Shown here: in pieces, positions 1 to 64,000 of the stretch
Position numbering within the stretch: the first letter of the stretch is position 1
How the letters are laid out: each line of letters opens with the position of its first letter
DNA from: Sulfurospirillum tamanense
GTDB lineage: Bacteria; Campylobacterota; Campylobacteria; Campylobacterales; Campylobacteraceae
Direction of reading: 5' to 3'
Assembly (NCBI RefSeq): GCF_016937535.1
Contig: NZ_JAFHKK010000003.1
Span: 1-64,000, forward strand
Length of the DNA stretch: 64,000 bases
Program-made: the position numbers and the translations under genes
Notes under the pieces: model-generated
Told to the model about the DNA's origin: nothing
Database searches by the model: none
What the model saw: only the letters and a program-made list of their open reading frames with translations

Positions 1-820
1 ATTTGGGATGCTCGTAGAGGGTTTTTTTCTCTCTAAGCGCTTCCCAAAATGCCTTTTGATACCGCAATTTTCCCACAAGAGGAATAGCTTCTTTTTCCAA
101 ATATGCCTCTATAGTTTCAGTGGATTTTGGGCTTAAATCCCATTTATTAATTATCGCCGCGCAAGGGATACCAAACTGGCGCGCCAAGGTTATAACCCGC
201 GCTCCATCGTGCAATCCTGAAGCACTTGATTCCATCACCACCACCGCAAGAGAAGCCCCACTAAGCGAAGAGACCACAGGGCACCCGATTCCTGGGCTTG
301 CGTCACTAAGAAGAAATTGGGCGCCTCTTTCTTTGGCTTTTTTTCGGGCACGCTCTTTGACGTGCGCGACGAGTTTTCCCGAGTTTTCCCCGCCAATCCC
401 TAGTGTTGCATGCACCAAATACCCTCCAAAGCGCATAGAAGAACAAAAACTCTCTCCCGCAACGCGCGGCTCCATACCAATAGCCTTGGGGCGACAAATC
501 GTGGCGCAAAAATGGCATCCCTCACACGCCAACGGGTCAACCACAAAAGCGTGGCCCTCCCCTTTGCTAATGGCTCCAAAACGGCACACTTCAAGGCATC
601 TTCCACACCCGCGGCACACGCTTGGGTCAATCACCGCTTCATGACCACTTTGAAAAGCCTGCGCTTCGTTAAAATCTGCCCCCATGAGGATGTGCATATT
701 GGCTGCATCTACGTCACAATCACACGCTAGTACCTCTTTGGGATGCATGGCTGCTAGGGCAGCGCTGATGGAAGTTTTACCTGCTCCGCCCTTACCCGAA
801 ATAACGACGATTTCTTTCAT
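1..820 (-). CDS. MinD-superfamily ATPase with inserted ferredoxin domain (partial)
   Basis: The reading frame starts at an ATG at 818-820 and runs off the window start, so the C-terminus is missing. The product opens with a deviant Walker A motif (KGGAGKTS) followed by DCDVDAAN, as in MinD/ParA ATPases. Around residues 65-110 it carries two four-cysteine clusters, CRGCGRCLEVC and CEGCHFCATIC, typical of an inserted 2[4Fe-4S] ferredoxin. Its start overlaps the stop of the next upstream gene by four bases (ATGA), so the two paralogues are cotranscribed. By family it is an ATP-dependent cytoplasmic Fe-S protein, perhaps in metal-cluster assembly or electron transfer; the substrate is unknown. 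Confidence 0.85.
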   Translation of the reverse strand, partial: MKEIVVISGKGGAGKTSISAALAAMHPKEVLACDCDVDAANMHILMGADFNEAQAFQSGHEAVIDPSVCRGCGRCLEVCRFGAISKGEGHAFVVDPLACEGCHFCATICRPKAIGMEPRVAGESFCSSMRFGGYLVHATLGIGGENSGKLVAHVKERARKKAKERGAQFLLSDASPGIGCPVVSSLSGASLAVVVMESSASGLHDGARVITLARQFGIPCAAIINKWDLSPKSTETIEAYLEKEAIPLVGKLRYQKAFWEALREKKTLYEHPK

Positions 821-1674
821 GCCAATACCCCCAAATGGTGTGCAAGCACCTCCAAGGATGCCTTAAAATGGGGCACTTCTTGGGCCGCTAAAACACCCAA
901 AGCACAGCAGCGCGCCACTCCCTTGTCGTGGAAAAAACGCCCGATAATCTCAATGCCTTCGTGCTCACAGTACATTTCAACCGCACTATCTCCCATTCCT
1001 ACACGGTTAATCACGACGCCAAAAGGTTTATTAAGAGCGCGTACCGTTTTAACTGCGAGTGTCAAATCGTTTAGTCCAAATGCTGTTGGTTCACTCACAA
1101 GCACCACATAATCGCTCTGACGTACTGTTTGTACAAAAGAGCACGACGTCCCAGGAGGCGCATCACACAAAAGAATCTCTTTGGTGTGTGCCTTTGCCGC
1201 ATCAAGAGTCTGGGCGATGAGTGGCGTCGCCATCTCTTGCCCCACGTCCAATCGTCCTTCCACCACAACAACACCCTCACACAAACCTGTTGCAATCTCG
1301 CCTATGCGCTCTTTTGCCATAGGGAGCGCACCAACAGGACACAGTTCACTGCACGCGTAGCAACTGTGGCACAACTGAGGAAAGACTAGGATTTCACTGG
1401 GTAAAGCAATGATGGCATTAAAGTGACAATGGCCTGCGCACGCTCCACACAGCACACAAACCTCTTCGTCCCACACCGGCCTTTGTTTGATTGCCACCTT
1501 TACATGTAAACTATCGGGGCGCAAAAAAAGAGAGACGTTAGGCTCTTCTACGTCTGCGTCTGCTAAAACCACATGGTAGTTTTTTCCCGCAAGAAAGTGA
1601 GCAAGGTTGGTACTGATGGTCGTTTTCCCTGTTCCTCCCTTTCCGCTGCCAATGGCAATCGTTTTGCTTTGCAT
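817..1674 (-). CDS. MinD-superfamily ATPase with inserted ferredoxin domain
   Basis: Second member of the pair. It has Walker A KGGTGKTT near the N-terminus, DADVEEPN, and two ferredoxin-type clusters (CVLCGACAGHC and CHSCYACSELC), then the C-terminal MinD fold with LCDAPPGT. I start it at the ATG at 1674, which follows AAGGAGA at good spacing, rather than at the codon 54 bases upstream. About 285 residues. The pair probably forms a heterodimeric ATPase; function beyond cytoplasmic Fe-S ATPase is not assignable. It contains one TTACATGTAA copy (1500-1509) read as LHVK. Confidence 0.85.
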   Translation of the reverse strand: MQSKTIAIGSGKGGTGKTTISTNLAHFLAGKNYHVVLADADVEEPNVSLFLRPDSLHVKVAIKQRPVWDEEVCVLCGACAGHCHFNAIIALPSEILVFPQLCHSCYACSELCPVGALPMAKERIGEIATGLCEGVVVVEGRLDVGQEMATPLIAQTLDAAKAHTKEILLCDAPPGTSCSFVQTVRQSDYVVLVSEPTAFGLNDLTLAVKTVRALNKPFGVVINRVGMGDSAVEMYCEHEGIEIIGRFFHDKGVARCCALGVLAAQEVPHFKASLEVLAHHLGVLA

Positions 1675-1686
1675 GACTCTCCTTTT

Positions 1687-1728
1687 TTTACATATGCAAA
1701 TAGTACTCTTTATTTTTACATATGTCAA
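1687..1728 (-). promoter_or_regulatory. Promoter with two CATATG near-palindromes upstream of the MinD-like pair
   Basis: On the minus strand TTGACA (1723-1728) and TACTAT (1700-1705) are separated by exactly 17 bases, a near-consensus sigma-70 promoter. Two 14-base near-palindromes, TTGACATATGTAAA (1715-1728) and TTTGCATATGTAAA (1687-1700), lie 28 bases apart. One covers the -35 element and the other the start-site side of the -10. The placement suits a repressor operator; the regulator is unknown. Confidence 0.6.
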
Positions 1729-1793
1729 TATAAAATGTCACTTCTCTTTAATAATTTTTTCTGTATACTTAACAATTTTCACGAGGAGTTTTT

Positions 1794-3650
1794 TTGAAGC
1801 GTGTATTAAGACCTGCCGTACTTCCTTCACTAATACTCTTCATTGGTCTTGCCTTCACACTCTTTGTTTCTTACAAAACCCAAAAGTGGATTCGACTCAC
1901 CGAGCAGTCTCGCTTTGAAACCGCCATCACCCACACCACTTTGCTTGTTGAAAAACGCCTTGAATCCAACGTGCAACTTGTACGCAGTTTAGGGGGGTTG
2001 TTTTTGGCCTCAGACAAGGTAACACGCGATGATTTTAAACAGTTTCTTAGTGCTTACAATCTGGCGGAAAAATTTCTAGGCATTCAGGCGATGGGGTTTG
2101 GACCCTTGGTGCCATTGGAGCAAAAACGCACCTTTGAACGCACTGCTGATTTTGACCATTATTTTATCTTTCCTGCGACTGCAAAAACAGCTGTACCTGT
2201 TTATTATCTTGAACCTTTTAATAGGCACAACCAACGCGCCCTTGGCTTTGATATGGCATCTGAATCGGTGCGCAACACCGCCATGGAACGTGCCCTTAAG
2301 CGCAAAGACATCGCTCTTTCTTCGCGGATTGAACTTTTGCAAAATGAGAGCGAAAGGGATGGGTTTTTGATTTATTTGCCTGTTTTTAATGACGCAAATG
2401 TTCACCAAGGTTATGTGTATGCCGCCCTTAATACCAAGCGACTCTTTGATGGCATCATGCAAGACCGCTACATTCCCGTTGATTTTAAACTCCACGATAG
2501 CGCCTCTCACGACAAAGGAGCGCTTCTTTATGACTCTAATCCAAACCTTACCTCAGCGCGCCTTTCGCGCTGTGTTTCACTACCCGTTTATGGACACGCG
2601 TGGATAATGTGCTTTAAAACCGACCGTGTTCTTGACTTTGGCGATGGAATCTATTTGCCTTGGGTTCAACTCTTTTTTGGTTCGCTTCTCACTTTTGCCA
2701 TGAGTGCGTGGGTTTATGCCCTGTTGCATACCCAACGTCGCGCTCTTACGATGGCAGATAAGATGACTTTTACTATCCAAGACCAACTGCGCATCATCGA
2801 CAAAAACGTCATCATCTCTTCCACCGATACGCGCGGTATCATCACCGAAGTAAGCCAAGCCTTTTGTGATGTTTCAGGCTACACCAAAGAAGAGCTCATC
2901 GACAAAGACCACCTCATCGTCCGCCATCCAGACACCCCAAGTAGTACTTATGAGACAATGTGGAACACGATTTTACAAGGGGAAATCTGGGAAGGGGAGC
3001 TTAAAAATAGGCGCAAAAATGGCTCTGCGTACTGGGTGCATGCCATCATTACACCCAAGACAAACAGTGCAGGAGAGATTACGGGCTACACCTCGGTTCG
3101 CCAAAACATCACCGACAGAAAACGCGCGGAAGAGCTTTCCATCACCGATCAACTCACAGGGCTTTACAATCGCCTCAAATTGGATGAGATGTTTAAGACC
3201 TATTTACATGTAAGCCAGCGCCATGACACTGATTTTTCCATCATCATTTTAGACATTGACCGCTTTAAAAACGTCAACGACACCCACGGCCACCAAGTTG
3301 GCGATACCATCTTGCAAGAGTTTGCAAAAATCCTCCAAGAAAACGTGCGCTCTGAAGATGTTTTGGGACGCTGGGGAGGGGAAGAATTTATGATTTTAGC
3401 GCCCCAAAGCGGCCTTGAAGCGGCACAAAATCTTGCGGAAAAGCTACGTACTAAGGTGGAAAATTTCTCTTTTTCAACCATTGTGCGGGCAACGTGTAGT
3501 TTTGGCATTAGCACGTACCACAAAGGAGATGATGAAAAAAGCATGGTTTCCCGCGCAGACGATGCCCTTTACCGCGCCAAGACAAATGGCCGAAACCGCG
3601 TGGAAGTAGAAGAGATCCAAAGCGCTGCTACAAAATTAACTTCCCTCTAA
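1794..3650 (+). CDS. Membrane diguanylate cyclase (CHASE-PAS-GGDEF)
   Basis: TTG start preceded by GAGGAG. The 618-residue product has an N-terminal membrane segment (about residues 10-28), a periplasmic CHASE-type sensor region (about 60-270), a second membrane segment (about 285-310), a PAS domain (about 330-440; SSTDTRGIITEVSQAFC, DVSGYTKEEL) and a C-terminal GGDEF domain (about 450-605). The catalytic motif reads GGEEF and is intact, so it should make cyclic di-GMP in response to an extracytoplasmic or PAS-bound signal. It converges with the next gene, overlapping it by 15 bases. It holds one TTACATGTAA copy (3204-3213) read as LHVS. Confidence 0.88.
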   Translation: MKRVLRPAVLPSLILFIGLAFTLFVSYKTQKWIRLTEQSRFETAITHTTLLVEKRLESNVQLVRSLGGLFLASDKVTRDDFKQFLSAYNLAEKFLGIQAMGFGPLVPLEQKRTFERTADFDHYFIFPATAKTAVPVYYLEPFNRHNQRALGFDMASESVRNTAMERALKRKDIALSSRIELLQNESERDGFLIYLPVFNDANVHQGYVYAALNTKRLFDGIMQDRYIPVDFKLHDSASHDKGALLYDSNPNLTSARLSRCVSLPVYGHAWIMCFKTDRVLDFGDGIYLPWVQLFFGSLLTFAMSAWVYALLHTQRRALTMADKMTFTIQDQLRIIDKNVIISSTDTRGIITEVSQAFCDVSGYTKEELIDKDHLIVRHPDTPSSTYETMWNTILQGEIWEGELKNRRKNGSAYWVHAIITPKTNSAGEITGYTSVRQNITDRKRAEELSITDQLTGLYNRLKLDEMFKTYLHVSQRHDTDFSIIILDIDRFKNVNDTHGHQVGDTILQEFAKILQENVRSEDVLGRWGGEEFMILAPQSGLEAAQNLAEKLRTKVENFSFSTIVRATCSFGISTYHKGDDEKSMVSRADDALYRAKTNGRNRVEVEEIQSAATKLTSL

Positions 3651-4085
3651 AAGCTTTTGGGTTTGTTGGTGGCGGTAGGCAAACATGCGCGCCAAGTCCC
3701 ACACTACCAAAGGGTACACAAGCTTGGAAAATGGCTCAAAAGGCAAGCTAAAGCTAACCGTGTCACGCATTTTGGTGGTGGTTTCATTGACCACTTCAAA
3801 AGCATGCTCATGATGAAACGTACGAAAAGGCGACTTAAGCGAGCGATCAACCACCACATAGGGCGCTTGCATCCTTTCAATCTCCATTTTCCAGCGTTGT
3901 GTGAACCCAAAACGGGTAATGTCTAGCACAATCACCGAGCCTTCTTGCAAAGGCAAAACAAGCTCTACAATCTGCGCTTTTATCCACGGAGGGGTGATTT
4001 TGGGAAGGTTGTTGGTATCACAATGAAAGGCATACACAGCCTCGATAGGCGCATTTAATAAAGTGGAAAAAGAGACGGTTTTCAT
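3636..4085 (-). CDS. SRPBCC (START-like) superfamily protein
   Basis: 149 residues. The N-terminus (SFSTLLNAPIEAVYAFHCD) and the central pattern with FTQRWKMEIER and PYVVVDRSLKSPFRTFHHEH match small SRPBCC/cyclase-dehydrase-like proteins that bind a hydrophobic ligand. No signal peptide. It is transcribed away from thiD, and its 3' end overlaps the diguanylate cyclase gene. The ligand is not known. Confidence 0.65.
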   Translation of the reverse strand: MKTVSFSTLLNAPIEAVYAFHCDTNNLPKITPPWIKAQIVELVLPLQEGSVIVLDITRFGFTQRWKMEIERMQAPYVVVDRSLKSPFRTFHHEHAFEVVNETTTKMRDTVSFSLPFEPFSKLVYPLVVWDLARMFAYRHQQTQKLLEGS

Positions 4086-4163
4086 GGGTTACTCCTTAAC
4101 GCGCAGTATACCACGCACCCACGAAAAACCATTCCTTACCTACGAATTTTAAAGGGTTTTGTC

Positions 4164-4169
4164 TATAAT
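4164..4169 (+). promoter_or_regulatory. -10 element for the thiD operon
   Basis: Perfect TATAAT 22 bases before the thiD start, followed by the AAGGAG ribosome-binding site. No clear -35 hexamer is visible, as is common in Campylobacterota. Confidence 0.55.
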
Positions 4170-4190
4170 AGCCAAAAACAAAGGAGTGCC

Positions 4191-4940
4191 ATGAAAGTGA
4201 TGCTAAGTATCGCAGGAAGCGACTCCAGTGGCGGGGCGGGCATCCAAGCCGACATCAAAACCGCCGAAGCCTTTGGGGTCTTTTGCGCCACAGCTCTGAC
4301 GGTTCTCACTGCCCAAAATACCACAGGGGTGCGTAGCATTATGCCTGTCCCTCCGCAGTTTTTAGACGAACAACTGGCCATGGTCATGGAAGATTTGCCC
4401 GTCAAAGCCGTGAAGATTGGGATGCTTTACAGCACCGAGCTTATCCGCGTGGTGGAGCGTTTTGTCAAAACACTTTCCATCCCCGTGGTGCTTGACCCTG
4501 TGTTTCTCTCTAAAGCGGGTTCACCCCTTTTGCAACCCGAAGCCGTAGAGGCCATGCGCGCGCTTTTTCCCTACGCCACCGTCCTTACCCCCAACCAACA
4601 CGAAGCCAAAGCCCTCTTTGGGGAACCCTACCATGTAAAGGCTCCTTGCCCTGTCATCGTGAAACATTTCACGACGGAGAAAGAGAGCCACGACACGCTA
4701 TTTTATCCCAATGGCACCAAACGTACCTTCGCTTCACCCAAACTTGAAACCAAAAATTTGCACGGGTCTGGGTGTTCGTTTTCTTCGGCCATTGCCGCTA
4801 ACCTCGCCCTTGGCAAACCCCTCGAAGAAGCTATCATGCGCTCCAAGGCGTTCATCTACCACGCCATTTTCCACGCACCCGCTCTTGGCCACGGACCTGG
4901 GCCACTTGGACACAAGCAAGGAGGGTTGCATGTACGTTAG
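4191..4940 (+). CDS. thiD: Hydroxymethylpyrimidine/phosphomethylpyrimidine kinase
   Basis: 249 residues of the ribokinase-fold ThiD family. The N-terminal [18 protein letters not shown] motif binds the pyrimidine, and a [12 protein letters not shown] segment and the [13 protein letters not shown] anion-hole/catalytic-aspartate region equivalent lie further on (here GSGCSFS, as in families that read GTGCxxS). It phosphorylates HMP and HMP-P for thiamine synthesis. Preceded by AAGGAG. The end overlaps thiE by 11 bases, so the two enzymes of the pyrimidine-thiazole coupling branch are translationally linked. Confidence 0.92.
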
Positions 4941-5538
4941 CAAACTCTATGTATTGACCGATGACATCCTCACGCCCCGCGAGAGCATCATGGCCCAAAC
5001 CAAGGAGGTATTAGACGCGGGTGTGCGTACCCTTCAACTGCGCGACAAAACCCACTCGAATGCAGACTTGCTTCCTTTGGTTAAGGCCATGGTTGCCCTG
5101 TGCAACGTCTATGATGCAAGGCTTATCATCAACGACCGTGTGAGCCTCGCCCTAAACGCCAACGCGCATGGGGTACACATTGGGCTGGAAGACGGCTCTT
5201 TAGAAGAAGTGCGCGCGCTGTTGCCTGATGCGCTCATTGGCGTGTCGTGCTATGGGGATTTGGAACGCGCTAAAAAAGCCCAAGAGGCAGGTGCAAGCTA
5301 CGTGGCCTTTGGGTCGTTTTTTCCTTCTCCCACCAAGCCCCACACCAAAACCGTGCCATTAGACATCATCGGCCAAGCAAAAGCGACGCTCTCCATCCCT
5401 GTGTGTGTCATTGGAGGGATTAACGCAAGCAACATTCACCTTGTCAAAGAAGCCGATATGATTAGCGTGGTGAGTGCGGCGTACAAGCCCGATAGCATCA
5501 CCCAAAACATCCAAAACCTCGCCAAAGGACTCTTATGA
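4930..5538 (+). CDS. thiE: Thiamine-phosphate synthase
   Basis: 202 residues, TIM-barrel ThiE. YVLTDD at the start, LQLRDK (pyrophosphate contact), LIINDRVSLA, GVHIGLED, GSFFPSPTKP and the phosphate-binding IGGINASN are all visible. It couples HMP-PP with the thiazole phosphate. I choose the ATG at 4930 because the longer reading frame upstream only shadows thiD; GGAGGG lies just before it. It ends in an ATGA overlap with the next gene. Confidence 0.92.
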   Translation: MYVSKLYVLTDDILTPRESIMAQTKEVLDAGVRTLQLRDKTHSNADLLPLVKAMVALCNVYDARLIINDRVSLALNANAHGVHIGLEDGSLEEVRALLPDALIGVSCYGDLERAKKAQEAGASYVAFGSFFPSPTKPHTKTVPLDIIGQAKATLSIPVCVIGGINASNIHLVKEADMISVVSAAYKPDSITQNIQNLAKGLL

Positions 5539-6482
5539 ACATTGCCATTTCCTCGTGCCTTTTGGGTAACGAAGTCCGCTTTGATGGCGGACACAAACGC
5601 GACCGTTTCATCACAGATTTACTCTCCAACTACGCCTCGTTTGTTCCTTTTTGTCCCGAAGAGTTAGCCTTTGGCACACCGCGCCCTTCTATTCGCCTCG
5701 TCAAACACGACGAAGGGTTACGCATCATCTCCAACAAAACGGGCGAAGACCTTACATGTATGCTTGAAACACAAAACCAACACGAACTCTCCCGCCTCAA
5801 AGAAGTCCCCCTCACAGGCATCATTTTTAAAGCTAAAAGCCCAACTTGTGGGTTTGGAAGCGCGAAAGTGTATTTACCAAACGGGCATGGCGAGGGCAAA
5901 ACTGACGGGCTTTTTGTCCTTACATGTAAGGCCGCATTTCCCCACCTGCCCATGGAAGAAGAAGCCAGACTCCTTGACCCGTGGCTTCGGGAAAACTTCA
6001 TCATGCACCTCTTTGCCTACGACCGCTTTGTGAAATTTTGCGCTCAACATCCCACCATGGGAGGCTTGGTGCAGTTTCACACGGTCAATAAATTCCTCCT
6101 TCAATCCAAAAACGAAGCCTTGTACCGCGACCTTGGAAACGTCGTCGCTAACCACGAAAAACACCCGTTTCCTGATGTGCTAGAGGCATATGGTGCGCTT
6201 TACAAAGAAGCCATTGCGTGCAAAAGCAGCGTAAGCAAAACCCGCAACGTCCTTGAACACATGGTAGGGTTTTTCAAAAAAACACTCGAAAAAGGTGAAA
6301 AAGAGCTACTGCACCTCATGATTGAAGACTACAGCCAAAAAATCATCCCGCTCATCGCGCCCATTTCTGCCATTGTGCTTTTGGCTAAACGCTACAACAT
6401 AGACTACCTTTTAGAGCAAACCTTTTTAGCGCCCTACCCCAAAGAGCTCGCCTTGCGCTCACACGTGGACGCGGGTAAGTGA
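5535..6482 (+). CDS. DUF523 plus DUF1722 (YbgA-like) protein
   Basis: 315 residues. The N-terminal half (about 1-140) is DUF523: SSCLLGNEVRFDGGHKRD, FCPEELAFGTPRP, KSPTCGFG. The C-terminal half (about 185-305) is DUF1722/YbgA, with FHTVNKFLL and VLEHMVGFFKK. The gene overlaps both neighbours by four bases. In Escherichia coli ybgA also lies next to the photolyase gene phr, so the pairing is conserved across large distances, but the biochemical role remains unknown. It holds one TTACATGTAA copy (5920-5929) in the less common Leu-Thr-Cys-Lys frame. Confidence 0.8.
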   Translation: MNIAISSCLLGNEVRFDGGHKRDRFITDLLSNYASFVPFCPEELAFGTPRPSIRLVKHDEGLRIISNKTGEDLTCMLETQNQHELSRLKEVPLTGIIFKAKSPTCGFGSAKVYLPNGHGEGKTDGLFVLTCKAAFPHLPMEEEARLLDPWLRENFIMHLFAYDRFVKFCAQHPTMGGLVQFHTVNKFLLQSKNEALYRDLGNVVANHEKHPFPDVLEAYGALYKEAIACKSSVSKTRNVLEHMVGFFKKTLEKGEKELLHLMIEDYSQKIIPLIAPISAIVLLAKRYNIDYLLEQTFLAPYPKELALRSHVDAGK

Positions 6483-7801
6483 GGCGCATTCTGTGGTTTC
6501 GGCGGGATTTGCGCGTACGCGACAACCCGCTGTTAAGCTTCGAGGGTGAGGTACTGCCCCTCTTCATCTTCGACCCTGCTATCTTGGACGAACTTAGCAA
6601 AGACGACAAGCGCATGGGGTTCATCGTGCACCATGTGCAAAAACTCAAACAGGAATTACAAGAGCGTGGGCTAGACCTAGCCATCTTTTACGACACCCCC
6701 AAACGGGTATTTGAAACCCTTGCACCGTTGGGGTTTGACGAAGTGGTAGCTTCGGGGGATTTTGACACGTACGCCACCGCGCGCGACAGGGAAATCTCCC
6801 ACCTGCTCCCTTTCAGGCTTGTCAAAGACACCTACGTGTTTGAGCCCGAGGAACTGCTCAAAAAAGACGGTTCGCCGTATCTGGTCTTTACCCCGTTTTA
6901 CAACGCCGCCAAAGAACGCTTTACTCCCTTACATGTAAAAGAATATGTACCCGCAACGCAAACGCTTTTTCCTTACATGTACGCCGCTTTTGACATGAAC
7001 TCTTTAGGCTTTAGCACGCCCACGCCTGCAACGCTTGACCCTCATGAAGCCCTTGTGCGCTTTGCGTTAGAAAACTACCTCAGCACGCGGGATTTTATGG
7101 CGCAAGAGGGCACGTCGCGCCTTGGGGTGCATGTGCGCTTTGGCACGCTAGGCATTCGCACCCTCTTGCGCCACCTTGCTACGCAAAAAAAGGAAGGTGT
7201 GGACACGGAGCCTTTTTTTCGCCAACTCATGTTTCGGGAATTTTACGCCCACTTGCTTCACCATTTTCCCCATCTTGAAACCCAAAACTTTCGTTATGCT
7301 TTTGAGGGCATCCCCAACGCCAAGCTTCACCGTGCGTTTTGCGAGGCAAAAACAGGGGTGCCCATCGTTGATGCGGGCGTGCGCGAACTGGTGCAAACAG
7401 GCTTCATGCACAACCGCGTGCGGATGATTTGCGCCTCTTTTTACACCAAACATTTGCTCTTGCCCTGGCAATGGGGCGAGCGGTTTTTTGCCGCGCATTT
7501 ACTCGACTATGAGCGCGCCAGTAACGCCCTTTCGTGGCAGTGGAGTGCGGGCACGGGGGTTGACCCGCAACCCTATTTTCGCATCTTTAACCCTTACGCG
7601 CAAAGCGCTAAGTTTGACAAAGAGGCTGTTTACATCACACGCTTTTTGCCCGAACTTCACGCCATTCCTGCCAAAACCTTGCATGATGAAACAGCCTTGC
7701 TTAAGGGCGTACATGTACACTACCCCAACCCCATTGTAAACCACAAAGAAGCCAGAGTAAAAGCCTTGGCACATTTTAAAAAACACACCCAAAGCATCTA
7801 A
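6479..7801 (+). CDS. phrB: Deoxyribodipyrimidine photo-lyase
   Basis: 440 residues, GTG start overlapping the upstream stop. The N-terminal Rossmann antenna domain begins ILWFRRDLRVRDNPLL. The C-terminal FAD domain includes MFREFYAHLL, VPIVDAGVRELVQTGFMHNR, and ASNALSWQWSAGTG followed by DPQPYFRIFNP, the flavin and lesion contacts of class I CPD photolyases. It repairs UV-induced cyclobutane dimers using blue light. It contains one exact TTACATGTAA (6929-6938, LHVK) and two single-base variants. Confidence 0.92.
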   Translation: MRRILWFRRDLRVRDNPLLSFEGEVLPLFIFDPAILDELSKDDKRMGFIVHHVQKLKQELQERGLDLAIFYDTPKRVFETLAPLGFDEVVASGDFDTYATARDREISHLLPFRLVKDTYVFEPEELLKKDGSPYLVFTPFYNAAKERFTPLHVKEYVPATQTLFPYMYAAFDMNSLGFSTPTPATLDPHEALVRFALENYLSTRDFMAQEGTSRLGVHVRFGTLGIRTLLRHLATQKKEGVDTEPFFRQLMFREFYAHLLHHFPHLETQNFRYAFEGIPNAKLHRAFCEAKTGVPIVDAGVRELVQTGFMHNRVRMICASFYTKHLLLPWQWGERFFAAHLLDYERASNALSWQWSAGTGVDPQPYFRIFNPYAQSAKFDKEAVYITRFLPELHAIPAKTLHDETALLKGVHVHYPNPIVNHKEARVKALAHFKKHTQSI

Positions 7802-7888
7802 AAATCACCCAAAAACTCTCCTATTAGCCAATTTTTTCCCAATTAATTTTCGTCATCATACGACATCTTGTTGTTAAAGGAGGTCTGT

Positions 7889-8173
7889 ATGAGAGTATGG
7901 ATTGTATTAGCCGTGTTATTGCAAGGTATGTTGTTTGCCAACGCAGACGCATTGTATAAACCCTGCGCAGGGTGCCACGGACTTGAAGGCGAAAAAGTGG
8001 CAAACGGTGTGAGTAAAATCATCAACCAAATGAGCAAGGAAGACTTTATTTCAGCCATGGAAGGCTATAAAGATGGCTCTTATGGCGGCAATCTCAAAGC
8101 ATTAATGCGTGGGCAAGTCATGCGCCTTAGTAAAGAAGATATCGAAGCGCTTGCGACTAAAATCGTCAAGTAA
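7889..8173 (+). CDS. Small periplasmic c-type cytochrome
   Basis: 94 residues from the ATG that follows AAAGGAGG. The first 19 residues form a signal peptide ending ANA. The heme-attachment site is CAGCH, and a methionine-containing C-terminal region (ALMRGQVMRLSKEDI) can provide the distal ligand. It resembles cytochrome c553-type single-heme carriers. As first gene of the molybdoenzyme operon it is the likely electron donor or acceptor for that enzyme in the periplasm. Confidence 0.85.
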   Translation: MRVWIVLAVLLQGMLFANADALYKPCAGCHGLEGEKVANGVSKIINQMSKEDFISAMEGYKDGSYGGNLKALMRGQVMRLSKEDIEALATKIVK

Positions 8174-8182
8174 GGTGCAATC

Positions 8183-8740
8183 ATGACCCTTTCACGACTT
8201 GCGGACGCCAAAGCCTTAAGAGACATCTTCAACAGCACCGACACCGCATCTTTGTGGGCGGCTTTTGGCGCGATATCCTCTGAAACATCTTCATCTGCGA
8301 TGTCTTTAGAGGCCGAATTTAACCGTTTTTTTGTTGGGCCGGATGCACCTCTTGCACCGCCATACGCCTCAATATATCTGGAAAAATCAGGGCTTTTAAT
8401 GAGCAAAACCACGCAAGAAGTAAGGGGTCTCTACACCCTTTTTGGGCTTAAAAACCCCAAAGATGGCCAACAGCCCGATGATTTTTTGGGGTTTGAGCTT
8501 GATGCGTATTATCAGCTACTTTACATCGAGCTTCACAGCAACATTCTCTACCTTAAACCACTGCGGTGCTATTTTTTGCAAGAGCACATGGCGCGGTGGA
8601 TACTTCCCTTTGTCGAAGCAGTCAAGCAGCACGCGCCCTCACCTGCTTTGACGCAGATAGTAGACCTGCTTCAGCGTTTCATTACTACAGAACTTTCTAT
8701 CCAAGGAGAAAACCATGAGTACTCACCCATCACCTGTTGA
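8183..8740 (+). CDS. TorD/DmsD-family molybdoenzyme chaperone
   Basis: 185 residues, all-helical. The pattern of MSLEAEFNRFFVGP, APLAPPYASIYLEKSGLLM and a central GFELDAYYQLLYIE is that of TorD/DmsD/NarJ proteins, which bind the Tat leader and hold the apo-enzyme for cofactor insertion. It directly precedes, and overlaps by 26 bases, the gene for a Tat-dependent molybdoenzyme, which is its probable client. Confidence 0.82.
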   Translation: MTLSRLADAKALRDIFNSTDTASLWAAFGAISSETSSSAMSLEAEFNRFFVGPDAPLAPPYASIYLEKSGLLMSKTTQEVRGLYTLFGLKNPKDGQQPDDFLGFELDAYYQLLYIELHSNILYLKPLRCYFLQEHMARWILPFVEAVKQHAPSPALTQIVDLLQRFITTELSIQGENHEYSPITC

Positions 8741-10988
8741 TGCCCTGCTTCGCGAGGGTGTCAGTCGTCGTAACTTCCTCAAAGGGCTACTCGCCAGCGG
8801 TGCCGTGGCATCGTTTCCTGGTGGCGCATTGGCCGCAGAGCCTTATGTGGACACCAAAATCCCCTTTACGGGCAAAAAAAGCTACACCACGTTTCGCAAC
8901 GCCTGTCCTCGCAACTGCTACGACACCTGTAGCATCAAAACGTTCGTCAAAGACGGCGTGATTCAGTTTATCGAAGGAGCCAAAGAGTCCACATTTACCA
9001 ACGGTGGCACCTGTGTCAAAGGCAACTCGTATGTCAGACGTGTCTACTCTCCCGACCGCATCAAATACCCTATGATGCAAGTAGGTGGCAAAGGTTCAGG
9101 TACATGGAAACGCATCAGTTGGGATGAAGCCATGGATACCATCGCCAAAAAATTGCTTGCTATCAAAAAAGAGGACGGCCACCTACTCGGAGCCGCGCTC
9201 ACAAAATACTCTGGCAACTTTGGTATCACCCATTACGGCGTTGAGGGCATGTTTAGCTCCATCGGCTACACCACACGCTTTGCTGGAACTCCTTGTTGGC
9301 CTGCAGGCATCGATGCCCAAAACCTCGACATGGGCGCCATGTGGTGCAATGACCCCGAAGAGATGAAAGACAGTAAGTACATCATCCTCTGGGGCGCAAA
9401 TCCAGCAGCTAACTCCGTACACTCCATGAAGTACATTTTTGAAGCCAAGAAAAAAGGGGCAAAGGTCGTTGTCATCGATCCCGTTTTCACCGAAGCGGCC
9501 TCTAAAGCAAGCGAGTGGATTCAAGTTAAAGTAGGCTCTGATGGCCTTTTGGCCCTTGGTATGGCTAAAATCATCATCGATGCTAATATGCACGATAAAG
9601 AATGGCTTGCCAAAAACACCAAAGGCTACAAAGAGTTCAAAGCCTACCTTGACACCATCAACCTTCGTGATGTCGCTGAAACTTCAGGGCTTTCGCTAGA
9701 ACTCATTAGCCAAATCGCCCTAGAATTTGCCAAAGCAGACCCCGCTACCATCTGGTCAGGCTACGGTTTGCAACGCCACACCAACGGCGGCTCTATGATA
9801 CGCGCCATTGACGCCCTAGTTGCTATCACCGGAAACATCGGCAAATACGCGGGAGGCTCTCGCTACGGACACCTTGACACGTGGGGTTTTAACTACCACG
9901 CCATGAGCATGGAAAAACCCGCAGGAAGCGTGGGATATGTGGGCGGCAAACGCATGGGAGAGTTTGGCCATGGCGCAGCAGGCGAAGAGAAACCTGATTA
10001 CGATGACCGCTACCTCAACATCAACAAAACCGCGCGTGAAATCTTAAATTCTGACCCTAAGGTACGGCTTTTATGGGTAGCGTGTAAAAATACCTTTGCT
10101 CAAGATTTTGACCGAAACCTTCTCATTGAAGCGTTTAAATCCCTAGAGATGGTGGTGGTTGTAGACGAATTTTTCAACGAAACCACCAAGTGGGCCGACA
10201 TCGTCTTGCCTGTCACTACACAATTTGAAGAGTACGATGTCAATGTCTCTTACTGGCATTACTGGCTCAGTATCAACGAACAAGCCATCAAACCCCTTCA
10301 TGAAGCCAAAAACGACCTAGAAATCGCCGCGTTGCTTTCTAAAAAACTAAATGCGCTAGAAAAAGGCTCTTGTACCTTCCCTGAATACGTCGATACCAAA
10401 CAGTGGACCGCCAAAGAGTTTAATGCGGGCATCTACGAGAAGTTTGGCATCAGCTCTTGGGAAGAGCTTAAAAACGGCCCTGTGAAAGCAAAGCCAGTCA
10501 TCCCTTACGCCGATGGCAAGTTTTTTACTCCTAGCGGAAAGTATGAGTTTTATTCTGAAACCTCAAAAGAGTATGGTTGGAAAGCACTGCCTGAGTACGT
10601 AGAAGTGCGAAAGCCTTACGACAAATTCCGTCTTACCACGCCACACAGCCGCTTTAGTCTTCACTCTCAGTTTCAAAACCTTGACTGGATGGAAGAATTT
10701 AACGCAGAACCGTTTGTCTACATCAACACCAAAGATGCGACCGACAAGCGCGTAGAAACGGGCGATATTGTAGCGGTCTTTAGCAAGGTTGGCTTATTGC
10801 GCGTTAAAGCAAAAGTCACCGACAATGTCCCCTCTGGCACCGTGATGATGTACGAGCAATGGTTCAATAACAACATTTACAATGTCAACGAACTGGTGGA
10901 TGACACCTCTTCAGACATGGGTGCGTTTAAAACGGGTGCGCCGGGCGTTGCCTTACACGATGCCTATGTTAACTTTAGAAAAATTTAA
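8715..10988 (+). CDS. Tat-exported molybdopterin oxidoreductase, catalytic subunit (DMSO reductase family)
   Basis: 757 residues. The twin-arginine leader SRRNFLKGLLASG ends at ALAAEP. A [4Fe-4S] site follows (CPRNCYDTC and GGTCVKGNSYVRR), then the molybdopterin-binding body and the C-terminal dinucleotide-binding domain. AAGGAGA precedes the chosen ATG, which lies inside the end of torD. The candidate Mo-ligand region is around GTPCWPAGIDAQ; a cysteine there would suit the polysulfide/thiosulfate/arsenate branch more than the serine-liganded DMSO enzymes, but I cannot align it. The substrate is therefore open. A periplasmic cytochrome and a four-cluster Fe-S subunit are encoded alongside. 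Confidence 0.85.
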   Translation: MSTHPSPVDALLREGVSRRNFLKGLLASGAVASFPGGALAAEPYVDTKIPFTGKKSYTTFRNACPRNCYDTCSIKTFVKDGVIQFIEGAKESTFTNGGTCVKGNSYVRRVYSPDRIKYPMMQVGGKGSGTWKRISWDEAMDTIAKKLLAIKKEDGHLLGAALTKYSGNFGITHYGVEGMFSSIGYTTRFAGTPCWPAGIDAQNLDMGAMWCNDPEEMKDSKYIILWGANPAANSVHSMKYIFEAKKKGAKVVVIDPVFTEAASKASEWIQVKVGSDGLLALGMAKIIIDANMHDKEWLAKNTKGYKEFKAYLDTINLRDVAETSGLSLELISQIALEFAKADPATIWSGYGLQRHTNGGSMIRAIDALVAITGNIGKYAGGSRYGHLDTWGFNYHAMSMEKPAGSVGYVGGKRMGEFGHGAAGEEKPDYDDRYLNINKTAREILNSDPKVRLLWVACKNTFAQDFDRNLLIEAFKSLEMVVVVDEFFNETTKWADIVLPVTTQFEEYDVNVSYWHYWLSINEQAIKPLHEAKNDLEIAALLSKKLNALEKGSCTFPEYVDTKQWTAKEFNAGIYEKFGISSWEELKNGPVKAKPVIPYADGKFFTPSGKYEFYSETSKEYGWKALPEYVEVRKPYDKFRLTTPHSRFSLHSQFQNLDWMEEFNAEPFVYINTKDATDKRVETGDIVAVFSKVGLLRVKAKVTDNVPSGTVMMYEQWFNNNIYNVNELVDDTSSDMGAFKTGAPGVALHDAYVNFRKI

Positions 10989-10999
10989 AAGGATTACGC

Positions 11000-11629
11000 A
11001 TGCAAAAAGCATTTTTAGTCGATAGCAGCATCTGCTTAGGCTGCAACACCTGTGCGATGGCCTGTAAAAACCAATACCACCAAGACAATGGCATTGCGTG
11101 GAGAAAGGTGCGTGAAATTGGTGGCGAAACATACCGTGAGGACCAAAACAACTTTCTTCCCACTGTCACCTGGTACGCCAAAGCGCCACAAGCCCAAATG
11201 CCCGAGGAGCGGTACTATTTCTCCCTCGCGTGCAACCACTGCGAAAACCCTGCGTGCGTAGAAGTCTGTCCTGCGGGCGCACAAACCAAGGACCCTATCA
11301 CAGGAATCGTCAAGCACGACCAAGAACTGTGCATTGGGTGTAAGGGGTGTGTATTGGCCTGTCCTTTTGGGGCGTCCAAATACAACGAACGCTTAGGTAA
11401 ATCAGAAAAATGTAGCATGTGCTGGGAGCGACAAGATGAGGGATTACTCCCCGCTTGTGTTCAATCGTGCCCAACAGGCTCCATTGCGCTCATTGACATC
11501 CATGACCCAGCTTATGCAAATGCAGGCACCACCGACCCCCTTGGCATTGATTACGCCATCGGCTCTTCTACAAAGCCTTCCACGCGCTTTGTGCATCCTA
11601 GCTTGCCTGCTAAGATGCACAGGCTCTAA
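11000..11629 (+). CDS. Four-cluster [4Fe-4S] electron-transfer subunit (DmsB/PsrB type)
   Basis: 209 residues with four cysteine clusters in the usual order: CLGCNTCAMACK, CNHCENPACVEVC, CIGCKGCVLAC, and CSMC paired with CVQSCPTGS. This is the electron-transfer subunit of the preceding catalytic protein. It has no leader of its own and would be exported with its partner. No DmsC/NrfD-type membrane anchor gene follows. Confidence 0.9.
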   Translation: MQKAFLVDSSICLGCNTCAMACKNQYHQDNGIAWRKVREIGGETYREDQNNFLPTVTWYAKAPQAQMPEERYYFSLACNHCENPACVEVCPAGAQTKDPITGIVKHDQELCIGCKGCVLACPFGASKYNERLGKSEKCSMCWERQDEGLLPACVQSCPTGSIALIDIHDPAYANAGTTDPLGIDYAIGSSTKPSTRFVHPSLPAKMHRL

Positions 11630-11639
11630 GAAGCCTCCC

Positions 11640-11996
11640 ATGAAACAGTGGATTTTTATACTGCTCGTGGGATTTTTACCACTCTGGGGAGAAGAAGCCT
11701 CCCCAGGGGCCTGTCCGCTAATCGACATGAAAGAATTTAGTGATTACGCGAAACAAAAAGTGACCATCTCCACGCCCAAAAAAGCGAAAATAGGAGAAAA
11801 TATCGTCACGTTCTCTCTTGAAAAAAACGACTTTCCTTCGGGCTATATGGTTGCAGGCTATGCGGATATTCATGCTTTTTCCGCCCAAACACCGCCTAGC
11901 ATCGTCGATGGCTTTCCTCGCACAACCATCACGCTACACGAAGCAGGAACCTATGAGTTTAGACTAAAATTGAACCTCATTTACAAAAGCAGTTGA
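11640..11996 (+). CDS. Small exported protein of the molybdoenzyme operon, function unknown
   Basis: 118 residues. The N-terminus (MKQWIFILLVGFLPLWG) is a signal peptide. The mature part is beta-rich with a single cysteine just after the leader (GACPLIDMKEF). It begins 11 bases after the Fe-S subunit gene and is probably cotranscribed. The longer open frame upstream shadows the Fe-S gene, so the start at 11640 is preferred. It could be a periplasmic accessory protein; I recognise no family. Confidence 0.65.
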   Translation: MKQWIFILLVGFLPLWGEEASPGACPLIDMKEFSDYAKQKVTISTPKKAKIGENIVTFSLEKNDFPSGYMVAGYADIHAFSAQTPPSIVDGFPRTTITLHEAGTYEFRLKLNLIYKSS

Positions 11997-12008
11997 GGCG
12001 GGATCAAA

Positions 12009-12067
12009 TTTGCCAGTTTGGCAAAACAATCTTTGGTCTTGAAACTTGAAGATAAATAACCTATAAT
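12009..12067 (+). promoter_or_regulatory. Promoter and palindrome upstream of the sensor operon
   Basis: TTTGCCA-GTT-TGGCAAA (12009-12025) is a perfect 7-base inverted repeat. TATAAT (12062-12067) lies 37 bases further on and 20 bases before the start codon. The palindrome has no following T-run, so an operator is more likely than a terminator, although it could also end the upstream operon. Confidence 0.5.
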
Positions 12068-12087
12068 CATTTTTCTAAAGGATGGCG

Positions 12088-12777
12088 ATGGACAAAGCAC
12101 TCAAACTTCAGCTTAAAACCCTTCGCATTTTGTATGCGGAAGACGAACCCAACATCCGTAAACCCATCAGTGACACCTTGCGTTTTTATGTACACAGTGT
12201 CATCGAAGCCCAAGATGGCCAAGAGGCCTATGAGCTTTACCAACTCCACAAACCCGACATCATTCTCTCCGACATCCTCATGCCTAAACTTAGCGGCATC
12301 GAATTTGTCCAAAACGTACGGGCCAAAGACCGCACCACACCCATCGTGCTCATCACTGCTCACACGGAAAAAGAGTATTTACTCAGCGCGGTAAAGCTTC
12401 ACCTGGAGCAGTACCTCATCAAGCCTGTCACTCTTCCTGATTTACTGGGCGTTCTTGAAGCCTGTCTCGCCCAAATCGCGCAGACCCATCCACTGACCCA
12501 CGGCTTGCCAAACGATTATCATTATGACATCGACCACAAGCTTTTAACCCACAAAGGAAAAGAGATTCGCCTGAGCAAAAAACAGATTGATTTTTTAGAA
12601 ATGCTCATCCAAAACCGCCACCGCGTGGTCACCTACGACGAACTTCAATACGAAGTGTGGAAGGACGATGTCATGACCGACAACGCCATTCGTTCTTTAG
12701 TGTTAAGCTTGCGTAAAAAGCTTCCCAAAGACCTCATCGTTAACCTCTCAGGCATCGGATACAAGCTTGAAACGTAG
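12088..12777 (+). CDS. OmpR-family response regulator
   Basis: About 229 residues. The receiver domain has acidic YAEDE near the start, the phosphoacceptor aspartate in LSDILMPKLSG, and a conserved lysine in YLIKPV. The C-terminal winged helix (about 140-228) ends LSGIGYKLE. The ATG at 12088 lies six bases after AAAGG and is preferred over one six bases earlier. Its 3' end overlaps the binding-protein gene, tying it to the sensor that follows, and the adjacent molybdoenzyme operon is its likeliest target. Confidence 0.88.
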   Translation: MDKALKLQLKTLRILYAEDEPNIRKPISDTLRFYVHSVIEAQDGQEAYELYQLHKPDIILSDILMPKLSGIEFVQNVRAKDRTTPIVLITAHTEKEYLLSAVKLHLEQYLIKPVTLPDLLGVLEACLAQIAQTHPLTHGLPNDYHYDIDHKLLTHKGKEIRLSKKQIDFLEMLIQNRHRVVTYDELQYEVWKDDVMTDNAIRSLVLSLRKKLPKDLIVNLSGIGYKLET

Positions 12778-14431
12778 CTTAACGCTTCTTTTTTGCCTTT
12801 TTAGCACCTTGGTAGCCTCGGGCTATCGGTTGGATGATAGCGCTTCTTTGGCCCTTCAAACCCGCCATCCCGACTCACACATCAAGGTTTTTTTACCCAC
12901 CATGCCCTACCTTTACCTCTCCAAACTCGTCAATGGCACCTTAGTGCGCTCCAGTGACTCTTCGCAGGGGTGGGAGTACATGATGGCCCACTCCCACCGT
13001 CAGCTCTCCCCTACGGTGTATGACTTTTTTTTGGTTGAAGGAGCGGTGTTTCAAGATGGCTCGCCCTTTGATGCGGATGCGGTGCTTGAGAACTTTGCGT
13101 CCATGCGCAAAAGCCCTTTTCGGTATTCTGATTTGTTTTCGCGTTTGGACCGTGTTGAGAAGATTTCCCCTTTACATGTAAGGTTTACGCTCACTCAGCC
13201 TTATGAACTGTTTATGTTTGATTTGACCATGGTCAACCTCTACACCAGTACCTACCTAGAACACTACGGCTGGGGATTCAAAGGCGCTTCGACGTCCAAT
13301 AGCATGAAACACCCCGGACCCTACGGACTTGGGCCTTACATTCTCAAAGAAGGGTTTGCTACGGGTGGGGAGCAAACCCCCGTCATTGAACTAGAAGCCA
13401 ACCCGCACTACTATGACCCGCGCTTGCCCTACATCCAAAAAATCACTATCTACACCGAACTTGGTACCGAAGCGGTCTTAGAGGCTGCGCTGGAGAGGGA
13501 GGGCAGCTTAGACATCGCACCCATTCCTTTTAACCGCAAAACCGAAGCCGTGCTTTCCCCTTACGCCAAACTCATCACCCATCCCTCAACCCACAACATT
13601 TCGGTTTATTTCAACATGCTCAAACCCCGTGGCGTGCTAAAGGACAAAGCCGTACGCATCGCGCTCAATGAGGCCATCAACCAAGAAAATCTTTTAAAGT
13701 TTGTCTACAAAAACGAAGGGCGCATCGCCCCCACTGCCGCCACACGCAACTACGCCTCGGTGGAAACAGCCACCCAAGACTTGCCCACCCACTTTGAACG
13801 CGCCGCGGCGGCGCCTGATGCGAAAGAACGCACCAAAAAACGGCGAGAGATTTTAGAAGGGCTAACCCTAAAAGTGTACACCCTTGAGCGCTTTATGTTT
13901 TTATGGAAAGGCATCGAATACCAACTGAGCCAATACGGCGTACGCCTTGAGTACGAAACCACCACCAGCGAAAAAGAGCTGTACGCCCAACTGCTCACCA
14001 ACCGTGAAAGCCCAAAAAACTGGGATATTTTAGCGTGGGGGAATGATGACTGGTGCAGTAACCACCCGTGGACGGTCTTTTTTAATTACCGTACTGATGA
14101 TGTGTGGTCGACCATCGACGAAGATGCGCCCCTCCAAGGGTTACTGCAAGAGTTTTTCACTCTGCCGTACAATTCCCCTGCCTTTGTCCAAAGTGTGGGA
14201 CGCATCACCAAGCGAGCGTACGAGGAAGCTTACATGCTCTTTGTACCCTCACCCAACATCGTCTTAGCGGTCAATAAAGAAGTCAGTTACACCCCCTCCG
14301 CGGTGTTACTCATGCCCTTATGGGAAGCAAAAATCACCCCTTACCATTGGTCGATTCGCCAAGGCGCATACCCAAGTGCTAGGCATTTGCCCATCCGCCC
14401 TAACGCGCACCTTTTTGAAGAAAGGCCCTAA
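12767..14431 (+). CDS. Periplasmic solute-binding protein, SBP_bac_5 family, probable sensor partner
   Basis: 554 residues from a TTG inside the end of the regulator gene. A signal peptide is visible (LTLLFCLFSTLVASG). The body has the family pattern (YDFFLVEGAVFQDGSPFDAD, VRIALNEAINQE) of peptide/nickel-binding ABC proteins such as DppA and NikA. No permease or ATPase gene is nearby. The gene is sandwiched without gaps between a response regulator and a histidine kinase, so it probably delivers a ligand signal to the kinase rather than feeding a transporter. It holds one TTACATGTAA copy (13172-13181). Confidence 0.82.
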   Translation: MKRSLTLLFCLFSTLVASGYRLDDSASLALQTRHPDSHIKVFLPTMPYLYLSKLVNGTLVRSSDSSQGWEYMMAHSHRQLSPTVYDFFLVEGAVFQDGSPFDADAVLENFASMRKSPFRYSDLFSRLDRVEKISPLHVRFTLTQPYELFMFDLTMVNLYTSTYLEHYGWGFKGASTSNSMKHPGPYGLGPYILKEGFATGGEQTPVIELEANPHYYDPRLPYIQKITIYTELGTEAVLEAALEREGSLDIAPIPFNRKTEAVLSPYAKLITHPSTHNISVYFNMLKPRGVLKDKAVRIALNEAINQENLLKFVYKNEGRIAPTAATRNYASVETATQDLPTHFERAAAAPDAKERTKKRREILEGLTLKVYTLERFMFLWKGIEYQLSQYGVRLEYETTTSEKELYAQLLTNRESPKNWDILAWGNDDWCSNHPWTVFFNYRTDDVWSTIDEDAPLQGLLQEFFTLPYNSPAFVQSVGRITKRAYEEAYMLFVPSPNIVLAVNKEVSYTPSAVLLMPLWEAKITPYHWSIRQGAYPSARHLPIRPNAHLFEERP

Positions 14432-16087
14432 GTGTCGTACCTTCGCATTCGCACCAAGTTTATCCTCATTGGCGCTATCGGGTTTTTGACCCTCTTGTCC
14501 TTAGTGGGCTTGGCCTTTAACATCGGCAGGCTTGGCATTGACAGCCTTGACCACGTGTTTCAAGACTCCAAAAATGTCCAAACCCTTCAGCAAGAGTTCA
14601 TCGCCCCTTTGTTTTACCTCAGAGAGCTTTCTCTCTCTCTTGTGGTTGCACCCAATGAAGATTTTCGCCAAGAAATCGAAAGGGCGCTAGAGCCTCTGCT
14701 TGGCACCTTGGATGCAAAAATGAGCGCCCAAGAAGAGGTCATCGCCAAAGAGTGGCGCGCCTACAAAACCCAACTTGCCCAAACCCGCACGTTTATCCAT
14801 GAAGACTTTGAAGAGGGGGCATTTATCAACGCAAATACGGGAGAGCGCGAACAATTTTACGTGCTTGCCTCGGCCTTACAAAAAGCCCAAGCAAAACAGC
14901 TTGATACCTCTTCTAATACCTACTTAGACGCCAAAGAAAGGATTGACAACACCCGCTGGACCATTGTCATCATCTCCGTCCTTTTAAGCCTTTTGAGCCT
15001 TACTCTTGGGTGGTTGGTGATTCGCAAGATTGCCCTGAGCATTGAGCGGGTAAAGTCGGGATTGCTCGAGTTTTTTGAGTTTTTTAAACACAAAACCATG
15101 ACCAAAAAACCCATCGCCATCGCCCTTGACTCCCACGATGAGTTGGGAGAAATGGCGCGGGCCATCAACGTGGAAATCGACGCGGCCAAAGACGCGCTCA
15201 AACAAGACATGGAGTTCATCGAATCTGCGACCCAAATGCTCCAAGCCCTCAAAGGCGGGGATTTGCAAAAACGCCTTGACGCACAGGCCAAAACCCATGA
15301 ACTCAATGCGCTCAAAGAAGTTATCAATCACATGGTGGATGATTTGGAGCACAAAATCCAACAAGAAATCAGCCGCCGCACCGACCAAGAAAAACTCCTC
15401 ATCCAACAATCAAAACTCGCCTCCATGGGAAATATGATTGGCAATATCGCCCACCAATGGCGTCAACCTCTTGGGGAGCTAAACGCCATCTTGATGAACC
15501 TAGAAACCCGCCACAAATTTAACCAATTTGACGGGGCATTTTTGGAGCATTGCGTGAAAGAGTGCAACACCATCACCGCGTACATGTCCCGCACCATCAC
15601 GGACTTTCAAAACTTTTTTAAACCTTCTAAAACCAAAGAGTTTTTCAACGTGGTCACCGCGTGCAAGAGTGCGGGGGGCATCCTTGCCTCTTCCCTAAAG
15701 CACCACAACATCGCCCTAGAGTGGGACATCGTCAAAGAGTACGAAGTGCTTGGCTACCCCAATGAATTTTCCCAAGCCTTTTTAAACATCCTCTCCAACG
15801 CCAAAGACGCGCTCACCTCACGCCTCATTGCGCGGCCAAAAATCCGCATCAGCATCAGTGAAGGCGCCCAGTGCGTGCTCATCAGAGTGGAAGACAACGC
15901 AGGCGGCATCCAAGAGGAGCATTTGGAGCGGGTGTTTGAGCCTTACTTTACGACCAAACATGCCAAGCAAGGTACGGGCATCGGGCTGTACATGTGCAAA
16001 ACCATCATCGAAAACAATATGGATGGCTACCTCAACGTAGCCAACACGCCCGAGGGCGCGTGCTTTACTATCAAGCTTAACAAATAG
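14432..16087 (+). CDS. Membrane sensor histidine kinase (HAMP type)
   Basis: 551 residues, GTG start immediately after the upstream stop. Two membrane segments (about 10-30 and 172-195) enclose a periplasmic domain of about 140 residues. HAMP and coiled coil follow, then the phosphoacceptor box GNIAHQWRQPLGELN, an epsilonproteobacterial HxWRQP variant. ATP-binding N, G1 and G2 boxes are present (NILSNAKDAL, VEDNAGGI, GTGIGLYMCK). It likely phosphorylates the OmpR-type regulator at the operon start and listens to the co-encoded periplasmic binding protein. Confidence 0.88.
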   Translation: MSYLRIRTKFILIGAIGFLTLLSLVGLAFNIGRLGIDSLDHVFQDSKNVQTLQQEFIAPLFYLRELSLSLVVAPNEDFRQEIERALEPLLGTLDAKMSAQEEVIAKEWRAYKTQLAQTRTFIHEDFEEGAFINANTGEREQFYVLASALQKAQAKQLDTSSNTYLDAKERIDNTRWTIVIISVLLSLLSLTLGWLVIRKIALSIERVKSGLLEFFEFFKHKTMTKKPIAIALDSHDELGEMARAINVEIDAAKDALKQDMEFIESATQMLQALKGGDLQKRLDAQAKTHELNALKEVINHMVDDLEHKIQQEISRRTDQEKLLIQQSKLASMGNMIGNIAHQWRQPLGELNAILMNLETRHKFNQFDGAFLEHCVKECNTITAYMSRTITDFQNFFKPSKTKEFFNVVTACKSAGGILASSLKHHNIALEWDIVKEYEVLGYPNEFSQAFLNILSNAKDALTSRLIARPKIRISISEGAQCVLIRVEDNAGGIQEEHLERVFEPYFTTKHAKQGTGIGLYMCKTIIENNMDGYLNVANTPEGACFTIKLNK

Positions 16088-16148
16088 CCATTTTTTCCCT
16101 ACGAACCGCGTCAAAAAGGCGGTACACTCTTTTAAAAAAGGAGATCCC

Positions 16149-16658
16149 ATGCGCGCCATGCTTGCTCTGTTTTTGGGTCTTTTTCTAGGCGGTTGCGCCC
16201 AAAGACATCCCGAACTCCCCACGGTCTTACATGTAAACCTTGAACGCTACGCAGGCACATGGTACGAGATAGCCCGTTACGAAAACCGTTTTGAAAAAGG
16301 ATGCATCGGCGCCACAGCCACCTACACCCAAGAAGGAAAGCGCTTGCGTGTGGTAAACCGCTGTTTTGACGCACAGGGCACGCAAATTGGCGAAGCCAAA
16401 GGCGTGGCGAAGCTGGCCTCACCCTTTGACACCGCCAAACTCAAAGTAAGCTTTTTTCGCCCCTTTTACGGCGACTACTGGGTACTAAAGCTAGCGGATG
16501 ATTACCGCTACGCGCTCATCGGCGAACCTTCACGAAAATACTTCTGGATACTCGCCCGCGAAAAAGCCTTACATGTAAAGGACAAAGAAGAGATTTTAGC
16601 CCACATGAAAACCCTAGGCTACGACCCAGAAAAGCTTTTTTGGACGCGGTATCCGTAG
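16149..16658 (+). CDS. blc: Bacterial lipocalin, outer-membrane lipoprotein
   Basis: 169 residues with a lipoprotein leader ending LGGC. The lipocalin signature GTWYEIARYENRFEKGC is followed by VNRCFD, the eight-stranded barrel pattern and a C-terminal TLGYDPEKLFWT. Blc-type proteins bind lysophospholipids or other lipids at the outer membrane. It holds TTACATGTAA copies at 16227 and 16569, both read as LHV. Its final 30 bases are duplicated 666 bases downstream beyond a toxin-antitoxin pair. Confidence 0.9.
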   Translation: MRAMLALFLGLFLGGCAQRHPELPTVLHVNLERYAGTWYEIARYENRFEKGCIGATATYTQEGKRLRVVNRCFDAQGTQIGEAKGVAKLASPFDTAKLKVSFFRPFYGDYWVLKLADDYRYALIGEPSRKYFWILAREKALHVKDKEEILAHMKTLGYDPEKLFWTRYP

Positions 16659-16681
16659 CCTTACATGTAAAGGGTTTTAGC
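16628..16681 (+). repeat. Left copy of a 54-base direct repeat covering the blc 3' end
   Basis: Covers the last codons and stop of blc plus TTACATGTAA at 16661-16670. It matches 17294-17347 with four mismatches in 54 bases. The two copies flank the toxin-antitoxin genes. Confidence 0.9.
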
Positions 16682-16686
16682 GAGGA

Positions 16687-17028
16687 CTAGTCGAGTGCTT
16701 CTAGAATGAGTTGGTCTATTTCTTTTTCGCTTAAGGTTTCAAAGTCACTTTTGTCGTAAATGTAGATAAGGTAGAGTTCGTTGTTGAGGAGCTTTAAATA
16801 GGAGATGAGCCTGTAGCCACCGCTCTTGCCAGTGCGTTTATCGGAATTTGAAATGCGCGCTTTGTAGACGCCACTACCTAAATAAACACCTAAATCCTCT
16901 TCTGTTTTGATGCCATCAACAAAAGCAAGCCAATCTTTGTCGATATTGCGAAACTTTCTTTTTAAATTTTTGACAGCTTTGGCAAAAACGCTGGTGTCTT
17001 TAACAGTCAGGTTATGGAGCGGTTTCAC
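16687..17028 (-). CDS. RelE/ParE-superfamily toxin
   Basis: 113 residues. Basic and compact, with the toxin-fold ending typical of the HigB/RelE family: YKARISNSDKRTGKSGGYR, then LYLIYIYDKSDFETLSEKE. It overlaps the upstream small gene by four bases, the usual antitoxin-toxin layout. Probably a ribosome-dependent mRNA interferase or gyrase poison; the type cannot be decided from sequence alone. The unit is inserted between duplicated blc ends. Confidence 0.78.
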   Translation of the reverse strand: MKPLHNLTVKDTSVFAKAVKNLKRKFRNIDKDWLAFVDGIKTEEDLGVYLGSGVYKARISNSDKRTGKSGGYRLISYLKLLNNELYLIYIYDKSDFETLSEKEIDQLILEALD

Positions 17029-17219
17029 TCGATAACTCTTATTACTTTTGAGCGCCCTTCTTCAATGTCCAACAAGGCTTGCTTGATGTTTTTTTGCAAC
17101 ACCCGAGCCTCTTCTTTGTTTTTGCTTTCAATTTTTACAGCCTTTTTGGGAAGCATATCTAAAAGAACTAAGAATTTATCAAAATAATCATCGCGTATTT
17201 TCAAGGTCAACGTTTTCAT
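17025..17219 (-). CDS. Antitoxin of the RelE/ParE-type pair
   Basis: 64 residues, acidic/basic helical protein (LTLKIRDDYFDKFLVLLDML) of the kind that precedes RelE-like toxins. GAGGA before the ATG and TATAAT on the minus strand at 17258-17263 give it a promoter of its own. Confidence 0.72.
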   Translation of the reverse strand: MKTLTLKIRDDYFDKFLVLLDMLPKKAVKIESKNKEEARVLQKNIKQALLDIEEGRSKVIRVIE

Positions 17220-17257
17220 GTTTAGTCCTCATGTAAAATCAGTCTCAATTTTGAAGG

Positions 17258-17263
17258 ATTATA
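17258..17263 (-). promoter_or_regulatory. -10 element for the toxin-antitoxin pair
   Basis: Perfect TATAAT on the minus strand, 39 bases upstream of the antitoxin start. No clear -35 element. Confidence 0.5.
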
Positions 17264-17293
17264 GCATATTTGCAAAGCCCAAAACGAGGAGCT

Positions 17294-17347
17294 AGAAAAG
17301 CTTTTTTGGACACAGTATCCGTAACCTTACATGTAAAGGGTTTTGGC
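17294..17347 (+). repeat. Right copy of the blc 3'-end direct repeat
   Basis: Repeats 16628-16681 at about 93 percent identity. It still encodes the blc ending (EKLFWTQYP then stop) and carries its own TTACATGTAA at 17327-17336. It is a non-functional fragment of the lipocalin gene. Confidence 0.9.
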
Positions 17348-17419
17348 AAACATCAAGCTACTTTGCCTATAATGTTTTTTCTATAAACTTCATGAAAAAC
17401 AGACACTAGGAAACCTTTG

Positions 17420-17524
17420 ATGTTTGAACAAACCTTTAAAAACATAGATGGCCCAGAAAAAGACCACGCCAACATAAACAACTATAAAGGGATAAAGAAG
17501 CTAGAAAAACTCTCTCATAGATAA
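17420..17524 (+). pseudogene. Scrap of a type I restriction-modification gene (hsdM 5' end)
   Basis: A 34-codon open frame begins MFEQTFKNID, which matches how HsdM methyltransferase subunits commonly start, then diverges (GPEKDHANINNYKGIKKLEK) and stops. It is too short to be functional. It sits in the 370-base stretch between the antitoxin and the next gene and suggests a lost restriction-modification locus. Confidence 0.45.
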
Positions 17525-17588
17525 CAAAACTTCCAAAAAAAAGTTTGTGAATATACGAGATAAAAATTATTGAGGATAGTTTTAACAA

Positions 17589-18179
17589 ATGACACTAGAT
17601 GAAGCATTGCAAAAAGCCAAAGATACAAAACAAAGTGTTCTTGCATCTTTAGGTGGTATCACGTCAAGCTCCACAATAAAAGATTTGATTGTTGTTTCTT
17701 ATTTAGCACTTGTAAAACAACATCATGCTTCAGTTATTTTACTTATCGAAAATAATCTCCATAGCTCAGCAGTTGCACTTTCTCGTCCACTGCTTGAGGC
17801 TTGCTATAGGTGCTTGTGGGTTCAGCTTGTAGCAGACAATGATGAGTGTGAGAAAATCAAGACTCCAGATTATGATTGGAAACAAACTTGGAAATTAGCT
17901 AAAGAAGTTGATGGTGCATTATGTGGAGGAGTTTTTCATAGTATTTGTCAAAGAAATATTGGAGTCTTAAATGATTTTACCCATGGAGGGCTAGAACAAA
18001 TATCAAGACAAATCAATTATAGCACTTATATAGTAGAACCAACCTTTTCAGATGAAGAGCTGATAGTGCTGTTAGTTTCTTCAAATGCTCAATTAGCTAT
18101 GACCCTCTTGGCTTTTGCATTAAATATCAATGATAAAAAATTAATAGAATTTGCACAAAAACCACTCCTCGAAGAATAA
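17589..18179 (+). CDS. Helical protein of unknown function, possible defence or toxin-antitoxin partner
   Basis: 196 residues, mostly helical and AT-rich compared with the flanking core genes. The central LHSSAVALSRPLLEACYRCLWV resembles a motif seen in uncharacterised DUF5677/DUF6988-like proteins; I am not sure of the family. It ends three bases before the next gene, so the two are translationally close. No signal peptide or clear enzyme motif. Confidence 0.6.
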   Translation: MTLDEALQKAKDTKQSVLASLGGITSSSTIKDLIVVSYLALVKQHHASVILLIENNLHSSAVALSRPLLEACYRCLWVQLVADNDECEKIKTPDYDWKQTWKLAKEVDGALCGGVFHSICQRNIGVLNDFTHGGLEQISRQINYSTYIVEPTFSDEELIVLLVSSNAQLAMTLLAFALNINDKKLIEFAQKPLLEE

Positions 18180-18182
18180 ATA

Positions 18183-18842
18183 ATGAGCTTGCCTGAACTT
18201 ATCTCAAAACACCAAGCGCATCTTCTACATGTAACCGATGCCTACCATGGGGTTGAAGAAAAATACGCCCTTTTAGACCCGATGCTTTTTGATACAAACT
18301 TATCCCAAAAACACAACAATCGAGGGTTTGAAGTCTTACGCCAGAGCCTCTTTTTTGCCTGCGTGGTGGACATTGTCAATATCGTTTGTAAAAAAGGTGG
18401 CAATAAAACGCCAAGCATAGAAGGCATAAGTTCCATATTTTGCAATCGAGAACTTTTAAAATACTTCCATGATGCAATCGTAAATGCGGATGCTTTTGTG
18501 GGATTTTCTAAGACACAAGAAAAACAGAGTCACGGTTTTTGGGAAAATGTTACAAAAACCAAAACAAAGATAGACTGTTTGCTTCATTCGCCAAAATTAG
18601 AAGCGTTTGAAACCATACGAGACAAACGCATTGCCCATCTTGAACTTAAAAAATCTGGTGATGATTATGAGCTTTTAGATATCTCAACTCTAGGATTAAA
18701 ATGGGGTGATATCAAAAGTATGCTAGCTGAAATGCAAAGTATTATCATCAATCTAAATCAAATTATGACGGGTGCAACGATTATCACGAGAGATAAAATT
18801 AATCAAACAATGCGAGATGAGTTTTGGGAACAAAACAAATGA
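18183..18842 (+). CDS. AbiU2-like HEPN-domain protein
   Basis: 219 residues. A helical N-terminal region precedes TIRDKRIAHLELKK, which has the R-x(5)-H spacing of HEPN ribonuclease motifs and resembles AbiU2-type abortive-infection proteins. It is paired with the preceding unknown gene and lies among remnants of restriction and phage genes. A role in phage defence or as an RNase toxin is inferred from context, not shown. Confidence 0.6.
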   Translation: MSLPELISKHQAHLLHVTDAYHGVEEKYALLDPMLFDTNLSQKHNNRGFEVLRQSLFFACVVDIVNIVCKKGGNKTPSIEGISSIFCNRELLKYFHDAIVNADAFVGFSKTQEKQSHGFWENVTKTKTKIDCLLHSPKLEAFETIRDKRIAHLELKKSGDDYELLDISTLGLKWGDIKSMLAEMQSIIINLNQIMTGATIITRDKINQTMRDEFWEQNK

Positions 18843-18862
18843 AAACTGTCAACAGTATTGTC

Positions 18863-18895
18863 ATAATTATCTCAGCAAAAAGCGTAGATAATTAT
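18863..18895 (+). terminator. Inverted repeat after the HEPN-like gene
   Basis: ATAATTATCT and AGATAATTAT form a perfect 10-base stem around a 13-base loop, 20 bases after the stop codon. It is AT-rich with only a weak T-tail, so it could be a terminator or just a scar. Confidence 0.35.
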
Positions 18896-18984
18896 TGGGT
18901 ATTTTAGTATTCCAAACTGAAATACTTTTAAGCGATTTTTTGCCAATGTGTTACGCTATATGTAAAGAATACAGGGGCGTAAAA

Positions 18985-19276
18985 ATGCGCAATATTAAAC
19001 TTTTTGAAGACAAAAAAATCTGCAGTCATTATGATGAGAAAAATGAAAAGTGGTTTTTTTAGTTGTGGATGTGGTTGGTGTCTTAAGTGAGAGTGAAAAT
19101 CCTTGAAAATATTGAAGTGTTTTAAAAACAAGGCTTAAAAATGAAGGTAGTAAGTTGGCTACAAATTGTAGTCAACTGAAATTAAAAGTAACAGATGAAA
19201 AATATTATCTCACAGATGTTGCGGATGTGGAGCAACGTTTGCGCCTGATTCGATCCATCCCTCCGCCCAAACCGCC
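18985..19276 (+). pseudogene. Broken Bro-N (phage antirepressor-type) gene
   Basis: The first frame reads MRNIKLFEDKKICSHYDE to KWFF. A one-base deletion at 19060-19061 shifts to a frame reading VVDVVGVLSESENP. Two in-frame TGA codons follow (19104-19106 and 19113-19115) where Arg and Trp are expected. It then continues SKLATNCSQLKLKVTDEKYY and LTDVADVEQRLRLIRSIP before the sequence joins unrelated DNA. This is the N-terminal half of a Bro-N-domain protein, related to phage antirepressors. It is dead. Confidence 0.75.
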
Positions 19277-19333
19277 ATTTTTTCCCTACCAACAGCGCGC
19301 GCCTTGCGTTACACTTTCCCAAAAAGAGGTTTC

Positions 19334-20782
19334 ATGGTACACAAGGCACTTAACATGTACGACGTGGTCGTGGTGGGCGGGGGGATTGGTGGCACGTGCG
19401 CGGCGGCGATGCTCTCCGCTAAAGGCAAAAAGGTTTTGTTGTTGGAAAAGGAGCCTTACCTCGGGGGGTGCAGTAGCACCTTTTCACACCAAGGTTTTCG
19501 TTACAACACGGGTGCGACGACCTTTGCGGGGTTTGAAGAGGGAATGCCCGTGCATAGATTTTTTGAAAGCTTACATGTAACGCTGCCGCTTCTTCCTCTT
19601 TCGTCTGCTTATGTGCAAATCCAAAAAGGCAAAGCCCTGCCCCGTTTTGAGGATTTGGAGGCTTTTTTAGAAGCCCTAGAGCGCGTGCATCCTCATCCGC
19701 AAAATCGCGCGTTTTGGGAAGAAATCTGGCGCATTAATCGCGCTTTTTATGCCCACCAAGATTACGTGTTTTCCAAGCGTTCATGGGGAGATTTTGCGCG
19801 CTCTTTGGTGAGCTTTTTACCCATCGCGCGAGCTTTTTTTCCACTACTGTTGCGCCGAGGTGATGGGTACATTCGGGCGAAACTTCCTGGCATTTCGTCT
19901 GCTTATAAAGCCACCCTTGATGCATCCTTGCGCATCGTTACCCAAACCACCACCCATGAAGCCAGCGCCCTTTCGACTGCCCTAGCCCTTGGGTACCCTT
20001 TTTTACACAATGCTTACGTGCAAGGAGGCATGGGTGCGTTGTTTGATGCGTTGGAACCTTGCATTACACACGTGCGCAAGAAAACCCCCGTATCGCGCAT
20101 ATTTGCTCGTTCTTATGGCTTTGAAATTCACGCGCGCCACGAGGTATTTCACGCGCGCACTCTCGTGCTCAACACCCCCGTGTTTGAAAGCGCTAGGTTT
20201 TTTGAATCAGGGGCTATACACGCTTACTTTTCACGCTTCAAGTCTCTAGACAACGACCAAAGCGCCTTCATGGTTTATGCTACCTTTCGCACTGATGCGC
20301 CCTTAGAGCACCATTATCAGATTCTTTTAGATAGGCCTCTTCCTCAAACCACTTCTGACGCGCTTTTTGCCTCTTTTTCTGATGCAAATGACCACGATTT
20401 AGCGCCTCAAAGGCATCGTTCCATGACCCTTTCGGTGCACACTAAAAGCAGTTGGTGGAGAGGATTGCCACCTGCACTTTATAAAGCGCAAAAATCCGCC
20501 CTTGTTTCACAGATTCTTGACCAAGTCTGTGCTACACTAGGGCTTGAAAAATCCTGCGTCGTACACCATTTTGGCGCCACGCCAAAAACCTTTGCCCGCT
20601 ACCTTGGGCGCGCGCAACTTGGAGGAATCCCCATGTCCTACACTCGCCCATTTTTTACTAATCCTGCCAACGACACCCCCTTTCGCGGGCTTTACATGGT
20701 AGGCGACACTACCTTTGCCGCCCAAGGATGGCCTGGCGTCATCGCAGGAGTCAATAACCTCCAAAAGCTCCTTGATGCTTGA
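19334..20782 (+). CDS. FAD-dependent phytoene desaturase/retinol saturase-like oxidoreductase
   Basis: 482 residues. The N-terminal dinucleotide fold is clear (VVVVGGGIGGTCAAAMLS, LLEKEPYLGGCSSTF), as is the C-terminal flavin motif GLYMVGDTTFAAQGWPGV. This is the CrtI/CrtD/RetSat superfamily. Start chosen at the ATG after AAAGAGG. The substrate is unknown and no other carotenoid gene is near. The end overlaps the following kinase gene by eight bases. One TTACATGTAA copy at 19571-19580. Confidence 0.8.
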   Translation: MVHKALNMYDVVVVGGGIGGTCAAAMLSAKGKKVLLLEKEPYLGGCSSTFSHQGFRYNTGATTFAGFEEGMPVHRFFESLHVTLPLLPLSSAYVQIQKGKALPRFEDLEAFLEALERVHPHPQNRAFWEEIWRINRAFYAHQDYVFSKRSWGDFARSLVSFLPIARAFFPLLLRRGDGYIRAKLPGISSAYKATLDASLRIVTQTTTHEASALSTALALGYPFLHNAYVQGGMGALFDALEPCITHVRKKTPVSRIFARSYGFEIHARHEVFHARTLVLNTPVFESARFFESGAIHAYFSRFKSLDNDQSAFMVYATFRTDAPLEHHYQILLDRPLPQTTSDALFASFSDANDHDLAPQRHRSMTLSVHTKSSWWRGLPPALYKAQKSALVSQILDQVCATLGLEKSCVVHHFGATPKTFARYLGRAQLGGIPMSYTRPFFTNPANDTPFRGLYMVGDTTFAAQGWPGVIAGVNNLQKLLDA

Positions 20783-21776
20783 ACTGAATATCCGCTTCAA
20801 AGACTGGCTTGGAGTGCTAGGACTTGGGATCTTTTTTTCAGGACTTTTGGCAGGGTTTTTGTACCTTTTGCTTGAACTCCCTCTTGTGCATGGTCTTGGG
20901 TTCGGGGCGCTACTTGGCGGGTGGATTGGCCTTGCTTCGTGGGGGCTTTTTAGTGTAACAAACCGCCTCATCATGCCCAAAATTTCCCCCACTTGGTGGG
21001 TGCCCACAAGTGCGTTCATCGCGTTTTTGGCCGGATTTTTGGGTACCTTTCTTGCGTTGCGATTTCCTTTTGGGCTGGTACTGCCTGCCAATGTGCCCCA
21101 CCTAGAGAGTGCTTTTATCTTAGGCATACTAACGTACCTCTTGGGTGCTTTACTGTACCATCTCGTGCGCTTGCGCAACATCAACACGCACCTAGACACC
21201 CTCTTGCTCCAAAGCCGCCTCAAATCCTTAGAAACCCAACTCAATCCCCATTTTTTGTTCAACGCCCTTAACTCTTTGGCCGAACTTTACCACGTCAACC
21301 CCGAAAAAGCCGAAGCCATGGTCTTAAAACTCTCCACCTTTTTGCGCAACACCATGCAAGAAAGCGCCCTGTTGAGTCTCTCTCAGGAGTTGGAAAACAC
21401 GCGGGCGTATGTGGAAATCGAAGCGGTGCGCTTTGAGGGGAAAATCACCCTAGCCGAGGACATTGCACAAGCGTTTGGTGCGCACCTTGTGCCCAAATTT
21501 TCCATTCAACTTTTAGTGGAAAACGCCATCAAACACGGCTTCAAAGGCACCCCTTTTGAGATTCGCATCACCGCTTCGCGCCACCAAAAAGCCTTACATG
21601 TAAAGGTAGAAAACACCGGCCCCATTCCCCAAAACCCAAGCTATGGCATCGGTCTTTCCAATCTTAGCGAACGCTTAGAATTCCTTTGCCACGGACATTT
21701 GATACATTCATCCTCTCAGATGGCTAGCTTTACCCTTATTTTAGGAGAACCTCATGCACATTTTAATCGTCGATGA
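20775..21776 (+). CDS. LytS/YehU-type membrane histidine kinase
   Basis: 333 residues. Four hydrophobic segments lie within about residues 8-135. The His_kinase domain follows, with LETQLNPHFLFNALNSLAEL carrying the phosphoacceptor histidine, then a C-terminal ATPase with VENAIKHGF and GIGLSNLSERL. It overlaps the downstream LytTR regulator by 23 bases, giving a standard LytS/LytT pair. Holds one TTACATGTAA (21594-21603, LHVK). Confidence 0.87.
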   Translation: MLELNIRFKDWLGVLGLGIFFSGLLAGFLYLLLELPLVHGLGFGALLGGWIGLASWGLFSVTNRLIMPKISPTWWVPTSAFIAFLAGFLGTFLALRFPFGLVLPANVPHLESAFILGILTYLLGALLYHLVRLRNINTHLDTLLLQSRLKSLETQLNPHFLFNALNSLAELYHVNPEKAEAMVLKLSTFLRNTMQESALLSLSQELENTRAYVEIEAVRFEGKITLAEDIAQAFGAHLVPKFSIQLLVENAIKHGFKGTPFEIRITASRHQKALHVKVENTGPIPQNPSYGIGLSNLSERLEFLCHGHLIHSSSQMASFTLILGEPHAHFNRR

Positions 21777-22434
21777 CGAACCTTTAGCCCTCTCGCGCCT
21801 TGCCCGTTTACTTGGCCAACTGGGCCACCAAAACATCCTCCAAGCAACCAGCGGCGCCCAGGCACTTGAACTACTCCAAACCCAGCCCGTCTCTTTACTC
21901 ATCACCGACATCGCCATGCCCGACCTCTCAGGGATTGCCCTAGCCTACCAAGTGCGACTGCGTGCGCCCATGCTTCCCATCATCTTTCAAACGGCCTACG
22001 AAAAACACGCCCTTGAGGCCTTTGACATCGGGGCGGTGGATTACCTGCTTAAGCCCTACACCGCCGAACAACTTCACCGCGCCCTTTCGCGCGCCAAGCC
22101 CGAAGCCTTACGCTTACTGACAAAAAACGGGGAACTATTTTTCTTGCTAAAGCCCGAAGAGATTTTTTACATCAAGGCAGATTTGGCCGAAGTCATGGTG
22201 CGCGCACGCGAGGGGTTTTCCTACTACGCGGCCAAAATCTCCCACATGGAAACACTCTTAGAAACCCACGATTTTGTGCGCATTCACCGTTCTTATCTTC
22301 TCAATCTTGCCCATGTTTCGCACTTTGAGAGCTTAGACCAAAGCCGATTGGCCTTTTTCTTCAAGGGTATCGATGAGAGTATCGAAAGCAGCAAAGAAGG
22401 CGCCAAGCTCTTTCGCGAACGGTTTAAAAAATAA
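21754..22434 (+). CDS. LytTR-family response regulator
   Basis: 226 residues. Receiver domain with ILIVDDEPLA, TDIAMPDLSG (phosphoacceptor D) and YLLKPY. The C-terminal LytTR DNA-binding domain (about 125-220) has EEIFYIKADLAEVMV and FVRIHRSYLLNLAHVSHFES. Partner of the upstream LytS-like kinase. Preceded by TTAGGAG. Confidence 0.9.
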   Translation: MHILIVDDEPLALSRLARLLGQLGHQNILQATSGAQALELLQTQPVSLLITDIAMPDLSGIALAYQVRLRAPMLPIIFQTAYEKHALEAFDIGAVDYLLKPYTAEQLHRALSRAKPEALRLLTKNGELFFLLKPEEIFYIKADLAEVMVRAREGFSYYAAKISHMETLLETHDFVRIHRSYLLNLAHVSHFESLDQSRLAFFFKGIDESIESSKEGAKLFRERFKK

Positions 22435-22480
22435 GCCCAACCTTACCCTTTCCCAAGGAATCCCATGGTATCATGCGCGC

Positions 22481-24187
22481 ATGCTAACCCGTTTTTTAAG
22501 CGCGTTGTGCCTTGTTGGCACCTTGCACGCCACTCCCATTACCACGTTACATGTAACAGGCGACATTGACCCGCTTTTTGGGCCTTTCACCAAAGACACC
22601 TTACTTAAAGTGTGCAACATTACTTTTCCTCCTGTGTATAAGTTTTGGCAAAGTGCGCCTGTTTTTTCTCCTGAGCAAATTTCCCAGTGTGCCCAAACCC
22701 TTACGCAATACGCCCACAGCTACGGGTTTTACAATACGGAAGTGACACATGCCATCAACGAGGACTCCGCCTCCTTACATGTAAAGAAAAATGTCCCTAT
22801 TCGCGTGGCCTCCTTGGAAGCTGACGAAGCACTACGCCCTTTTATCGATTTTGCCCAAGGTGACGTTTTTACCGCCCTCGCCTTTTCCGCGGCCAAGCGG
22901 GACATCAAAGACCATTTTGCTGCCTTAGGCTACCCCAAAGCTGAGCTTGACACCAAAGCATACGTGGATTTGGATGCGTACAAGGTCGATGTGCATTTTC
23001 GCGTCACCCCAAGAGACCTGCACACTTTTGGCCCCATCACCCTTTCCAACAACGCAAAGGTAGACGAAGCCCTTATTTATAACGCCATACACTTCAAAGA
23101 AGGTGAGCGCTACGACGCACGCTTGCTTGAAAAAACCTACGAAGAATTGTACGGGTTTGGCGTCTACAGCTACATCGCCCTCAACCAAGACTTCGACCAA
23201 TCCAACGCCACTGTGCCCGTTGAAGTTACCCTCCTTCAGGGTGATCACCGTGAAATCCAGTACGGCTTTGGCTACGACACGGACACGGGTGGGCGCGTCG
23301 TAGCCCTCTATAAAAATGACAATTTCTACGGCAACTTGAAAAAATTTTCCCTTGGCGGCACGCTTAATGAAAAAGGAGTGAGCGTGTACAACTCCCTCTT
23401 TCTCCCACGCCTTTTTCTGAATGATACCCTGCTCAAAGGCGTCACCCTAACCAACGACATCACCTTTGAAAACACCGACTACGACAGTTACAAACAACGA
23501 AAATTTGATGAAAAAATCACCTTTTCCAAAGAGTTCTGGGGGCTCAAACATGGCGTGGGGGCTTCGAGTGAAATCAGTCGCATCACCTCCAAACTGCCCG
23601 AATACGAAAGCGGTAACTACTGGATTAACGCCGTGTTTTACCAAGTAGAGCTTGACAGGCGCGACAACGCCCTAAACCCCAAAAATGGCTACTACCTCTC
23701 TTTTACCCTCGAAAACGGCACCAAACTCTTAGCCAGCGAAGAAGAATACGTCAAAACCCTCACCGAATTTCGCGCCATGAAAACCTTCGACCGCCTCACG
23801 TTTTCCTTTAAAACCAAAGTGGGCACCCTCGACCAAGACCTTCCTATCTTCAAGCGCTTTTTTGCAGGGGGAGATTACAGCAACCGAGGCTATCAGTACC
23901 AAAAAGTAGGCAAAAAAGACCATGAAGACAACCCTTACGGAGGGCTTACCCTCATCGACAACAGCCTCGAACTCGAATACGCCTTTACAAAAACATTGGG
24001 CATCACCACCTTTTTGGACTCCACCATGTTACGCGAAAAACCCAACGATTTTGCCAATGATTTTTACCATTCGGTGGGCGCAGGGGTGCGCTACTACACA
24101 CCCATCGGGCCGTTGCGCCTTGACATTGGCACGCCGTTGAAAGAAGGGGGTGTTGTGTTTCACCTTGGGATAGGACAAGTCTTTTGA
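22481..24187 (+). CDS. tamA: Omp85-family outer-membrane translocation protein TamA
   Basis: 568 residues from the ATG at 22481, with a signal peptide (MLTRFLSALCLVGTLHA). POTRA-type repeats occupy about residues 20-240, then a beta-barrel (about 270-568) with the Omp85 signature FKRFFAGGDYSNRGYQYQ and a C-terminal HLGIGQVF ending in phenylalanine. Its stop overlaps the start of the TamB gene, so this is the two-component system that aids outer-membrane protein insertion or phospholipid transport. Two TTACATGTAA copies (22547 and 22775). Confidence 0.88.
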   Translation: MLTRFLSALCLVGTLHATPITTLHVTGDIDPLFGPFTKDTLLKVCNITFPPVYKFWQSAPVFSPEQISQCAQTLTQYAHSYGFYNTEVTHAINEDSASLHVKKNVPIRVASLEADEALRPFIDFAQGDVFTALAFSAAKRDIKDHFAALGYPKAELDTKAYVDLDAYKVDVHFRVTPRDLHTFGPITLSNNAKVDEALIYNAIHFKEGERYDARLLEKTYEELYGFGVYSYIALNQDFDQSNATVPVEVTLLQGDHREIQYGFGYDTDTGGRVVALYKNDNFYGNLKKFSLGGTLNEKGVSVYNSLFLPRLFLNDTLLKGVTLTNDITFENTDYDSYKQRKFDEKITFSKEFWGLKHGVGASSEISRITSKLPEYESGNYWINAVFYQVELDRRDNALNPKNGYYLSFTLENGTKLLASEEEYVKTLTEFRAMKTFDRLTFSFKTKVGTLDQDLPIFKRFFAGGDYSNRGYQYQKVGKKDHEDNPYGGLTLIDNSLELEYAFTKTLGITTFLDSTMLREKPNDFANDFYHSVGAGVRYYTPIGPLRLDIGTPLKEGGVVFHLGIGQVF

Positions 24188-27100
24188 AACGCCTCGCACG
24201 TCTTTTGGGCCTACTTAGTGGCCTTTTTATTTTTTTTGGTCTGACTTTTTGGTGGGCGCTCACCTCCCCTTTTGCCGCACGCTTTATCCTAGAAAAACTC
24301 GCCCACGCCAACGAGGCTTCTTATAAAAAAGTCGAAGGCACCTTGTGGGATGGCATTCGCCTTGAAGGGCTTTCTCACCCTTTTGGAAGCATCGACACCC
24401 TTCATCTCTCCCTTGACTTGCCTGCACTTTTGTGGGGCGAGCTTCGCATTGGAACCCTAGAACTCTCAGGCGTTTCTTTGGAAAATGAGTTGAGCGAATC
24501 GCTCTTTTCAAACGAGCAAACACAAGCAGGATGGTTTCCGTTTCATACGGTCTTTATTACCACATTGCGGGTGCGCCTAAATGCACTTGCCTACCAAGAC
24601 TACCGCATTTCCTACCTCAACTTACAAGGCAAGGGCCTAGCGTATCAGCCAAACGAAGCTCCAAAAGGAACACTCTCTTTAACCGTTGGCGCTTCAGTGG
24701 GCGAACTGCACGCGTTTGCGACGCTGGATGAGTACGTCGAGGCAAAAGGAACTTTTTTGCCCACGGCATTGCCTTATGATTTTTCCCTCGCGCCCAAAGA
24801 TGCCCTCACCTTTAGCGCCCAAGGTACGGCGCAAAACGTGGAATTTACCCTCGAAACCCAAAGTGTGGATTACCGTGGGTTTTCCGAGCCTGTTTCTTTT
24901 TTGACCCCCTCATTTCAAGGAACTTACAACCTCCTCACCCATGCGCTAAAGGCAACCCTTGCTTCCCAAGTACGCTTTGGCTCTTTAGAGATTGGCGCGC
25001 GCGCTTTGGTGGAGATGCAAGGATGGAATGCTCCCACTTTTAGCCTTGAAGCGTCCGCGCAAACCAATGAAAAAACCGTGGAAGAGCTCCGCGCGTTAGT
25101 CCCTTCTTTTCCTTCGTTTTTAGAAACATTGTCAGTTCAAGGAGAGGCGCGCCTAAACGCTAATGGCACCCAAGAAGCCGTGCACTATGAGGCTTTTTTG
25201 ACCCAAGCACGTGTCCTTGAGGCAACACTAAGCGAGACCTTTGTCATCGGCACGTTAACAAACACAACCCTCGCAGGAACGGTTGCCACGCAGCTTGACA
25301 CCCTAGAAAGTAGCACCAAACTCGAAGGTGCGTTTAGTGCACCTCTTAACAACCTTGAAGCCTTGACCTTTGAAGCCAAAGGCGACACATTGCTTTCCTT
25401 CTCGCCCACGTTGCAAGGCGTCTTACATACCACTGCCAAAGGTTCCCTAGAAGCGGTTACCTTTCACACGAATGTTGCGCCAACCTCCCTTTCTTTTGGC
25501 GAACAGCGCGCCCAACTCAACACCCTCGACATCCAAGGAAAAGCCACCTCCAAAGAGACGGTTTTTGACCTCAAAGGGACAGCGTTGTATCAAAAGCGCG
25601 CCCTTGGCATGGAAACAAAAAATGCAATACTTTCTTACGGCACCTCGCGCGTCACCCTTGATTTTGCGCCCCTTGTCACCATAGAAGGGGTTGAACTTGA
25701 GGAAATTATGGAAAATGCCCATGTTCTTTTGTGGCGTACGCCAAAGGAAGTACATGGCATCTTTAACTCTTCATTATTAGAAGCCTCTCTCTCCCAAAAA
25801 ACCGACCAACCCATCAAAGGTGCTTTACATGTAAAGCCTTTTGACCCAGCGCGTTTAGCGGAGCTTCCCTCCCCCCTCGCCATTGGCACAGCTGAGGGGA
25901 AAGCCACTTTTATCTACAACAACATCTTACGTGCCAATGGGGCTTTTACCCTTGATGGCGTCACTTTTGAGGGGGATTTTATTGGCAGTGCCGAGAGTTT
26001 TAAGGCAACCCTTTCTCATGAAACCTTTGCCCTTGTACTTTCACGCCAAAAAGCCACGGCCCGCGCCACCCTTGATGTGCCTTCTCTTGCTCTTTTTAGC
26101 CAAAGCTTACTGCCTTTTACGACCCTTTCACCCCAACGCCTTGAAGGCGCGTTTAACGCTTCAGTTTCTCACGACGGCACGCAAACGCGCTTAAAGATCA
26201 CTTCGCCGCACCTTGCACTAGAAGGGTATGGGGTTGACGCCATCACCCTAGCAGGAATGTTTCAAAAAGAAAACTTACGCATCAACCAGTTTGATTTTAC
26301 CCTCGGGGAAGCTTTTGGAGGACCTCATACCTACAGCCTCACCAAAGCAGGATATATTGACCTTGCGACGCGCCAAGGAAGCCTTGAGTTTGAAGGCCTT
26401 TCGCTAAACGCAAGTTTTTTGCCTCAGTGGTTCCTAGACCTTCACGTCAACGATTTTTTGCTCGCCCATCCTGATTTTGGCGCAGGGCGTGTTACGGGAG
26501 ATTTACATGTAAGCGCCCAAGAAGAGGTGCTTCGCTTTGAGGGAGAATTGCACGCGAGGGAGGTGCTTGTGCACTACAAAGCCCCCGCCCTTAGCATCCA
26601 CACTGACCAAGACATTGTCATCCTTACCAAAAATGGCGAGAGTGCCAAAGAGGATTATTTCACAGCACAAGTTGCCCTTGAAGTTGCCCTTTTTGTTGAT
26701 GGCCTCACCTACGCCCACAACGGTGTCAACCTCAACAGCGACGGGGTGTTTTACTTTAAAAAGGATGCCAAAGCGCCTTTAGAGCTTTATGGTTCACTGC
26801 ACGACATTGCAGGAACATACACCGAGCTTGGCAAAACCTACACGCTGGAGCGCTCCAACCTTTATTTTCGAGGTCTTAGCCCTCTCGACCCCGTACTTGA
26901 CATCCACGCGCGCTACGCCCACAACGAGGTGGACATCAGTATCCGCATCAGCGGTACCCAAAGCAACCCGCGCATCTACCTTAGTTCCAACCCCATCATG
27001 CCCCAACAAGACATCCTCTCTTTGCTCATCTTTGGCACCCGTTTGGGAGGCGAGGGGTCTTCTTTGGATAAAGAGCACCGCGCTAGCCAAGTGTCCCTGT

Positions 27101-27360
27101 TTTTGGTCAACGAACTCTCCAAAGATTACGCCAAAGAGTTGGGGTTGGATGTGTTGTATTTTGAATACGACCCCAGTAACGAATACATCGAAACCATCAT
27201 CGGAAGAAACCTGACAGACAACACCGTCGTGCTCATTAAAAACAAATTTGAAGGGGGCGAAGCCGTACTTCAACGCCAACTCACCGACAAATGGAACGCC
27301 GAGCTGGGCGCGAGAGAAAACGCAGGAAGCCTTGATTTTGTGTATAAAAAGCGGTATTAG
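24184..27360 (+). CDS. tamB: Translocation and assembly module inner-membrane protein TamB
   Basis: 1058 residues from a TTG overlapping the tamA stop. An N-terminal membrane anchor (RLLGLLSGLFIFFGLTFWWA) is followed by a very long beta-repeat region spanning the periplasm, ending in the DUF490/TamB domain (about 780-1058): IRISGTQSNPRIYLSSNP, DILSLLIFGTRLGG, and a C-terminal phenylalanine/tyrosine-rich tail. It bridges TamA to the inner membrane. Two TTACATGTAA copies (25825 and 26503) are read as LHV. Confidence 0.88.
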   Translation: MKRLARLLGLLSGLFIFFGLTFWWALTSPFAARFILEKLAHANEASYKKVEGTLWDGIRLEGLSHPFGSIDTLHLSLDLPALLWGELRIGTLELSGVSLENELSESLFSNEQTQAGWFPFHTVFITTLRVRLNALAYQDYRISYLNLQGKGLAYQPNEAPKGTLSLTVGASVGELHAFATLDEYVEAKGTFLPTALPYDFSLAPKDALTFSAQGTAQNVEFTLETQSVDYRGFSEPVSFLTPSFQGTYNLLTHALKATLASQVRFGSLEIGARALVEMQGWNAPTFSLEASAQTNEKTVEELRALVPSFPSFLETLSVQGEARLNANGTQEAVHYEAFLTQARVLEATLSETFVIGTLTNTTLAGTVATQLDTLESSTKLEGAFSAPLNNLEALTFEAKGDTLLSFSPTLQGVLHTTAKGSLEAVTFHTNVAPTSLSFGEQRAQLNTLDIQGKATSKETVFDLKGTALYQKRALGMETKNAILSYGTSRVTLDFAPLVTIEGVELEEIMENAHVLLWRTPKEVHGIFNSSLLEASLSQKTDQPIKGALHVKPFDPARLAELPSPLAIGTAEGKATFIYNNILRANGAFTLDGVTFEGDFIGSAESFKATLSHETFALVLSRQKATARATLDVPSLALFSQSLLPFTTLSPQRLEGAFNASVSHDGTQTRLKITSPHLALEGYGVDAITLAGMFQKENLRINQFDFTLGEAFGGPHTYSLTKAGYIDLATRQGSLEFEGLSLNASFLPQWFLDLHVNDFLLAHPDFGAGRVTGDLHVSAQEEVLRFEGELHAREVLVHYKAPALSIHTDQDIVILTKNGESAKEDYFTAQVALEVALFVDGLTYAHNGVNLNSDGVFYFKKDAKAPLELYGSLHDIAGTYTELGKTYTLERSNLYFRGLSPLDPVLDIHARYAHNEVDISIRISGTQSNPRIYLSSNPIMPQQDILSLLIFGTRLGGEGSSLDKEHRASQVSLFLVNELSKDYAKELGLDVLYFEYDPSNEYIETIIGRNLTDNTVVLIKNKFEGGEAVLQRQLTDKWNAELGARENAGSLDFVYKKRY

Positions 27361-27454
27361 GGAATTTTGCTTGCAGGGGTGATGTGCCTTACATGTAAAG
27401 CATTTAAAAGCACAGTCCCCGCCAAAAAGCACTTCTGGCGAATCTAGCTACATG

Positions 27455-27483
27455 TTGACAACCCTGTAAATAAACAATATACT
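27455..27483 (+). promoter_or_regulatory. Consensus promoter for mazEF
   Basis: TTGACA (27455-27460) and TATACT (27478-27483) are separated by 17 bases. The repeated ATATAC either side of TTCGG over the -10 is a plausible autoregulatory MazE site. Confidence 0.65.
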
Positions 27484-27508
27484 TCGGATATACAAAAAAG
27501 GAGGGCTC

Positions 27509-27754
27509 ATGATAGCGACTATCTCAAGCTGGGGCAATTCTCAGGGGCTGAGACTTCCAAAAGGTGTTATTAAAGAATTGCACCTCTCGGTGGGCGATAA
27601 AATAAACATTGTGGTTGAAAATGAAAAAATTGTCTTAGAGCCGCTAAAAGCATCGAGGCAAAAATACGACATCAAGACCTTGGTCAGCAAACTGCCAAAA
27701 AACCATCAAGCTCATGAAGAATTCAACAACAAAAGTGGGCAAGAAGAGTGGTAA
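27509..27754 (+). CDS. mazE: MazE-type antitoxin (AbrB fold)
   Basis: 81 residues. The N-terminal SpoVT/AbrB swapped-hairpin domain reads ISSWGNSQGLRLPKGVIKEL and GDKINIVVENEKIVLEP. The C-terminal tail is the flexible toxin-binding part. Good AAGGAGG before the ATG. Overlaps mazF by seven bases. The module sits between TTACATGTAA copies at 27389 and 28274. Confidence 0.88.
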   Translation: MIATISSWGNSQGLRLPKGVIKELHLSVGDKINIVVENEKIVLEPLKASRQKYDIKTLVSKLPKNHQAHEEFNNKSGQEEW

Positions 27755-28080
27755 GCTACATTCCAGAACAAGGCGATATTGTGGTCTTAGATTTTGATCC
27801 ACAAAGTGGCCATAAACAAAAGGGTCGAAGACCTGCAATGATTATTAGCAATAAAACATTTAACAAACACCTTGGGCTTGCTTTTGCGTGCCCAATAACA
27901 AATACAAAACGAGATTTTCCCTTTCATGTTGAAGTAAAAAGTGAAAAGATTACGGGTTTTGTCATGGGCGAGCAAATGAAGTCTATAGACTACAACGCTA
28001 GAAATATAAAATTTATAGAAAAAGCAAACCAAACAGCCCTCAATCAAATACTAGGCATTGTTGATAGCATTTTACAATAG
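27748..28080 (+). CDS. mazF: MazF-type mRNA interferase toxin
   Basis: 110 residues from a GTG. PEQGDIVVLDFDPQSGHKQ, GRRPAMIISN, ACPITNT and VMGEQMKSIDY are the CcdB/MazF landmarks, including the catalytic arginine and threonine region. It cleaves RNA at a short sequence when released from MazE. Confidence 0.9.
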   Translation: MVSYIPEQGDIVVLDFDPQSGHKQKGRRPAMIISNKTFNKHLGLAFACPITNTKRDFPFHVEVKSEKITGFVMGEQMKSIDYNARNIKFIEKANQTALNQILGIVDSILQ

Positions 28081-28482
28081 AGCGCCTTTCCACTTCTTGA
28101 CAGGGTTTTCATAGTGGCTTTTCCACGCGTCTAGGTCGTTTTCGTTGCAACTCAAATTTTTCTTTCAGTTCGGGTTTGTAGTAGGCTCTTGCCTTGTTTA
28201 AAAAGGTCGTTAACTCGTCCAAGAAAACATACCACGGGTTAAAACAATAGACTCTTGTTTTTCCCACCATTCTTTACATGTAACGCTTGTTTTGGCTTAT
28301 GCTCCTCTTGAAGCGTTTGCTATATGCGTTTTTGCCAGGTGTATTCCATTTGATGGGCCACTGCTGTAGCAAGTGCTTGGCTATGAAGCTGTGATACCAA
28401 TATTCATAGTGCCTCCGTTGTTTGTGTGGAAATGCTTACATGTAAAGGATTTGAGGAAAAAGCAATCACCATCCCTTGGGCG
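28081..28482 (-). other. 400-base stretch with a degraded coding sequence
   Basis: No intact gene. On the minus strand, coding-like pieces in different frames follow one another: ALATAVAHQMEYTWQKRI, then NPWYVFLDELTTFLNKARAY, YKPELKEKFELQRKRPRR and NDLDAWKSHYENPVKKWKGA. This pattern fits an old gene broken by several frameshifts; I do not recognise the family. TTACATGTAA occurs twice (28274 and 28436). Confidence 0.35.
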
Positions 28483-29730
28483 TTATGTATAAAAATACTC
28501 CCAAAAACTCACTACTTTTATATCGTCGATTGTCTCTTTTTGATTGTAGGTGATGATGTATTTTTCCTGCACATCAAAGGGGAGTTTTTTGATTCCGTTT
28601 AGCTCTCTGGTTTTATTTTGGTCATTTAGTTCATAGCACACTTGCAGGGCGATGGTTTTCTCTTCTTTTTTGACGACAAAATCACATTCACTCTCTTTGT
28701 TGTAAAAATATATCTCAAGCCCATGTTTTTGGAGTTCGCTAAAGACCAAATTTTCAAGAAGTTTTCCGTGGTTTGCACTAAAGCTGTATCCTAAATTCAT
28801 AAAGCCGTTATCGCATAAGTAGAGTTTCTTTTTGTTGTTCATCTGCTCTTTGAGCGAGTAGGAAAAAAGTTTTAGTTCTCTAAACAAATAGCAATCTTCC
28901 AACGCTTGAATGTACTCTTTGATCGATTTATCGTTCAATGTTACCGCTTTGGCTAAAGACGCGTAAGAGTAGAGTGACGTAAGGTTGCTAAGTAGATAAA
29001 AGCTCAACTCTTTAAACCCTTTGATGTCTCTGATTTGATTATTTGCTACGCAATCTTTTAGGAGGATAGTCTCATAGTAACTGCTAAGCACTTCCCTTTT
29101 TAACTCATCTTGCAGCCCATACACCTCTACAAATGAGCCATAAAGCATCATGTCGTCTACGAGTTTTAAGACTTTTGGGAGGTGTTTGTTAAGCTCTAAA
29201 AAACTCGTTATGCCATTGATATGTAAAATCTCATGAAAACTAAGGGGGTAAACCTTTGTGGAGATATAGCGTCCTGTAAGCAAGGTTGCAAACGCGCCGT
29301 TTAAAAGCGAAGAGTTAGAACCTGTGATAAATATCTTTTTAAACTCACCGCTATCATAGACGCTTTTAACGTACTTTTCCCAGCCCTCTATGGCCTGAAC
29401 TTCATCTAAAAAAAGATACCTTATCTCTTTTTGAGTAAGTTTTTTGGCTGCTTGGAGGATTTCATAAAAACTTGTAGGGTCATTGGAATATTTGGTAAAA
29501 AAGGGGTCATCTAAGTTGATATAGAGTATCTCCTGAGGGTCTATGGTTTGGGAGAGGTGATTGATGAGGAGTTTAAAAAGCGATGACTTTCCGCTTCTTC
29601 TTATCCCTTGCAAAACTTGGATGTGTTTAGTCTGTAGATTGGTAAGAAGTTTTTGAAACACATCTCTGTCATAGAGGTTTTTATACCCATGTTCCCAATG
29701 TTTGTTTTGAGATATTATGACATTGTTCAT
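28483..29730 (-). CDS. AAA_14 / DUF4143 ATPase
   Basis: About 415 residues from the ATG at 29730, preceded by AAGGATT. Walker A is GIRRSGKSSLF, Walker B YLFLDEVQ, and FITGSNSSLL is the sensor region; the C-terminal half (about 220-415) matches DUF4143 with CDFVVKKEEKTIALQVCYEL. These proteins are common, mobile and poorly understood in bacteria and archaea. The gene is AT-rich and stands alone between TTACATGTAA-bearing spacers. Confidence 0.85.
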   Translation of the reverse strand: MNNVIISQNKHWEHGYKNLYDRDVFQKLLTNLQTKHIQVLQGIRRSGKSSLFKLLINHLSQTIDPQEILYINLDDPFFTKYSNDPTSFYEILQAAKKLTQKEIRYLFLDEVQAIEGWEKYVKSVYDSGEFKKIFITGSNSSLLNGAFATLLTGRYISTKVYPLSFHEILHINGITSFLELNKHLPKVLKLVDDMMLYGSFVEVYGLQDELKREVLSSYYETILLKDCVANNQIRDIKGFKELSFYLLSNLTSLYSYASLAKAVTLNDKSIKEYIQALEDCYLFRELKLFSYSLKEQMNNKKKLYLCDNGFMNLGYSFSANHGKLLENLVFSELQKHGLEIYFYNKESECDFVVKKEEKTIALQVCYELNDQNKTRELNGIKKLPFDVQEKYIITYNQKETIDDIKVVSFWEYFYT

Positions 29731-29751
29731 AGTATAATCCTTATAATCCAT

Positions 29752-30088
29752 AAATATCTCGTATTATATTACGATATATTTCACCAGTCAAGTTGCTTGG
29801 TGGCAATGCTTCTTGCTTTTTGATAAGAGAAGGCTGGATAATGTTGTGTAGGGATGTTTGAGGAAATGGTAAATACTTGGAACTGTTTAGCGCATTTAAA
29901 CCTAAACCCAATTCCCCGCCAAAAACACCCTTATATGTAAAGCATTTTAGGCGTAAAATGGGATTTGAAGTAGCCTCATCCCCATTTTACTTTGCTTGAT
30001 ACCCCATTGGTTTTCCTTGTTTTTCTTTGGTGCATTATAGCACAGCCAAAAAATGGCAAAAATGAGAACGAGGCTAATTTTTTCCGCT
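29752..30088. other. Intergenic stretch carrying repeat copies
   Basis: No gene seen. It contains the left copy of a 90-base direct repeat (29897-29989), with TTATATGTAA in place of TTACATGTAA. At 30057-30083 lies one of three short GAGGCT-containing elements that precede the 3' ends of neighbouring accessory genes. Confidence 0.6.
29897..29989 (+). repeat. Left copy of a 90-base direct repeat in the accessory region
   Basis: The core ATTCCCCGCCAAAAACACCC and the following GTAAAGCATTTTAGGCGTAA stretch match 31901-31989 with few mismatches. The pair, about 2.0 kb apart, encloses the HARE-HTH gene and the DUF433/DUF5615 pair. Confidence 0.8.
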
Positions 30089-31072
30089 TTACCCTATCTC
30101 CCCATCTTCATCAAATGGTATAAAATGTTTTTTACAATACTCTTTCACTTCTGAATCATTTTTAAAATATTCATCGCAAAAACTACTTAGCTCATTTTCT
30201 ACAGATTGATAGTTTCTTTCGTCTATAGTCAACATTCGCTCAATCATCTCTATAAAATTTTCATAACTTTCATTTACTTTGCATAGTTTATCAATTGTTT
30301 TAAAATCTAACTCTTTAAATTTTGATTGAAATAGTATTTCGCTCTCATATGGATTTGACTTAAGTTCAATAATACCTATTCCAAAAGATTCATTTAGTCT
30401 TTGCATCTCATCTTTAAGATTGTCGTTAATTTCCAATGCAACTAGATAACCGTAATTTGCCCAGCTAGAATTTGATACAGCTTGAAAATAATACTTTTTC
30501 AGCTCATAATCTGTGTTTATCTCTTTTTTTATTTCATAGGAAGTAAGTTTAAAAGTATCTGACTTATTAAGTATTTTCATAAATGCTTTATTAACTTTTG
30601 AAGTTAAATTTAAAAATTCTATCCCAATCATATCGGGATGTATCCACTTTTGATGGTCATCTTTTGAGTTTTTTGATTCTTCATGTAAAATTGTTTTTGT
30701 ATATATCTTTTTATTTTTTAGATAGCTACTAAGCAATTTATGTAGATTTCTTTCACTATAGGTTTGTTTTTTATTCTGTTGCATTGGCTGAGATGTTTCT
30801 GTAATATTAGAAGCAATTTCATTAATATTTAAATCTTGTTCAAATTTTGCTAAATAGTATAAATATTGTGATTGCTTGCCTTTTATTCTTTTAACTCTTG
30901 TGTCATTTTTTCTAATAAAATCGCCTAGCAATGCAGAAATTGTTGATGCAGGTGTTTTTGCTTCGCCAAAATAATAATATTTTTTATTAATTATATGTTC
31001 ATATATTTCATTGTGAGTTAAGAGCTTATGTAAATCCTCAAGACTTTTAAGTATTGCTTCTTTTATTGTCAT
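30089..31072 (-). CDS. HARE-HTH domain protein (COG2958-like), probable accessory or defence gene
   Basis: 327 residues, strikingly AT-rich. The N-terminal 75 residues (KEAILKSLEDLHKLLTHNEI, then STISALLGDFIRKND) form a HARE winged helix, a domain often fused to restriction enzymes. The C-terminal part (about 105-290; HPDMIGIEFLNL, YEIKKEIN, YGYLVALEIN) looks like a nuclease-related fold with a D...E-x-K arrangement, but this is tentative. It stands alone between direct repeats, which suggests recent acquisition. Confidence 0.6.
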   Translation of the reverse strand: MTIKEAILKSLEDLHKLLTHNEIYEHIINKKYYYFGEAKTPASTISALLGDFIRKNDTRVKRIKGKQSQYLYYLAKFEQDLNINEIASNITETSQPMQQNKKQTYSERNLHKLLSSYLKNKKIYTKTILHEESKNSKDDHQKWIHPDMIGIEFLNLTSKVNKAFMKILNKSDTFKLTSYEIKKEINTDYELKKYYFQAVSNSSWANYGYLVALEINDNLKDEMQRLNESFGIGIIELKSNPYESEILFQSKFKELDFKTIDKLCKVNESYENFIEMIERMLTIDERNYQSVENELSSFCDEYFKNDSEVKEYCKKHFIPFDEDGEIG

Positions 31073-31230
31073 ATCTTCTTCTTTATTTTTTATAAATTAT
31101 ATCGGATTTAGTTTCAATAAACACTTCGGTGATATTTTTAGATAACGTTTAAAATGACCAGTCATAAAGCCGCGCGTGGGTTTAGTGAGAAAAAGGGGAC
31201 GAGGCTGCTTTTCATATTTTTTCTACTCTT

Positions 31231-31501
31231 CTATATCTCAAAAATTGCACTAAACTCATCTTCTAAAAATTCTATCATACCGTGATGGTTCTCTTTCAAC
31301 AACTGAACGATATCATTAACTCTACAATTGCCAATCTTTATCCAGATAATTTTAGGCGGACTCCCTCGACTAATAGCTAATTCATTAAAATCAGAGTCTT
31401 TGGTAACTATCGTATATCCATTTTTTCTTGCATATTTCCATATCTGTTATCTTTGACACAACTCGATGAGAGATGTTGTTATCAAAAAGAAGTTTATGCA
31501 C
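31231..31501 (-). pseudogene. Deleted DUF5615 (PIN-like) toxin gene
   Basis: The GTG start overlaps the DUF433 gene by eight bases and reads HKLLFDNNISHRVVSKI. The frame then breaks and resumes as IWKYARKNGYTIVTKDSDF, ELAISRGSPPKIIWIKIGN to a stop at 31231. A middle piece of roughly 20-25 residues is missing compared with typical DUF5615 proteins, and the frame is shifted. The remaining D and W motifs are family hallmarks. The toxin should be inactive. Confidence 0.72.
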
Positions 31502-31733
31502 TCAATCTTGCCGTAACGGTTCTATGCTCTCTGTCAGCAGCATAAGCAAGTGCCGATAAGATATCTTCTTTTGTGAGCTTTGGAAAATCTTCTAAAATTT
31601 CATCATAAGTCATTCCATTGGCAAGCATAGAGAGGATATCATAAACCGTTATTCTTAAATTTCGGATGCAAGGTTTGCCACTTCTTTTTGAGGATTTAAG
31701 AGTAATATTTTCCTTCACCACATATCCTTTCAT
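31494..31733 (-). CDS. DUF433 antitoxin
   Basis: 79 residues. GKPCIRNLRITVYDILSMLA and GMTYDEILEDFPKLTKEDI are the DUF433 core, the antitoxin of DUF5615 (VapBC45-like) pairs. It is intact although its toxin carries an internal deletion. Confidence 0.82.
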   Translation of the reverse strand: MKGYVVKENITLKSSKRSGKPCIRNLRITVYDILSMLANGMTYDEILEDFPKLTKEDILSALAYAADREHRTVTARLSA

Positions 31734-32031
31734 AAAATGTATTCAATGACAATGCCTATTAAAATGACCAACCATTGATTGTAAATCATCATTGTACCAT
31801 ATTATTAAATTAGGAAAAAATGGGGCAGGCTGCTTTTTAAATCAAAAGCGTCTCTTTTTTTCCACACCCCTGAACCCTAAAAACCAAATCCTACCACATC
31901 TAAACTTAGACCCCATTCCCCGCCAAAAACACCCTTACATGTAAAGCATTTTAGGCGTAAAATGGGAGTTAAAGTAGCCTCTCACCATTTTACCCTAGTG
32001 CCCCAATAAATACTAGCGCACCCTTGGCGCT
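31734..32031. other. Intergenic stretch with repeat copies
   Basis: No gene seen. It contains TTAAAATGACCA at 31759-31770 (also at 31149-31160), the third GCTGCTTTT element (31811-31839), and the right 90-base repeat. Confidence 0.55.
31901..31989 (+). repeat. Right copy of the 90-base direct repeat
   Basis: Matches 29897-29989 and carries a perfect TTACATGTAA at 31935-31944. Confidence 0.8.
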
Positions 32032-32364
32032 TTATAGCGTTTTTTGGATGGTTTTGATTGCCTCATACAAGGGTGGTAGGTCGTTTTTTACAGTATTCCA
32101 AACGATTTCAAAATCCACACCAAAATACTGATGGATGAGTAAATTTCTAAAATCTTTTATATCCCTCCATGCGATGTCCTCATGCAAAAGCGTCATCTCC
32201 GATGGCAAATGCTTCACCGCTTCGCCGATAATCTCAAACTCTCGAATAACATTTTCTGTCTTCGGCAAAATGCTCAAAATCATACCCTTGCACATACGCA
32301 AAAATTGCCTCGCATGACTCCTTGATATCACCGACACAGAGCCTCACATCCCTTCTAAGCATAG
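32032..32364 (-). pseudogene. hepT: Frameshifted HepT (HEPN RNase toxin)
   Basis: The start (ATG 32362-32364) reads MLRRDVRLCVGDIKESCEAI and continues to AEDRK, then shifts near 32245-32262. The other frame carries VIREFEIIGEAVKHLP and the catalytic R-x(4)-H-x-Y motif RNLLIHQY to the stop at 32032. Either the toxin is inactivated or the read contains an error. The gene overlaps the upstream nucleotidyltransferase by ten bases, the normal MntA-HepT layout. Confidence 0.72.
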
Positions 32365-32648
32365 ATGATTTCCTTTTTGACATACTCCCTCACGATGGGT
32401 TTTAGTGTGGCTTCGATACCCAAATCTACTTTTTTGCCAAATTGCCCTTCAAGTTCTCGCTTGATAGCAAAAAAATTTCCAAGGCTTTTTTTGTTTTTTT
32501 CAATCTCAACCGCCAAATCTATATCACTATCATCGGTTTGCTCATCTCTAGCAAAAGAACCAAAAAGGCCTATTTTAAGGACACCAAATCTTTCTTTTAA
32601 CTCTCCTTTATGCGCCTTGAGGTAGTTTAGGATATCTTCTTTTGTCAT
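32355..32648 (-). CDS. mntA: MntA-type minimal nucleotidyltransferase antitoxin
   Basis: 97 residues with the motif GLFGSFARDEQTDDSDIDLA (GSFAR...SDxD) of minimal nucleotidyltransferases. MntA silences HepT by adding AMP to a tyrosine of its active site. Intact here, while its partner is frameshifted. Confidence 0.86.
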   Translation of the reverse strand: MTKEDILNYLKAHKGELKERFGVLKIGLFGSFARDEQTDDSDIDLAVEIEKNKKSLGNFFAIKRELEGQFGKKVDLGIEATLKPIVREYVKKEIIYA

Positions 32649-32762
32649 GATGCGCCTTTTTGTCTATTTGAGGGTTATTGTAGTTAAAAGTAGCTAAACA
32701 TGGGTTAAGAACCACACCTTACATGTAAAGTAGAAATCTTAATACTACATATAAAAGCGACA

Positions 32763-33158
32763 CTACCGCGCAATCACAAACACCGTAATGCCCGCGTCTT
32801 CGGCCACTAGCTCTAGCCGTTTGAGGTAGCGCGCGTCTTTTTCGCCCACGATGAGCGCGACGGCGGGTGCTTTGCCTGTCATCTTGGCGTAGTACAAGGC
32901 TTGGCCGATGCCCTCAGCCCATTTTTCCGCCCAGTCGATTTCGATGGCGTGGGTGGCGGTGAGGCAGTCCACGCGCGTTTTATCGGGCAAGACGTATTCC
33001 ATTTGGCCTTTTAAACTTGGGCAAAAAGCCTTTTGATAGTCCCGTTCGGTGCGTTTTTCTTGAGGTGCTTGGGGTGGCGTTTCTAAAAATGTATCGCCCA
33101 TCCACCACAACACCAAACCCACGATGATGCCAAGAAGCGAAAGACCACTACCGCGCAT
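32763..33158 (-). CDS. Membrane-anchored protein with PD-(D/E)XK-like core
   Basis: 131 residues. One N-terminal membrane segment (LSLLGIIVGLVLWW) is followed by a cytoplasmic or periplasmic domain. There DKTRVDCLTATHAIEIDWAE and WAEGIGQALYYAKMTG give a D...E-I-D pattern plus a helix with Q and YY, as in PD-(D/E)XK-fold nucleases. Nuclease activity is not established. It is flanked by TTACATGTAA at 32719 and 33167. Confidence 0.55.
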   Translation of the reverse strand: MRGSGLSLLGIIVGLVLWWMGDTFLETPPQAPQEKRTERDYQKAFCPSLKGQMEYVLPDKTRVDCLTATHAIEIDWAEKWAEGIGQALYYAKMTGKAPAVALIVGEKDARYLKRLELVAEDAGITVFVIAR

Positions 33159-33221
33159 AAAACCCCTTACATGTAAAGCTTTGCAAAACCACTTTCACAT
33201 ACCGCGCCAGTTTTTTACCAC

Positions 33222-34403
33222 TCATTTACGAGCGCTTTTTTGTGCTTTAAAGGCCTTTCCTGTTTGAAGAAAAAGCAACCCGCCCATAAAACTCATGAAA
33301 CTCGCCAGCAAGATGGCATAAAAAAATGACCCAAACACATCGTACAAATACCCACCGCTCATAGGCCCTGCAATACCCGCAATGGCATACCCTAAAAAGA
33401 CATAGGGATAGACAATACCAAGGTTTTCTACCCCGTACAGTTGCGCCGTCTCCCTGGCAAATAAAACAAAATTACCGCCAAATCCAAACCCAATGCACGC
33501 CGCAATGGCCAAGTATAAAAGATGTGTCAACGCAAAGAGGTTTAGAGCCAAAATAGCGATAGACTGGAACAAAAGAGCTAAAAATATACTCAAATCAGCC
33601 CCAAAGTAGTCACTAAAGACTCCCCACAACAACCGGCCCATAAAATTTGCCACAGCAAACAAAGCAACACCAATAGCAACGATACTGCTTGGTATGCCAT
33701 GCTGATTGGCAATAATCCCCAAACTGCCTATTATCAACAATCCCGCAAAAGTTCCTAAAAATATTCCAACACAAAGTTTTTTGAAAATTTTTGAGCCAAT
33801 AAACGCCGATAATTTTATATGCGCAACATCCTCACCCTCTTGGCTTTGGGCTTGGAAAATCAAAGTTGAAAAAACCACAATCACCACTCCGTATGCAACG
33901 CCAATGATTTTTAGTAATTCAAGTATGCCAAACCCGCGACTAAGCAGTATTTCCAGTAGTTCCGACATAAACACCGCCCCAAGGCCAAAACCAGCCGCCG
34001 CGATGCCTGCAATAAGCCCTTTTCTTTCAGGAAACCACTGGAGAGGCGACGTGAGCGAAACCCAGTATCCAAACCCCGTCCCAACCCCTGAGAAAATCCC
34101 AACACCCAGCAAAATCATGAAAAAACTTCCACCAGAACTGCCTGCAATCCAGTAACCAAAAGCAAACAATAACCCACAAATATAGCCAAAATACCTATGC
34201 CCCATCCGCTTTCCAAGCTGTCCCACGAAAATCATGGTCACCGGAAAAATAGCAATAATGAACCCAAAAACGAGCTGAGACTCAAAGGCTGAAAAATCAT
34301 ATTTGTCCATCAACTGAGACGCTACCAAACTCCACGCATAGACACTGCCAATACACAGCATGATTACAAAAGAGGCTATTACGGTGGAATATTTTTTACT
34401 CAT
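33222..34403 (-). CDS. OFA-type major facilitator superfamily transporter
   Basis: 393 residues, about 12 membrane segments. The N-terminal IGSVYAWSLVASQLMDKY and the following GFIIAIFPVTMIFVGQLGKR fit the oxalate/formate antiporter (OFA) family. Start chosen at the ATG after AAGGAG; the 10-codon longer frame upstream is mostly a TTACATGTAA copy (34418-34427). The substrate cannot be told from sequence; formate, oxalate or another monocarboxylate is likely. Confidence 0.82.
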   Translation of the reverse strand: MSKKYSTVIASFVIMLCIGSVYAWSLVASQLMDKYDFSAFESQLVFGFIIAIFPVTMIFVGQLGKRMGHRYFGYICGLLFAFGYWIAGSSGGSFFMILLGVGIFSGVGTGFGYWVSLTSPLQWFPERKGLIAGIAAAGFGLGAVFMSELLEILLSRGFGILELLKIIGVAYGVVIVVFSTLIFQAQSQEGEDVAHIKLSAFIGSKIFKKLCVGIFLGTFAGLLIIGSLGIIANQHGIPSSIVAIGVALFAVANFMGRLLWGVFSDYFGADLSIFLALLFQSIAILALNLFALTHLLYLAIAACIGFGFGGNFVLFARETAQLYGVENLGIVYPYVFLGYAIAGIAGPMSGGYLYDVFGSFFYAILLASFMSFMGGLLFLQTGKAFKAQKSARK

Positions 34404-34429
34404 AAATGCTTTCTCCTTTACATGTAAAC

Positions 34430-36151
34430 TCATCCGTCCATCCTCCCACGGCCAGCAAGATGTTCTTTGGTGATGACAATCTGCTTTTGCCGTTCTTTTT
34501 TACCCATCTCTTTTTCCACAAAGATGGGCTTGCGCGTGAGGTAGTGCCGTCCTGTGTAGTACATGAGCGTCGAGTAGGTCGAAGGCGTGGGGATGAAAAT
34601 CTGCGCTTGTTCGGGGTTCATCTTAAGCACTGTGGAAGCAAACTCTTTGAGGCTGTGCATGTGCCGCTCTTCACATCCAGGATGCGCGGCAATGAGATAA
34701 TAGGTGAGAAATTGTTTTTTGGGATTGAGCTTGTCAAAGAGGGCTTTAAAGCGCACGAGTGAGGCTTTGCCGGGTTTTCCCATGAGTGAGAGCACTTCAT
34801 CGTCGATGTGTTCGGGTGCTACTTTCATCTGCCCGCTGATGTGGTGTTCTAAAATCTCTTTAAGGTACGCTTCCCCATGCGCCTTGTCCTCGGCGATGAG
34901 GTCGTAGCGAATTCCTGAGGCGATGAACGCTTTGCGCACCTTTGGCAACGCCCGAAGCTTGCGCAAGAGGGTGATTTGCCGCGCGTGGTTCACGGGCATG
35001 GCCTTACATGTAAAGGGAAACAGACAGGTTTTATCCTCACACGTGCCTTTTTTGAACTTTTTGGCGCACTCGTAGCCGTACATGTTAGCCGTCGGGCCGC
35101 CTACGTCGTGGATGATGCCCTTAAATTTGGGATGTTGTGTGAGCTGTGTGGCTTCTTCCACAATGGACGCTTCACTGCGGCTACGCACGGTGCGCCCTTG
35201 GTGGACGCTGATGGCGCAAAAATTGCACTCCCCATAGCACCCTTGATGGGTTGAGAGGGAAAAACGGATGGTCTCTAACGCGCGGATTTCCCCTTGGGCA
35301 AGGTCACAAGGATGGGCTTCGCGGGTAAAAGGAAGAGCGGAAACTTCGTCCATCTCTTCGGGCGTCAAGTAGCGTGCGGGCGGGTTTTGCACCACGTAGC
35401 GTCCGTCCACTTCTTGGCACAATCCTTTGGCACTCATGGGGTCGTTGTTGTGGTAAAACAGGTCAAACATCTCCATGAACACCAACGGGTCTTTGACGCA
35501 CGCGCTAAAAGAAGGAAGGGTAAGGTAGCCTTCTTTGGGAGCTTTAGCCACGTAGCACAACCCCTGCACCGCTTCTATGCCCTCGCCTTTTTCTAAGGCT
35601 CTGGCAAACTCCACCACGCTGTTATCTGCCATGCCATAAAGCAAATAATCCGCCTTTGCATCCAAAATGAGCGGACGGCGCAGTTTATTTGACCAAAAAT
35701 CATAATGGGTCGTGCGCCTCAAACTCGCCTCAATGCCCCCAAGCATGATAGGCACGGTAGGCTTAAACACGCGGCGAATGAGATTAGTATAAGCGATGCT
35801 CGCACGGTCTGGACGCTTGGTGTTTTTGCCCCCAGGCGTGTAGTCGTCATCGTTTCTGAACTTTTTGCTCGCCGTGTAGTTGGAAACCATGGAGTCCACA
35901 CTGCCCCCACTCACGCCCCAAAACAAGCGCGGTTCTCCAAGGCGTGCGATGTCCTCTTCGTTCATGGGCTGAGCAATCACCCCGACGTTAAACCCCGCCC
36001 GTTCTAGCACGCGCCCCACCACCGCCACGCCCATAAACGGGCTGTCGATGTACGCGTCGCCTGAAACAAGGATGATGTCGCACTGCTTCCACCCAAGGGC
36101 GCGCATCTCTTCCTTGGTCGCGGGCAAAAACGCGTTAGGCTTGGATGCCAA
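34430..36151 (-). CDS. YgiQ-family radical SAM protein
   Basis: 573 residues. The radical-SAM [4Fe-4S] motif is CYGECNFC. FLPATKEEMRALGW, IILVSGDAYIDSPFMGVAVV, and MLGGIEASLRRTTHYDFWS in the N-terminal third are typical of YgiQ proteins. The TTG at 36151 overlaps the upstream gene by 17 bases; an ATG at 36106 with AAGGAAGAG is a possible alternative start. The reaction is unknown. A TTACATGTAA copy at 35004-35013 falls in the Phe-Thr-Cys-Lys frame. Confidence 0.85.
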   Translation of the reverse strand: MASKPNAFLPATKEEMRALGWKQCDIILVSGDAYIDSPFMGVAVVGRVLERAGFNVGVIAQPMNEEDIARLGEPRLFWGVSGGSVDSMVSNYTASKKFRNDDDYTPGGKNTKRPDRASIAYTNLIRRVFKPTVPIMLGGIEASLRRTTHYDFWSNKLRRPLILDAKADYLLYGMADNSVVEFARALEKGEGIEAVQGLCYVAKAPKEGYLTLPSFSACVKDPLVFMEMFDLFYHNNDPMSAKGLCQEVDGRYVVQNPPARYLTPEEMDEVSALPFTREAHPCDLAQGEIRALETIRFSLSTHQGCYGECNFCAISVHQGRTVRSRSEASIVEEATQLTQHPKFKGIIHDVGGPTANMYGYECAKKFKKGTCEDKTCLFPFTCKAMPVNHARQITLLRKLRALPKVRKAFIASGIRYDLIAEDKAHGEAYLKEILEHHISGQMKVAPEHIDDEVLSLMGKPGKASLVRFKALFDKLNPKKQFLTYYLIAAHPGCEERHMHSLKEFASTVLKMNPEQAQIFIPTPSTYSTLMYYTGRHYLTRKPIFVEKEMGKKERQKQIVITKEHLAGRGRMDG

Positions 36152-36605
36152 TGTAAATACTCACCTCATCCTCTCCCGTGTACACTTCAAAATCCGTTTT
36201 AAACGTGCGCACGTGCTGGCTGTTTTTCCTAAAAAAACTCCAAATTTCTTCCCAAAGCCTCACCGTAGTCAAAGGCATCTCTCCTTTGGCATCAAAGCGA
36301 AAATACGCACCCCCTTCTAGCGTGATGGATGCATACTCTCTAGACAACCCTTCCACGCTTGACACCTCAGCGCCCACGAGCACATCGTACTTTGCCCGCA
36401 CGCCGTCTTCGTAGTTAAAATAAACCGCGTAAGGCGGTGTGTCGGGGACTTCATTGGGGATGGGGTCAAGGATACTGCTTTGAAAATACGCCCGCCACAA
36501 GGAGGGAATCTTCGCGCCTTCGTACTCTTGTTCTTCCAGATTTGAAGTGCGCTCTTTAACGCCTGCAATAGTTTTTTCTTCAACCGTTACCACTTCATAA
36601 GTCAT
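36135..36605 (-). CDS. GyrI-like/effector-binding domain protein
   Basis: 156 residues from the ATG after GAGGAG. TYEVVTVEEKTIAGVKERTS, then VYFNYEDGV and LPLTTVRLWEEI-like end (MPLTTVRLWEEIWSFF), match the GyrI-like small-molecule-binding fold also found in AraC-type regulators (effector-binding domain). No DNA-binding domain is present. Its start overlaps the upstream aminotransferase stop by four bases. The ligand is unknown. Confidence 0.68.
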   Translation of the reverse strand: MTYEVVTVEEKTIAGVKERTSNLEEQEYEGAKIPSLWRAYFQSSILDPIPNEVPDTPPYAVYFNYEDGVRAKYDVLVGAEVSSVEGLSREYASITLEGGAYFRFDAKGEMPLTTVRLWEEIWSFFRKNSQHVRTFKTDFEVYTGEDEVSIYIGIQA

Positions 36606-37870
36606 CTCTTTTCTCCTCGTAATCTTTGTGCGCACGTATCAAGCGCGTCCAGCAAAATGTCCACTTCTTCTTTGGTGTGGGTAAAATGGATGCTGATGCG
36701 CAGCCATCCTGGTTTTTGGCTAAAAGGCTGGCCGTCAGTGAGTTCTAGCAAATCGTGCCCGTAAGGCCCCGCGCAACTGCACCCTGAGCGGGTTTGGATG
36801 CCGTAGCGTTCACTGAGCATTTTGGCCATGTCGTCTTGATGCGCCCCTTCCATGTTGAGCGAAAAAATGGGCAATTTGCGCTGGCCGTAGTGACAATAGA
36901 GTTTAGCGCCTTTAAGCTCTCGAACCCGCGTCCCAAAGTAAACCTTCAGCTCCTCCTTGACCGTATTGATGCGCTCTAGGCCAATGGCGTTGCGTAGCTT
37001 GTACGCTTCGGCCGCGCGGACAAATTGCAAAATACCCGGCGTACCCGCATCTTCAATAGCCTCAATATCGCTTAAATATTCATGTGAAGTGCGCGACACA
37101 TACGCCACCGTCCCGCCACCTGAAAAAGTGGGCTTGCACCCCTTGCACAGCGCTTTTTTAATGACCAAAAGCCCGCAAGAACCTGGGCCTCCTAGGAGCT
37201 TGTGCGGAGAGAGAAACAGCGCGTCGTAGTAGCGACAGTCGATGTTCATGTACGGCGAAGCGGCCGCCGCGTCAAGACACAAGATGCCCCCGTGGGCATG
37301 AATGCGCTCATACAACGCTTTGTAGTCGGTAAGTACGCCCGTGACGTTAGAAGCCACACTAAAACTCCCGATGATTTCGCGCCCCTTGTTGGCTTCAAGG
37401 ACTTTTTCCAACGCGCCCAAATCCAACATGTCTTTTCCATCCAGTGGAATGCGTACCACCTCACACAGCGCTTCCCGAAAACTCACCTCGTTAGAGTGGT
37501 GTTCATACGGCCCCACGAGCACCAAGGGCAAGGTTTTGGGCGCAATCCCAAAGCGTTCTTTGGTCGCAGGAGGGCAATACAACCCCAAAAGTTCTTGAAA
37601 TTTTTTGATAGCCCCCGTCGCGCCCGTGCCTGTAGGCATGATGTAAAAGCACTCATCCACTTCCAAGCTTTGGCGCAAACTTTCTCTGGCGTTGGCGTAA
37701 TGGGCTTGCGTTTTTAGGGCATTGGAAGAGACTTCTGAGTGGGTGTTGGCGTAGGTTTTTAAAAGCCTGCGAATCTTCCGCTCGATGGGCGCGTACGCTA
37801 GTCCTGAAGCGGTATAGTCAAAATACAACACATTTGGGTCGCAGATAATCCCTCTGCGTATATTTTCCAT
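36602..37870 (-). CDS. Class V aminotransferase (cysteine desulfurase-like)
   Basis: About 422 residues. PLP lysine in LSPHKLLGGPGSCG, catalytic-type cysteine in RSGCSCAGPYGH, and a substrate-side MPTGTGATGAIKKF. It resembles SufS/NifS-type enzymes that mobilise sulfur (or selenium) from cysteine, but it is an atypical subgroup with no scaffold genes beside it. Start taken at the ATG 37870 with GAGG at nine bases; a TTG nine bases upstream is possible. Confidence 0.8.
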   Translation of the reverse strand: MENIRRGIICDPNVLYFDYTASGLAYAPIERKIRRLLKTYANTHSEVSSNALKTQAHYANARESLRQSLEVDECFYIMPTGTGATGAIKKFQELLGLYCPPATKERFGIAPKTLPLVLVGPYEHHSNEVSFREALCEVVRIPLDGKDMLDLGALEKVLEANKGREIIGSFSVASNVTGVLTDYKALYERIHAHGGILCLDAAAASPYMNIDCRYYDALFLSPHKLLGGPGSCGLLVIKKALCKGCKPTFSGGGTVAYVSRTSHEYLSDIEAIEDAGTPGILQFVRAAEAYKLRNAIGLERINTVKEELKVYFGTRVRELKGAKLYCHYGQRKLPIFSLNMEGAHQDDMAKMLSERYGIQTRSGCSCAGPYGHDLLELTDGQPFSQKPGWLRISIHFTHTKEEVDILLDALDTCAQRLRGEKR

Positions 37871-37956
37871 TAAAAACAACCTCTTTTTTTGGGCGCATTA
37901 TACCTTACATGTAAAGGGTTAAGGTTGAAACATATCAACAAATGGGCTTTACGTCT

Positions 37957-40815
37957 TTACATGTAAAGGTTTTTGGGCCGCCACTGCTTTAAAAATTCTG
38001 GGACGTCATTTGCAGGCAACGGTTTGGCTATGATATACCCTTGCCCATAGCCGCATCCAAGCGCTTTGAGAAACATCAATTGCTCTTTGGTTTCGATACC
38101 CTCAGCCAACGATTGCATTTTCATGTTGTGGGCCAAGCCCACGATGGCTTTAGCCACTACGCACGCATCGGCATCGTGGGGCAAATCACACACAAAAGAC
38201 TGGTCTATTTTAAGTACATCAAGGGGCATTTGGCGCAAGTGGGACAACGAGGAATACCCTGTACCAAAATCATCCATTGCCAGCTTCACCCCTAGCTTAT
38301 CAAGCTTTGCAAACTCCGCGCGCCATGCCGCTGGGTCGTTCATGAGGGATGATTCTGTAATCTCAAGCTCCAAGGCCTCGCCCAAAAGCCCGTTTTCTTC
38401 CAAAACCCTTGCAACCCCTTGAGAAAATCGCCCTTCGTCTAATTGTACACCTGAGACATTGACCGCTACGACCCCTTCAAAAATCCCTGTTTCGCGCCAA
38501 GTTTTAAGCTGTGCGCAAGCAGTCTCCAGTACCCACCGCCCCAAAGGAACGATAAACCCGTTCTCCTCCGCCAAGGGGATAAACTCCGCAGGACTCACAA
38601 CCCCAAGCACAGGGTGCCTCCAGCGCAAGAGCGCCTCAAACCCCACCACCTTCATGCTCTCAAGGTCGATTTGCGGTTGGTAGTGCAGACTCAACCCTTC
38701 TGAACCAATCGCTTCTTTCAAGTACGCCATCACCCGCATCCGCTGACTCATCTGCGTAGTCAGCGTCTGGGCGTAAAATGCGTATCTATTTGAACCAAGA
38801 CGCTTGGCTTGGTGCATGGCCACATCAGCAAATTTAATAAGTTCTTCCACTTCACGCGCATCGGTCGGACTGAGGCTAATACCCACACTCGCGCTTAGCA
38901 CATGGGTATGCCCGTCCATTTCCACAGGCTGTTTTAGCACATCTAAAAACAAATCCAGCTTTACAATCACATGCGCAGGCCCCTTGACCTCTTCAATAAT
39001 CACCACAAACTCATCCGCTCCAAAACGGGCAAGGGTATGGCCGTGGTTGGCCACTCTTTGCAAACGCCGCGCAATTTCTTGCAAGATGGCATCCCCTGTC
39101 TCGTGGGAATACAAGTCGTTGATGTACTTAAAATCATCCAAATCTATAAAACAAACCGCCACCAAAGTTTTGGTTTTTTCTGCGCGCTCCAGAGCATGGC
39201 CAAGTTCGCGCTTTAACAGTAGCTGGTTGGGCAGTTTGGTAAGGGGGTCATGCAAAGAGAGGTATTCGATTTGGTCCATCAACACACGTTCATCGGTAAT
39301 GTCTCGCACCGTGCCCACCGAACGCATAGGCTTCCCTGAAACATCACGGTATATTTCACCCTGCTCTTGCACGTAACGCGTAGTGCCATCAACCACGATA
39401 CGATGCACCACATCGTAAGATTTTGCAGGGTCATCTAAAGCGGTTTGGTAAACGCCCATCACCATATCGCGGTCTTCAGGATGGATAACGTGCAAAAAGT
39501 TTTCAAAACTAGGCACCACTGTTTCATGAAATCCAAAAATCCGATACACCTCTTCCGACCATGCCAGTTTTTCACTTGTTATGTCGTGCTCCCAGCTCCC
39601 AATCTTCGCAATCCGTTGCGACTCGCGCAACATGGTTGCACTTTTAGCCAGCGCTTGTTCTTTTTCTAAACGTTCGCTAATGTCAATCGCAAAAGCAATA
39701 TTATAATCCACACCTTGATAGGTAAAAATGGACGCAAACACTTCCACAGGAAAAATGCTCCCGTCTTTGCGTCGGTGCAAGGTTTCAAAGTGTAAAGCGC
39801 GGGTTTTGTCGAGGCTTTTTGCATGGGCTTCCCATTTGACTTGATCAAAATTGGGGTCAATATCTACAATACCAAGCTGCGTCAACTCCTCTTTGGTATA
39901 CCCAAGGCTTTCACAGGCAGCTTCATTAACGTAAAACATACCTCCAGTGATGGCATCAACCCAAAAAATAGGCACCGTTGCCTTTTCGACCGAAAACTGT
40001 GTCAGCTGTAAATGCTCTTCCAGGAACCTACGCTGGGTGATGTCGTGAGCAATCCCAAGCACACCCAAAACCGTTCCATTTTCAGAACGAAGCGGTGCTT
40101 TGGTCGTCTCAAACAGTGCTTCTTGCCCATCAGGAAAACGAAGCCACTCTTCATTGACGTGCACGGTGCCTCGCTCCATCACTTTAGCATCTTGCGTGCG
40201 AATAACTTGCGTAATACGGGCATCAAAAAAATCCGCATCCCTTTTTCCAATAGCTTCCCCGGGGGCCACCCCAAGCAGGGCTTCACATTGAGCGTTGCAC
40301 ACCAAAAACTTTCCCTCTAAATCCTTAGCAAACACCACATCGGGCAGATTGTGTAAAACATTTTTTAATAACTCTTTCTGAAAAGCAAGGGCACGATTGA
40401 CCTCAGATAAGGTAGTTTGGTCTACCACCGAAAACAAAAAGGCAATGGTTGAACAAGTATTTTTTGGAAGAGGTGTTAACGTAGCAAGGAGCGCATGAGC
40501 TTCTCCTTTTGAACTAATAGTTACAGTGGTTTCTACAGAAGTTTGTAGTGTCTCAAGGCGCTCTTTTGGGTACTCTTCAAACACCTTAAACACCCCACAG
40601 CTTGGATGATCATAGATGCTCTCCCCTGCGTTACATACCGTACAATGCTCACATTCTAGCAATGTATTTGAGCGAAATACCACACGCCCCTCGCAGTCTA
40701 AAAAAATGAGCATCCGATCAGGTAAAGCAACTTGCATTGACCTTAAAATCTCTTCTGATGCAACAGCAGGGTGCGCCACAGGCATGTCTTGCTCCACGGG
40801 TTTATTTTTTTGCAT
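37957..40815 (-). CDS. Multi-PAS GGDEF-EAL cyclic di-GMP protein
   Basis: 952 residues with no membrane segment. A cysteine-containing N-terminal PAS-like region (about 20-135; CEHCTVCNAGESIYDHPSC) precedes three further PAS domains (about 150-515). Then come GGDEF (about 520-685) and EAL (about 695-945). The cyclase motif is degenerate (GADEF); the phosphodiesterase motif (FEALLRW) and the downstream DDFGTGYSSL loop are intact, so it is more likely to break down cyclic di-GMP. The gene's last codons, Tyr-Met-stop, come from the TTACATGTAA copy at 37957-37966. Confidence 0.85.
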   Translation of the reverse strand: MQKNKPVEQDMPVAHPAVASEEILRSMQVALPDRMLIFLDCEGRVVFRSNTLLECEHCTVCNAGESIYDHPSCGVFKVFEEYPKERLETLQTSVETTVTISSKGEAHALLATLTPLPKNTCSTIAFLFSVVDQTTLSEVNRALAFQKELLKNVLHNLPDVVFAKDLEGKFLVCNAQCEALLGVAPGEAIGKRDADFFDARITQVIRTQDAKVMERGTVHVNEEWLRFPDGQEALFETTKAPLRSENGTVLGVLGIAHDITQRRFLEEHLQLTQFSVEKATVPIFWVDAITGGMFYVNEAACESLGYTKEELTQLGIVDIDPNFDQVKWEAHAKSLDKTRALHFETLHRRKDGSIFPVEVFASIFTYQGVDYNIAFAIDISERLEKEQALAKSATMLRESQRIAKIGSWEHDITSEKLAWSEEVYRIFGFHETVVPSFENFLHVIHPEDRDMVMGVYQTALDDPAKSYDVVHRIVVDGTTRYVQEQGEIYRDVSGKPMRSVGTVRDITDERVLMDQIEYLSLHDPLTKLPNQLLLKRELGHALERAEKTKTLVAVCFIDLDDFKYINDLYSHETGDAILQEIARRLQRVANHGHTLARFGADEFVVIIEEVKGPAHVIVKLDLFLDVLKQPVEMDGHTHVLSASVGISLSPTDAREVEELIKFADVAMHQAKRLGSNRYAFYAQTLTTQMSQRMRVMAYLKEAIGSEGLSLHYQPQIDLESMKVVGFEALLRWRHPVLGVVSPAEFIPLAEENGFIVPLGRWVLETACAQLKTWRETGIFEGVVAVNVSGVQLDEGRFSQGVARVLEENGLLGEALELEITESSLMNDPAAWRAEFAKLDKLGVKLAMDDFGTGYSSLSHLRQMPLDVLKIDQSFVCDLPHDADACVVAKAIVGLAHNMKMQSLAEGIETKEQLMFLKALGCGYGQGYIIAKPLPANDVPEFLKQWRPKNLYM

Positions 40816-40857
40816 TGTAACACACTTGCACTTCTTTACATGTAAGGCTAAAAGTCG

Positions 40858-41289
40858 CTATTTTACCTCGCACTCTTGCATTGCTTCTTTCCATGTTTTG
40901 CCAAGGTACTTGCGCACAAATGCTTTGTTGTGAGGCACCACACAAGCCGAGCAATCCAAATGCTCCACGCCCTCATACACAAACCTTTTAGCAAAACGCG
41001 CATTTGCCGCACAAACGCTCTTAACCACCACGCCATTTTCCCTTACATGTAAGCCTTCATCCTTAAAGCGAAAATGAGGACAAGCACACAAAAAACAGTT
41101 CAAATACGCCCTGTCGTGGCACTTTTTACCGCGCGCATACAACGGACAAAAATCAGGCTCACACTTAACCATGTTTTCAAAAACAAAATACGCCACCAAG
41201 GCTTCGCCCGCAATGCCTTGTGTTTTTAGTTTTGCCACCAAGGCTTCGTGTTTTTGTGCATGGGTTTCAAACCAGCTTTTGTATCCCAT
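40858..41289 (-). CDS. Cysteine-rich protein of unknown function
   Basis: About 143 residues from the ATG at 41289 (AAGGA five bases upstream; an ATG two codons earlier is possible). It has ten or so cysteines in a pattern such as CEPDFCPLYARGKKCHDRAY then CFLCACPHF and CSACVVPHNK, suggesting metal or Fe-S binding. No signal peptide. Function unknown. One TTACATGTAA (41043-41052) falls in LHVR. Confidence 0.65.
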   Translation of the reverse strand: MGYKSWFETHAQKHEALVAKLKTQGIAGEALVAYFVFENMVKCEPDFCPLYARGKKCHDRAYLNCFLCACPHFRFKDEGLHVRENGVVVKSVCAANARFAKRFVYEGVEHLDCSACVVPHNKAFVRKYLGKTWKEAMQECEVK

Positions 41290-41309
41290 TTTCATCCTTA
41301 CATGTATGC

Positions 41310-41531
41310 TTACGAACGCGCTTTGCCTTGCACGTATAAAGCCTCCACTTTAGTCCTTGCCCACGGGGTTTTACGTAAAAATTTCAGCGATGAAGCCACG
41401 GAAGGGTCGTGGGTAAAACAGCGGATGCGGATGCGGCGGGCTAGCTCCTCAAAGCCGTATTGCGCTTCAAGTTCGGTCAGTATTTTCTCCAACGTTACGC
41501 CGTGGAGGGGATTGTTGGGTTGCGCGTCCAT
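41310..41531 (-). CDS. VF530-family small protein
   Basis: 73 residues, [17 protein letters not shown] and [16 protein letters not shown], the DUF2132/VF530 signature. Proposed DNA-binding in structural reports; role unknown. Confidence 0.82.
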
Positions 41532-41612
41532 GGTGTTCCTTTTTTGGGCCGATTATACCGCCAAACCCCTTACATGTAAAGCTTTTTTGTACCTTTTTAA
41601 GGCACCGCTTGC

Positions 41613-41618
41613 TAGAAT
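41613..41618 (+). promoter_or_regulatory. -10 element before the DUF234-like gene
   Basis: TAGAAT, 20-odd bases before AAAGGAGG (41633-41640). This spacing gives a short leader, and it argues that translation begins close to 41645 rather than at 41705. Confidence 0.45.
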
Positions 41619-41704
41619 AGAGCAAGATACACAAAGGAGGACGCATCGCTTCAAAAGCCCACGCCTTTTACCGCTCCCTTCCTCATCTCCCCCCGCAGGA
41701 TTTT

Positions 41705-42511
41705 GTGGAGTATTTTTCCGTTTTTGAAGGCTTTTCGCCGCCGCTAAAAGACGTCAATCTTCCCATCCAAGAAGCCATCCAAGTCTTTATTTTTGACCAC
41801 CTCGACACCTTGCGTCCCCACATGGAAGGCGGTCTTTCCCCTAAAGCCAAAGCTGTTCTCATGCGTCTGGCAAAAGGCGACCGTAAAATCCACTCCATCT
41901 ACAAAAAAGAGTCCATTTCCCAACTCCAAGGGCGCGCCATCTACAAACAACTCTTTGACGCGGGCTTCATCCAAAAGGAAAAAACCCGCGAACTTCCCCT
42001 TAAAGCCCACCCCAAACAACGCCTCAAAAAATCCTTGCGCCATTACCATGCGGAAGACAAGATTCATTTTTGCCACCAATTTGCGCGCTTTTGGTTTACC
42101 TTTATCGCGCCTCACGACGAAGTGGCAAGCATGCAAAAACAGTTAGATTTAGGATTTGAATCTTACGTAAGCCTTGGGTTTGAACTCCTCTCTCAGTCTC
42201 TTTTACTGCAAGAACTCTCTCCTTTAGGTGCTATACACCAAGGGAGTTATTGGGACAAGCGCCACGAAATCGACTTGCTACTGGAGCTTGAAGATGGGCG
42301 CGTGATTGCAGGAGAGTCTAAGTGGAAAAATCGTAGAGTGTGCAAAAATATCCTCACCGCATTGCAACGCAAATGCGAACGTGCACACTTACATGTAACC
42401 CATTTTGTGCTCTTTTCCAAAAGCGGGTTTAGCAAGGAACTAGAACGCATGAAAGACGAACGGGTGTGGCTGTATGACTTAAACGCCTTTGAAAGGTTGC
42501 GTGATGATTGA
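41705..42511 (+). CDS. DUF234-like nuclease-fold protein, annotated start GTG
   Basis: At least 268 residues. The C-terminal third (YVSLGFELLSQSLLLQEL, YWDKRHEIDLLLEL, VIAGESKWKN) has the D...E-x-K core of DUF234 nuclease-like domains. These are usually fused to an archaeal-type ATPase, which is absent here. The in-frame sequence from 41645 (ASKAHAFYRSLPHLPPQDF) looks coding and follows AAAGGAGG by four bases, but it begins with ATC, so I list the first canonical codon and describe the other under findings. Stop overlaps the next start. Confidence 0.62.
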   Translation: MEYFSVFEGFSPPLKDVNLPIQEAIQVFIFDHLDTLRPHMEGGLSPKAKAVLMRLAKGDRKIHSIYKKESISQLQGRAIYKQLFDAGFIQKEKTRELPLKAHPKQRLKKSLRHYHAEDKIHFCHQFARFWFTFIAPHDEVASMQKQLDLGFESYVSLGFELLSQSLLLQELSPLGAIHQGSYWDKRHEIDLLLELEDGRVIAGESKWKNRRVCKNILTALQRKCERAHLHVTHFVLFSKSGFSKELERMKDERVWLYDLNAFERLRDD

Positions 42512-43520
42512 CGAACAATTTTTAAATTCACTAAGTACTCCCGAAAAAGAGAGTTTCAAACAAGGCCTTGAAGCCCTCATTAACCAAACTTACGTCATCG
42601 AAGAAGAGTACAAAACCCTCAACGAATCCTATCTTTCTTTGCAGACTTTTATCCGTCAAATTGTCGAAACTCTACCCAACGCCTTGTGGGTGCTAGATGT
42701 TTCAGGGGAGATTTTTTTACAAAACAGCGAAGCCGAGGCTAATGCTGGCCTACTCGAACACATCGACACCACACAAGGGCACCACGAGGTAGAATTCAAC
42801 GAGGCCACCTACCTTATCAAAATCGTGCAAAAAGGCGACAAAACTATCATCTCTGCCACCGACATTACAGGCGAAAAACGCAAAGAACGCTTGGCCTCCA
42901 TGGGGCAAGTGGCCGCCCACCTTTCCCACGAAATCCGCAACCCCATCGGTTCTATTTCCTTGCTCACTTCCACTTTGTTCAAAAAAGTGGACATTGCCAC
43001 CAAGCCCATTGTTTTAGAGATGAAAAAAGCCATCTGGCGGGTGGAGCGCATCATTAAAGCTACCCTACTCTTTTCCAAAGGTATCCAGCCTTCTATGGGC
43101 TCTTTTTTTCTGGATGAACTAGGTGCTGAATGCGAAGAAGCTCTGTCTCACTACACCTACACCAAAGAGATTGCCCTCAAAGTGGATCTCCCCCATCTTG
43201 CCTACCAAGGAGACAAAGACTTACTCTCCTTGGTCTTTCAAAACCTTCTTTTTAACGCCATTGATGCCATCGAAGAAGACGACAACGACACAGGCACCAT
43301 CACCCTTTCTTACGTAAAAGAAGGTGAATTTCATTGCCTTGATATGCACGATTCTGGCAAGCCTATTGAAAACTCCAACATCCTCTTTGAACCCTTTAAA
43401 ACCACCAAAACCAAAGGCAACGGCCTAGGCCTTGCTCTTTCTTTGCAAATCATTCAAGCCCATGAAGGTCTCATCACGCTTCAAGAAAATCCCAAGGCAT
43501 TTCGCATCTTGCTTCCTTAG
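42504..43520 (+). CDS. flgS: FlgS-type soluble sensor histidine kinase
   Basis: 338 residues. The start ATG overlaps the previous stop. N-terminal FLNSLSTPEKESFKQGLEAL and EEEYKTLNESYLSLQTF, then HisKA (GQVAAHLSHEIRNPIGSIS) and HATPase (GNGLGLALSLQII). This matches my memory of FlgS of Campylobacter, which phosphorylates FlgR to turn on sigma-54 flagellar genes. No membrane segment. The flgR gene is not in the window. Confidence 0.75.
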   Translation: MIDEQFLNSLSTPEKESFKQGLEALINQTYVIEEEYKTLNESYLSLQTFIRQIVETLPNALWVLDVSGEIFLQNSEAEANAGLLEHIDTTQGHHEVEFNEATYLIKIVQKGDKTIISATDITGEKRKERLASMGQVAAHLSHEIRNPIGSISLLTSTLFKKVDIATKPIVLEMKKAIWRVERIIKATLLFSKGIQPSMGSFFLDELGAECEEALSHYTYTKEIALKVDLPHLAYQGDKDLLSLVFQNLLFNAIDAIEEDDNDTGTITLSYVKEGEFHCLDMHDSGKPIENSNILFEPFKTTKTKGNGLGLALSLQIIQAHEGLITLQENPKAFRILLP

Positions 43521-43543
43521 TGTTTTGGGTTTTGTTTTTTCGC

Positions 43544-43549
43544 TATAAT
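43544..43549 (+). promoter_or_regulatory. -10 element of the P-II cluster
   Basis: Perfect TATAAT 30 bases upstream of the P-II start, with AAGGAG as ribosome-binding site. Confidence 0.55.
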
Positions 43550-43578
43550 CTTGGCAAATTCCACCCAAGGAGCGTGTC

Positions 43579-43929
43579 ATGAAGTTTGTCAACTTGACCA
43601 TCATAGCCCCTTCTGATTATGAAGATAAGCTAAAAGTCATCACCAAAGAAGCGGGTGCTAGTGGCGCAACAATCGTCCAAGGACGCGGCTACGGTCACGC
43701 AGAGAAAAAGAGTTTTTTCTCCCTTACCTTCGAGGGCAACCATGTCATTATCACCCAAATTCTTGAAGAAAAAATCTCCAAAGCCATCCTTAAAGCTATC
43801 AAAAAGGGGATTCAAGAGGGGGAATTAGATGCCATTGCCTACACCTCTCCCATTAATCACATTGTCGGACTCAACACCTGCACCCTTAAAAAATTTGAAG
43901 AAACTATCAAACAAGAAGGAGCCGTCTAA
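43579..43929 (+). CDS. P-II family signalling protein
   Basis: 116 residues, shorter-loop P-II relative. FVNLTIIAPSDYEDKLKVIT and GASGATIVQGRGYG form the first half, and the C-terminal half has SKAILKAIKKGIQEGEL. The T-loop lacks the canonical glutamine-sensor sequence, so it is likely a dedicated regulator of its neighbours rather than GlnB itself. The stop overlaps the CBS gene. Confidence 0.8.
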   Translation: MKFVNLTIIAPSDYEDKLKVITKEAGASGATIVQGRGYGHAEKKSFFSLTFEGNHVIITQILEEKISKAILKAIKKGIQEGELDAIAYTSPINHIVGLNTCTLKKFEETIKQEGAV

Positions 43930-44327
43930 TGCAATCCCCTATCCTCGTCGAACAAATCATGCGCCCCAATGTCAATGTCATTGACCCATGTGCTAGCCTC
44001 AAAGATGCGCTGACAATGATGCGCGACCGAAGAGTCCATTCCCTCATTGTGGCCAAAAGCTACGAACACGACGCTTATGGCATCATCACCAACACCCAAA
44101 TCCTTCAAAAAATCCTTGCTGAGGATGGGGATGTTGAGCTCATTAATGTCTATGACATATACAGTAAACCCGTCTTTTCGGTCTCGGCTAAAATCGACAT
44201 TCGCCATGCCGCCAAACTCATGCTAGAACACAACATCAAACGGGTTGCAGTAACGGACAATAATGAGCTCAAAGGTGTTTTATCCACAACGGATTTAACC
44301 AAATACCTCATTTCGCTTTTGGAATAA
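43929..44327 (+). CDS. Two-CBS-domain protein
   Basis: 132 residues, a CBS pair: VEQIMRPNVNVIDPCASLKD, YGIITNTQILQKI, then VYDIYSKPVFSVSAK and KRVAVTDNNELKGVLSTTD. CBS pairs bind adenine nucleotides. Placed between a P-II protein and the DUF1538 membrane protein with one-base spacing, it probably senses the nucleotide state for that transporter. Confidence 0.85.
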   Translation: MQSPILVEQIMRPNVNVIDPCASLKDALTMMRDRRVHSLIVAKSYEHDAYGIITNTQILQKILAEDGDVELINVYDIYSKPVFSVSAKIDIRHAAKLMLEHNIKRVAVTDNNELKGVLSTTDLTKYLISLLE

Positions 44328-44328
44328 C

Positions 44329-45822
44329 ATGAACGCATTGCTTCATGAGTTTCTCAAAACCCTTAAAGAGTCGTTTTTAAACCTCTTGCCCATTATTCTC
44401 ATCATTGTAGGGTTTCAGCTTCTCGTGTTTCAAACATTACCCCCCAATACTTCCAGCATTGTTTTGGGGTTTGGCATTGTAGTGCTTGGTGTAGCTTTTT
44501 TTCTTATGGGTCTTGAAATAGGCGTGTTTCCTTTGGGAAATAGCCTATCAAGCGAATTTTTAGAGCGCCGTTCTTTGGTGCTTTTTGCTCTGTTTGGGTT
44601 TGCCCTCGGGTTTTCGGCTTCCATTGCAGAACCTGCCATCATTGCTGTGGCCACCCAAGCCCAAACTATCACCCACGGCGCTCTTAACGCACTCACCCTT
44701 CGGCTTATTATCGCCTTTTCTGTGGGAGTCATCACCGCCTTTGGTATTATCCGCTCTTTACTCGGCTGGCCTATTGCTAAGATTATCATTGGGGGGTATG
44801 TAATTGTCTTACTCATCACCTATTTTGCTCCCAAAGAAATCATCGGCCTAGCGTATGATTCAGGCGGGGTCGCGACCAATGTGGCTACTGTGCCCCTCAT
44901 CGTCGCTCTTGGCATTGGCATTGCTTCGGCGTTGCAAGGGCGCAACGTCCTTAAAGACGGGTTTGGGTTTGTGGCTCTTGCTGCCATCACGCCGATGATT
45001 AGCATCCAACTCTACGCTATCTTGGTGCTTGGCGATGACTTTAGCGCTTCGGCCCAAACCCTTATTCAAGAAGCCCCCAAGGCCGAGGTTTCCTTCTCTT
45101 TGTTAACCATACTGGCAGACCTGTTTAAAACTTTTACCAATATTTTGCCCATCCTTGGGACTATTGTTGTTTTTCAATACCTCGTTCTCAGAAAACACCT
45201 GCCCAACCTTGGGCGTGTTATTATTGGTTTTGGAATGCTTGTGGTGGGGCTTTATGGGTTTATTGTGGGGATTAAATTAGGACTTTTCCCCATAGGAGAA
45301 TCCCTTGCGCGCTCCTTGGTTGAAAAAGACAATGTTTACTTCATCTACCTTTTTGCCTTTTTGATTGGCTTTGGCACCACCATGGCCGAACCCGCTCTTG
45401 TAGCTGTCATCAAACAAGCCGACCGCTACGCCAATGTACGCCTTAACGTGGGTATGATTCGCCTTTTGGTGGCGCTGGGTGTGGGATGTGGGATTTTGCT
45501 AGGAACGTACAAAATCGTTCACGGCTATGATATTTGGCTACTCATCACGCTACTTTATGGGATTGTGGTGTTGTGTACACTTTTTGCGCCACCCCAAATG
45601 GCCGCCTTTGCTTTTGACCTTGGCGGTGTTACCACCTCCGAAATCACCGTTCCTATTGTTACGGCATTTGGACTCTATCTTGCTACCAACATTGAAGGTC
45701 GTGATGCCCTAATGGACGGTTTTGGGCTGATTGCTTTTGCTTCGGTATTTCCCATGATTACCGTCCTTGGCTACAGTATTCTTTCAGTATTTATCGCTAA
45801 AATAATAAGACCGACACCCTAG
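44329..45822 (+). CDS. DUF1538 integral membrane protein (internal duplication)
   Basis: 497 residues, about 12-14 membrane segments in two homologous halves. The first half has LPIILIIVGFQLLVF, GLEIGVFPLGNSLS and ASIAEPAIIAVATQAQ; the second has LPILGTIVVFQYLVL, IKLGLFPIGESLA and TMAEPALVAVIKQA. The duplicated AEPA...QA helix is likely the transport core. Substrate unknown. Confidence 0.85.
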   Translation: MNALLHEFLKTLKESFLNLLPIILIIVGFQLLVFQTLPPNTSSIVLGFGIVVLGVAFFLMGLEIGVFPLGNSLSSEFLERRSLVLFALFGFALGFSASIAEPAIIAVATQAQTITHGALNALTLRLIIAFSVGVITAFGIIRSLLGWPIAKIIIGGYVIVLLITYFAPKEIIGLAYDSGGVATNVATVPLIVALGIGIASALQGRNVLKDGFGFVALAAITPMISIQLYAILVLGDDFSASAQTLIQEAPKAEVSFSLLTILADLFKTFTNILPILGTIVVFQYLVLRKHLPNLGRVIIGFGMLVVGLYGFIVGIKLGLFPIGESLARSLVEKDNVYFIYLFAFLIGFGTTMAEPALVAVIKQADRYANVRLNVGMIRLLVALGVGCGILLGTYKIVHGYDIWLLITLLYGIVVLCTLFAPPQMAAFAFDLGGVTTSEITVPIVTAFGLYLATNIEGRDALMDGFGLIAFASVFPMITVLGYSILSVFIAKIIRPTP

Positions 45823-45832
45823 GAGGTTTCCT

Positions 45833-46666
45833 ATGCCACACAGAGAAAAATGTGTTCTTGTTGCCACCGATTTTTCGTCACGCAGCTTTGAGGTTATCAC
45901 TAAAGCACACGCTTTTGCCACCGCCTCCAAGATGCCTTTACATGTAGTACATGCTATTGAAGAGAGTTTTTTTACTAGAATTCCCGATTTAGAACAAGCC
46001 AAAGAAAATGCCCTAAAAGAGCTACAGTCTCACTTTCCTTTCATCACCAAAGAGGTCTTTCATTGCGACAAAGGAAAGGTTGAAGAAGTTATTGGCGCTT
46101 GCACAAATGCACTAAATACCAGTGTTGTTTTTTTGGGAAGTGGCGGCGAAAAGGGAGGGCTTAAAGACTTGTTTATGGGCTCTTCCACCAAGGCTATTGT
46201 TCGCGCCCTTAGTGCGCCTGTACTTGTAGTCAAAACCCACAAAGAGGTCCAATCAAACAAAATCCTCATTCCAACCGATTTTAGCGAATCCTCAAGATGG
46301 CATATTCATGCGGTTAGAACCCTCTTTCCAGACGCTTCGCTTTTACTCTTACATGTATACACAGTGCCTTTTGGCAATCGGCTTAGCATGTACGGAGTAA
46401 AAAAAGGCGAGATTAATGTATTGGCTGAAAACTTAAAAATAAACGCTCAAAACGAAGGAATGGTTTTTTTTGAATCTCTTGGAGAAAGCAAAGAAAATGC
46501 CGAGCTACTGGTGCGCGAAGGGGGGCTTGATACAAGCCTTTTCACCTCCATTGCCACCATGCATGGCATTGGGCTTATCGCCCTTCACACCACGGGAAAT
46601 ATCAGCTTTTTTGCCTTTGACTTGTTGCAAGAAACCGACAAAGACGTGCTCATCACAACTATTTAA
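45833..46666 (+). CDS. Tandem universal stress protein
   Basis: 277 residues with two Usp folds: KCVLVATDFSSRSFEVITKA in the first and NKILIPTDFSESSRWHIHAV in the second. Last gene of the P-II/CBS/DUF1538 cluster, 10 bases after it. Overlaps dnaE tail-to-tail by four bases. TTACATGTAG and TTACATGTAT variants occur inside it (45938 and 46349). Confidence 0.85.
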   Translation: MPHREKCVLVATDFSSRSFEVITKAHAFATASKMPLHVVHAIEESFFTRIPDLEQAKENALKELQSHFPFITKEVFHCDKGKVEEVIGACTNALNTSVVFLGSGGEKGGLKDLFMGSSTKAIVRALSAPVLVVKTHKEVQSNKILIPTDFSESSRWHIHAVRTLFPDASLLLLHVYTVPFGNRLSMYGVKKGEINVLAENLKINAQNEGMVFFESLGESKENAELLVREGGLDTSLFTSIATMHGIGLIALHTTGNISFFAFDLLQETDKDVLITTI

Positions 46667-49600
46667 GCAACTTCACCGGAGGCTTCGAGCGCTGCGGCAA
46701 AGGAGTCTCCAACACTAAGTTGCGTTTCTATAATCACATCTTGAAGTTTAGAAGTGAGCGTTAATGTTAAGGGTCGATTTCCTGGATGACTTCGTACCAA
46801 CTGATACAGTGCCTCAAGACGTTCTAAAGACTCTTCCATATTTAGTGTCACAATCATAGGCTCTTCAGGAATTTCCCGCATCTTGGTTTCCACTTTTTGG
46901 CTGCGCGCTGCGTCTAGGGTCATGATTTTTAAAGAGCGAATGCGTACAAATTGGTCGTCGCGGTTAACCGCCACCTTAAATGCCAAAGGCTCATCCAAAT
47001 TCATGCCTTCAAGTTTTTGCAAATCTTTTTCAAACAAGGTTACTTCCACGTTGCCATGTAAATCCATAAGACTAACAATGGCAAAGCGGTTGCCTTTTTT
47101 GCTAAATTTAGTCACTACCTCTTCTACTTTTCCAACCACCATCGCATTAGATCCGTCTTCAATGCTGTCAAACTCCGAAGAAAGCGTATAAGAAAGCCCT
47201 TCCATCTCTGCTTTAAAATCATCCAACGGATGCCCTGAGATGTAAAACCCAATACTCTCTTTTTCAAGCACCAACAGGTGTTTGAGGCTGTATTCACCAA
47301 GGCGTTCAATCTCAATAGCAACACGTGTCATCTCTTCATTTTCACCAAAAAGAGAATTTTCAGCCATTTTTTTGGCTTGAGAAGATTTGTGTGCGGCGTC
47401 GATAATGATTTCCACTTGGTCAAAAAGGGCGCGTCTAGTGTAGCCAAAACAGTCCAAACTGCCCGATTTAATCAACGCTTCTAAGACTTTTTTATTGACT
47501 TTTTGCGTGTCTACTCGAGAAATAAAATCGCTCAAACTCTCAAAAGGCCGCTCTTCGCGCGCTTCAATGATGCTGCGAATCGCCCCATGCCCAATGCCTT
47601 TCACCGCGCCAAGGCCAAAGATAATCGCGTCTTCTCCTTCTTGGGTTTTTCCCCCTGTAAACGCAATTTGTGAATTGAGCACTGAAGGAGGAAGAAGCTC
47701 GATTTTAAGGCGTTTCACCTCATCAATGTATTTGACAATCTTATCTGTGTTATCTTGCTCGCTCGTGAGCAAGGCGGCCATGAATTCTTGCGGGTAAAAG
47801 GTCTTTAGCCACGCCGTTTGGTACGTAATCATCGCGTACGCCGCGGAGTGAGACTTGTTAAATCCGTAGCCTGCAAACTTGACAATAAGGTCAAACAAAT
47901 CCGCTGCTTTGGCTTTATCAAGCCCTTTTTGCGCCGCACCTTGCGCAAACTGGCTTTTGAGATTATCCATCTCTTCTTTAATCTTTTTCCCCATGGCCCG
48001 ACGCACCAAGTCCGCTCCGCCAAGGCTAAAACCGCCGATGGTTTGCACAATCTGCATAACCTGTTCTTGGTAGACGATAACCCCATAGGTGGGTTTCAAG
48101 ATAGGCTCAAGTTCAGGAAAGGCGTACTCAATCTCAGCCCGTCCATGCTTACGCTCAATGAAATCATTGAGCATCCCTGATTCCATCGGGCCTGGGCGAT
48201 ACAAAGCCAAGACCGCGATCACGTCTTCAAAGCTCGTGGGTTTGAGCTTGGCGTTGAGTTGTTGCATACCGCCGGATTCTATCTGGAACAAGCCGATGGT
48301 GTGCCCGCTTTGGATGGTTTCATACACCTTGGGCTCTTCCATGCTAATTTCCGCCCAGTTAATCACCTTGCCAAAACGGTTTTTGATGAGTTTAATGGCA
48401 TTGTCGATAACCGTGAGAGTCTTTAGACCCAAAAAGTCAAATTTGATTAAGTCCACGTCTTCAAGGTACTTTAGCGAATACTGCGTAACCAAATGTTCTT
48501 CGCCAGAAGGCTTGTACAGCGGGGTTTTATGCCACAATTCCTCATTGGAAATCACCACACCTGCCGCGTGCATCCCCGCGTTTCGGTTAAGGCCCTCAAG
48601 GGCAAGGGCAAACTTCCACACCCGCGCTGACGTGGGATTGGTTTGGATGAGTTCGCGCAGTTTTTCTTCTTTTTGAAACGCCCCTGCTTTAAAATCCTTA
48701 TCCCCCTCTTCTCCTTTGCCATTGAGCGTAATGCCAAGTTCATCGGGGATGAGTTTAGCCATGCGATCCGCTTCTGCGTAAGGCACGCCCAGTACACGCG
48801 CAACATCACGGATGACGCCCTTTGCTAGCATTTTACCAAAGGTGATGACTTGGGCCACGTTGTATCGGCCGTATTTTTCCACCACATATGTGATGATTTC
48901 CCCACGCCTGCTTTGGCAAAAGTCCACGTCGATATCCGGCATGCTCACACGTTCTGGATTCAAAAATCGTTCAAATAGCAGGTTGTAAGGCATGGGGTCG
49001 ATGTCGGTGATTTCAAGGGAAAACGCCACCAAACTTCCCGCGGCAGAACCTCGTCCTGGTCCCACGGGAATGTCGCGCACCTTGGCTTCTTTGATAAAAT
49101 CCCAAACGATGAGCATGTAGCCGGGAAATTTCATGTTGTTGATAATCTCAATCTCTACATGTAAGCGTTCTTGGTAAGTTTGGTGTTCTGATTCCTTTAC
49201 ATGTAAGAGCCGTTTTTCTAATCCCTTTTGACACAAATGCGCAAACAAGACTTTGTCGTTTTCAAGGCTGTACATAACCCTAGGTTCAGGAAGTTCCACC
49301 CCTTCGGCCTTGGCGTATTCGAGGGTAAATTTAAAATTTGGCGGTGTTGGATTGCCAAGGTCGAGCTCCAAGTTGCATTTTTCCACGATTTCTTGGGTGT
49401 TTTCAAGGGCTTCGGGGATATCTGCAAACAGCCGCGCCATTTGTTGAGGGGATTTGAGAAAAAACTCGTGCACCGAGTGGCGTAACCGCTTGGGGTCATC
49501 AAACTCTTTATTCATGGCGATACACATAAACGCCTCATGGGGTTCTGCGTAGTCCTTAAAAGGGTAGTGGGTGTCGTTAGTGGCGATGAGCTTAATGCCT

Positions 49601-50217
49601 GTCTCTTTGGCAAGTCGCAACACCGCATCGTCGATGTAGTGCTGGTCTTCGATGCCATGGCGCATGATTTCAAGGTAAAAATCTTCCCCAAAAATCTCTT
49701 TGTACTCCAGTGCCACTTCCTTGGCGCGCTCGTATCCTTTGGCCCCAAATTGGACGTTGCGAGGGCTGTTGAGGTTAAGGTGCCAGTTTACTTCTCCTTG
49801 CAAACATGCCGCGGAGCAAACTAACCCCTCCGAGTGTTCGCGCAAGAGTTTTTTGTTGATTCGGGGGTAGTAGTAAAAGCCTTCAATAAAACTTTGAGAA
49901 GAGAGGTACATGAGGTTTTTGTAACCCGTAAGATTTTTAGCATACAAACACAAGTGAAAGCGTTGCTTGACGCTTTTATCTCCCAACTCGTCTTGGTTGT
50001 GCAAGTACGCTTCCATGCCGATAATGGGCTTGATGCCCTCTTTTTTCATGGTTTGGTAAAAATCAATCGCCCCAAACATGTTGCCATGGTCTGTGATGGC
50101 CACTGAGCCAACACCTTGGGATTTAAGGGCTTTGGCGAGGTCTTTGATGCGGTTCGCGCCATCAAGTAGAGAATATTCTGTATGGAGATGCAAATGGGTA
50201 AATCGGGGTTCGCTCAC
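46663..50217 (-). CDS. dnaE: DNA polymerase III alpha subunit
   Basis: 1184 residues. PHP domain (FTHLHLHTEYSLLDGANRIK), polymerase active-site aspartates in MPDIDVDFCQ, GPGRGSAAGSLVAFSLEI, and the KSHSAAYAMITYQTAWLK thumb/finger region, then the OB fold. Replicative polymerase. Holds one TTACATGTAA (49197-49206) and a CTACATGTAA variant (49155) in the same LHV frame. Confidence 0.97.
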   Translation of the reverse strand: MSEPRFTHLHLHTEYSLLDGANRIKDLAKALKSQGVGSVAITDHGNMFGAIDFYQTMKKEGIKPIIGMEAYLHNQDELGDKSVKQRFHLCLYAKNLTGYKNLMYLSSQSFIEGFYYYPRINKKLLREHSEGLVCSAACLQGEVNWHLNLNSPRNVQFGAKGYERAKEVALEYKEIFGEDFYLEIMRHGIEDQHYIDDAVLRLAKETGIKLIATNDTHYPFKDYAEPHEAFMCIAMNKEFDDPKRLRHSVHEFFLKSPQQMARLFADIPEALENTQEIVEKCNLELDLGNPTPPNFKFTLEYAKAEGVELPEPRVMYSLENDKVLFAHLCQKGLEKRLLHVKESEHQTYQERLHVEIEIINNMKFPGYMLIVWDFIKEAKVRDIPVGPGRGSAAGSLVAFSLEITDIDPMPYNLLFERFLNPERVSMPDIDVDFCQSRRGEIITYVVEKYGRYNVAQVITFGKMLAKGVIRDVARVLGVPYAEADRMAKLIPDELGITLNGKGEEGDKDFKAGAFQKEEKLRELIQTNPTSARVWKFALALEGLNRNAGMHAAGVVISNEELWHKTPLYKPSGEEHLVTQYSLKYLEDVDLIKFDFLGLKTLTVIDNAIKLIKNRFGKVINWAEISMEEPKVYETIQSGHTIGLFQIESGGMQQLNAKLKPTSFEDVIAVLALYRPGPMESGMLNDFIERKHGRAEIEYAFPELEPILKPTYGVIVYQEQVMQIVQTIGGFSLGGADLVRRAMGKKIKEEMDNLKSQFAQGAAQKGLDKAKAADLFDLIVKFAGYGFNKSHSAAYAMITYQTAWLKTFYPQEFMAALLTSEQDNTDKIVKYIDEVKRLKIELLPPSVLNSQIAFTGGKTQEGEDAIIFGLGAVKGIGHGAIRSIIEAREERPFESLSDFISRVDTQKVNKKVLEALIKSGSLDCFGYTRRALFDQVEIIIDAAHKSSQAKKMAENSLFGENEEMTRVAIEIERLGEYSLKHLLVLEKESIGFYISGHPLDDFKAEMEGLSYTLSSEFDSIEDGSNAMVVGKVEEVVTKFSKKGNRFAIVSLMDLHGNVEVTLFEKDLQKLEGMNLDEPLAFKVAVNRDDQFVRIRSLKIMTLDAARSQKVETKMREIPEEPMIVTLNMEESLERLEALYQLVRSHPGNRPLTLTLTSKLQDVIIETQLSVGDSFAAALEASGEVA

Positions 50218-50247
50218 AAAAAACCTTTCAAAAAAAACTGAAAGGTA

Positions 50248-51111
50248 TTATAAGAAAAAAGCGCTTAAAGGGCTCTCCTCTTTTTGGAGTAATGCCCCAC
50301 ATAAATCAATCGCATTTTCACAGGGAAAAACACCTAAAAGCATCGATGCATGGCGGTACAGGGGTGCGGGAGAAGAGGCAAATTCCACAGGACTTGAACG
50401 GGCAGATTTTGAAAGTTTTTCTCCTGCTTCGTCTAAAAGCAAAGGGTGGTGCAACACTTTTGCCTCCAAAAAAGAAGGGGCGCGCATCAGGTGTGCAAGG
50501 TAGCGTTGGGCTAGGGTAGAAAGATGCAAATCTTCTCCGCGCACTATCAGGGTTGTCCCCATGCGCCAATCATCCATCAAAGACGCCAACTGATACGCCG
50601 GCAATCCCTCCTTGCGCCACACAATAAAATCACCCATCTCTTTCGCCACACGCGGTGCTTCTTCGCATACAGTAGGGTTTACATGTACACGCAATGCAGT
50701 TGTGTTTACATGTAAAGGGAGATTTTTCTCTTTACATATAAAGAGATAAATGCCCTTAGATGATTGGGCCATAATCTCTTTGCGAGAGCATTCGCACGCG
50801 TAGGCCAAAGGATGTTTTAAAAGGGTCTGTTTTGCCTCTTCATAGTACGCCAAACGGTGCTTTAGGGCAAAGGCTGCCTCAAACTCCGCTACGCTAAAAG
50901 GCCCCTCATCCCAATCAAGCCCCAACCACTCAAGCACACGAAAAATATGTTCCACGTAGAGCGTTTTTGTGCGGTCTGTGTCCAAATCATCAATACGCAA
51001 ATGAATTTTTCCCTCAGCAACGCGCACAAGCGTCCACGTCAGGATAAAATTAAGAGCATTGCCGTGGTGCAAAAATCCGCTAGGAGTGGGAGCAAAACGA
51101 GAGATAATCAT
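50248..51111 (-). CDS. gluQ: Glutamyl-Q tRNA(Asp) synthetase
   Basis: 287 residues, too short for a full GltX and lacking an anticodon domain. HIGH-like PSGFLHHGNAL, KMSKS-like EKLSKSA, and a zinc site built from CECS with a later YLFIC. Modifies queuosine of tRNA-Asp. One TTACATGTAA (50706) plus a TTACATGTAC and a TTACATATAA variant are clustered in its middle. Confidence 0.8.
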   Translation of the reverse strand: MIISRFAPTPSGFLHHGNALNFILTWTLVRVAEGKIHLRIDDLDTDRTKTLYVEHIFRVLEWLGLDWDEGPFSVAEFEAAFALKHRLAYYEEAKQTLLKHPLAYACECSRKEIMAQSSKGIYLFICKEKNLPLHVNTTALRVHVNPTVCEEAPRVAKEMGDFIVWRKEGLPAYQLASLMDDWRMGTTLIVRGEDLHLSTLAQRYLAHLMRAPSFLEAKVLHHPLLLDEAGEKLSKSARSSPVEFASSPAPLYRHASMLLGVFPCENAIDLCGALLQKEESPLSAFFL

Positions 51112-51160
51112 AAAAGAAAGAAGAGCCGCCCAAAGACGGCTCGAAGAAAAAGTGGCTTAA

Positions 51161-51436
51161 TTAGTAGCGAGATCCACGAAACTCACGTGGTTCGCGTGGT
51201 CGCGCCTCATTGACTCGCAATTCGCGTCCGCCAATCTCTTTGCCGTTTAGTTGCTCGATGGCGGCGTTGCCCTCACTTTGGCTCTCCATCTCAACAAACC
51301 CGAATCCCTTAGATCGGTTGTTATTCTCACGATCAACAACAATCTTTGCACTTTTGACAGCACCATAGGGTGCAAACGTCGCCTTGAGCTCTTCCTCTGT
51401 CATTTGGTATGACAAATTACCGACATAGATGTTCAC
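51161..51436 (-). CDS. RRM RNA-binding protein
   Basis: 91 residues from a GTG preceded by AAGGAT. RNP2 is NIYVGNLSY, RNP1 is KGFGFVEME; the C-terminus is arginine/glutamate-rich (PREPREFRGSRY). Small cold-shock-type glycine/arginine-tailed RRM proteins of this kind are widespread; target RNAs unknown. Confidence 0.88.
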   Translation of the reverse strand: MNIYVGNLSYQMTEEELKATFAPYGAVKSAKIVVDRENNNRSKGFGFVEMESQSEGNAAIEQLNGKEIGGRELRVNEARPREPREFRGSRY

Positions 51437-51519
51437 GGTACAACTATCCTTGAAAAAATCTCCCAGCAAAAGCCAGTAAGTGATGATACCTTTTTTTTAA
51501 TAAAAATGGCAACTTTTTT

Positions 51520-52125
51520 TCAAAAAACACCCATTTCATCGACATGCACAAGGCCGTGCTTGTCATAATGAAACAACACTTCCCTTACGCGCGCTTGCCA
51601 CGTTTGCCCAAAAATATCTTGTGCTTCTTTGTCTCCAAGGCGTGCTTTTTCCATTAAAGAAGAGAGTTCTGGAGTTTGTGGAAGTTGCGAGGGAGTATAA
51701 GAAAGCGTTACAAATTCACCCGTATCAACACGACTAAATTGCACCATGCCTTTTAGGGGTTTTTCAAAGGAAAGAAGTCCTGCGCGTACGTGCTCTCCTC
51801 CAAGCCCTTTAAACCCGCCCGCATCTGCTGCGCCTGTGATATTAGCCATCACTTGCGCCATCACCCCTGCTACACCATTTGTTTTTGGCTCCTTAAAAGC
51901 AATGCGCACTAAACCGCGTACTGGGACTTGTGTAGGAAAAAGTTTTTTCAATGCCACTTGAGTGAGCACATAAGCGCCAGCAACTGTGGGGCAGCTGTGT
52001 CCTGCCATTTTGACACACTCAAGGTAGGTTATCTCAACCTTGCCCTCGACAAATGTTCCAAGCAAACACGCAAGATCATCTTTTAAAACAATCGGAGGGA
52101 CTTCATCAAAAAATTGGGGGTACAT
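51520..52125 (-). CDS. FmdE-like domain protein
   Basis: 201 residues. The segment ECVKMAGHSCPTVAGAYVL resembles the GHxCPG-type metal site of formylmethanofuran dehydrogenase subunit E-like proteins. A GADAGGFKGLGGEHVRAG-like glycine-rich stretch follows (TGAADAGGFKGLGGEHV). No other methanofuran genes are present, and function is unknown. Confidence 0.5.
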   Translation of the reverse strand: MYPQFFDEVPPIVLKDDLACLLGTFVEGKVEITYLECVKMAGHSCPTVAGAYVLTQVALKKLFPTQVPVRGLVRIAFKEPKTNGVAGVMAQVMANITGAADAGGFKGLGGEHVRAGLLSFEKPLKGMVQFSRVDTGEFVTLSYTPSQLPQTPELSSLMEKARLGDKEAQDIFGQTWQARVREVLFHYDKHGLVHVDEMGVF

Positions 52126-52175
52126 GGTGGCTCCTTTTTTAGAAGGAAGCCTATCAGAAGAGACGTGTTTTTTCC

Positions 52176-52928
52176 TTAATCATGCTCAAGACTCACACCC
52201 TTGCGAAAACGGTACTCGATGATTGTTGTGGTTCCTTTGCCTTGGCTTTTGCGTACTTCAAAATAAGTATTTAGTTTTTCCACTAGCTTGCTCATTTTGC
52301 TTGCTCCGTAGCTTCGCGGGTCAAAATCTGGATGCAGACGTTTCACAATTTGGCCTGCTTCAGATACCTTTACCCAACCCTCTTCGTCGCGCTGTTTTTC
52401 CCAAATTTGATGCATGATTCTGGCCGCTTCGCGGATACGCTCTTTGTGTTGGTTGGCTTCGGCTTCTTTTTCAAGTTCTTCTTCGGTTTTAAGGTTTTCG
52501 GTAAAAATAAAATCATCGCAGGCATTGCGAAAAGAAACAGGGGTTTTGCGCTCACCTATCCCAAATACGTACACCTCATCTTCTTTGAGGCGTGAGGCAA
52601 GCTTGGTAAAATCACTATCGCTTGAAACTAGTGCAAAGGCGTCAAATTTTCGCGTATAAAGTAAATCCATCGCATCGATAATCATCGAGGCATCGGTGGC
52701 ATTTTTTCCCGTAGTGTAAGCAAACTGTTGCACTGGCTGTACAGCAAGTTCATTGAGTAGATCTCGCCAATTTTTCAAATAGCGACTCGACCAATCCCCG
52801 TAAGCACGCTTAACAATAATGTGCCCATGGGAGGAGAGTTCACTTAAAATTTGTCCGATTTTACTCAGTTGCGCATTATCAGCATCAATCAACACGACGA
52901 TTTTTTTTTGATGGGCTAAATCTTCCAC
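52176..52928 (-). CDS. NYN-domain ribonuclease with OST-HTH/LOTUS domain
   Basis: 250 residues. NYN (PIN-like) domain: VVLIDADNAQLSKIG, TDASMIIDAMDLLY, ALVSSDSDFTKLASRLKE carry the acidic residues of LabA-type nucleases. The C-terminal 75 residues (EEGWVKVSEAGQIVKRLHPD, ASKMSKLVEKLNTYFEV) form a LOTUS/OST-HTH RNA-binding domain. A likely RNA-degrading or RNA-regulating protein. Confidence 0.85.
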   Translation of the reverse strand: MEDLAHQKKIVVLIDADNAQLSKIGQILSELSSHGHIIVKRAYGDWSSRYLKNWRDLLNELAVQPVQQFAYTTGKNATDASMIIDAMDLLYTRKFDAFALVSSDSDFTKLASRLKEDEVYVFGIGERKTPVSFRNACDDFIFTENLKTEEELEKEAEANQHKERIREAARIMHQIWEKQRDEEGWVKVSEAGQIVKRLHPDFDPRSYGASKMSKLVEKLNTYFEVRKSQGKGTTTIIEYRFRKGVSLEHD

Positions 52929-52950
52929 GGTCTGCCTTTTGTGTAATACG

Positions 52951-53370
52951 TTACGAAACGCTCAAAAATCCCTGATACTGCTCCAAGAAGCGTTGCATCC
53001 CCGCGAGCTTAAACTGTTCTACATCCCATGGATTATCTTCCACAAGTTGGTAAAAATCACTTTTGAGCACATACACGCTTGCTCGAACGATTTTACCATT
53101 TTCCAAGACAATATCTTCTTCTTTGCGGGCATAATATTCCCCCTCAAAGAGATCTAATCGTCTCATGTCTTCTTCGTCTATATCAAAATATACTTGCCCC
53201 AAAACCCGCTCACTAGGCGCCCCCTCAAAAGCAACAGGATATGTCTCTTGCTTTAAACACCGTCGTCGAAACCCATGCAGAGTGCCTTGGATGCTTTCAT
53301 AATCTCCTTGCACGACGCGCGTCCACACCTCGGGAAACATAAGCGAACCGTACGTAAATACATGCATCAT
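52951..53370 (-). CDS. Gamma-glutamylcyclotransferase-like protein
   Basis: 139 residues from the ATG after TAGGAGTAGGG. HVFTYGSLMFPEVW is the substrate-binding loop and LFEGEYYAR holds the catalytic glutamate of AIG2/GGCT-fold enzymes. Substrate not determined. Confidence 0.82.
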   Translation of the reverse strand: MMHVFTYGSLMFPEVWTRVVQGDYESIQGTLHGFRRRCLKQETYPVAFEGAPSERVLGQVYFDIDEEDMRRLDLFEGEYYARKEEDIVLENGKIVRASVYVLKSDFYQLVEDNPWDVEQFKLAGMQRFLEQYQGFLSVS

Positions 53371-53500
53371 CCCTACTCCTACTGTTAAACTAAAAAAATG
53401 GTGTTGGTTTTTTACGCTTGCCATTTTTTAACAAAGGAGCCATTATATTTAAAAATCCTAAAGACAACGTAATAGGCTTTACATGTAAAGAACATTTGGG

Positions 53501-53890
53501 TTATTTTTGGCCCAAGTGTATCCCTTTTAGCTCCATATTTAGCGCCTTGGTGGAAATGGTAACTTCCCACAAGGAAAGCACCAAAGAGACACACATCGTC
53601 ACAAGACTTAAGCCAAACACCTTCGTTCCAAGCACCAAAAACCCAAGCAACATACCAAACATGGAAATGGTACAAAGCAGTATGGAAACTACGCCAAAAA
53701 ACTGCATCCAGCGGGTTAGCTCTAAACGCTTGCGTAAGTTTTCAATCTGTTCCATCACGCTTACTTTTTTTTCCTGCTGACTTAACATGCGAATCAGCGA
53801 AGCAGTAGCCAAGAAACGGTTAGTATAGGCCAAAAGTAGCAGCGATACCGCAGGAAACAATAAAGCGGGCGTTGAAATTTCAATTTGCAT
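53501..53890 (-). CDS. DUF2721 membrane protein
   Basis: 129 residues from the ATG after AGGAGGT. Three hydrophobic stretches with a basic middle (LSQQEKKVSVMEQIENLRKR) and ALLFPAVSLLLLAYTNRFL at the N-terminus, as in DUF2721. Function unknown. Confidence 0.78.
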   Translation of the reverse strand: MQIEISTPALLFPAVSLLLLAYTNRFLATASLIRMLSQQEKKVSVMEQIENLRKRLELTRWMQFFGVVSILLCTISMFGMLLGFLVLGTKVFGLSLVTMCVSLVLSLWEVTISTKALNMELKGIHLGQK

Positions 53891-53939
53891 CGTTACCTCC
53901 TGCAGCACACAATACTGGCTGGTGTTAAATGTATTGCTT

Positions 53940-56900
53940 TTACCATGAAAATTTCTCCTGAGGTTTCTCTAGTGTAGCCGCAGGAACAGGCGCGGCATAA
54001 AAATACCCTTGCGCCAAAAAGCACCCTTGACTCAACAAAAACTCTTTTTGCACTGCATCTTCTACTCCTTCAGCTAGGACCTCAAGCCCCAAACTTTTGC
54101 CTAGTGCTAAAATTGCTTTAGTAATAGCCATGTCATCTAAATCTTCTGGAATGTCACGAATGAATGAGCGGTCAACTTTGAGCCTATCTAGGGGAAATTG
54201 CTTCAAATAGCTCAGCGACGAATACCCAATGCCAAAGTCATCTACCGCCAACGTAATGCCCAATTTTTTCAGCTTGTCCATGAGAGCTCTTGCCACTTTT
54301 GGGTTTTGCATGATGTATGTTTCGGTAAGTTCTAATTCCAAATAATGCGGGTCTAGGCCAGTTTTTTGTGTAATTGCATGCACTGCTTCGTACAAATCAT
54401 CATGGGTGATTTGAATGGCAGAAATGTTAACCGCAGTTTTCCATGTTGGACCGCACAACCCCTTATCTACCCATGCTTTGGTTTGCACACAAGCAATCTC
54501 CAACAACTGGCGCCCAATAGGAATGATGAGCTTAGTCCCCTCAGCGAGCGGGATGAATTTATCTGGCATGATAATCCCCATGCCAGAATGCTCCCAGCGC
54601 GCCAACGCCTCAACCCCCATCATCTTTCCTGTGCGCATATCTATTTGAGGCTGATAAAACAAAGTGAATTCTTGGGCGTCAATCGCACGGCGCAATTCGT
54701 TTTCCATGAGCATTTTTTCAAAAAGCGTATGGGTGATTTCGGTGGTGTAGAAAGTGTATGTGTTACGACCAGACTCTTTTGCCTTATACATTGCCGCATC
54801 TGCATTTTTGATTAATGTCTCAATGTCTTTGCCATCATTTGGGTACAAAGAGATGCCCACACTACATGTTAGGTTAAAACTACGCTCATTCACCAAAAAA
54901 GGTTCCTTGAAGAGCTCTAAAACCCGCTTCACAACTTGTTCCAAATACAGCAAATCCTCATACTCTTCAAGTACAATTACAAACTCATCGCCACCAATTC
55001 TCGCCACTGTATCTTTCTCACGCAGCAAGCCACGAAACCTCACAGCTACCTCTTGCAAAATCAAATCCCCAACCGAATGTCCAAAAGTATCATTGATTTC
55101 TTTAAATTGGTCCAAGTCCATAAATAATACGGCAATTTTAAACGCATCACGTCGCGCCCATTCGATAGCATGCCCTAGCCTTGCTTCAAGAAGCAGTCTA
55201 TTGGGGAGTTTTGTCAACGGATCATGGTGGGCCATAAACTCTAGTTGCTGTTGGGTTTTTTTCATGAGTGTAATGTCTGAGAAAACACCAATATAATGCA
55301 CCACTTCTCCCAAGGTATCTTTGACTTGCGAAATTGTCAAAAGTTCTGGGTATGTCTCTCCATTTTTACGTGAATTCCACAACTCGCCCTGCCAATTCCC
55401 GTGGTCCAAGATGCGCTTCCACATGGCTTGATAAAAAGACGCTTCTTGAATTCCCGAAGAGAGTACGGTGGGGTGTTTTCCTATCACTTCATCGGCGGTG
55501 TATCCTGTGATCTGAGTAAAAGCAGGGTTAACAGAGGTAATAATTTGATTTTTATCGGTGACAATAATACCCTCGGCAGTATTGTCAAATACACTCTGGG
55601 CAAGCAACTGTTGTTGTTCTTGTTTGCGCTTTTGGGTGATATCATGGGCCACGCCCACAAGGCCTATAACCTCATTATTTTCATCAATCAAAGGCGATTT
55701 TCGCACTTCAAGCACATACTGGGAGCCATCTTTTTTATAAACAGTTTCGATAAAAGTCAAGTGTTGGCGGGTTTTGAAAACCTCCATGTCTGTCACATCA
55801 CACTGCTTGGCTACCCCTTCAGGGTAGAGCGTCTGGGAAGTTTTTCCCAAAATACTCTCTTTATCAAACCCAATAAAATCAAACCACGGCTGATTACCTC
55901 CGATGTATTCACAGTGGGTATTTTTATAAAAAATAAAATCTCCAACCGAGTTAATCACCGTAGAAAGAAGCTTTTCTTGTGCTATTAGAGCGCTGTTTGC
56001 TCTGTGTCGTTCAGAAATATCTTGCACGAATCCAACAATGTGTTTTACTTCCCCTGTTTTTGAGCGTTGTACGCTTAATGCTACCTCCACCCAAATGTAC
56101 GACCCATCTTTCTTTTTATAACGTTTTTCAAATTTCTCTTCCGCGTGAACAGCGCCCTTAATGAGGCGATCACGCACTAGATGGCTCATAGAAACGTCTT
56201 CAGGGTGGGAAATGTCTGAAATATTTTTACCCACAAGCTCTTCTTGGAAATACCCCAACAAAGTTGCCATGTAAGGATTTGCCGCTAGGATTATCCCTTC
56301 TTGGGAAATATATCCAATACCAATAGCATGTTGGTTAAAAGTCTCCTCATAAAGGCTTTGGCGCTCCTCCAAGGAGTCTTTGATTAAATCTACCTGCTCT
56401 GTAAGCTCGAGGTTTAGTCGGTGAATGGCACTAATGTCGCTCAGCAAAAGCTTAATCACCGTTGTTCCTAAAATTACCGAACAACTTGCACTAAAGCGAT
56501 AGGTTTTTTGGTTAAGGGTAATGTACTCTTCAATATGTCGGTTTCCTTGTCCAAAAACCCGTAGGGTTTCTTCCCATAATGTTTTAGGTAAAAAAACCTC
56601 CACCTCATCATCAATCCCTATCCCCAGTTCTTGCTTAGCACGCTCATTTGCCCATCCGACAACATGTGCATCACCCAAATCCAACACTTCAATCATTAAT
56701 TCATTCATTTGGTTATACATCAAACGATTTGACTGAAGCTTTTTTTCCAAGAAATTGCTATAACTGCCTTGAAGATTACGCAAAATATCGCGGGTTGTCA
56801 TAACAAAATAAACAGACTGCCCCCTATCAAAAATAGCAATGCGACGAATATTTTGCTCTCTAATAACTTCAAGCACATGATCAACCTCTACATTGGATTC

Positions 56901-57521
56901 AAAAAAGACAAGAGGAGCGTGCATCACTTTGGCTAGAGGGAGCGAAAAAATTTCAGGAGTTTGTGCAAGGTGCAAAACATCGCTTTCCGTAACAATGCCT
57001 TCGGGCTTGTTTTTTTCGCCCACCAATACCGAGCCAATATTGTGTTTTGCCATCACCGCAATTGCCTCTCCTAAGGATTGCTCTGGCTTAAGAACAATGG
57101 CCTCGGATGCAATATGTAAAAAATCATACAGCTTTGAACTTGCTTTAAAAATATCTGCTTCAAACTGATAAATAATCTCTTCTTGACTCACCGTCCCAAG
57201 GTATTCTCCACTATCGCCCACTACCACAATACGGCGCAGTTTTTGATCTACCATCAGCCCAAGGGCATACTCCAAGGAGCGATTTCCGTTGGATTTTACC
57301 AATTGACGCGAGCATAAAGAACAGGCTAAAGACCTCATGGTGTTTTTTTCATGCAACAGTCGCAACACATCACGCTCTGTGATAATCCCATAAGGTTTAC
57401 CTTGCTGGAGCATTACCATGTGGTTTACACCGCGAGTATTCATAAGAGTGATAATTTCACCCACACTTTTGCCGCACTCAATGGCGTCATTTTTAGGCTT
57501 AATAAAATTCTTTAAAATCAT
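53940..57521 (-). CDS. Large CBS-PAS-GGDEF-EAL cyclic di-GMP protein
   Basis: 1193 residues, no membrane segments. Four CBS motifs (about 1-250; MVMLQQGKPYGIITERDVL, then EGIVTESDVLHLA and others) are followed by a helical or PAS-like linker and at least three PAS domains (about 390-760). GGDEF comes next (GGDEFVIVLEE, intact) and then EAL (EALARW, intact). Both activities look possible. CBS input suggests coupling of cyclic di-GMP to adenine-nucleotide levels; PAS domains add redox or ligand sensing. Confidence 0.87.
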   Translation of the reverse strand: MILKNFIKPKNDAIECGKSVGEIITLMNTRGVNHMVMLQQGKPYGIITERDVLRLLHEKNTMRSLACSLCSRQLVKSNGNRSLEYALGLMVDQKLRRIVVVGDSGEYLGTVSQEEIIYQFEADIFKASSKLYDFLHIASEAIVLKPEQSLGEAIAVMAKHNIGSVLVGEKNKPEGIVTESDVLHLAQTPEIFSLPLAKVMHAPLVFFESNVEVDHVLEVIREQNIRRIAIFDRGQSVYFVMTTRDILRNLQGSYSNFLEKKLQSNRLMYNQMNELMIEVLDLGDAHVVGWANERAKQELGIGIDDEVEVFLPKTLWEETLRVFGQGNRHIEEYITLNQKTYRFSASCSVILGTTVIKLLLSDISAIHRLNLELTEQVDLIKDSLEERQSLYEETFNQHAIGIGYISQEGIILAANPYMATLLGYFQEELVGKNISDISHPEDVSMSHLVRDRLIKGAVHAEEKFEKRYKKKDGSYIWVEVALSVQRSKTGEVKHIVGFVQDISERHRANSALIAQEKLLSTVINSVGDFIFYKNTHCEYIGGNQPWFDFIGFDKESILGKTSQTLYPEGVAKQCDVTDMEVFKTRQHLTFIETVYKKDGSQYVLEVRKSPLIDENNEVIGLVGVAHDITQKRKQEQQQLLAQSVFDNTAEGIIVTDKNQIITSVNPAFTQITGYTADEVIGKHPTVLSSGIQEASFYQAMWKRILDHGNWQGELWNSRKNGETYPELLTISQVKDTLGEVVHYIGVFSDITLMKKTQQQLEFMAHHDPLTKLPNRLLLEARLGHAIEWARRDAFKIAVLFMDLDQFKEINDTFGHSVGDLILQEVAVRFRGLLREKDTVARIGGDEFVIVLEEYEDLLYLEQVVKRVLELFKEPFLVNERSFNLTCSVGISLYPNDGKDIETLIKNADAAMYKAKESGRNTYTFYTTEITHTLFEKMLMENELRRAIDAQEFTLFYQPQIDMRTGKMMGVEALARWEHSGMGIIMPDKFIPLAEGTKLIIPIGRQLLEIACVQTKAWVDKGLCGPTWKTAVNISAIQITHDDLYEAVHAITQKTGLDPHYLELELTETYIMQNPKVARALMDKLKKLGITLAVDDFGIGYSSLSYLKQFPLDRLKVDRSFIRDIPEDLDDMAITKAILALGKSLGLEVLAEGVEDAVQKEFLLSQGCFLAQGYFYAAPVPAATLEKPQEKFSW

Positions 57522-57533
57522 TCCAACTTTTCC

Positions 57534-58091
57534 TTACTGCATGTCGCCAAAAAGCAGCGCCTCTTTTACTGCCACAAAACGCTCTTCCCCACACAATTCT
57601 TTTACAATCTCTAATGCAAACTCCATCGCCGTAGCCGGACCTCGTGAAGTCATGGTATTGTGGTGGTGAACAACGCTACATGTAGACAAATAGCCCGGCG
57701 CATTAATCACTGCTTCAAAGGAAGGGTAGCACGTATAATGTTCTTTGAGAACACCTGCGTTTTTTAACGCCCAAGGGGCAGCACAAATGGCACCAATGCG
57801 CTTATTATCTCGATCAAAGGCCTGAAGCAACTCCATCACAGCCTCAGACTCGGCGAGGTGTTTAGCTCCTGGCATTCCCCCTGGAAGAACCACCATGTCG
57901 CACACATCTGCCACCACCTCGCTCAACACCATATCTGCATGTATCACTATGCCATGCGCGCCCATCACTGCTTCGCGGTCAAGTCCTGCGCTAATGACCC
58001 GTATCTGGGCACGACGCAAAACATCAATAAGAGTCACTGCTTCAATTTCTTCAAACCCATTTGCCAAGAGGATGAGTACGGTGCGCTCCAT
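57534..58091 (-). CDS. DJ-1/PfpI family protein
   Basis: 185 residues. The nucleophile elbow is GAICAAP, with the partner glutamate in ANGFEEIEA and a VVLPGGMPGA loop, as in DJ-1/YajL. These are protein/nucleotide deglycase- or chaperone-like oxidative-stress proteins. Transcribed away from the selenoprotein gene. Confidence 0.88.
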   Translation of the reverse strand: MERTVLILLANGFEEIEAVTLIDVLRRAQIRVISAGLDREAVMGAHGIVIHADMVLSEVVADVCDMVVLPGGMPGAKHLAESEAVMELLQAFDRDNKRIGAICAAPWALKNAGVLKEHYTCYPSFEAVINAPGYLSTCSVVHHHNTMTSRGPATAMEFALEIVKELCGEERFVAVKEALLFGDMQ

Positions 58092-58159
58092 CGGTCTCTC
58101 CTTGTAAAAAACGATGGGACATTATAACAAGTTCACACCCCAAATCCCCCATCTTTTGC

Positions 58160-58205
58160 TACAATAGAGTTCTTTCATACTCCCTCTAGTGAGTCGTGAA
58201 AGAAC
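58160..58205 (+). promoter_or_regulatory. Promoter and leader hairpin of the selenoprotein gene
   Basis: TACAAT at 58160-58165 with TGC just upstream. Beginning within it, GTTCTTTCA (58169-58177) pairs perfectly with TGAAAGAAC (58197-58205), and ACTC (58179-58182) with GAGT (58191-58194) inside. Because transcription would start near 58172, this could be a DNA operator or a leader stem. Confidence 0.5.
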
Positions 58206-58226
58206 GTCATACCAAAAGGAGATTCC

Positions 58227-58472
58227 ATGCGTGTCACTATCACTTACTGCAACGTTTGAAAATTTTATCCCAGAGCTTCCCGTGTGGAAGAAGAACTCAA
58301 AACTGCATTTCCTGATATTTCAGTTGAACTCATTCCCGGCAGTGGCAGTGTATTTGATGTAGAAGTGGACGGAGTACGAATTTTTTCAAAGAAAGAAGGT
58401 GGCCCAGACCAATACCGACGCTTTCCCGAAGAGGGCGAAATCACTGCTCTAATCAAACAGATTAAAGCATAA
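58227..58472 (+). CDS. SelW-like (Rdx family) selenoprotein, in-frame TGA decoded as selenocysteine
   Basis: 81 residues from the ATG at 58227 (AAAAGGAG at five bases). The sequence reads MRVTITYCNV then TGA (58257-58259) then KFYPRASRVEEEL and on to QYRRFPEEGEITALIKQIKA. The C-x-x-[TGA] arrangement is the CxxU redox motif of SelW/SelT-type Rdx proteins; the region downstream (GSGSVFDVEVDG, IFSKKEGGP) is typical of the fold. Gene callers that stop at TGA would report only the 62-residue C-terminal piece starting at 58284. Confidence 0.88.
58276..58290 (+). promoter_or_regulatory. Candidate bacterial SECIS hairpin
   Basis: CTTCC-CGTGT-GGAAG begins 16 bases after the TGA, in the distance range of bacterial SECIS elements, which bind SelB within the coding region. 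The short stem is perfect; assignment rests on position and the selenoprotein call. Confidence 0.5.
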
Positions 58473-58475
58473 AAT

Positions 58476-58515
58476 ACCGCCTTACATGTAACCCTTTACA
58501 TGTAAGGCGGTTTTA
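58476..58515. terminator. Bidirectional terminator built from two inverted TTACATGTAA copies
   Basis: ACCGCCTTACATGTAA (58476-58491) and its exact complement (58496-58511) form a perfect 16-base stem with a CCCT loop, followed by TTTT. The other strand is preceded by AAAATA, giving a T-rich tail for efp. It separates the converging selenoprotein and efp genes. Confidence 0.88.
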
Positions 58516-58526
58516 GTATTATTTTC

Positions 58527-59093
58527 TCACTTACTCACACGCTCTAGGTATTCACCTTTAACCGTATCCACGCGAATCACTTCCCCTTCAAGTACGTGAA
58601 AAGGAATCTGCACTACCGCTCCGCTCTCAAGGGTTGCTGGCTTTTTGCCTCCTTGGGAATCACCCTTGAAGTTCGGCGGGGTTTCAACGATTTTAAGCTC
58701 AACCGTTCCGGGAACTTCAACGTCAATAGCTTGACCATTGTGGAACAAAATATCCACCATCATGCCATCAATCATCCATTTAATCACATCGCCCACTTGG
58801 TCATGGGAAATGCCCACTTGCTCATAAGATTCCGTATCCATAAATTGCAACAACTCACCATCATCATACAAATACTGCATCTGCTTTTGCACCAAATTGG
58901 GTTGTTCGCACTTATCTCCTGCATGAAACGTTTTTTCAATCACTTTACCGTTGAAGTACGATTTGATTTTTACCCGCACAAACGCTGCGCCTTTGCCGGG
59001 CTTTACATGCTGGTACTCTGTGATTTTATACGGTACGCCATTAAGCTCGATTTTGAGCCCTTTTTTTAAGTCTCCCATGGAGTAAGAAGCCAT
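58527..59093 (-). CDS. efp: Elongation factor P
   Basis: 188 residues from the ATG five bases after AGGAG; the ATG one codon upstream is too close. [20 protein letters not shown], with the modifiable lysine in PGKGAAF, and the [15 protein letters not shown] stretch are EF-P marks. Relieves ribosome stalling at proline runs. Confidence 0.95.
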
Positions 59094-59177
59094 CATCTCT
59101 CCTAAAAAATTTTTAAAAGTATAGCCAATTTTAGATTAGACTTTTCGCAAATTCCACAGGATGACAAAAATTAGATG

Positions 59178-59201
59178 AAACATACAGTATTAAGTATGTT
59201 T
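59178..59201. promoter_or_regulatory. Palindrome between efp and the HTH gene
   Basis: AAACATAC and GTATGTTT form an 8-base inverted repeat in a very AT-rich 230-base divergent region; a related ACATATACTGT lies at about 59249-59259. Possible operators for the small HTH protein. Confidence 0.4.
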
Positions 59202-59326
59202 ACCTATTTTATTTACAAATTATTTACATTTTAATATATATTTTATAACATATACTGTAAACTTACAAAGTTTTTTTTCACTAAAAATATATTTTAATGG
59301 TTTAAATATACACTTTAGGTAGCATA

Positions 59327-59575
59327 ATGAACACGTCTGATATTTTTAATCTTTTGCACAGCAGTGTTGAGGCACAGCAATTAGGCAAACGCATTTCCCA
59401 TAAAGAAATGGCGCACTTGTTGGGTGTTTCTATGCGCACTTACCAAGAGTGGCGTCTTGGCAACAATGCACCAAAGGCGGTTAAAGCGGTGTTTAAAATG
59501 TTGGGATTATTAAATGATGATGATGTGGTTCGATTGATTAAACGCGTAAAAAATGCCCAAAGGGAAGTGCGATGA
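59327..59575 (+). CDS. Small helix-turn-helix regulator
   Basis: 82 residues. The helix-turn-helix is ISHKEMAHLLGVSMRTYQEW; the C-terminus is basic (RLIKRVKNAQREVR). Likely a DNA-binding regulator of itself and the following gene. Overlaps the next start by ATGA. Confidence 0.75.
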   Translation: MNTSDIFNLLHSSVEAQQLGKRISHKEMAHLLGVSMRTYQEWRLGNNAPKAVKAVFKMLGLLNDDDVVRLIKRVKNAQREVR

Positions 59576-59742
59576 CACATGTTTCCATTCAAGAAAAACA
59601 AGGACTTGAGGAGTTATTTTTATGCCTAGGCAAACAGCAACAACGTCGTTGCCCTAAAGCATTCGCAAAAGAGATTCGAGGAAAAATTTTACGTTTTTTG
59701 GCCAAGGCACGCCGCAGAAAAAAGGCGGCCTTGGGCCATTAA
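59572..59742 (+). CDS. 56-residue basic protein downstream of the HTH regulator
   Basis: Starts in an ATGA overlap with the regulator and runs to TAA at 59740-59742, four bases before serA's end. Lysine/arginine-rich helical tail (FLAKARRRKKAALGH) and two cysteines. Short, but the overlap and codon use support translation. Function unknown. Confidence 0.6.
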   Translation: MTHVSIQEKQGLEELFLCLGKQQQRRCPKAFAKEIRGKILRFLAKARRRKKAALGH

Positions 59743-59745
59743 GGC

Positions 59746-61320
59746 TTATAAAACTGCGTATTCTGCCCAGATGCAGGTTTTGAGTCCATTGAGTTTTGCT
59801 AGAATGTGCTTATCAATAGCTTCGTCCACCAAAATAACAGCAAGTGCCATGCCATGCTCATCTCTTCCTAGTCTAAAGTCTGCGATATTAATGTGGTGTT
59901 CGGCCAAAATGGAACTGATATCCATGATAACCCCTGGCACATCGGAGTTTTTGAAAACAATCATTTTACCCTTAGGCTTAAAATCTGTCTTAAACCCATT
60001 AATGTTTACAATGCGTTGCTCACTTTCGCCAAAAACAGTACCACTGATGCTCGTCATGCCCTTTTCAGTAGTAACTTTGACTGTGATTTTGTTATCATAG
60101 CCACTTTTTGGCTCAACAATTGTTGAGGTTTTAACCCCTTTTTCCTTTGCCACAAACCCTGCATTCACATAGTTGATTGTTTCGCCAAGAGACTCCCTAA
60201 AAGACCCCACCAAAGCAAATGTCAACATAGAATTTACATATTTTCCAATATTTCCCTCGGCCTCAAGGCGCACAGAAGTAATGGGGTGTTTATTGATTTG
60301 TGCAGCCATGTGCGACATCTTTTGAAGCAACTCTACATAAGGCATCACAAAAGGAGGTAACTCTTCTACTTTAAAAGGGAGGTTGAGAGCATTGGGATAA
60401 CTCGTTCCTCGCAGTGCCGCTAGAGCTTGTTCAGCTGCTTGAATCGCAATTTTTTCTTGAGACTCTAAGGTGTTTGCGCCAAGATGAGGTGTGACACAAA
60501 TATTTTCAATCTCTAGCAATGGATGGTCAGCTGCTGGCTCATAAGAAAACACATCTATGGCCGCATAGGCAACCTTTCCGCTACGCAAACCGCGCTCCAA
60601 AGCTGCTTCATTATACAATCCGCCACGGGCCACATTAATCAGCCGAACCCCCTCTTTCATTTGTACAATTTCTTCATCATCAATAATATTCAGGGTTTCT
60701 TTATTTTTTGGCGTATGAATCGTGATAAAATCGCAAGCCAAAATGTCGTTAAAATTTTCCGTGTATGTCATTCCCAAGTCTGTCACTTTAGAAGAAGGAA
60801 TATAAGGGTCATAGGCAACAATTTCCATTTCAAACGATTTTGCTCGCACAGCCACCCGACTACCAATATTTCCAAAGCCTATAACGCCTAATTTTTTCCC
60901 ACACAACTCAACACCATACCATTTTTCGCGCTTCCACACACGATCGTGCTTGAGGTGGTTATGAGCTTGGGGCAAACTTCGCGCTGAAGCTAGTAGGTGT
61001 GCCATCGTAAGTTCTACTGCTGCAATGGTATTGGCCGTTGGAACATTCATAGCAATAATGCCTCGCTTACTACATGCCTCCAAATCCACATTATCCACCC
61101 CTACGCCTGCGCGCACAAGCGACTTGAGGTTTGTTGCCGCATTTAGGAAAGTTTCATCCACATCCGTGGGGCTGCGCGTAATGGCAACATCTGCCTTATC
61201 CATTAACCCTAACAATTCATTTTTGGGCACTTTGGTCGCATCAATAACTTCTACGCCCTCTTGTTTTAGAAGTTCAAATCCTTTGGAGTGGATTGCGTCA
61301 CATACAATTACCGTTTTCAT
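59746..61320 (-). CDS. serA: D-3-phosphoglycerate dehydrogenase
   Basis: 524 residues from the ATG at 61320 (overlapping the upstream stop as ATGA). NAD-binding GVIGFGNIGSRVAVRAK, catalytic NVARGGLYNEAAL and the H in CVTPHLGANTLES; a C-terminal regulatory part with an ACT domain (VPGVIMDISSILAEHHINIA). First enzyme of serine biosynthesis. In Campylobacter the same neighbours (rpsA, a small gene, serA) occur. Confidence 0.95.
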   Translation of the reverse strand: MKTVIVCDAIHSKGFELLKQEGVEVIDATKVPKNELLGLMDKADVAITRSPTDVDETFLNAATNLKSLVRAGVGVDNVDLEACSKRGIIAMNVPTANTIAAVELTMAHLLASARSLPQAHNHLKHDRVWKREKWYGVELCGKKLGVIGFGNIGSRVAVRAKSFEMEIVAYDPYIPSSKVTDLGMTYTENFNDILACDFITIHTPKNKETLNIIDDEEIVQMKEGVRLINVARGGLYNEAALERGLRSGKVAYAAIDVFSYEPAADHPLLEIENICVTPHLGANTLESQEKIAIQAAEQALAALRGTSYPNALNLPFKVEELPPFVMPYVELLQKMSHMAAQINKHPITSVRLEAEGNIGKYVNSMLTFALVGSFRESLGETINYVNAGFVAKEKGVKTSTIVEPKSGYDNKITVKVTTEKGMTSISGTVFGESEQRIVNINGFKTDFKPKGKMIVFKNSDVPGVIMDISSILAEHHINIADFRLGRDEHGMALAVILVDEAIDKHILAKLNGLKTCIWAEYAVL

Positions 61321-61796
61321 AACCAAGCCTCTTTTACAATGGATTCTATATCATATTCTTTCAACCGCTCTACTACACCCTGCAGCATCTCTTTTTGCTG
61401 AGCATTCACATAAATCACATTACCTTGACGGTCTTTAACAACGCTATAGGCAAAAGGAAATGCCTGGAGTGTCTGCATAATGCAAAAATGAGAGTATAAG
61501 TCGCTGCGTTCAATAACCAACTGAAAAATATGCTCTTTGGGAGGTTTTGCCTCTTGGAGTTCAAGTTTAATAAAAAGTTCATTAACAGGAAAGTGGTAAT
61601 CCAAAGAAGCTGCTTGGGCCATTTTTTGGGCCCAAGAGCTTGCTTGAATCATTGGCTGAGGTGTTTGCTTTTCACTAGGAGTAACTGCTACCGCCCGTGC
61701 TGTGGTTTGATTGGCGAAACGAACAAGTGCTATAAACACTATCACCAAGAAAAGACTCAGCAGCACAAAGGAGGAAAACAGTATACGTTTGCGCAT
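61317..61796 (-). CDS. Single-span membrane protein between rpsA and serA
   Basis: 159 residues, one N-terminal membrane segment (ILFSSFVLLSLFLVIVFIAL), then a soluble domain of unknown type (FIKLELQEAKPPKEHIFQLV, VNAQQKEMLQGVVERLKEYD). Conserved in place between rpsA and serA in Campylobacter as I remember it; function unknown. Confidence 0.72.
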   Translation of the reverse strand: MRKRILFSSFVLLSLFLVIVFIALVRFANQTTARAVAVTPSEKQTPQPMIQASSWAQKMAQAASLDYHFPVNELFIKLELQEAKPPKEHIFQLVIERSDLYSHFCIMQTLQAFPFAYSVVKDRQGNVIYVNAQQKEMLQGVVERLKEYDIESIVKEAWL

Positions 61797-61799
61797 TAC

Positions 61800-63485
61800 T
61801 TAAGAGAGTTGATCTTTAAGAATATCTCCCAACGTCATCTTCTCTTCTTTATTAATCTCATTGAGCACTTCGCGCTCTTTCATTTTAGAGAGACGACGAA
61901 CAGAAAGACGGATACGGTTCTTTTTTTCATCAATGAAAGCGATAGCTGCTTCAATCTCATCCCCAATACTAACCTCTTCAGGATTAATTGGTCCAAGATC
62001 TTCTTTGCGAATAAGCGCATCAACATTTTCTTCAAGCTCTACAAAGATACCAAAATCCTTTACGTCACGGATTTTACCCATGACGATATCACCCGCGTCA
62101 TGTTTTTTGGCGTATTGTTGCACAGGGCTATCTTGAAGCTCTTTGAGAGAAAGGGAGATTTTTTCACTCTCTTCGTCTACTTTTACAATTTTTACTTCAA
62201 CTTCATCACCCACCTTGAACATATCTTTGCATTTTTCATTGCGATCCCAAGAAGCATCTTCATTGTGCAGTAAGCCTTCCACGGAGCCCACACGCACAAA
62301 TGCACCAAAAGCAGTTGTGGTTGTTACTTCACCCTTAACCACATCACCTACTTTAAAAGTAGATTTGAATTCGTCAAAAGGTTTGGCCAATAGGTTCTTT
62401 AAGGAAACACGAAGACGTCTGTCTTGCGGACTGATTTCAATAACTTCAACATCCACAACCTGACCTTCTTCAATGTGGTCTTTAGGGTGTTTAATGTTTT
62501 TATCCCAAGAGATTTCAGAAATATGCAAAAATCCTTCAATGTCGTTACCCAAATCTACAAATGCGCCATAAGGCTCAATGTTGCTAATGGTAACCTGAAT
62601 GGCATCGCCAACATCTAGGGCATCCTTAATCTCATCCCAAGGATCAGGCATGGCTGCTTTAATAGAGAGAGAAAGGTGACGTTTTTCCTTGTCGTAACTA
62701 ATGGCCTTAACAGGAACTTTATCGCCTTCATTGTAAAGCGTATTGGGGTTTACAGGACCCTTGTAGCTGATTTCACTGTAGTGCACCAAGCCGTCTACGC
62801 CACCAATATCCACAAACATGCCATAAGTGGTGATTTTTTTAATGATGCCTTCAACCACATCATCTTTTTCCATGAGTTCTTGGATAAGGTCTTTGCGTTT
62901 TTTGCGGTCATCGTCAAGAAGTTTTTTGCGCGAAATCAAAATAGACTCATTTTCAGGGTCAATTTTCAGAATACGAACTTTAATGCTCTTGCCTACAAGT
63001 GATTGTGGGTCACGAACTGCCGCTTGAGAGCGTGGCAAAAAGAATTCAACACCCTCATCATCTTCAGCAATAAAACCACCACGGTTTTTGCCGACGATTT
63101 TTACATCCAGAATGGTTTCATCTTCTTCGGTGTGAGAAGCAATAAACGCTTTCACTTTCTCTTTTTTAAGTGCTTTTTTGTGAGAAACCATAGGGCGCTC
63201 ATTGCGAAAACCTGTCACAACCACCTTAATAGTGTCGCCAATTTTATACGCCAAATTTCCTTCGGTATCTAAAATTTCTGACATATTTAAGCGGCCCTCG
63301 GACTTCTTGCCCACATCCACCAACACCATATCATCTTTAATTTCAACGATTACACCGTCAACATAAGCATCTTTTTCGGTTTCTTTGAAAGACTCCTCAA
63401 GCATTGCAGCAAAATCTGCTTCTTCCATTGTCTCTTCATGCTCATTTGCACCCTGTGTTTGAACATTAGTGTTCACCTCAGCCAT
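61800..63485 (-). CDS. rpsA: 30S ribosomal protein S1
   Basis: 561 residues from the ATG five bases after AGGA, with six S1 RNA-binding repeats (e.g. TTYGMFVDIGGVDGLVHYSE, EPYGAFVDLGNDIEGFLH, TTAFGAFVRVGSVEGLLH). Promotes mRNA binding to the ribosome. Confidence 0.96.
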   Translation of the reverse strand: MAEVNTNVQTQGANEHEETMEEADFAAMLEESFKETEKDAYVDGVIVEIKDDMVLVDVGKKSEGRLNMSEILDTEGNLAYKIGDTIKVVVTGFRNERPMVSHKKALKKEKVKAFIASHTEEDETILDVKIVGKNRGGFIAEDDEGVEFFLPRSQAAVRDPQSLVGKSIKVRILKIDPENESILISRKKLLDDDRKKRKDLIQELMEKDDVVEGIIKKITTYGMFVDIGGVDGLVHYSEISYKGPVNPNTLYNEGDKVPVKAISYDKEKRHLSLSIKAAMPDPWDEIKDALDVGDAIQVTISNIEPYGAFVDLGNDIEGFLHISEISWDKNIKHPKDHIEEGQVVDVEVIEISPQDRRLRVSLKNLLAKPFDEFKSTFKVGDVVKGEVTTTTAFGAFVRVGSVEGLLHNEDASWDRNEKCKDMFKVGDEVEVKIVKVDEESEKISLSLKELQDSPVQQYAKKHDAGDIVMGKIRDVKDFGIFVELEENVDALIRKEDLGPINPEEVSIGDEIEAAIAFIDEKKNRIRLSVRRLSKMKEREVLNEINKEEKMTLGDILKDQLS

Positions 63486-63551
63486 CACGATCCTTTGTAT
63501 AGTTGATTTGTCTTTTGCGTTTGAATGCGAAAAACAGACGAAAAGTCGCTT

Positions 63552-63557
63552 ATTATA
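63552..63557 (-). promoter_or_regulatory. -10 element for rpsA
   Basis: TATAAT on the minus strand overlapping the ispH stop codon, about 67 bases before the rpsA start. Confidence 0.45.
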
Positions 63558-64000
63558 CTTTAAAATTGCTTATTTTTTCAATAATTTTTTTAATAATCCA
63601 ATCTGGAGTAGAAGCACCTGCTGTAATACCACACTGCTCCTTCCCTTCAAACCACGATGCCTCAAGCTCTCTTTCACTTTCGATTAGGTAACTATCGGAG
63701 CAAAATTCTTTTGAAATATGTAACAACTGCTTGGTATTTGAGGAGTTTTTTCCCCCAACAACTACCATCACATCCGACTCTTTCGAAAGCTCCCTGGCAG
63801 CATCTTGGTTTTCAAAGGTGGCATTACAAATGGTGTTAAATACGCGCACCTCTTTGTAGTGAGAAATCAAATAACTCACAATTTCTTTAAACTCTTCTAC
63901 CTTGCGCGTCGTCTGGGAAACAACCGCAACGCGCGCACTTAGTTTTAAAGCCGCCAGTTCGCTTACATGTAAAACCACATGCACTTTCCCACTTGCGTAG
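63553..64000 (-). CDS. ispH: 4-hydroxy-3-methylbut-2-enyl diphosphate reductase (C-terminal part)
   Basis: The reading frame enters from beyond the window. Cysteine ligands of the [4Fe-4S] cluster are visible in NTICNATFENQDA and CGITAGASTPDWII, with VVVGGKNSSNT between. Last enzyme of the MEP isoprenoid pathway. A TTACATGTAA copy (63963-63972) is in the LHV frame. Confidence 0.93.
   Translation of the reverse strand, partial: YASGKVHVVLHVSELAALKLSARVAVVSQTTRKVEEFKEIVSYLISHYKEVRVFNTICNATFENQDAARELSKESDVMVVVGGKNSSNTKQLLHISKEFCSDSYLIESERELEASWFEGKEQCGITAGASTPDWIIKKIIEKISNFKV

Follow-up and report, generated by a model that had tools for sequence, protein, structure and literature searches.

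The locus at 58227..58472 (+ strand) of the window, by which we mean the whole 64,000-nucleotide stretch of the Sulfurospirillum tamanense genome that was analysed, is almost certainly a selW-type gene (Rdx, or SelT/SelW/SelH, family) encoding a selenoprotein, with an in-frame TGA decoded as selenocysteine (Sec) by means of a hairpin located just downstream. With TGA translated as U, the frame gives an 81-residue protein beginning MRVTITYCNVUKFYPRASRVEEELKTAF..., in which Sec is codon 11 in the context YCNV(TGA)KF. The features of the gene are as follows:

58216..58221, +, AAGGAG ribosome-binding site, 5 nt upstream of the ATG (sequence reading)
58227-58229, +, ATG start codon (sequence reading)
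58257..58259, +, TGA read as Sec, U11 of the CNVU motif (conserved in relatives, see below)
58276..58290, +, SECIS-like hairpin within the coding sequence, CUUCC-CGUGU-GGAAG (pairing, and covariation in relatives)
58470-58472, +, TAA stop codon (sequence reading)

In the proposed mechanism, the ribosome would start at the ATG at 58227, and the hairpin just past the codon 11 TGA would recruit SelB carrying Sec-tRNA-Sec, allowing Sec to be inserted and translation to continue to the TAA at 58470. The product would be a protein of thioredoxin-like fold in which the CxxU pair forms the redox centre; both Sec insertion in S. tamanense and this redox activity are what we infer from the evidence set out below.

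The read-through frame and its family

The original prediction, made from the letters of the window, had placed the TGA in a CxxU motif of a SelW-like protein behind a good ribosome-binding site and ahead of a hairpin, and these positions proved correct to the base. It had also counted 71 codons after the TGA; the open frame is indeed there, but that figure includes the final stop, leaving 70 sense codons between the TGA and the TAA. The pattern by itself is not beyond chance, as 13 places in the window fit a loose scan for a Cys within 0-3 residues of a TGA, ≥50 open codons beyond it, and a hairpin of 5 bp; 12 of these are further candidates that satisfy these loose criteria alone. This locus stands above chance because its read-through frame has homology and its hairpin stem shows compensatory changes.

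The SelW-like identity was borne out by profile searches. The read-through protein matched the Pfam Rdx family (PF10262) at 7.3e-21 and 74.6 bits (cut-off 22.6) and, with U entered as Cys, scored 57.1 bits against TIGR02174 CXXU_selWTH (cut-off 34.2) and 93.8 bits against NCBIfam NF041051 SelTWH_Campy (cut-off 88), an equivalog model named "SelT/SelW/SelH family (seleno)protein"; entered in this way, it exceeded all three curated cut-offs over the full length. In the genome search with the stop read through, the NF041051 score was 85.2, slightly below the cut-off. The N-terminal CxxC/CxxU redox motif that follows the first beta strand in the family is present as CNVU at residues 8-11, and we found no difference between the protein and these three families. 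Solved structures of Rdx relatives, assigned to the same family by sequence, include mammalian selenoprotein W (2npb) and the bacterial Cys-type proteins 2oka and 3dex, which carry CTQC, with Cys replacing Sec. The mammalian SelW gene has its SECIS element in the 3′-UTR and relies on a different insertion machinery.

A mechanical listing of open reading frames reports only a 62-residue, GTG-start frame at 58284-58472, which lacks the N-terminus and the redox centre and gives weaker matches to the Rdx families. The claim that standard callers would mis-annotate the gene is thus plausible, in that plain listing does cut off the N-terminus and redox centre as had been predicted, although a dedicated NCBIfam model now exists. 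A search for literature on the treatment of selenoproteins by PGAP or NCBIfam returned nothing useful.

Conservation of the TGA and of the downstream hairpin

A selW relative was present in 103 of 153 genomes of the same family, and the best copy contained exactly one TGA in all but one of these carriers (102/103). The comparison with homologues suggested in the original prediction thus recovered CxxU at the N-terminus in 102 of the 103 matching family genomes and, beyond them, at the same position in loci of distant and unrelated phyla. Using a threshold of E ≤ 1e-60 for presence, selB was matched in 101 of the 102 TGA-carrying genomes, the exception (G134) being a genome that is 57% complete. 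Of the 50 genomes that have no selW relative, selB is present in 19, which would be expected if other selenoproteins maintain it. The sole carrier without an in-frame TGA (G097, locus L068) is frameshifted at the Sec codon and has no selB match in its genome, which fits the loss of selW together with the Sec machinery.

Three genomes of one genus carry a tandem selW pair between the DJ-1 and efp genes. In two of them (L070 in G004 and L071 in G015), Cys replaces Sec in the first copy, whose hairpin stem is lost or partial, with pairing judged by eye; in the third (L069 in G002), the first copy retains the TGA, with an extra codon after it. Judged by their sequences, these copies seem to form a short natural series leading from Sec to Cys.

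The predicted hairpin at 58276-58290 is present, with a loop that begins 21 nt past the TGA and has G at its second position. Its minimum free energy, computed for the region as a single sequence, was not lower than that of shuffles (z 0.35), and an Rfam scan of the window gave no family at the gathering score and hence no Rfam RNA at its hairpins. Comparison among relatives was more informative. In the covariation test, limited to 28 distinct sequences from Campylobacterota, all five stem pairs formed in 28/28, kept through compensatory changes. Changes on both sides were seen at four of the five pairs (32 cells vs 7.4 in shuffles; 0/500), the stem covariation score was 0.641 vs 0.187 in shuffles (0/500), and the agreement was lost when the partner strand was slid by 1-3 columns. 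Alignment column 26, which lies in the loop, was G in all 28. A wider set of 47 sequences showed 98.3% of cells paired, compared to 71.5% in shuffles; this set comprises 56 distinct TGA sequences minus nine removed by hand, namely seven loci of Actinomycetota type and from Armatimonadetes (in which the hairpin register mostly differs), a single sequence containing masked bases, and a tandem copy lengthened by one codon. Such a pattern of substitution indicates a SECIS-type hairpin under selection. Where two codons lie opposite each other in the stem, the encoded residues change in concert (Ser/Glu, Ala/Ala, and Phe/Lys); the SelW protein sequence thus appears to be shaped by the RNA hairpin.

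These comparisons bear on whether the TGA could instead be a true stop, in which case the locus would be the decayed remains of an Rdx gene of the Cys type, or translation would yield just the 62-residue protein from the GTG at 58284. The shorter frame does exist in a mechanical listing and still matches Rdx; however, its product would be shortened and without the CxxU centre, whereas coding conservation extends over the ten codons upstream of the TGA, the TGA itself is conserved across genera and phyla, the hairpin covaries, and genomes without selB almost always lack a selW gene. We therefore regard a true stop as very improbable and retain Sec decoding.

Selenocysteine machinery and gene neighbourhood

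The genes on which Sec decoding depends, and for which the original prediction had proposed a search, were all found in the S. tamanense genome (2.46 Mb, estimated to be 100% complete), searched family by family. These are selA (C1:184253-185557, 529 bits), selB directly downstream of it (C1:185590, 267 bits), selC, encoding tRNA-Sec with the anticodon TCA (C1:143899-143991), and selD (C1:163060-163965, 347 bits). The same contig holds two frames for formate dehydrogenase alpha subunits, each containing a single in-frame TGA (G000:C1:169267-176549; L089 and L090). With these genes present and CxxU recovered in the homologues, the original prediction came through both of the refuting checks that it had set.

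In some bacteria TGA specifies Trp or Gly, and near-cognate read-through occurs generally at a low level, so the codon might in principle be read as another amino acid, such as Trp or Cys, without any Sec machinery. Given that the genome encodes all of the Sec machinery, among it a tRNA-Sec whose anticodon is TCA, that the SECIS-type hairpin is under selection, and that adjacent open reading frames are normal under table 11, we consider this even less probable than a true stop, and Sec remains our reading of codon 11.

The surroundings of selW comprise the following:

57534..58091, −, gene which we take to be DJ-1/PfpI-like, divergent neighbour of selW (open reading frame; many relatives have a homologue placed likewise next to selW)
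58157..58165, +, probable extended −10 promoter element, TGCTACAAT (inferred by reading the sequence)
58169..58205, +, inverted repeat of 37 nt, a hairpin located where the selW transcript is predicted to begin (folding)
58476..58511, both strands by prediction, strong intrinsic terminator with a 16-bp stem, lying where selW and efp converge
58527..59096, −, gene presumed from its sequence to encode elongation factor P (efp), convergent neighbour of selW (open reading frame; conserved near selW)

The arrangement in the window, with the DJ-1-like gene divergent on one side of selW and efp convergent on the other, recurs in many relatives, where the efp near selW shows 72-98% identity. In the distant genus g5 loci, a weaker DJ-1-like match lies on the opposite side and no efp is nearby. 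The putative promoter element was not reported by a general promoter scan; the same TTTTGCTACAAT occurs in the sister genome (L067).

The leader hairpin folds well (58167-58230, −18.2 kcal/mol, z −3.26) but is missing from the same sister, whose gene is 84% identical. No other copies were found in the genome, even with 3 mismatches, and we rejected a mobile repeat given this single occurrence. The hairpin could be a newly acquired control element specific to selW here, acting on transcript stability or as a site for a regulatory protein, although we hold this to be unlikely.

Relation to published SelW genes

SelW-like proteins were listed among 25 bacterial selenoprotein families in 2006 (PMC1794560). 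In 2015, SelW genes in Epsilonproteobacteria were reported to be "completely missed" in annotation, and a 5/6-bp SECIS hairpin with an invariant loop G was derived for them (PMC4607533). More recently (2025), Ribo-seq of the Campylobacter jejuni selW (CJnc60) showed ribosome occupancy across the gene with a peak of termination past the stop of the full-length frame, while proteomics recovered peptides beyond the Sec site, i.e., full-length translation (PMC11955535). The gene described here corresponds closely to these: the same 80-81 residue Rdx protein with an N-terminal CxxU and in-frame TGA, and the same 5/6-bp apical hairpin just past the TGA with its invariant loop G, in a gene that often goes unannotated. 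It differs from the epsilonproteobacterial SelW genes in its extra hairpin in the predicted 5′ leader, and its protein is divergent (CNVU KFYPRASRVEEE, compared to CNLU NYKPQAARVAEE in the genus g5 relatives), with nothing essential differing.

In weighing Sec decoding, we counted in its favour the family match, the machinery, TGA conservation, co-occurrence with selB, stem covariation, and the conserved neighbours, together with the frameshift in G097 without selB, the degraded hairpins in the two Cys-bearing tandem copies, the C. jejuni parallel (PMC11955535), and the two TGA-containing formate dehydrogenase frames. Counted against it were the single-hairpin folding, no better than shuffles, and the sub-threshold NF041051 score in the genome search. 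Since the epsilonproteobacterial SelW, its SECIS element, and its translation in C. jejuni are published, the finding is correct and already explained, and the evidence supports a SelW selenoprotein gene that is real and of a known kind.

A genuine selenoprotein that is truncated by simple gene callers can thus be detected by reading the raw sequence. For annotators, the useful part is the set of evidence, namely TGA conservation, co-occurrence with selB, and a covarying hairpin. For the biology, the described SelW family gains one more genus.
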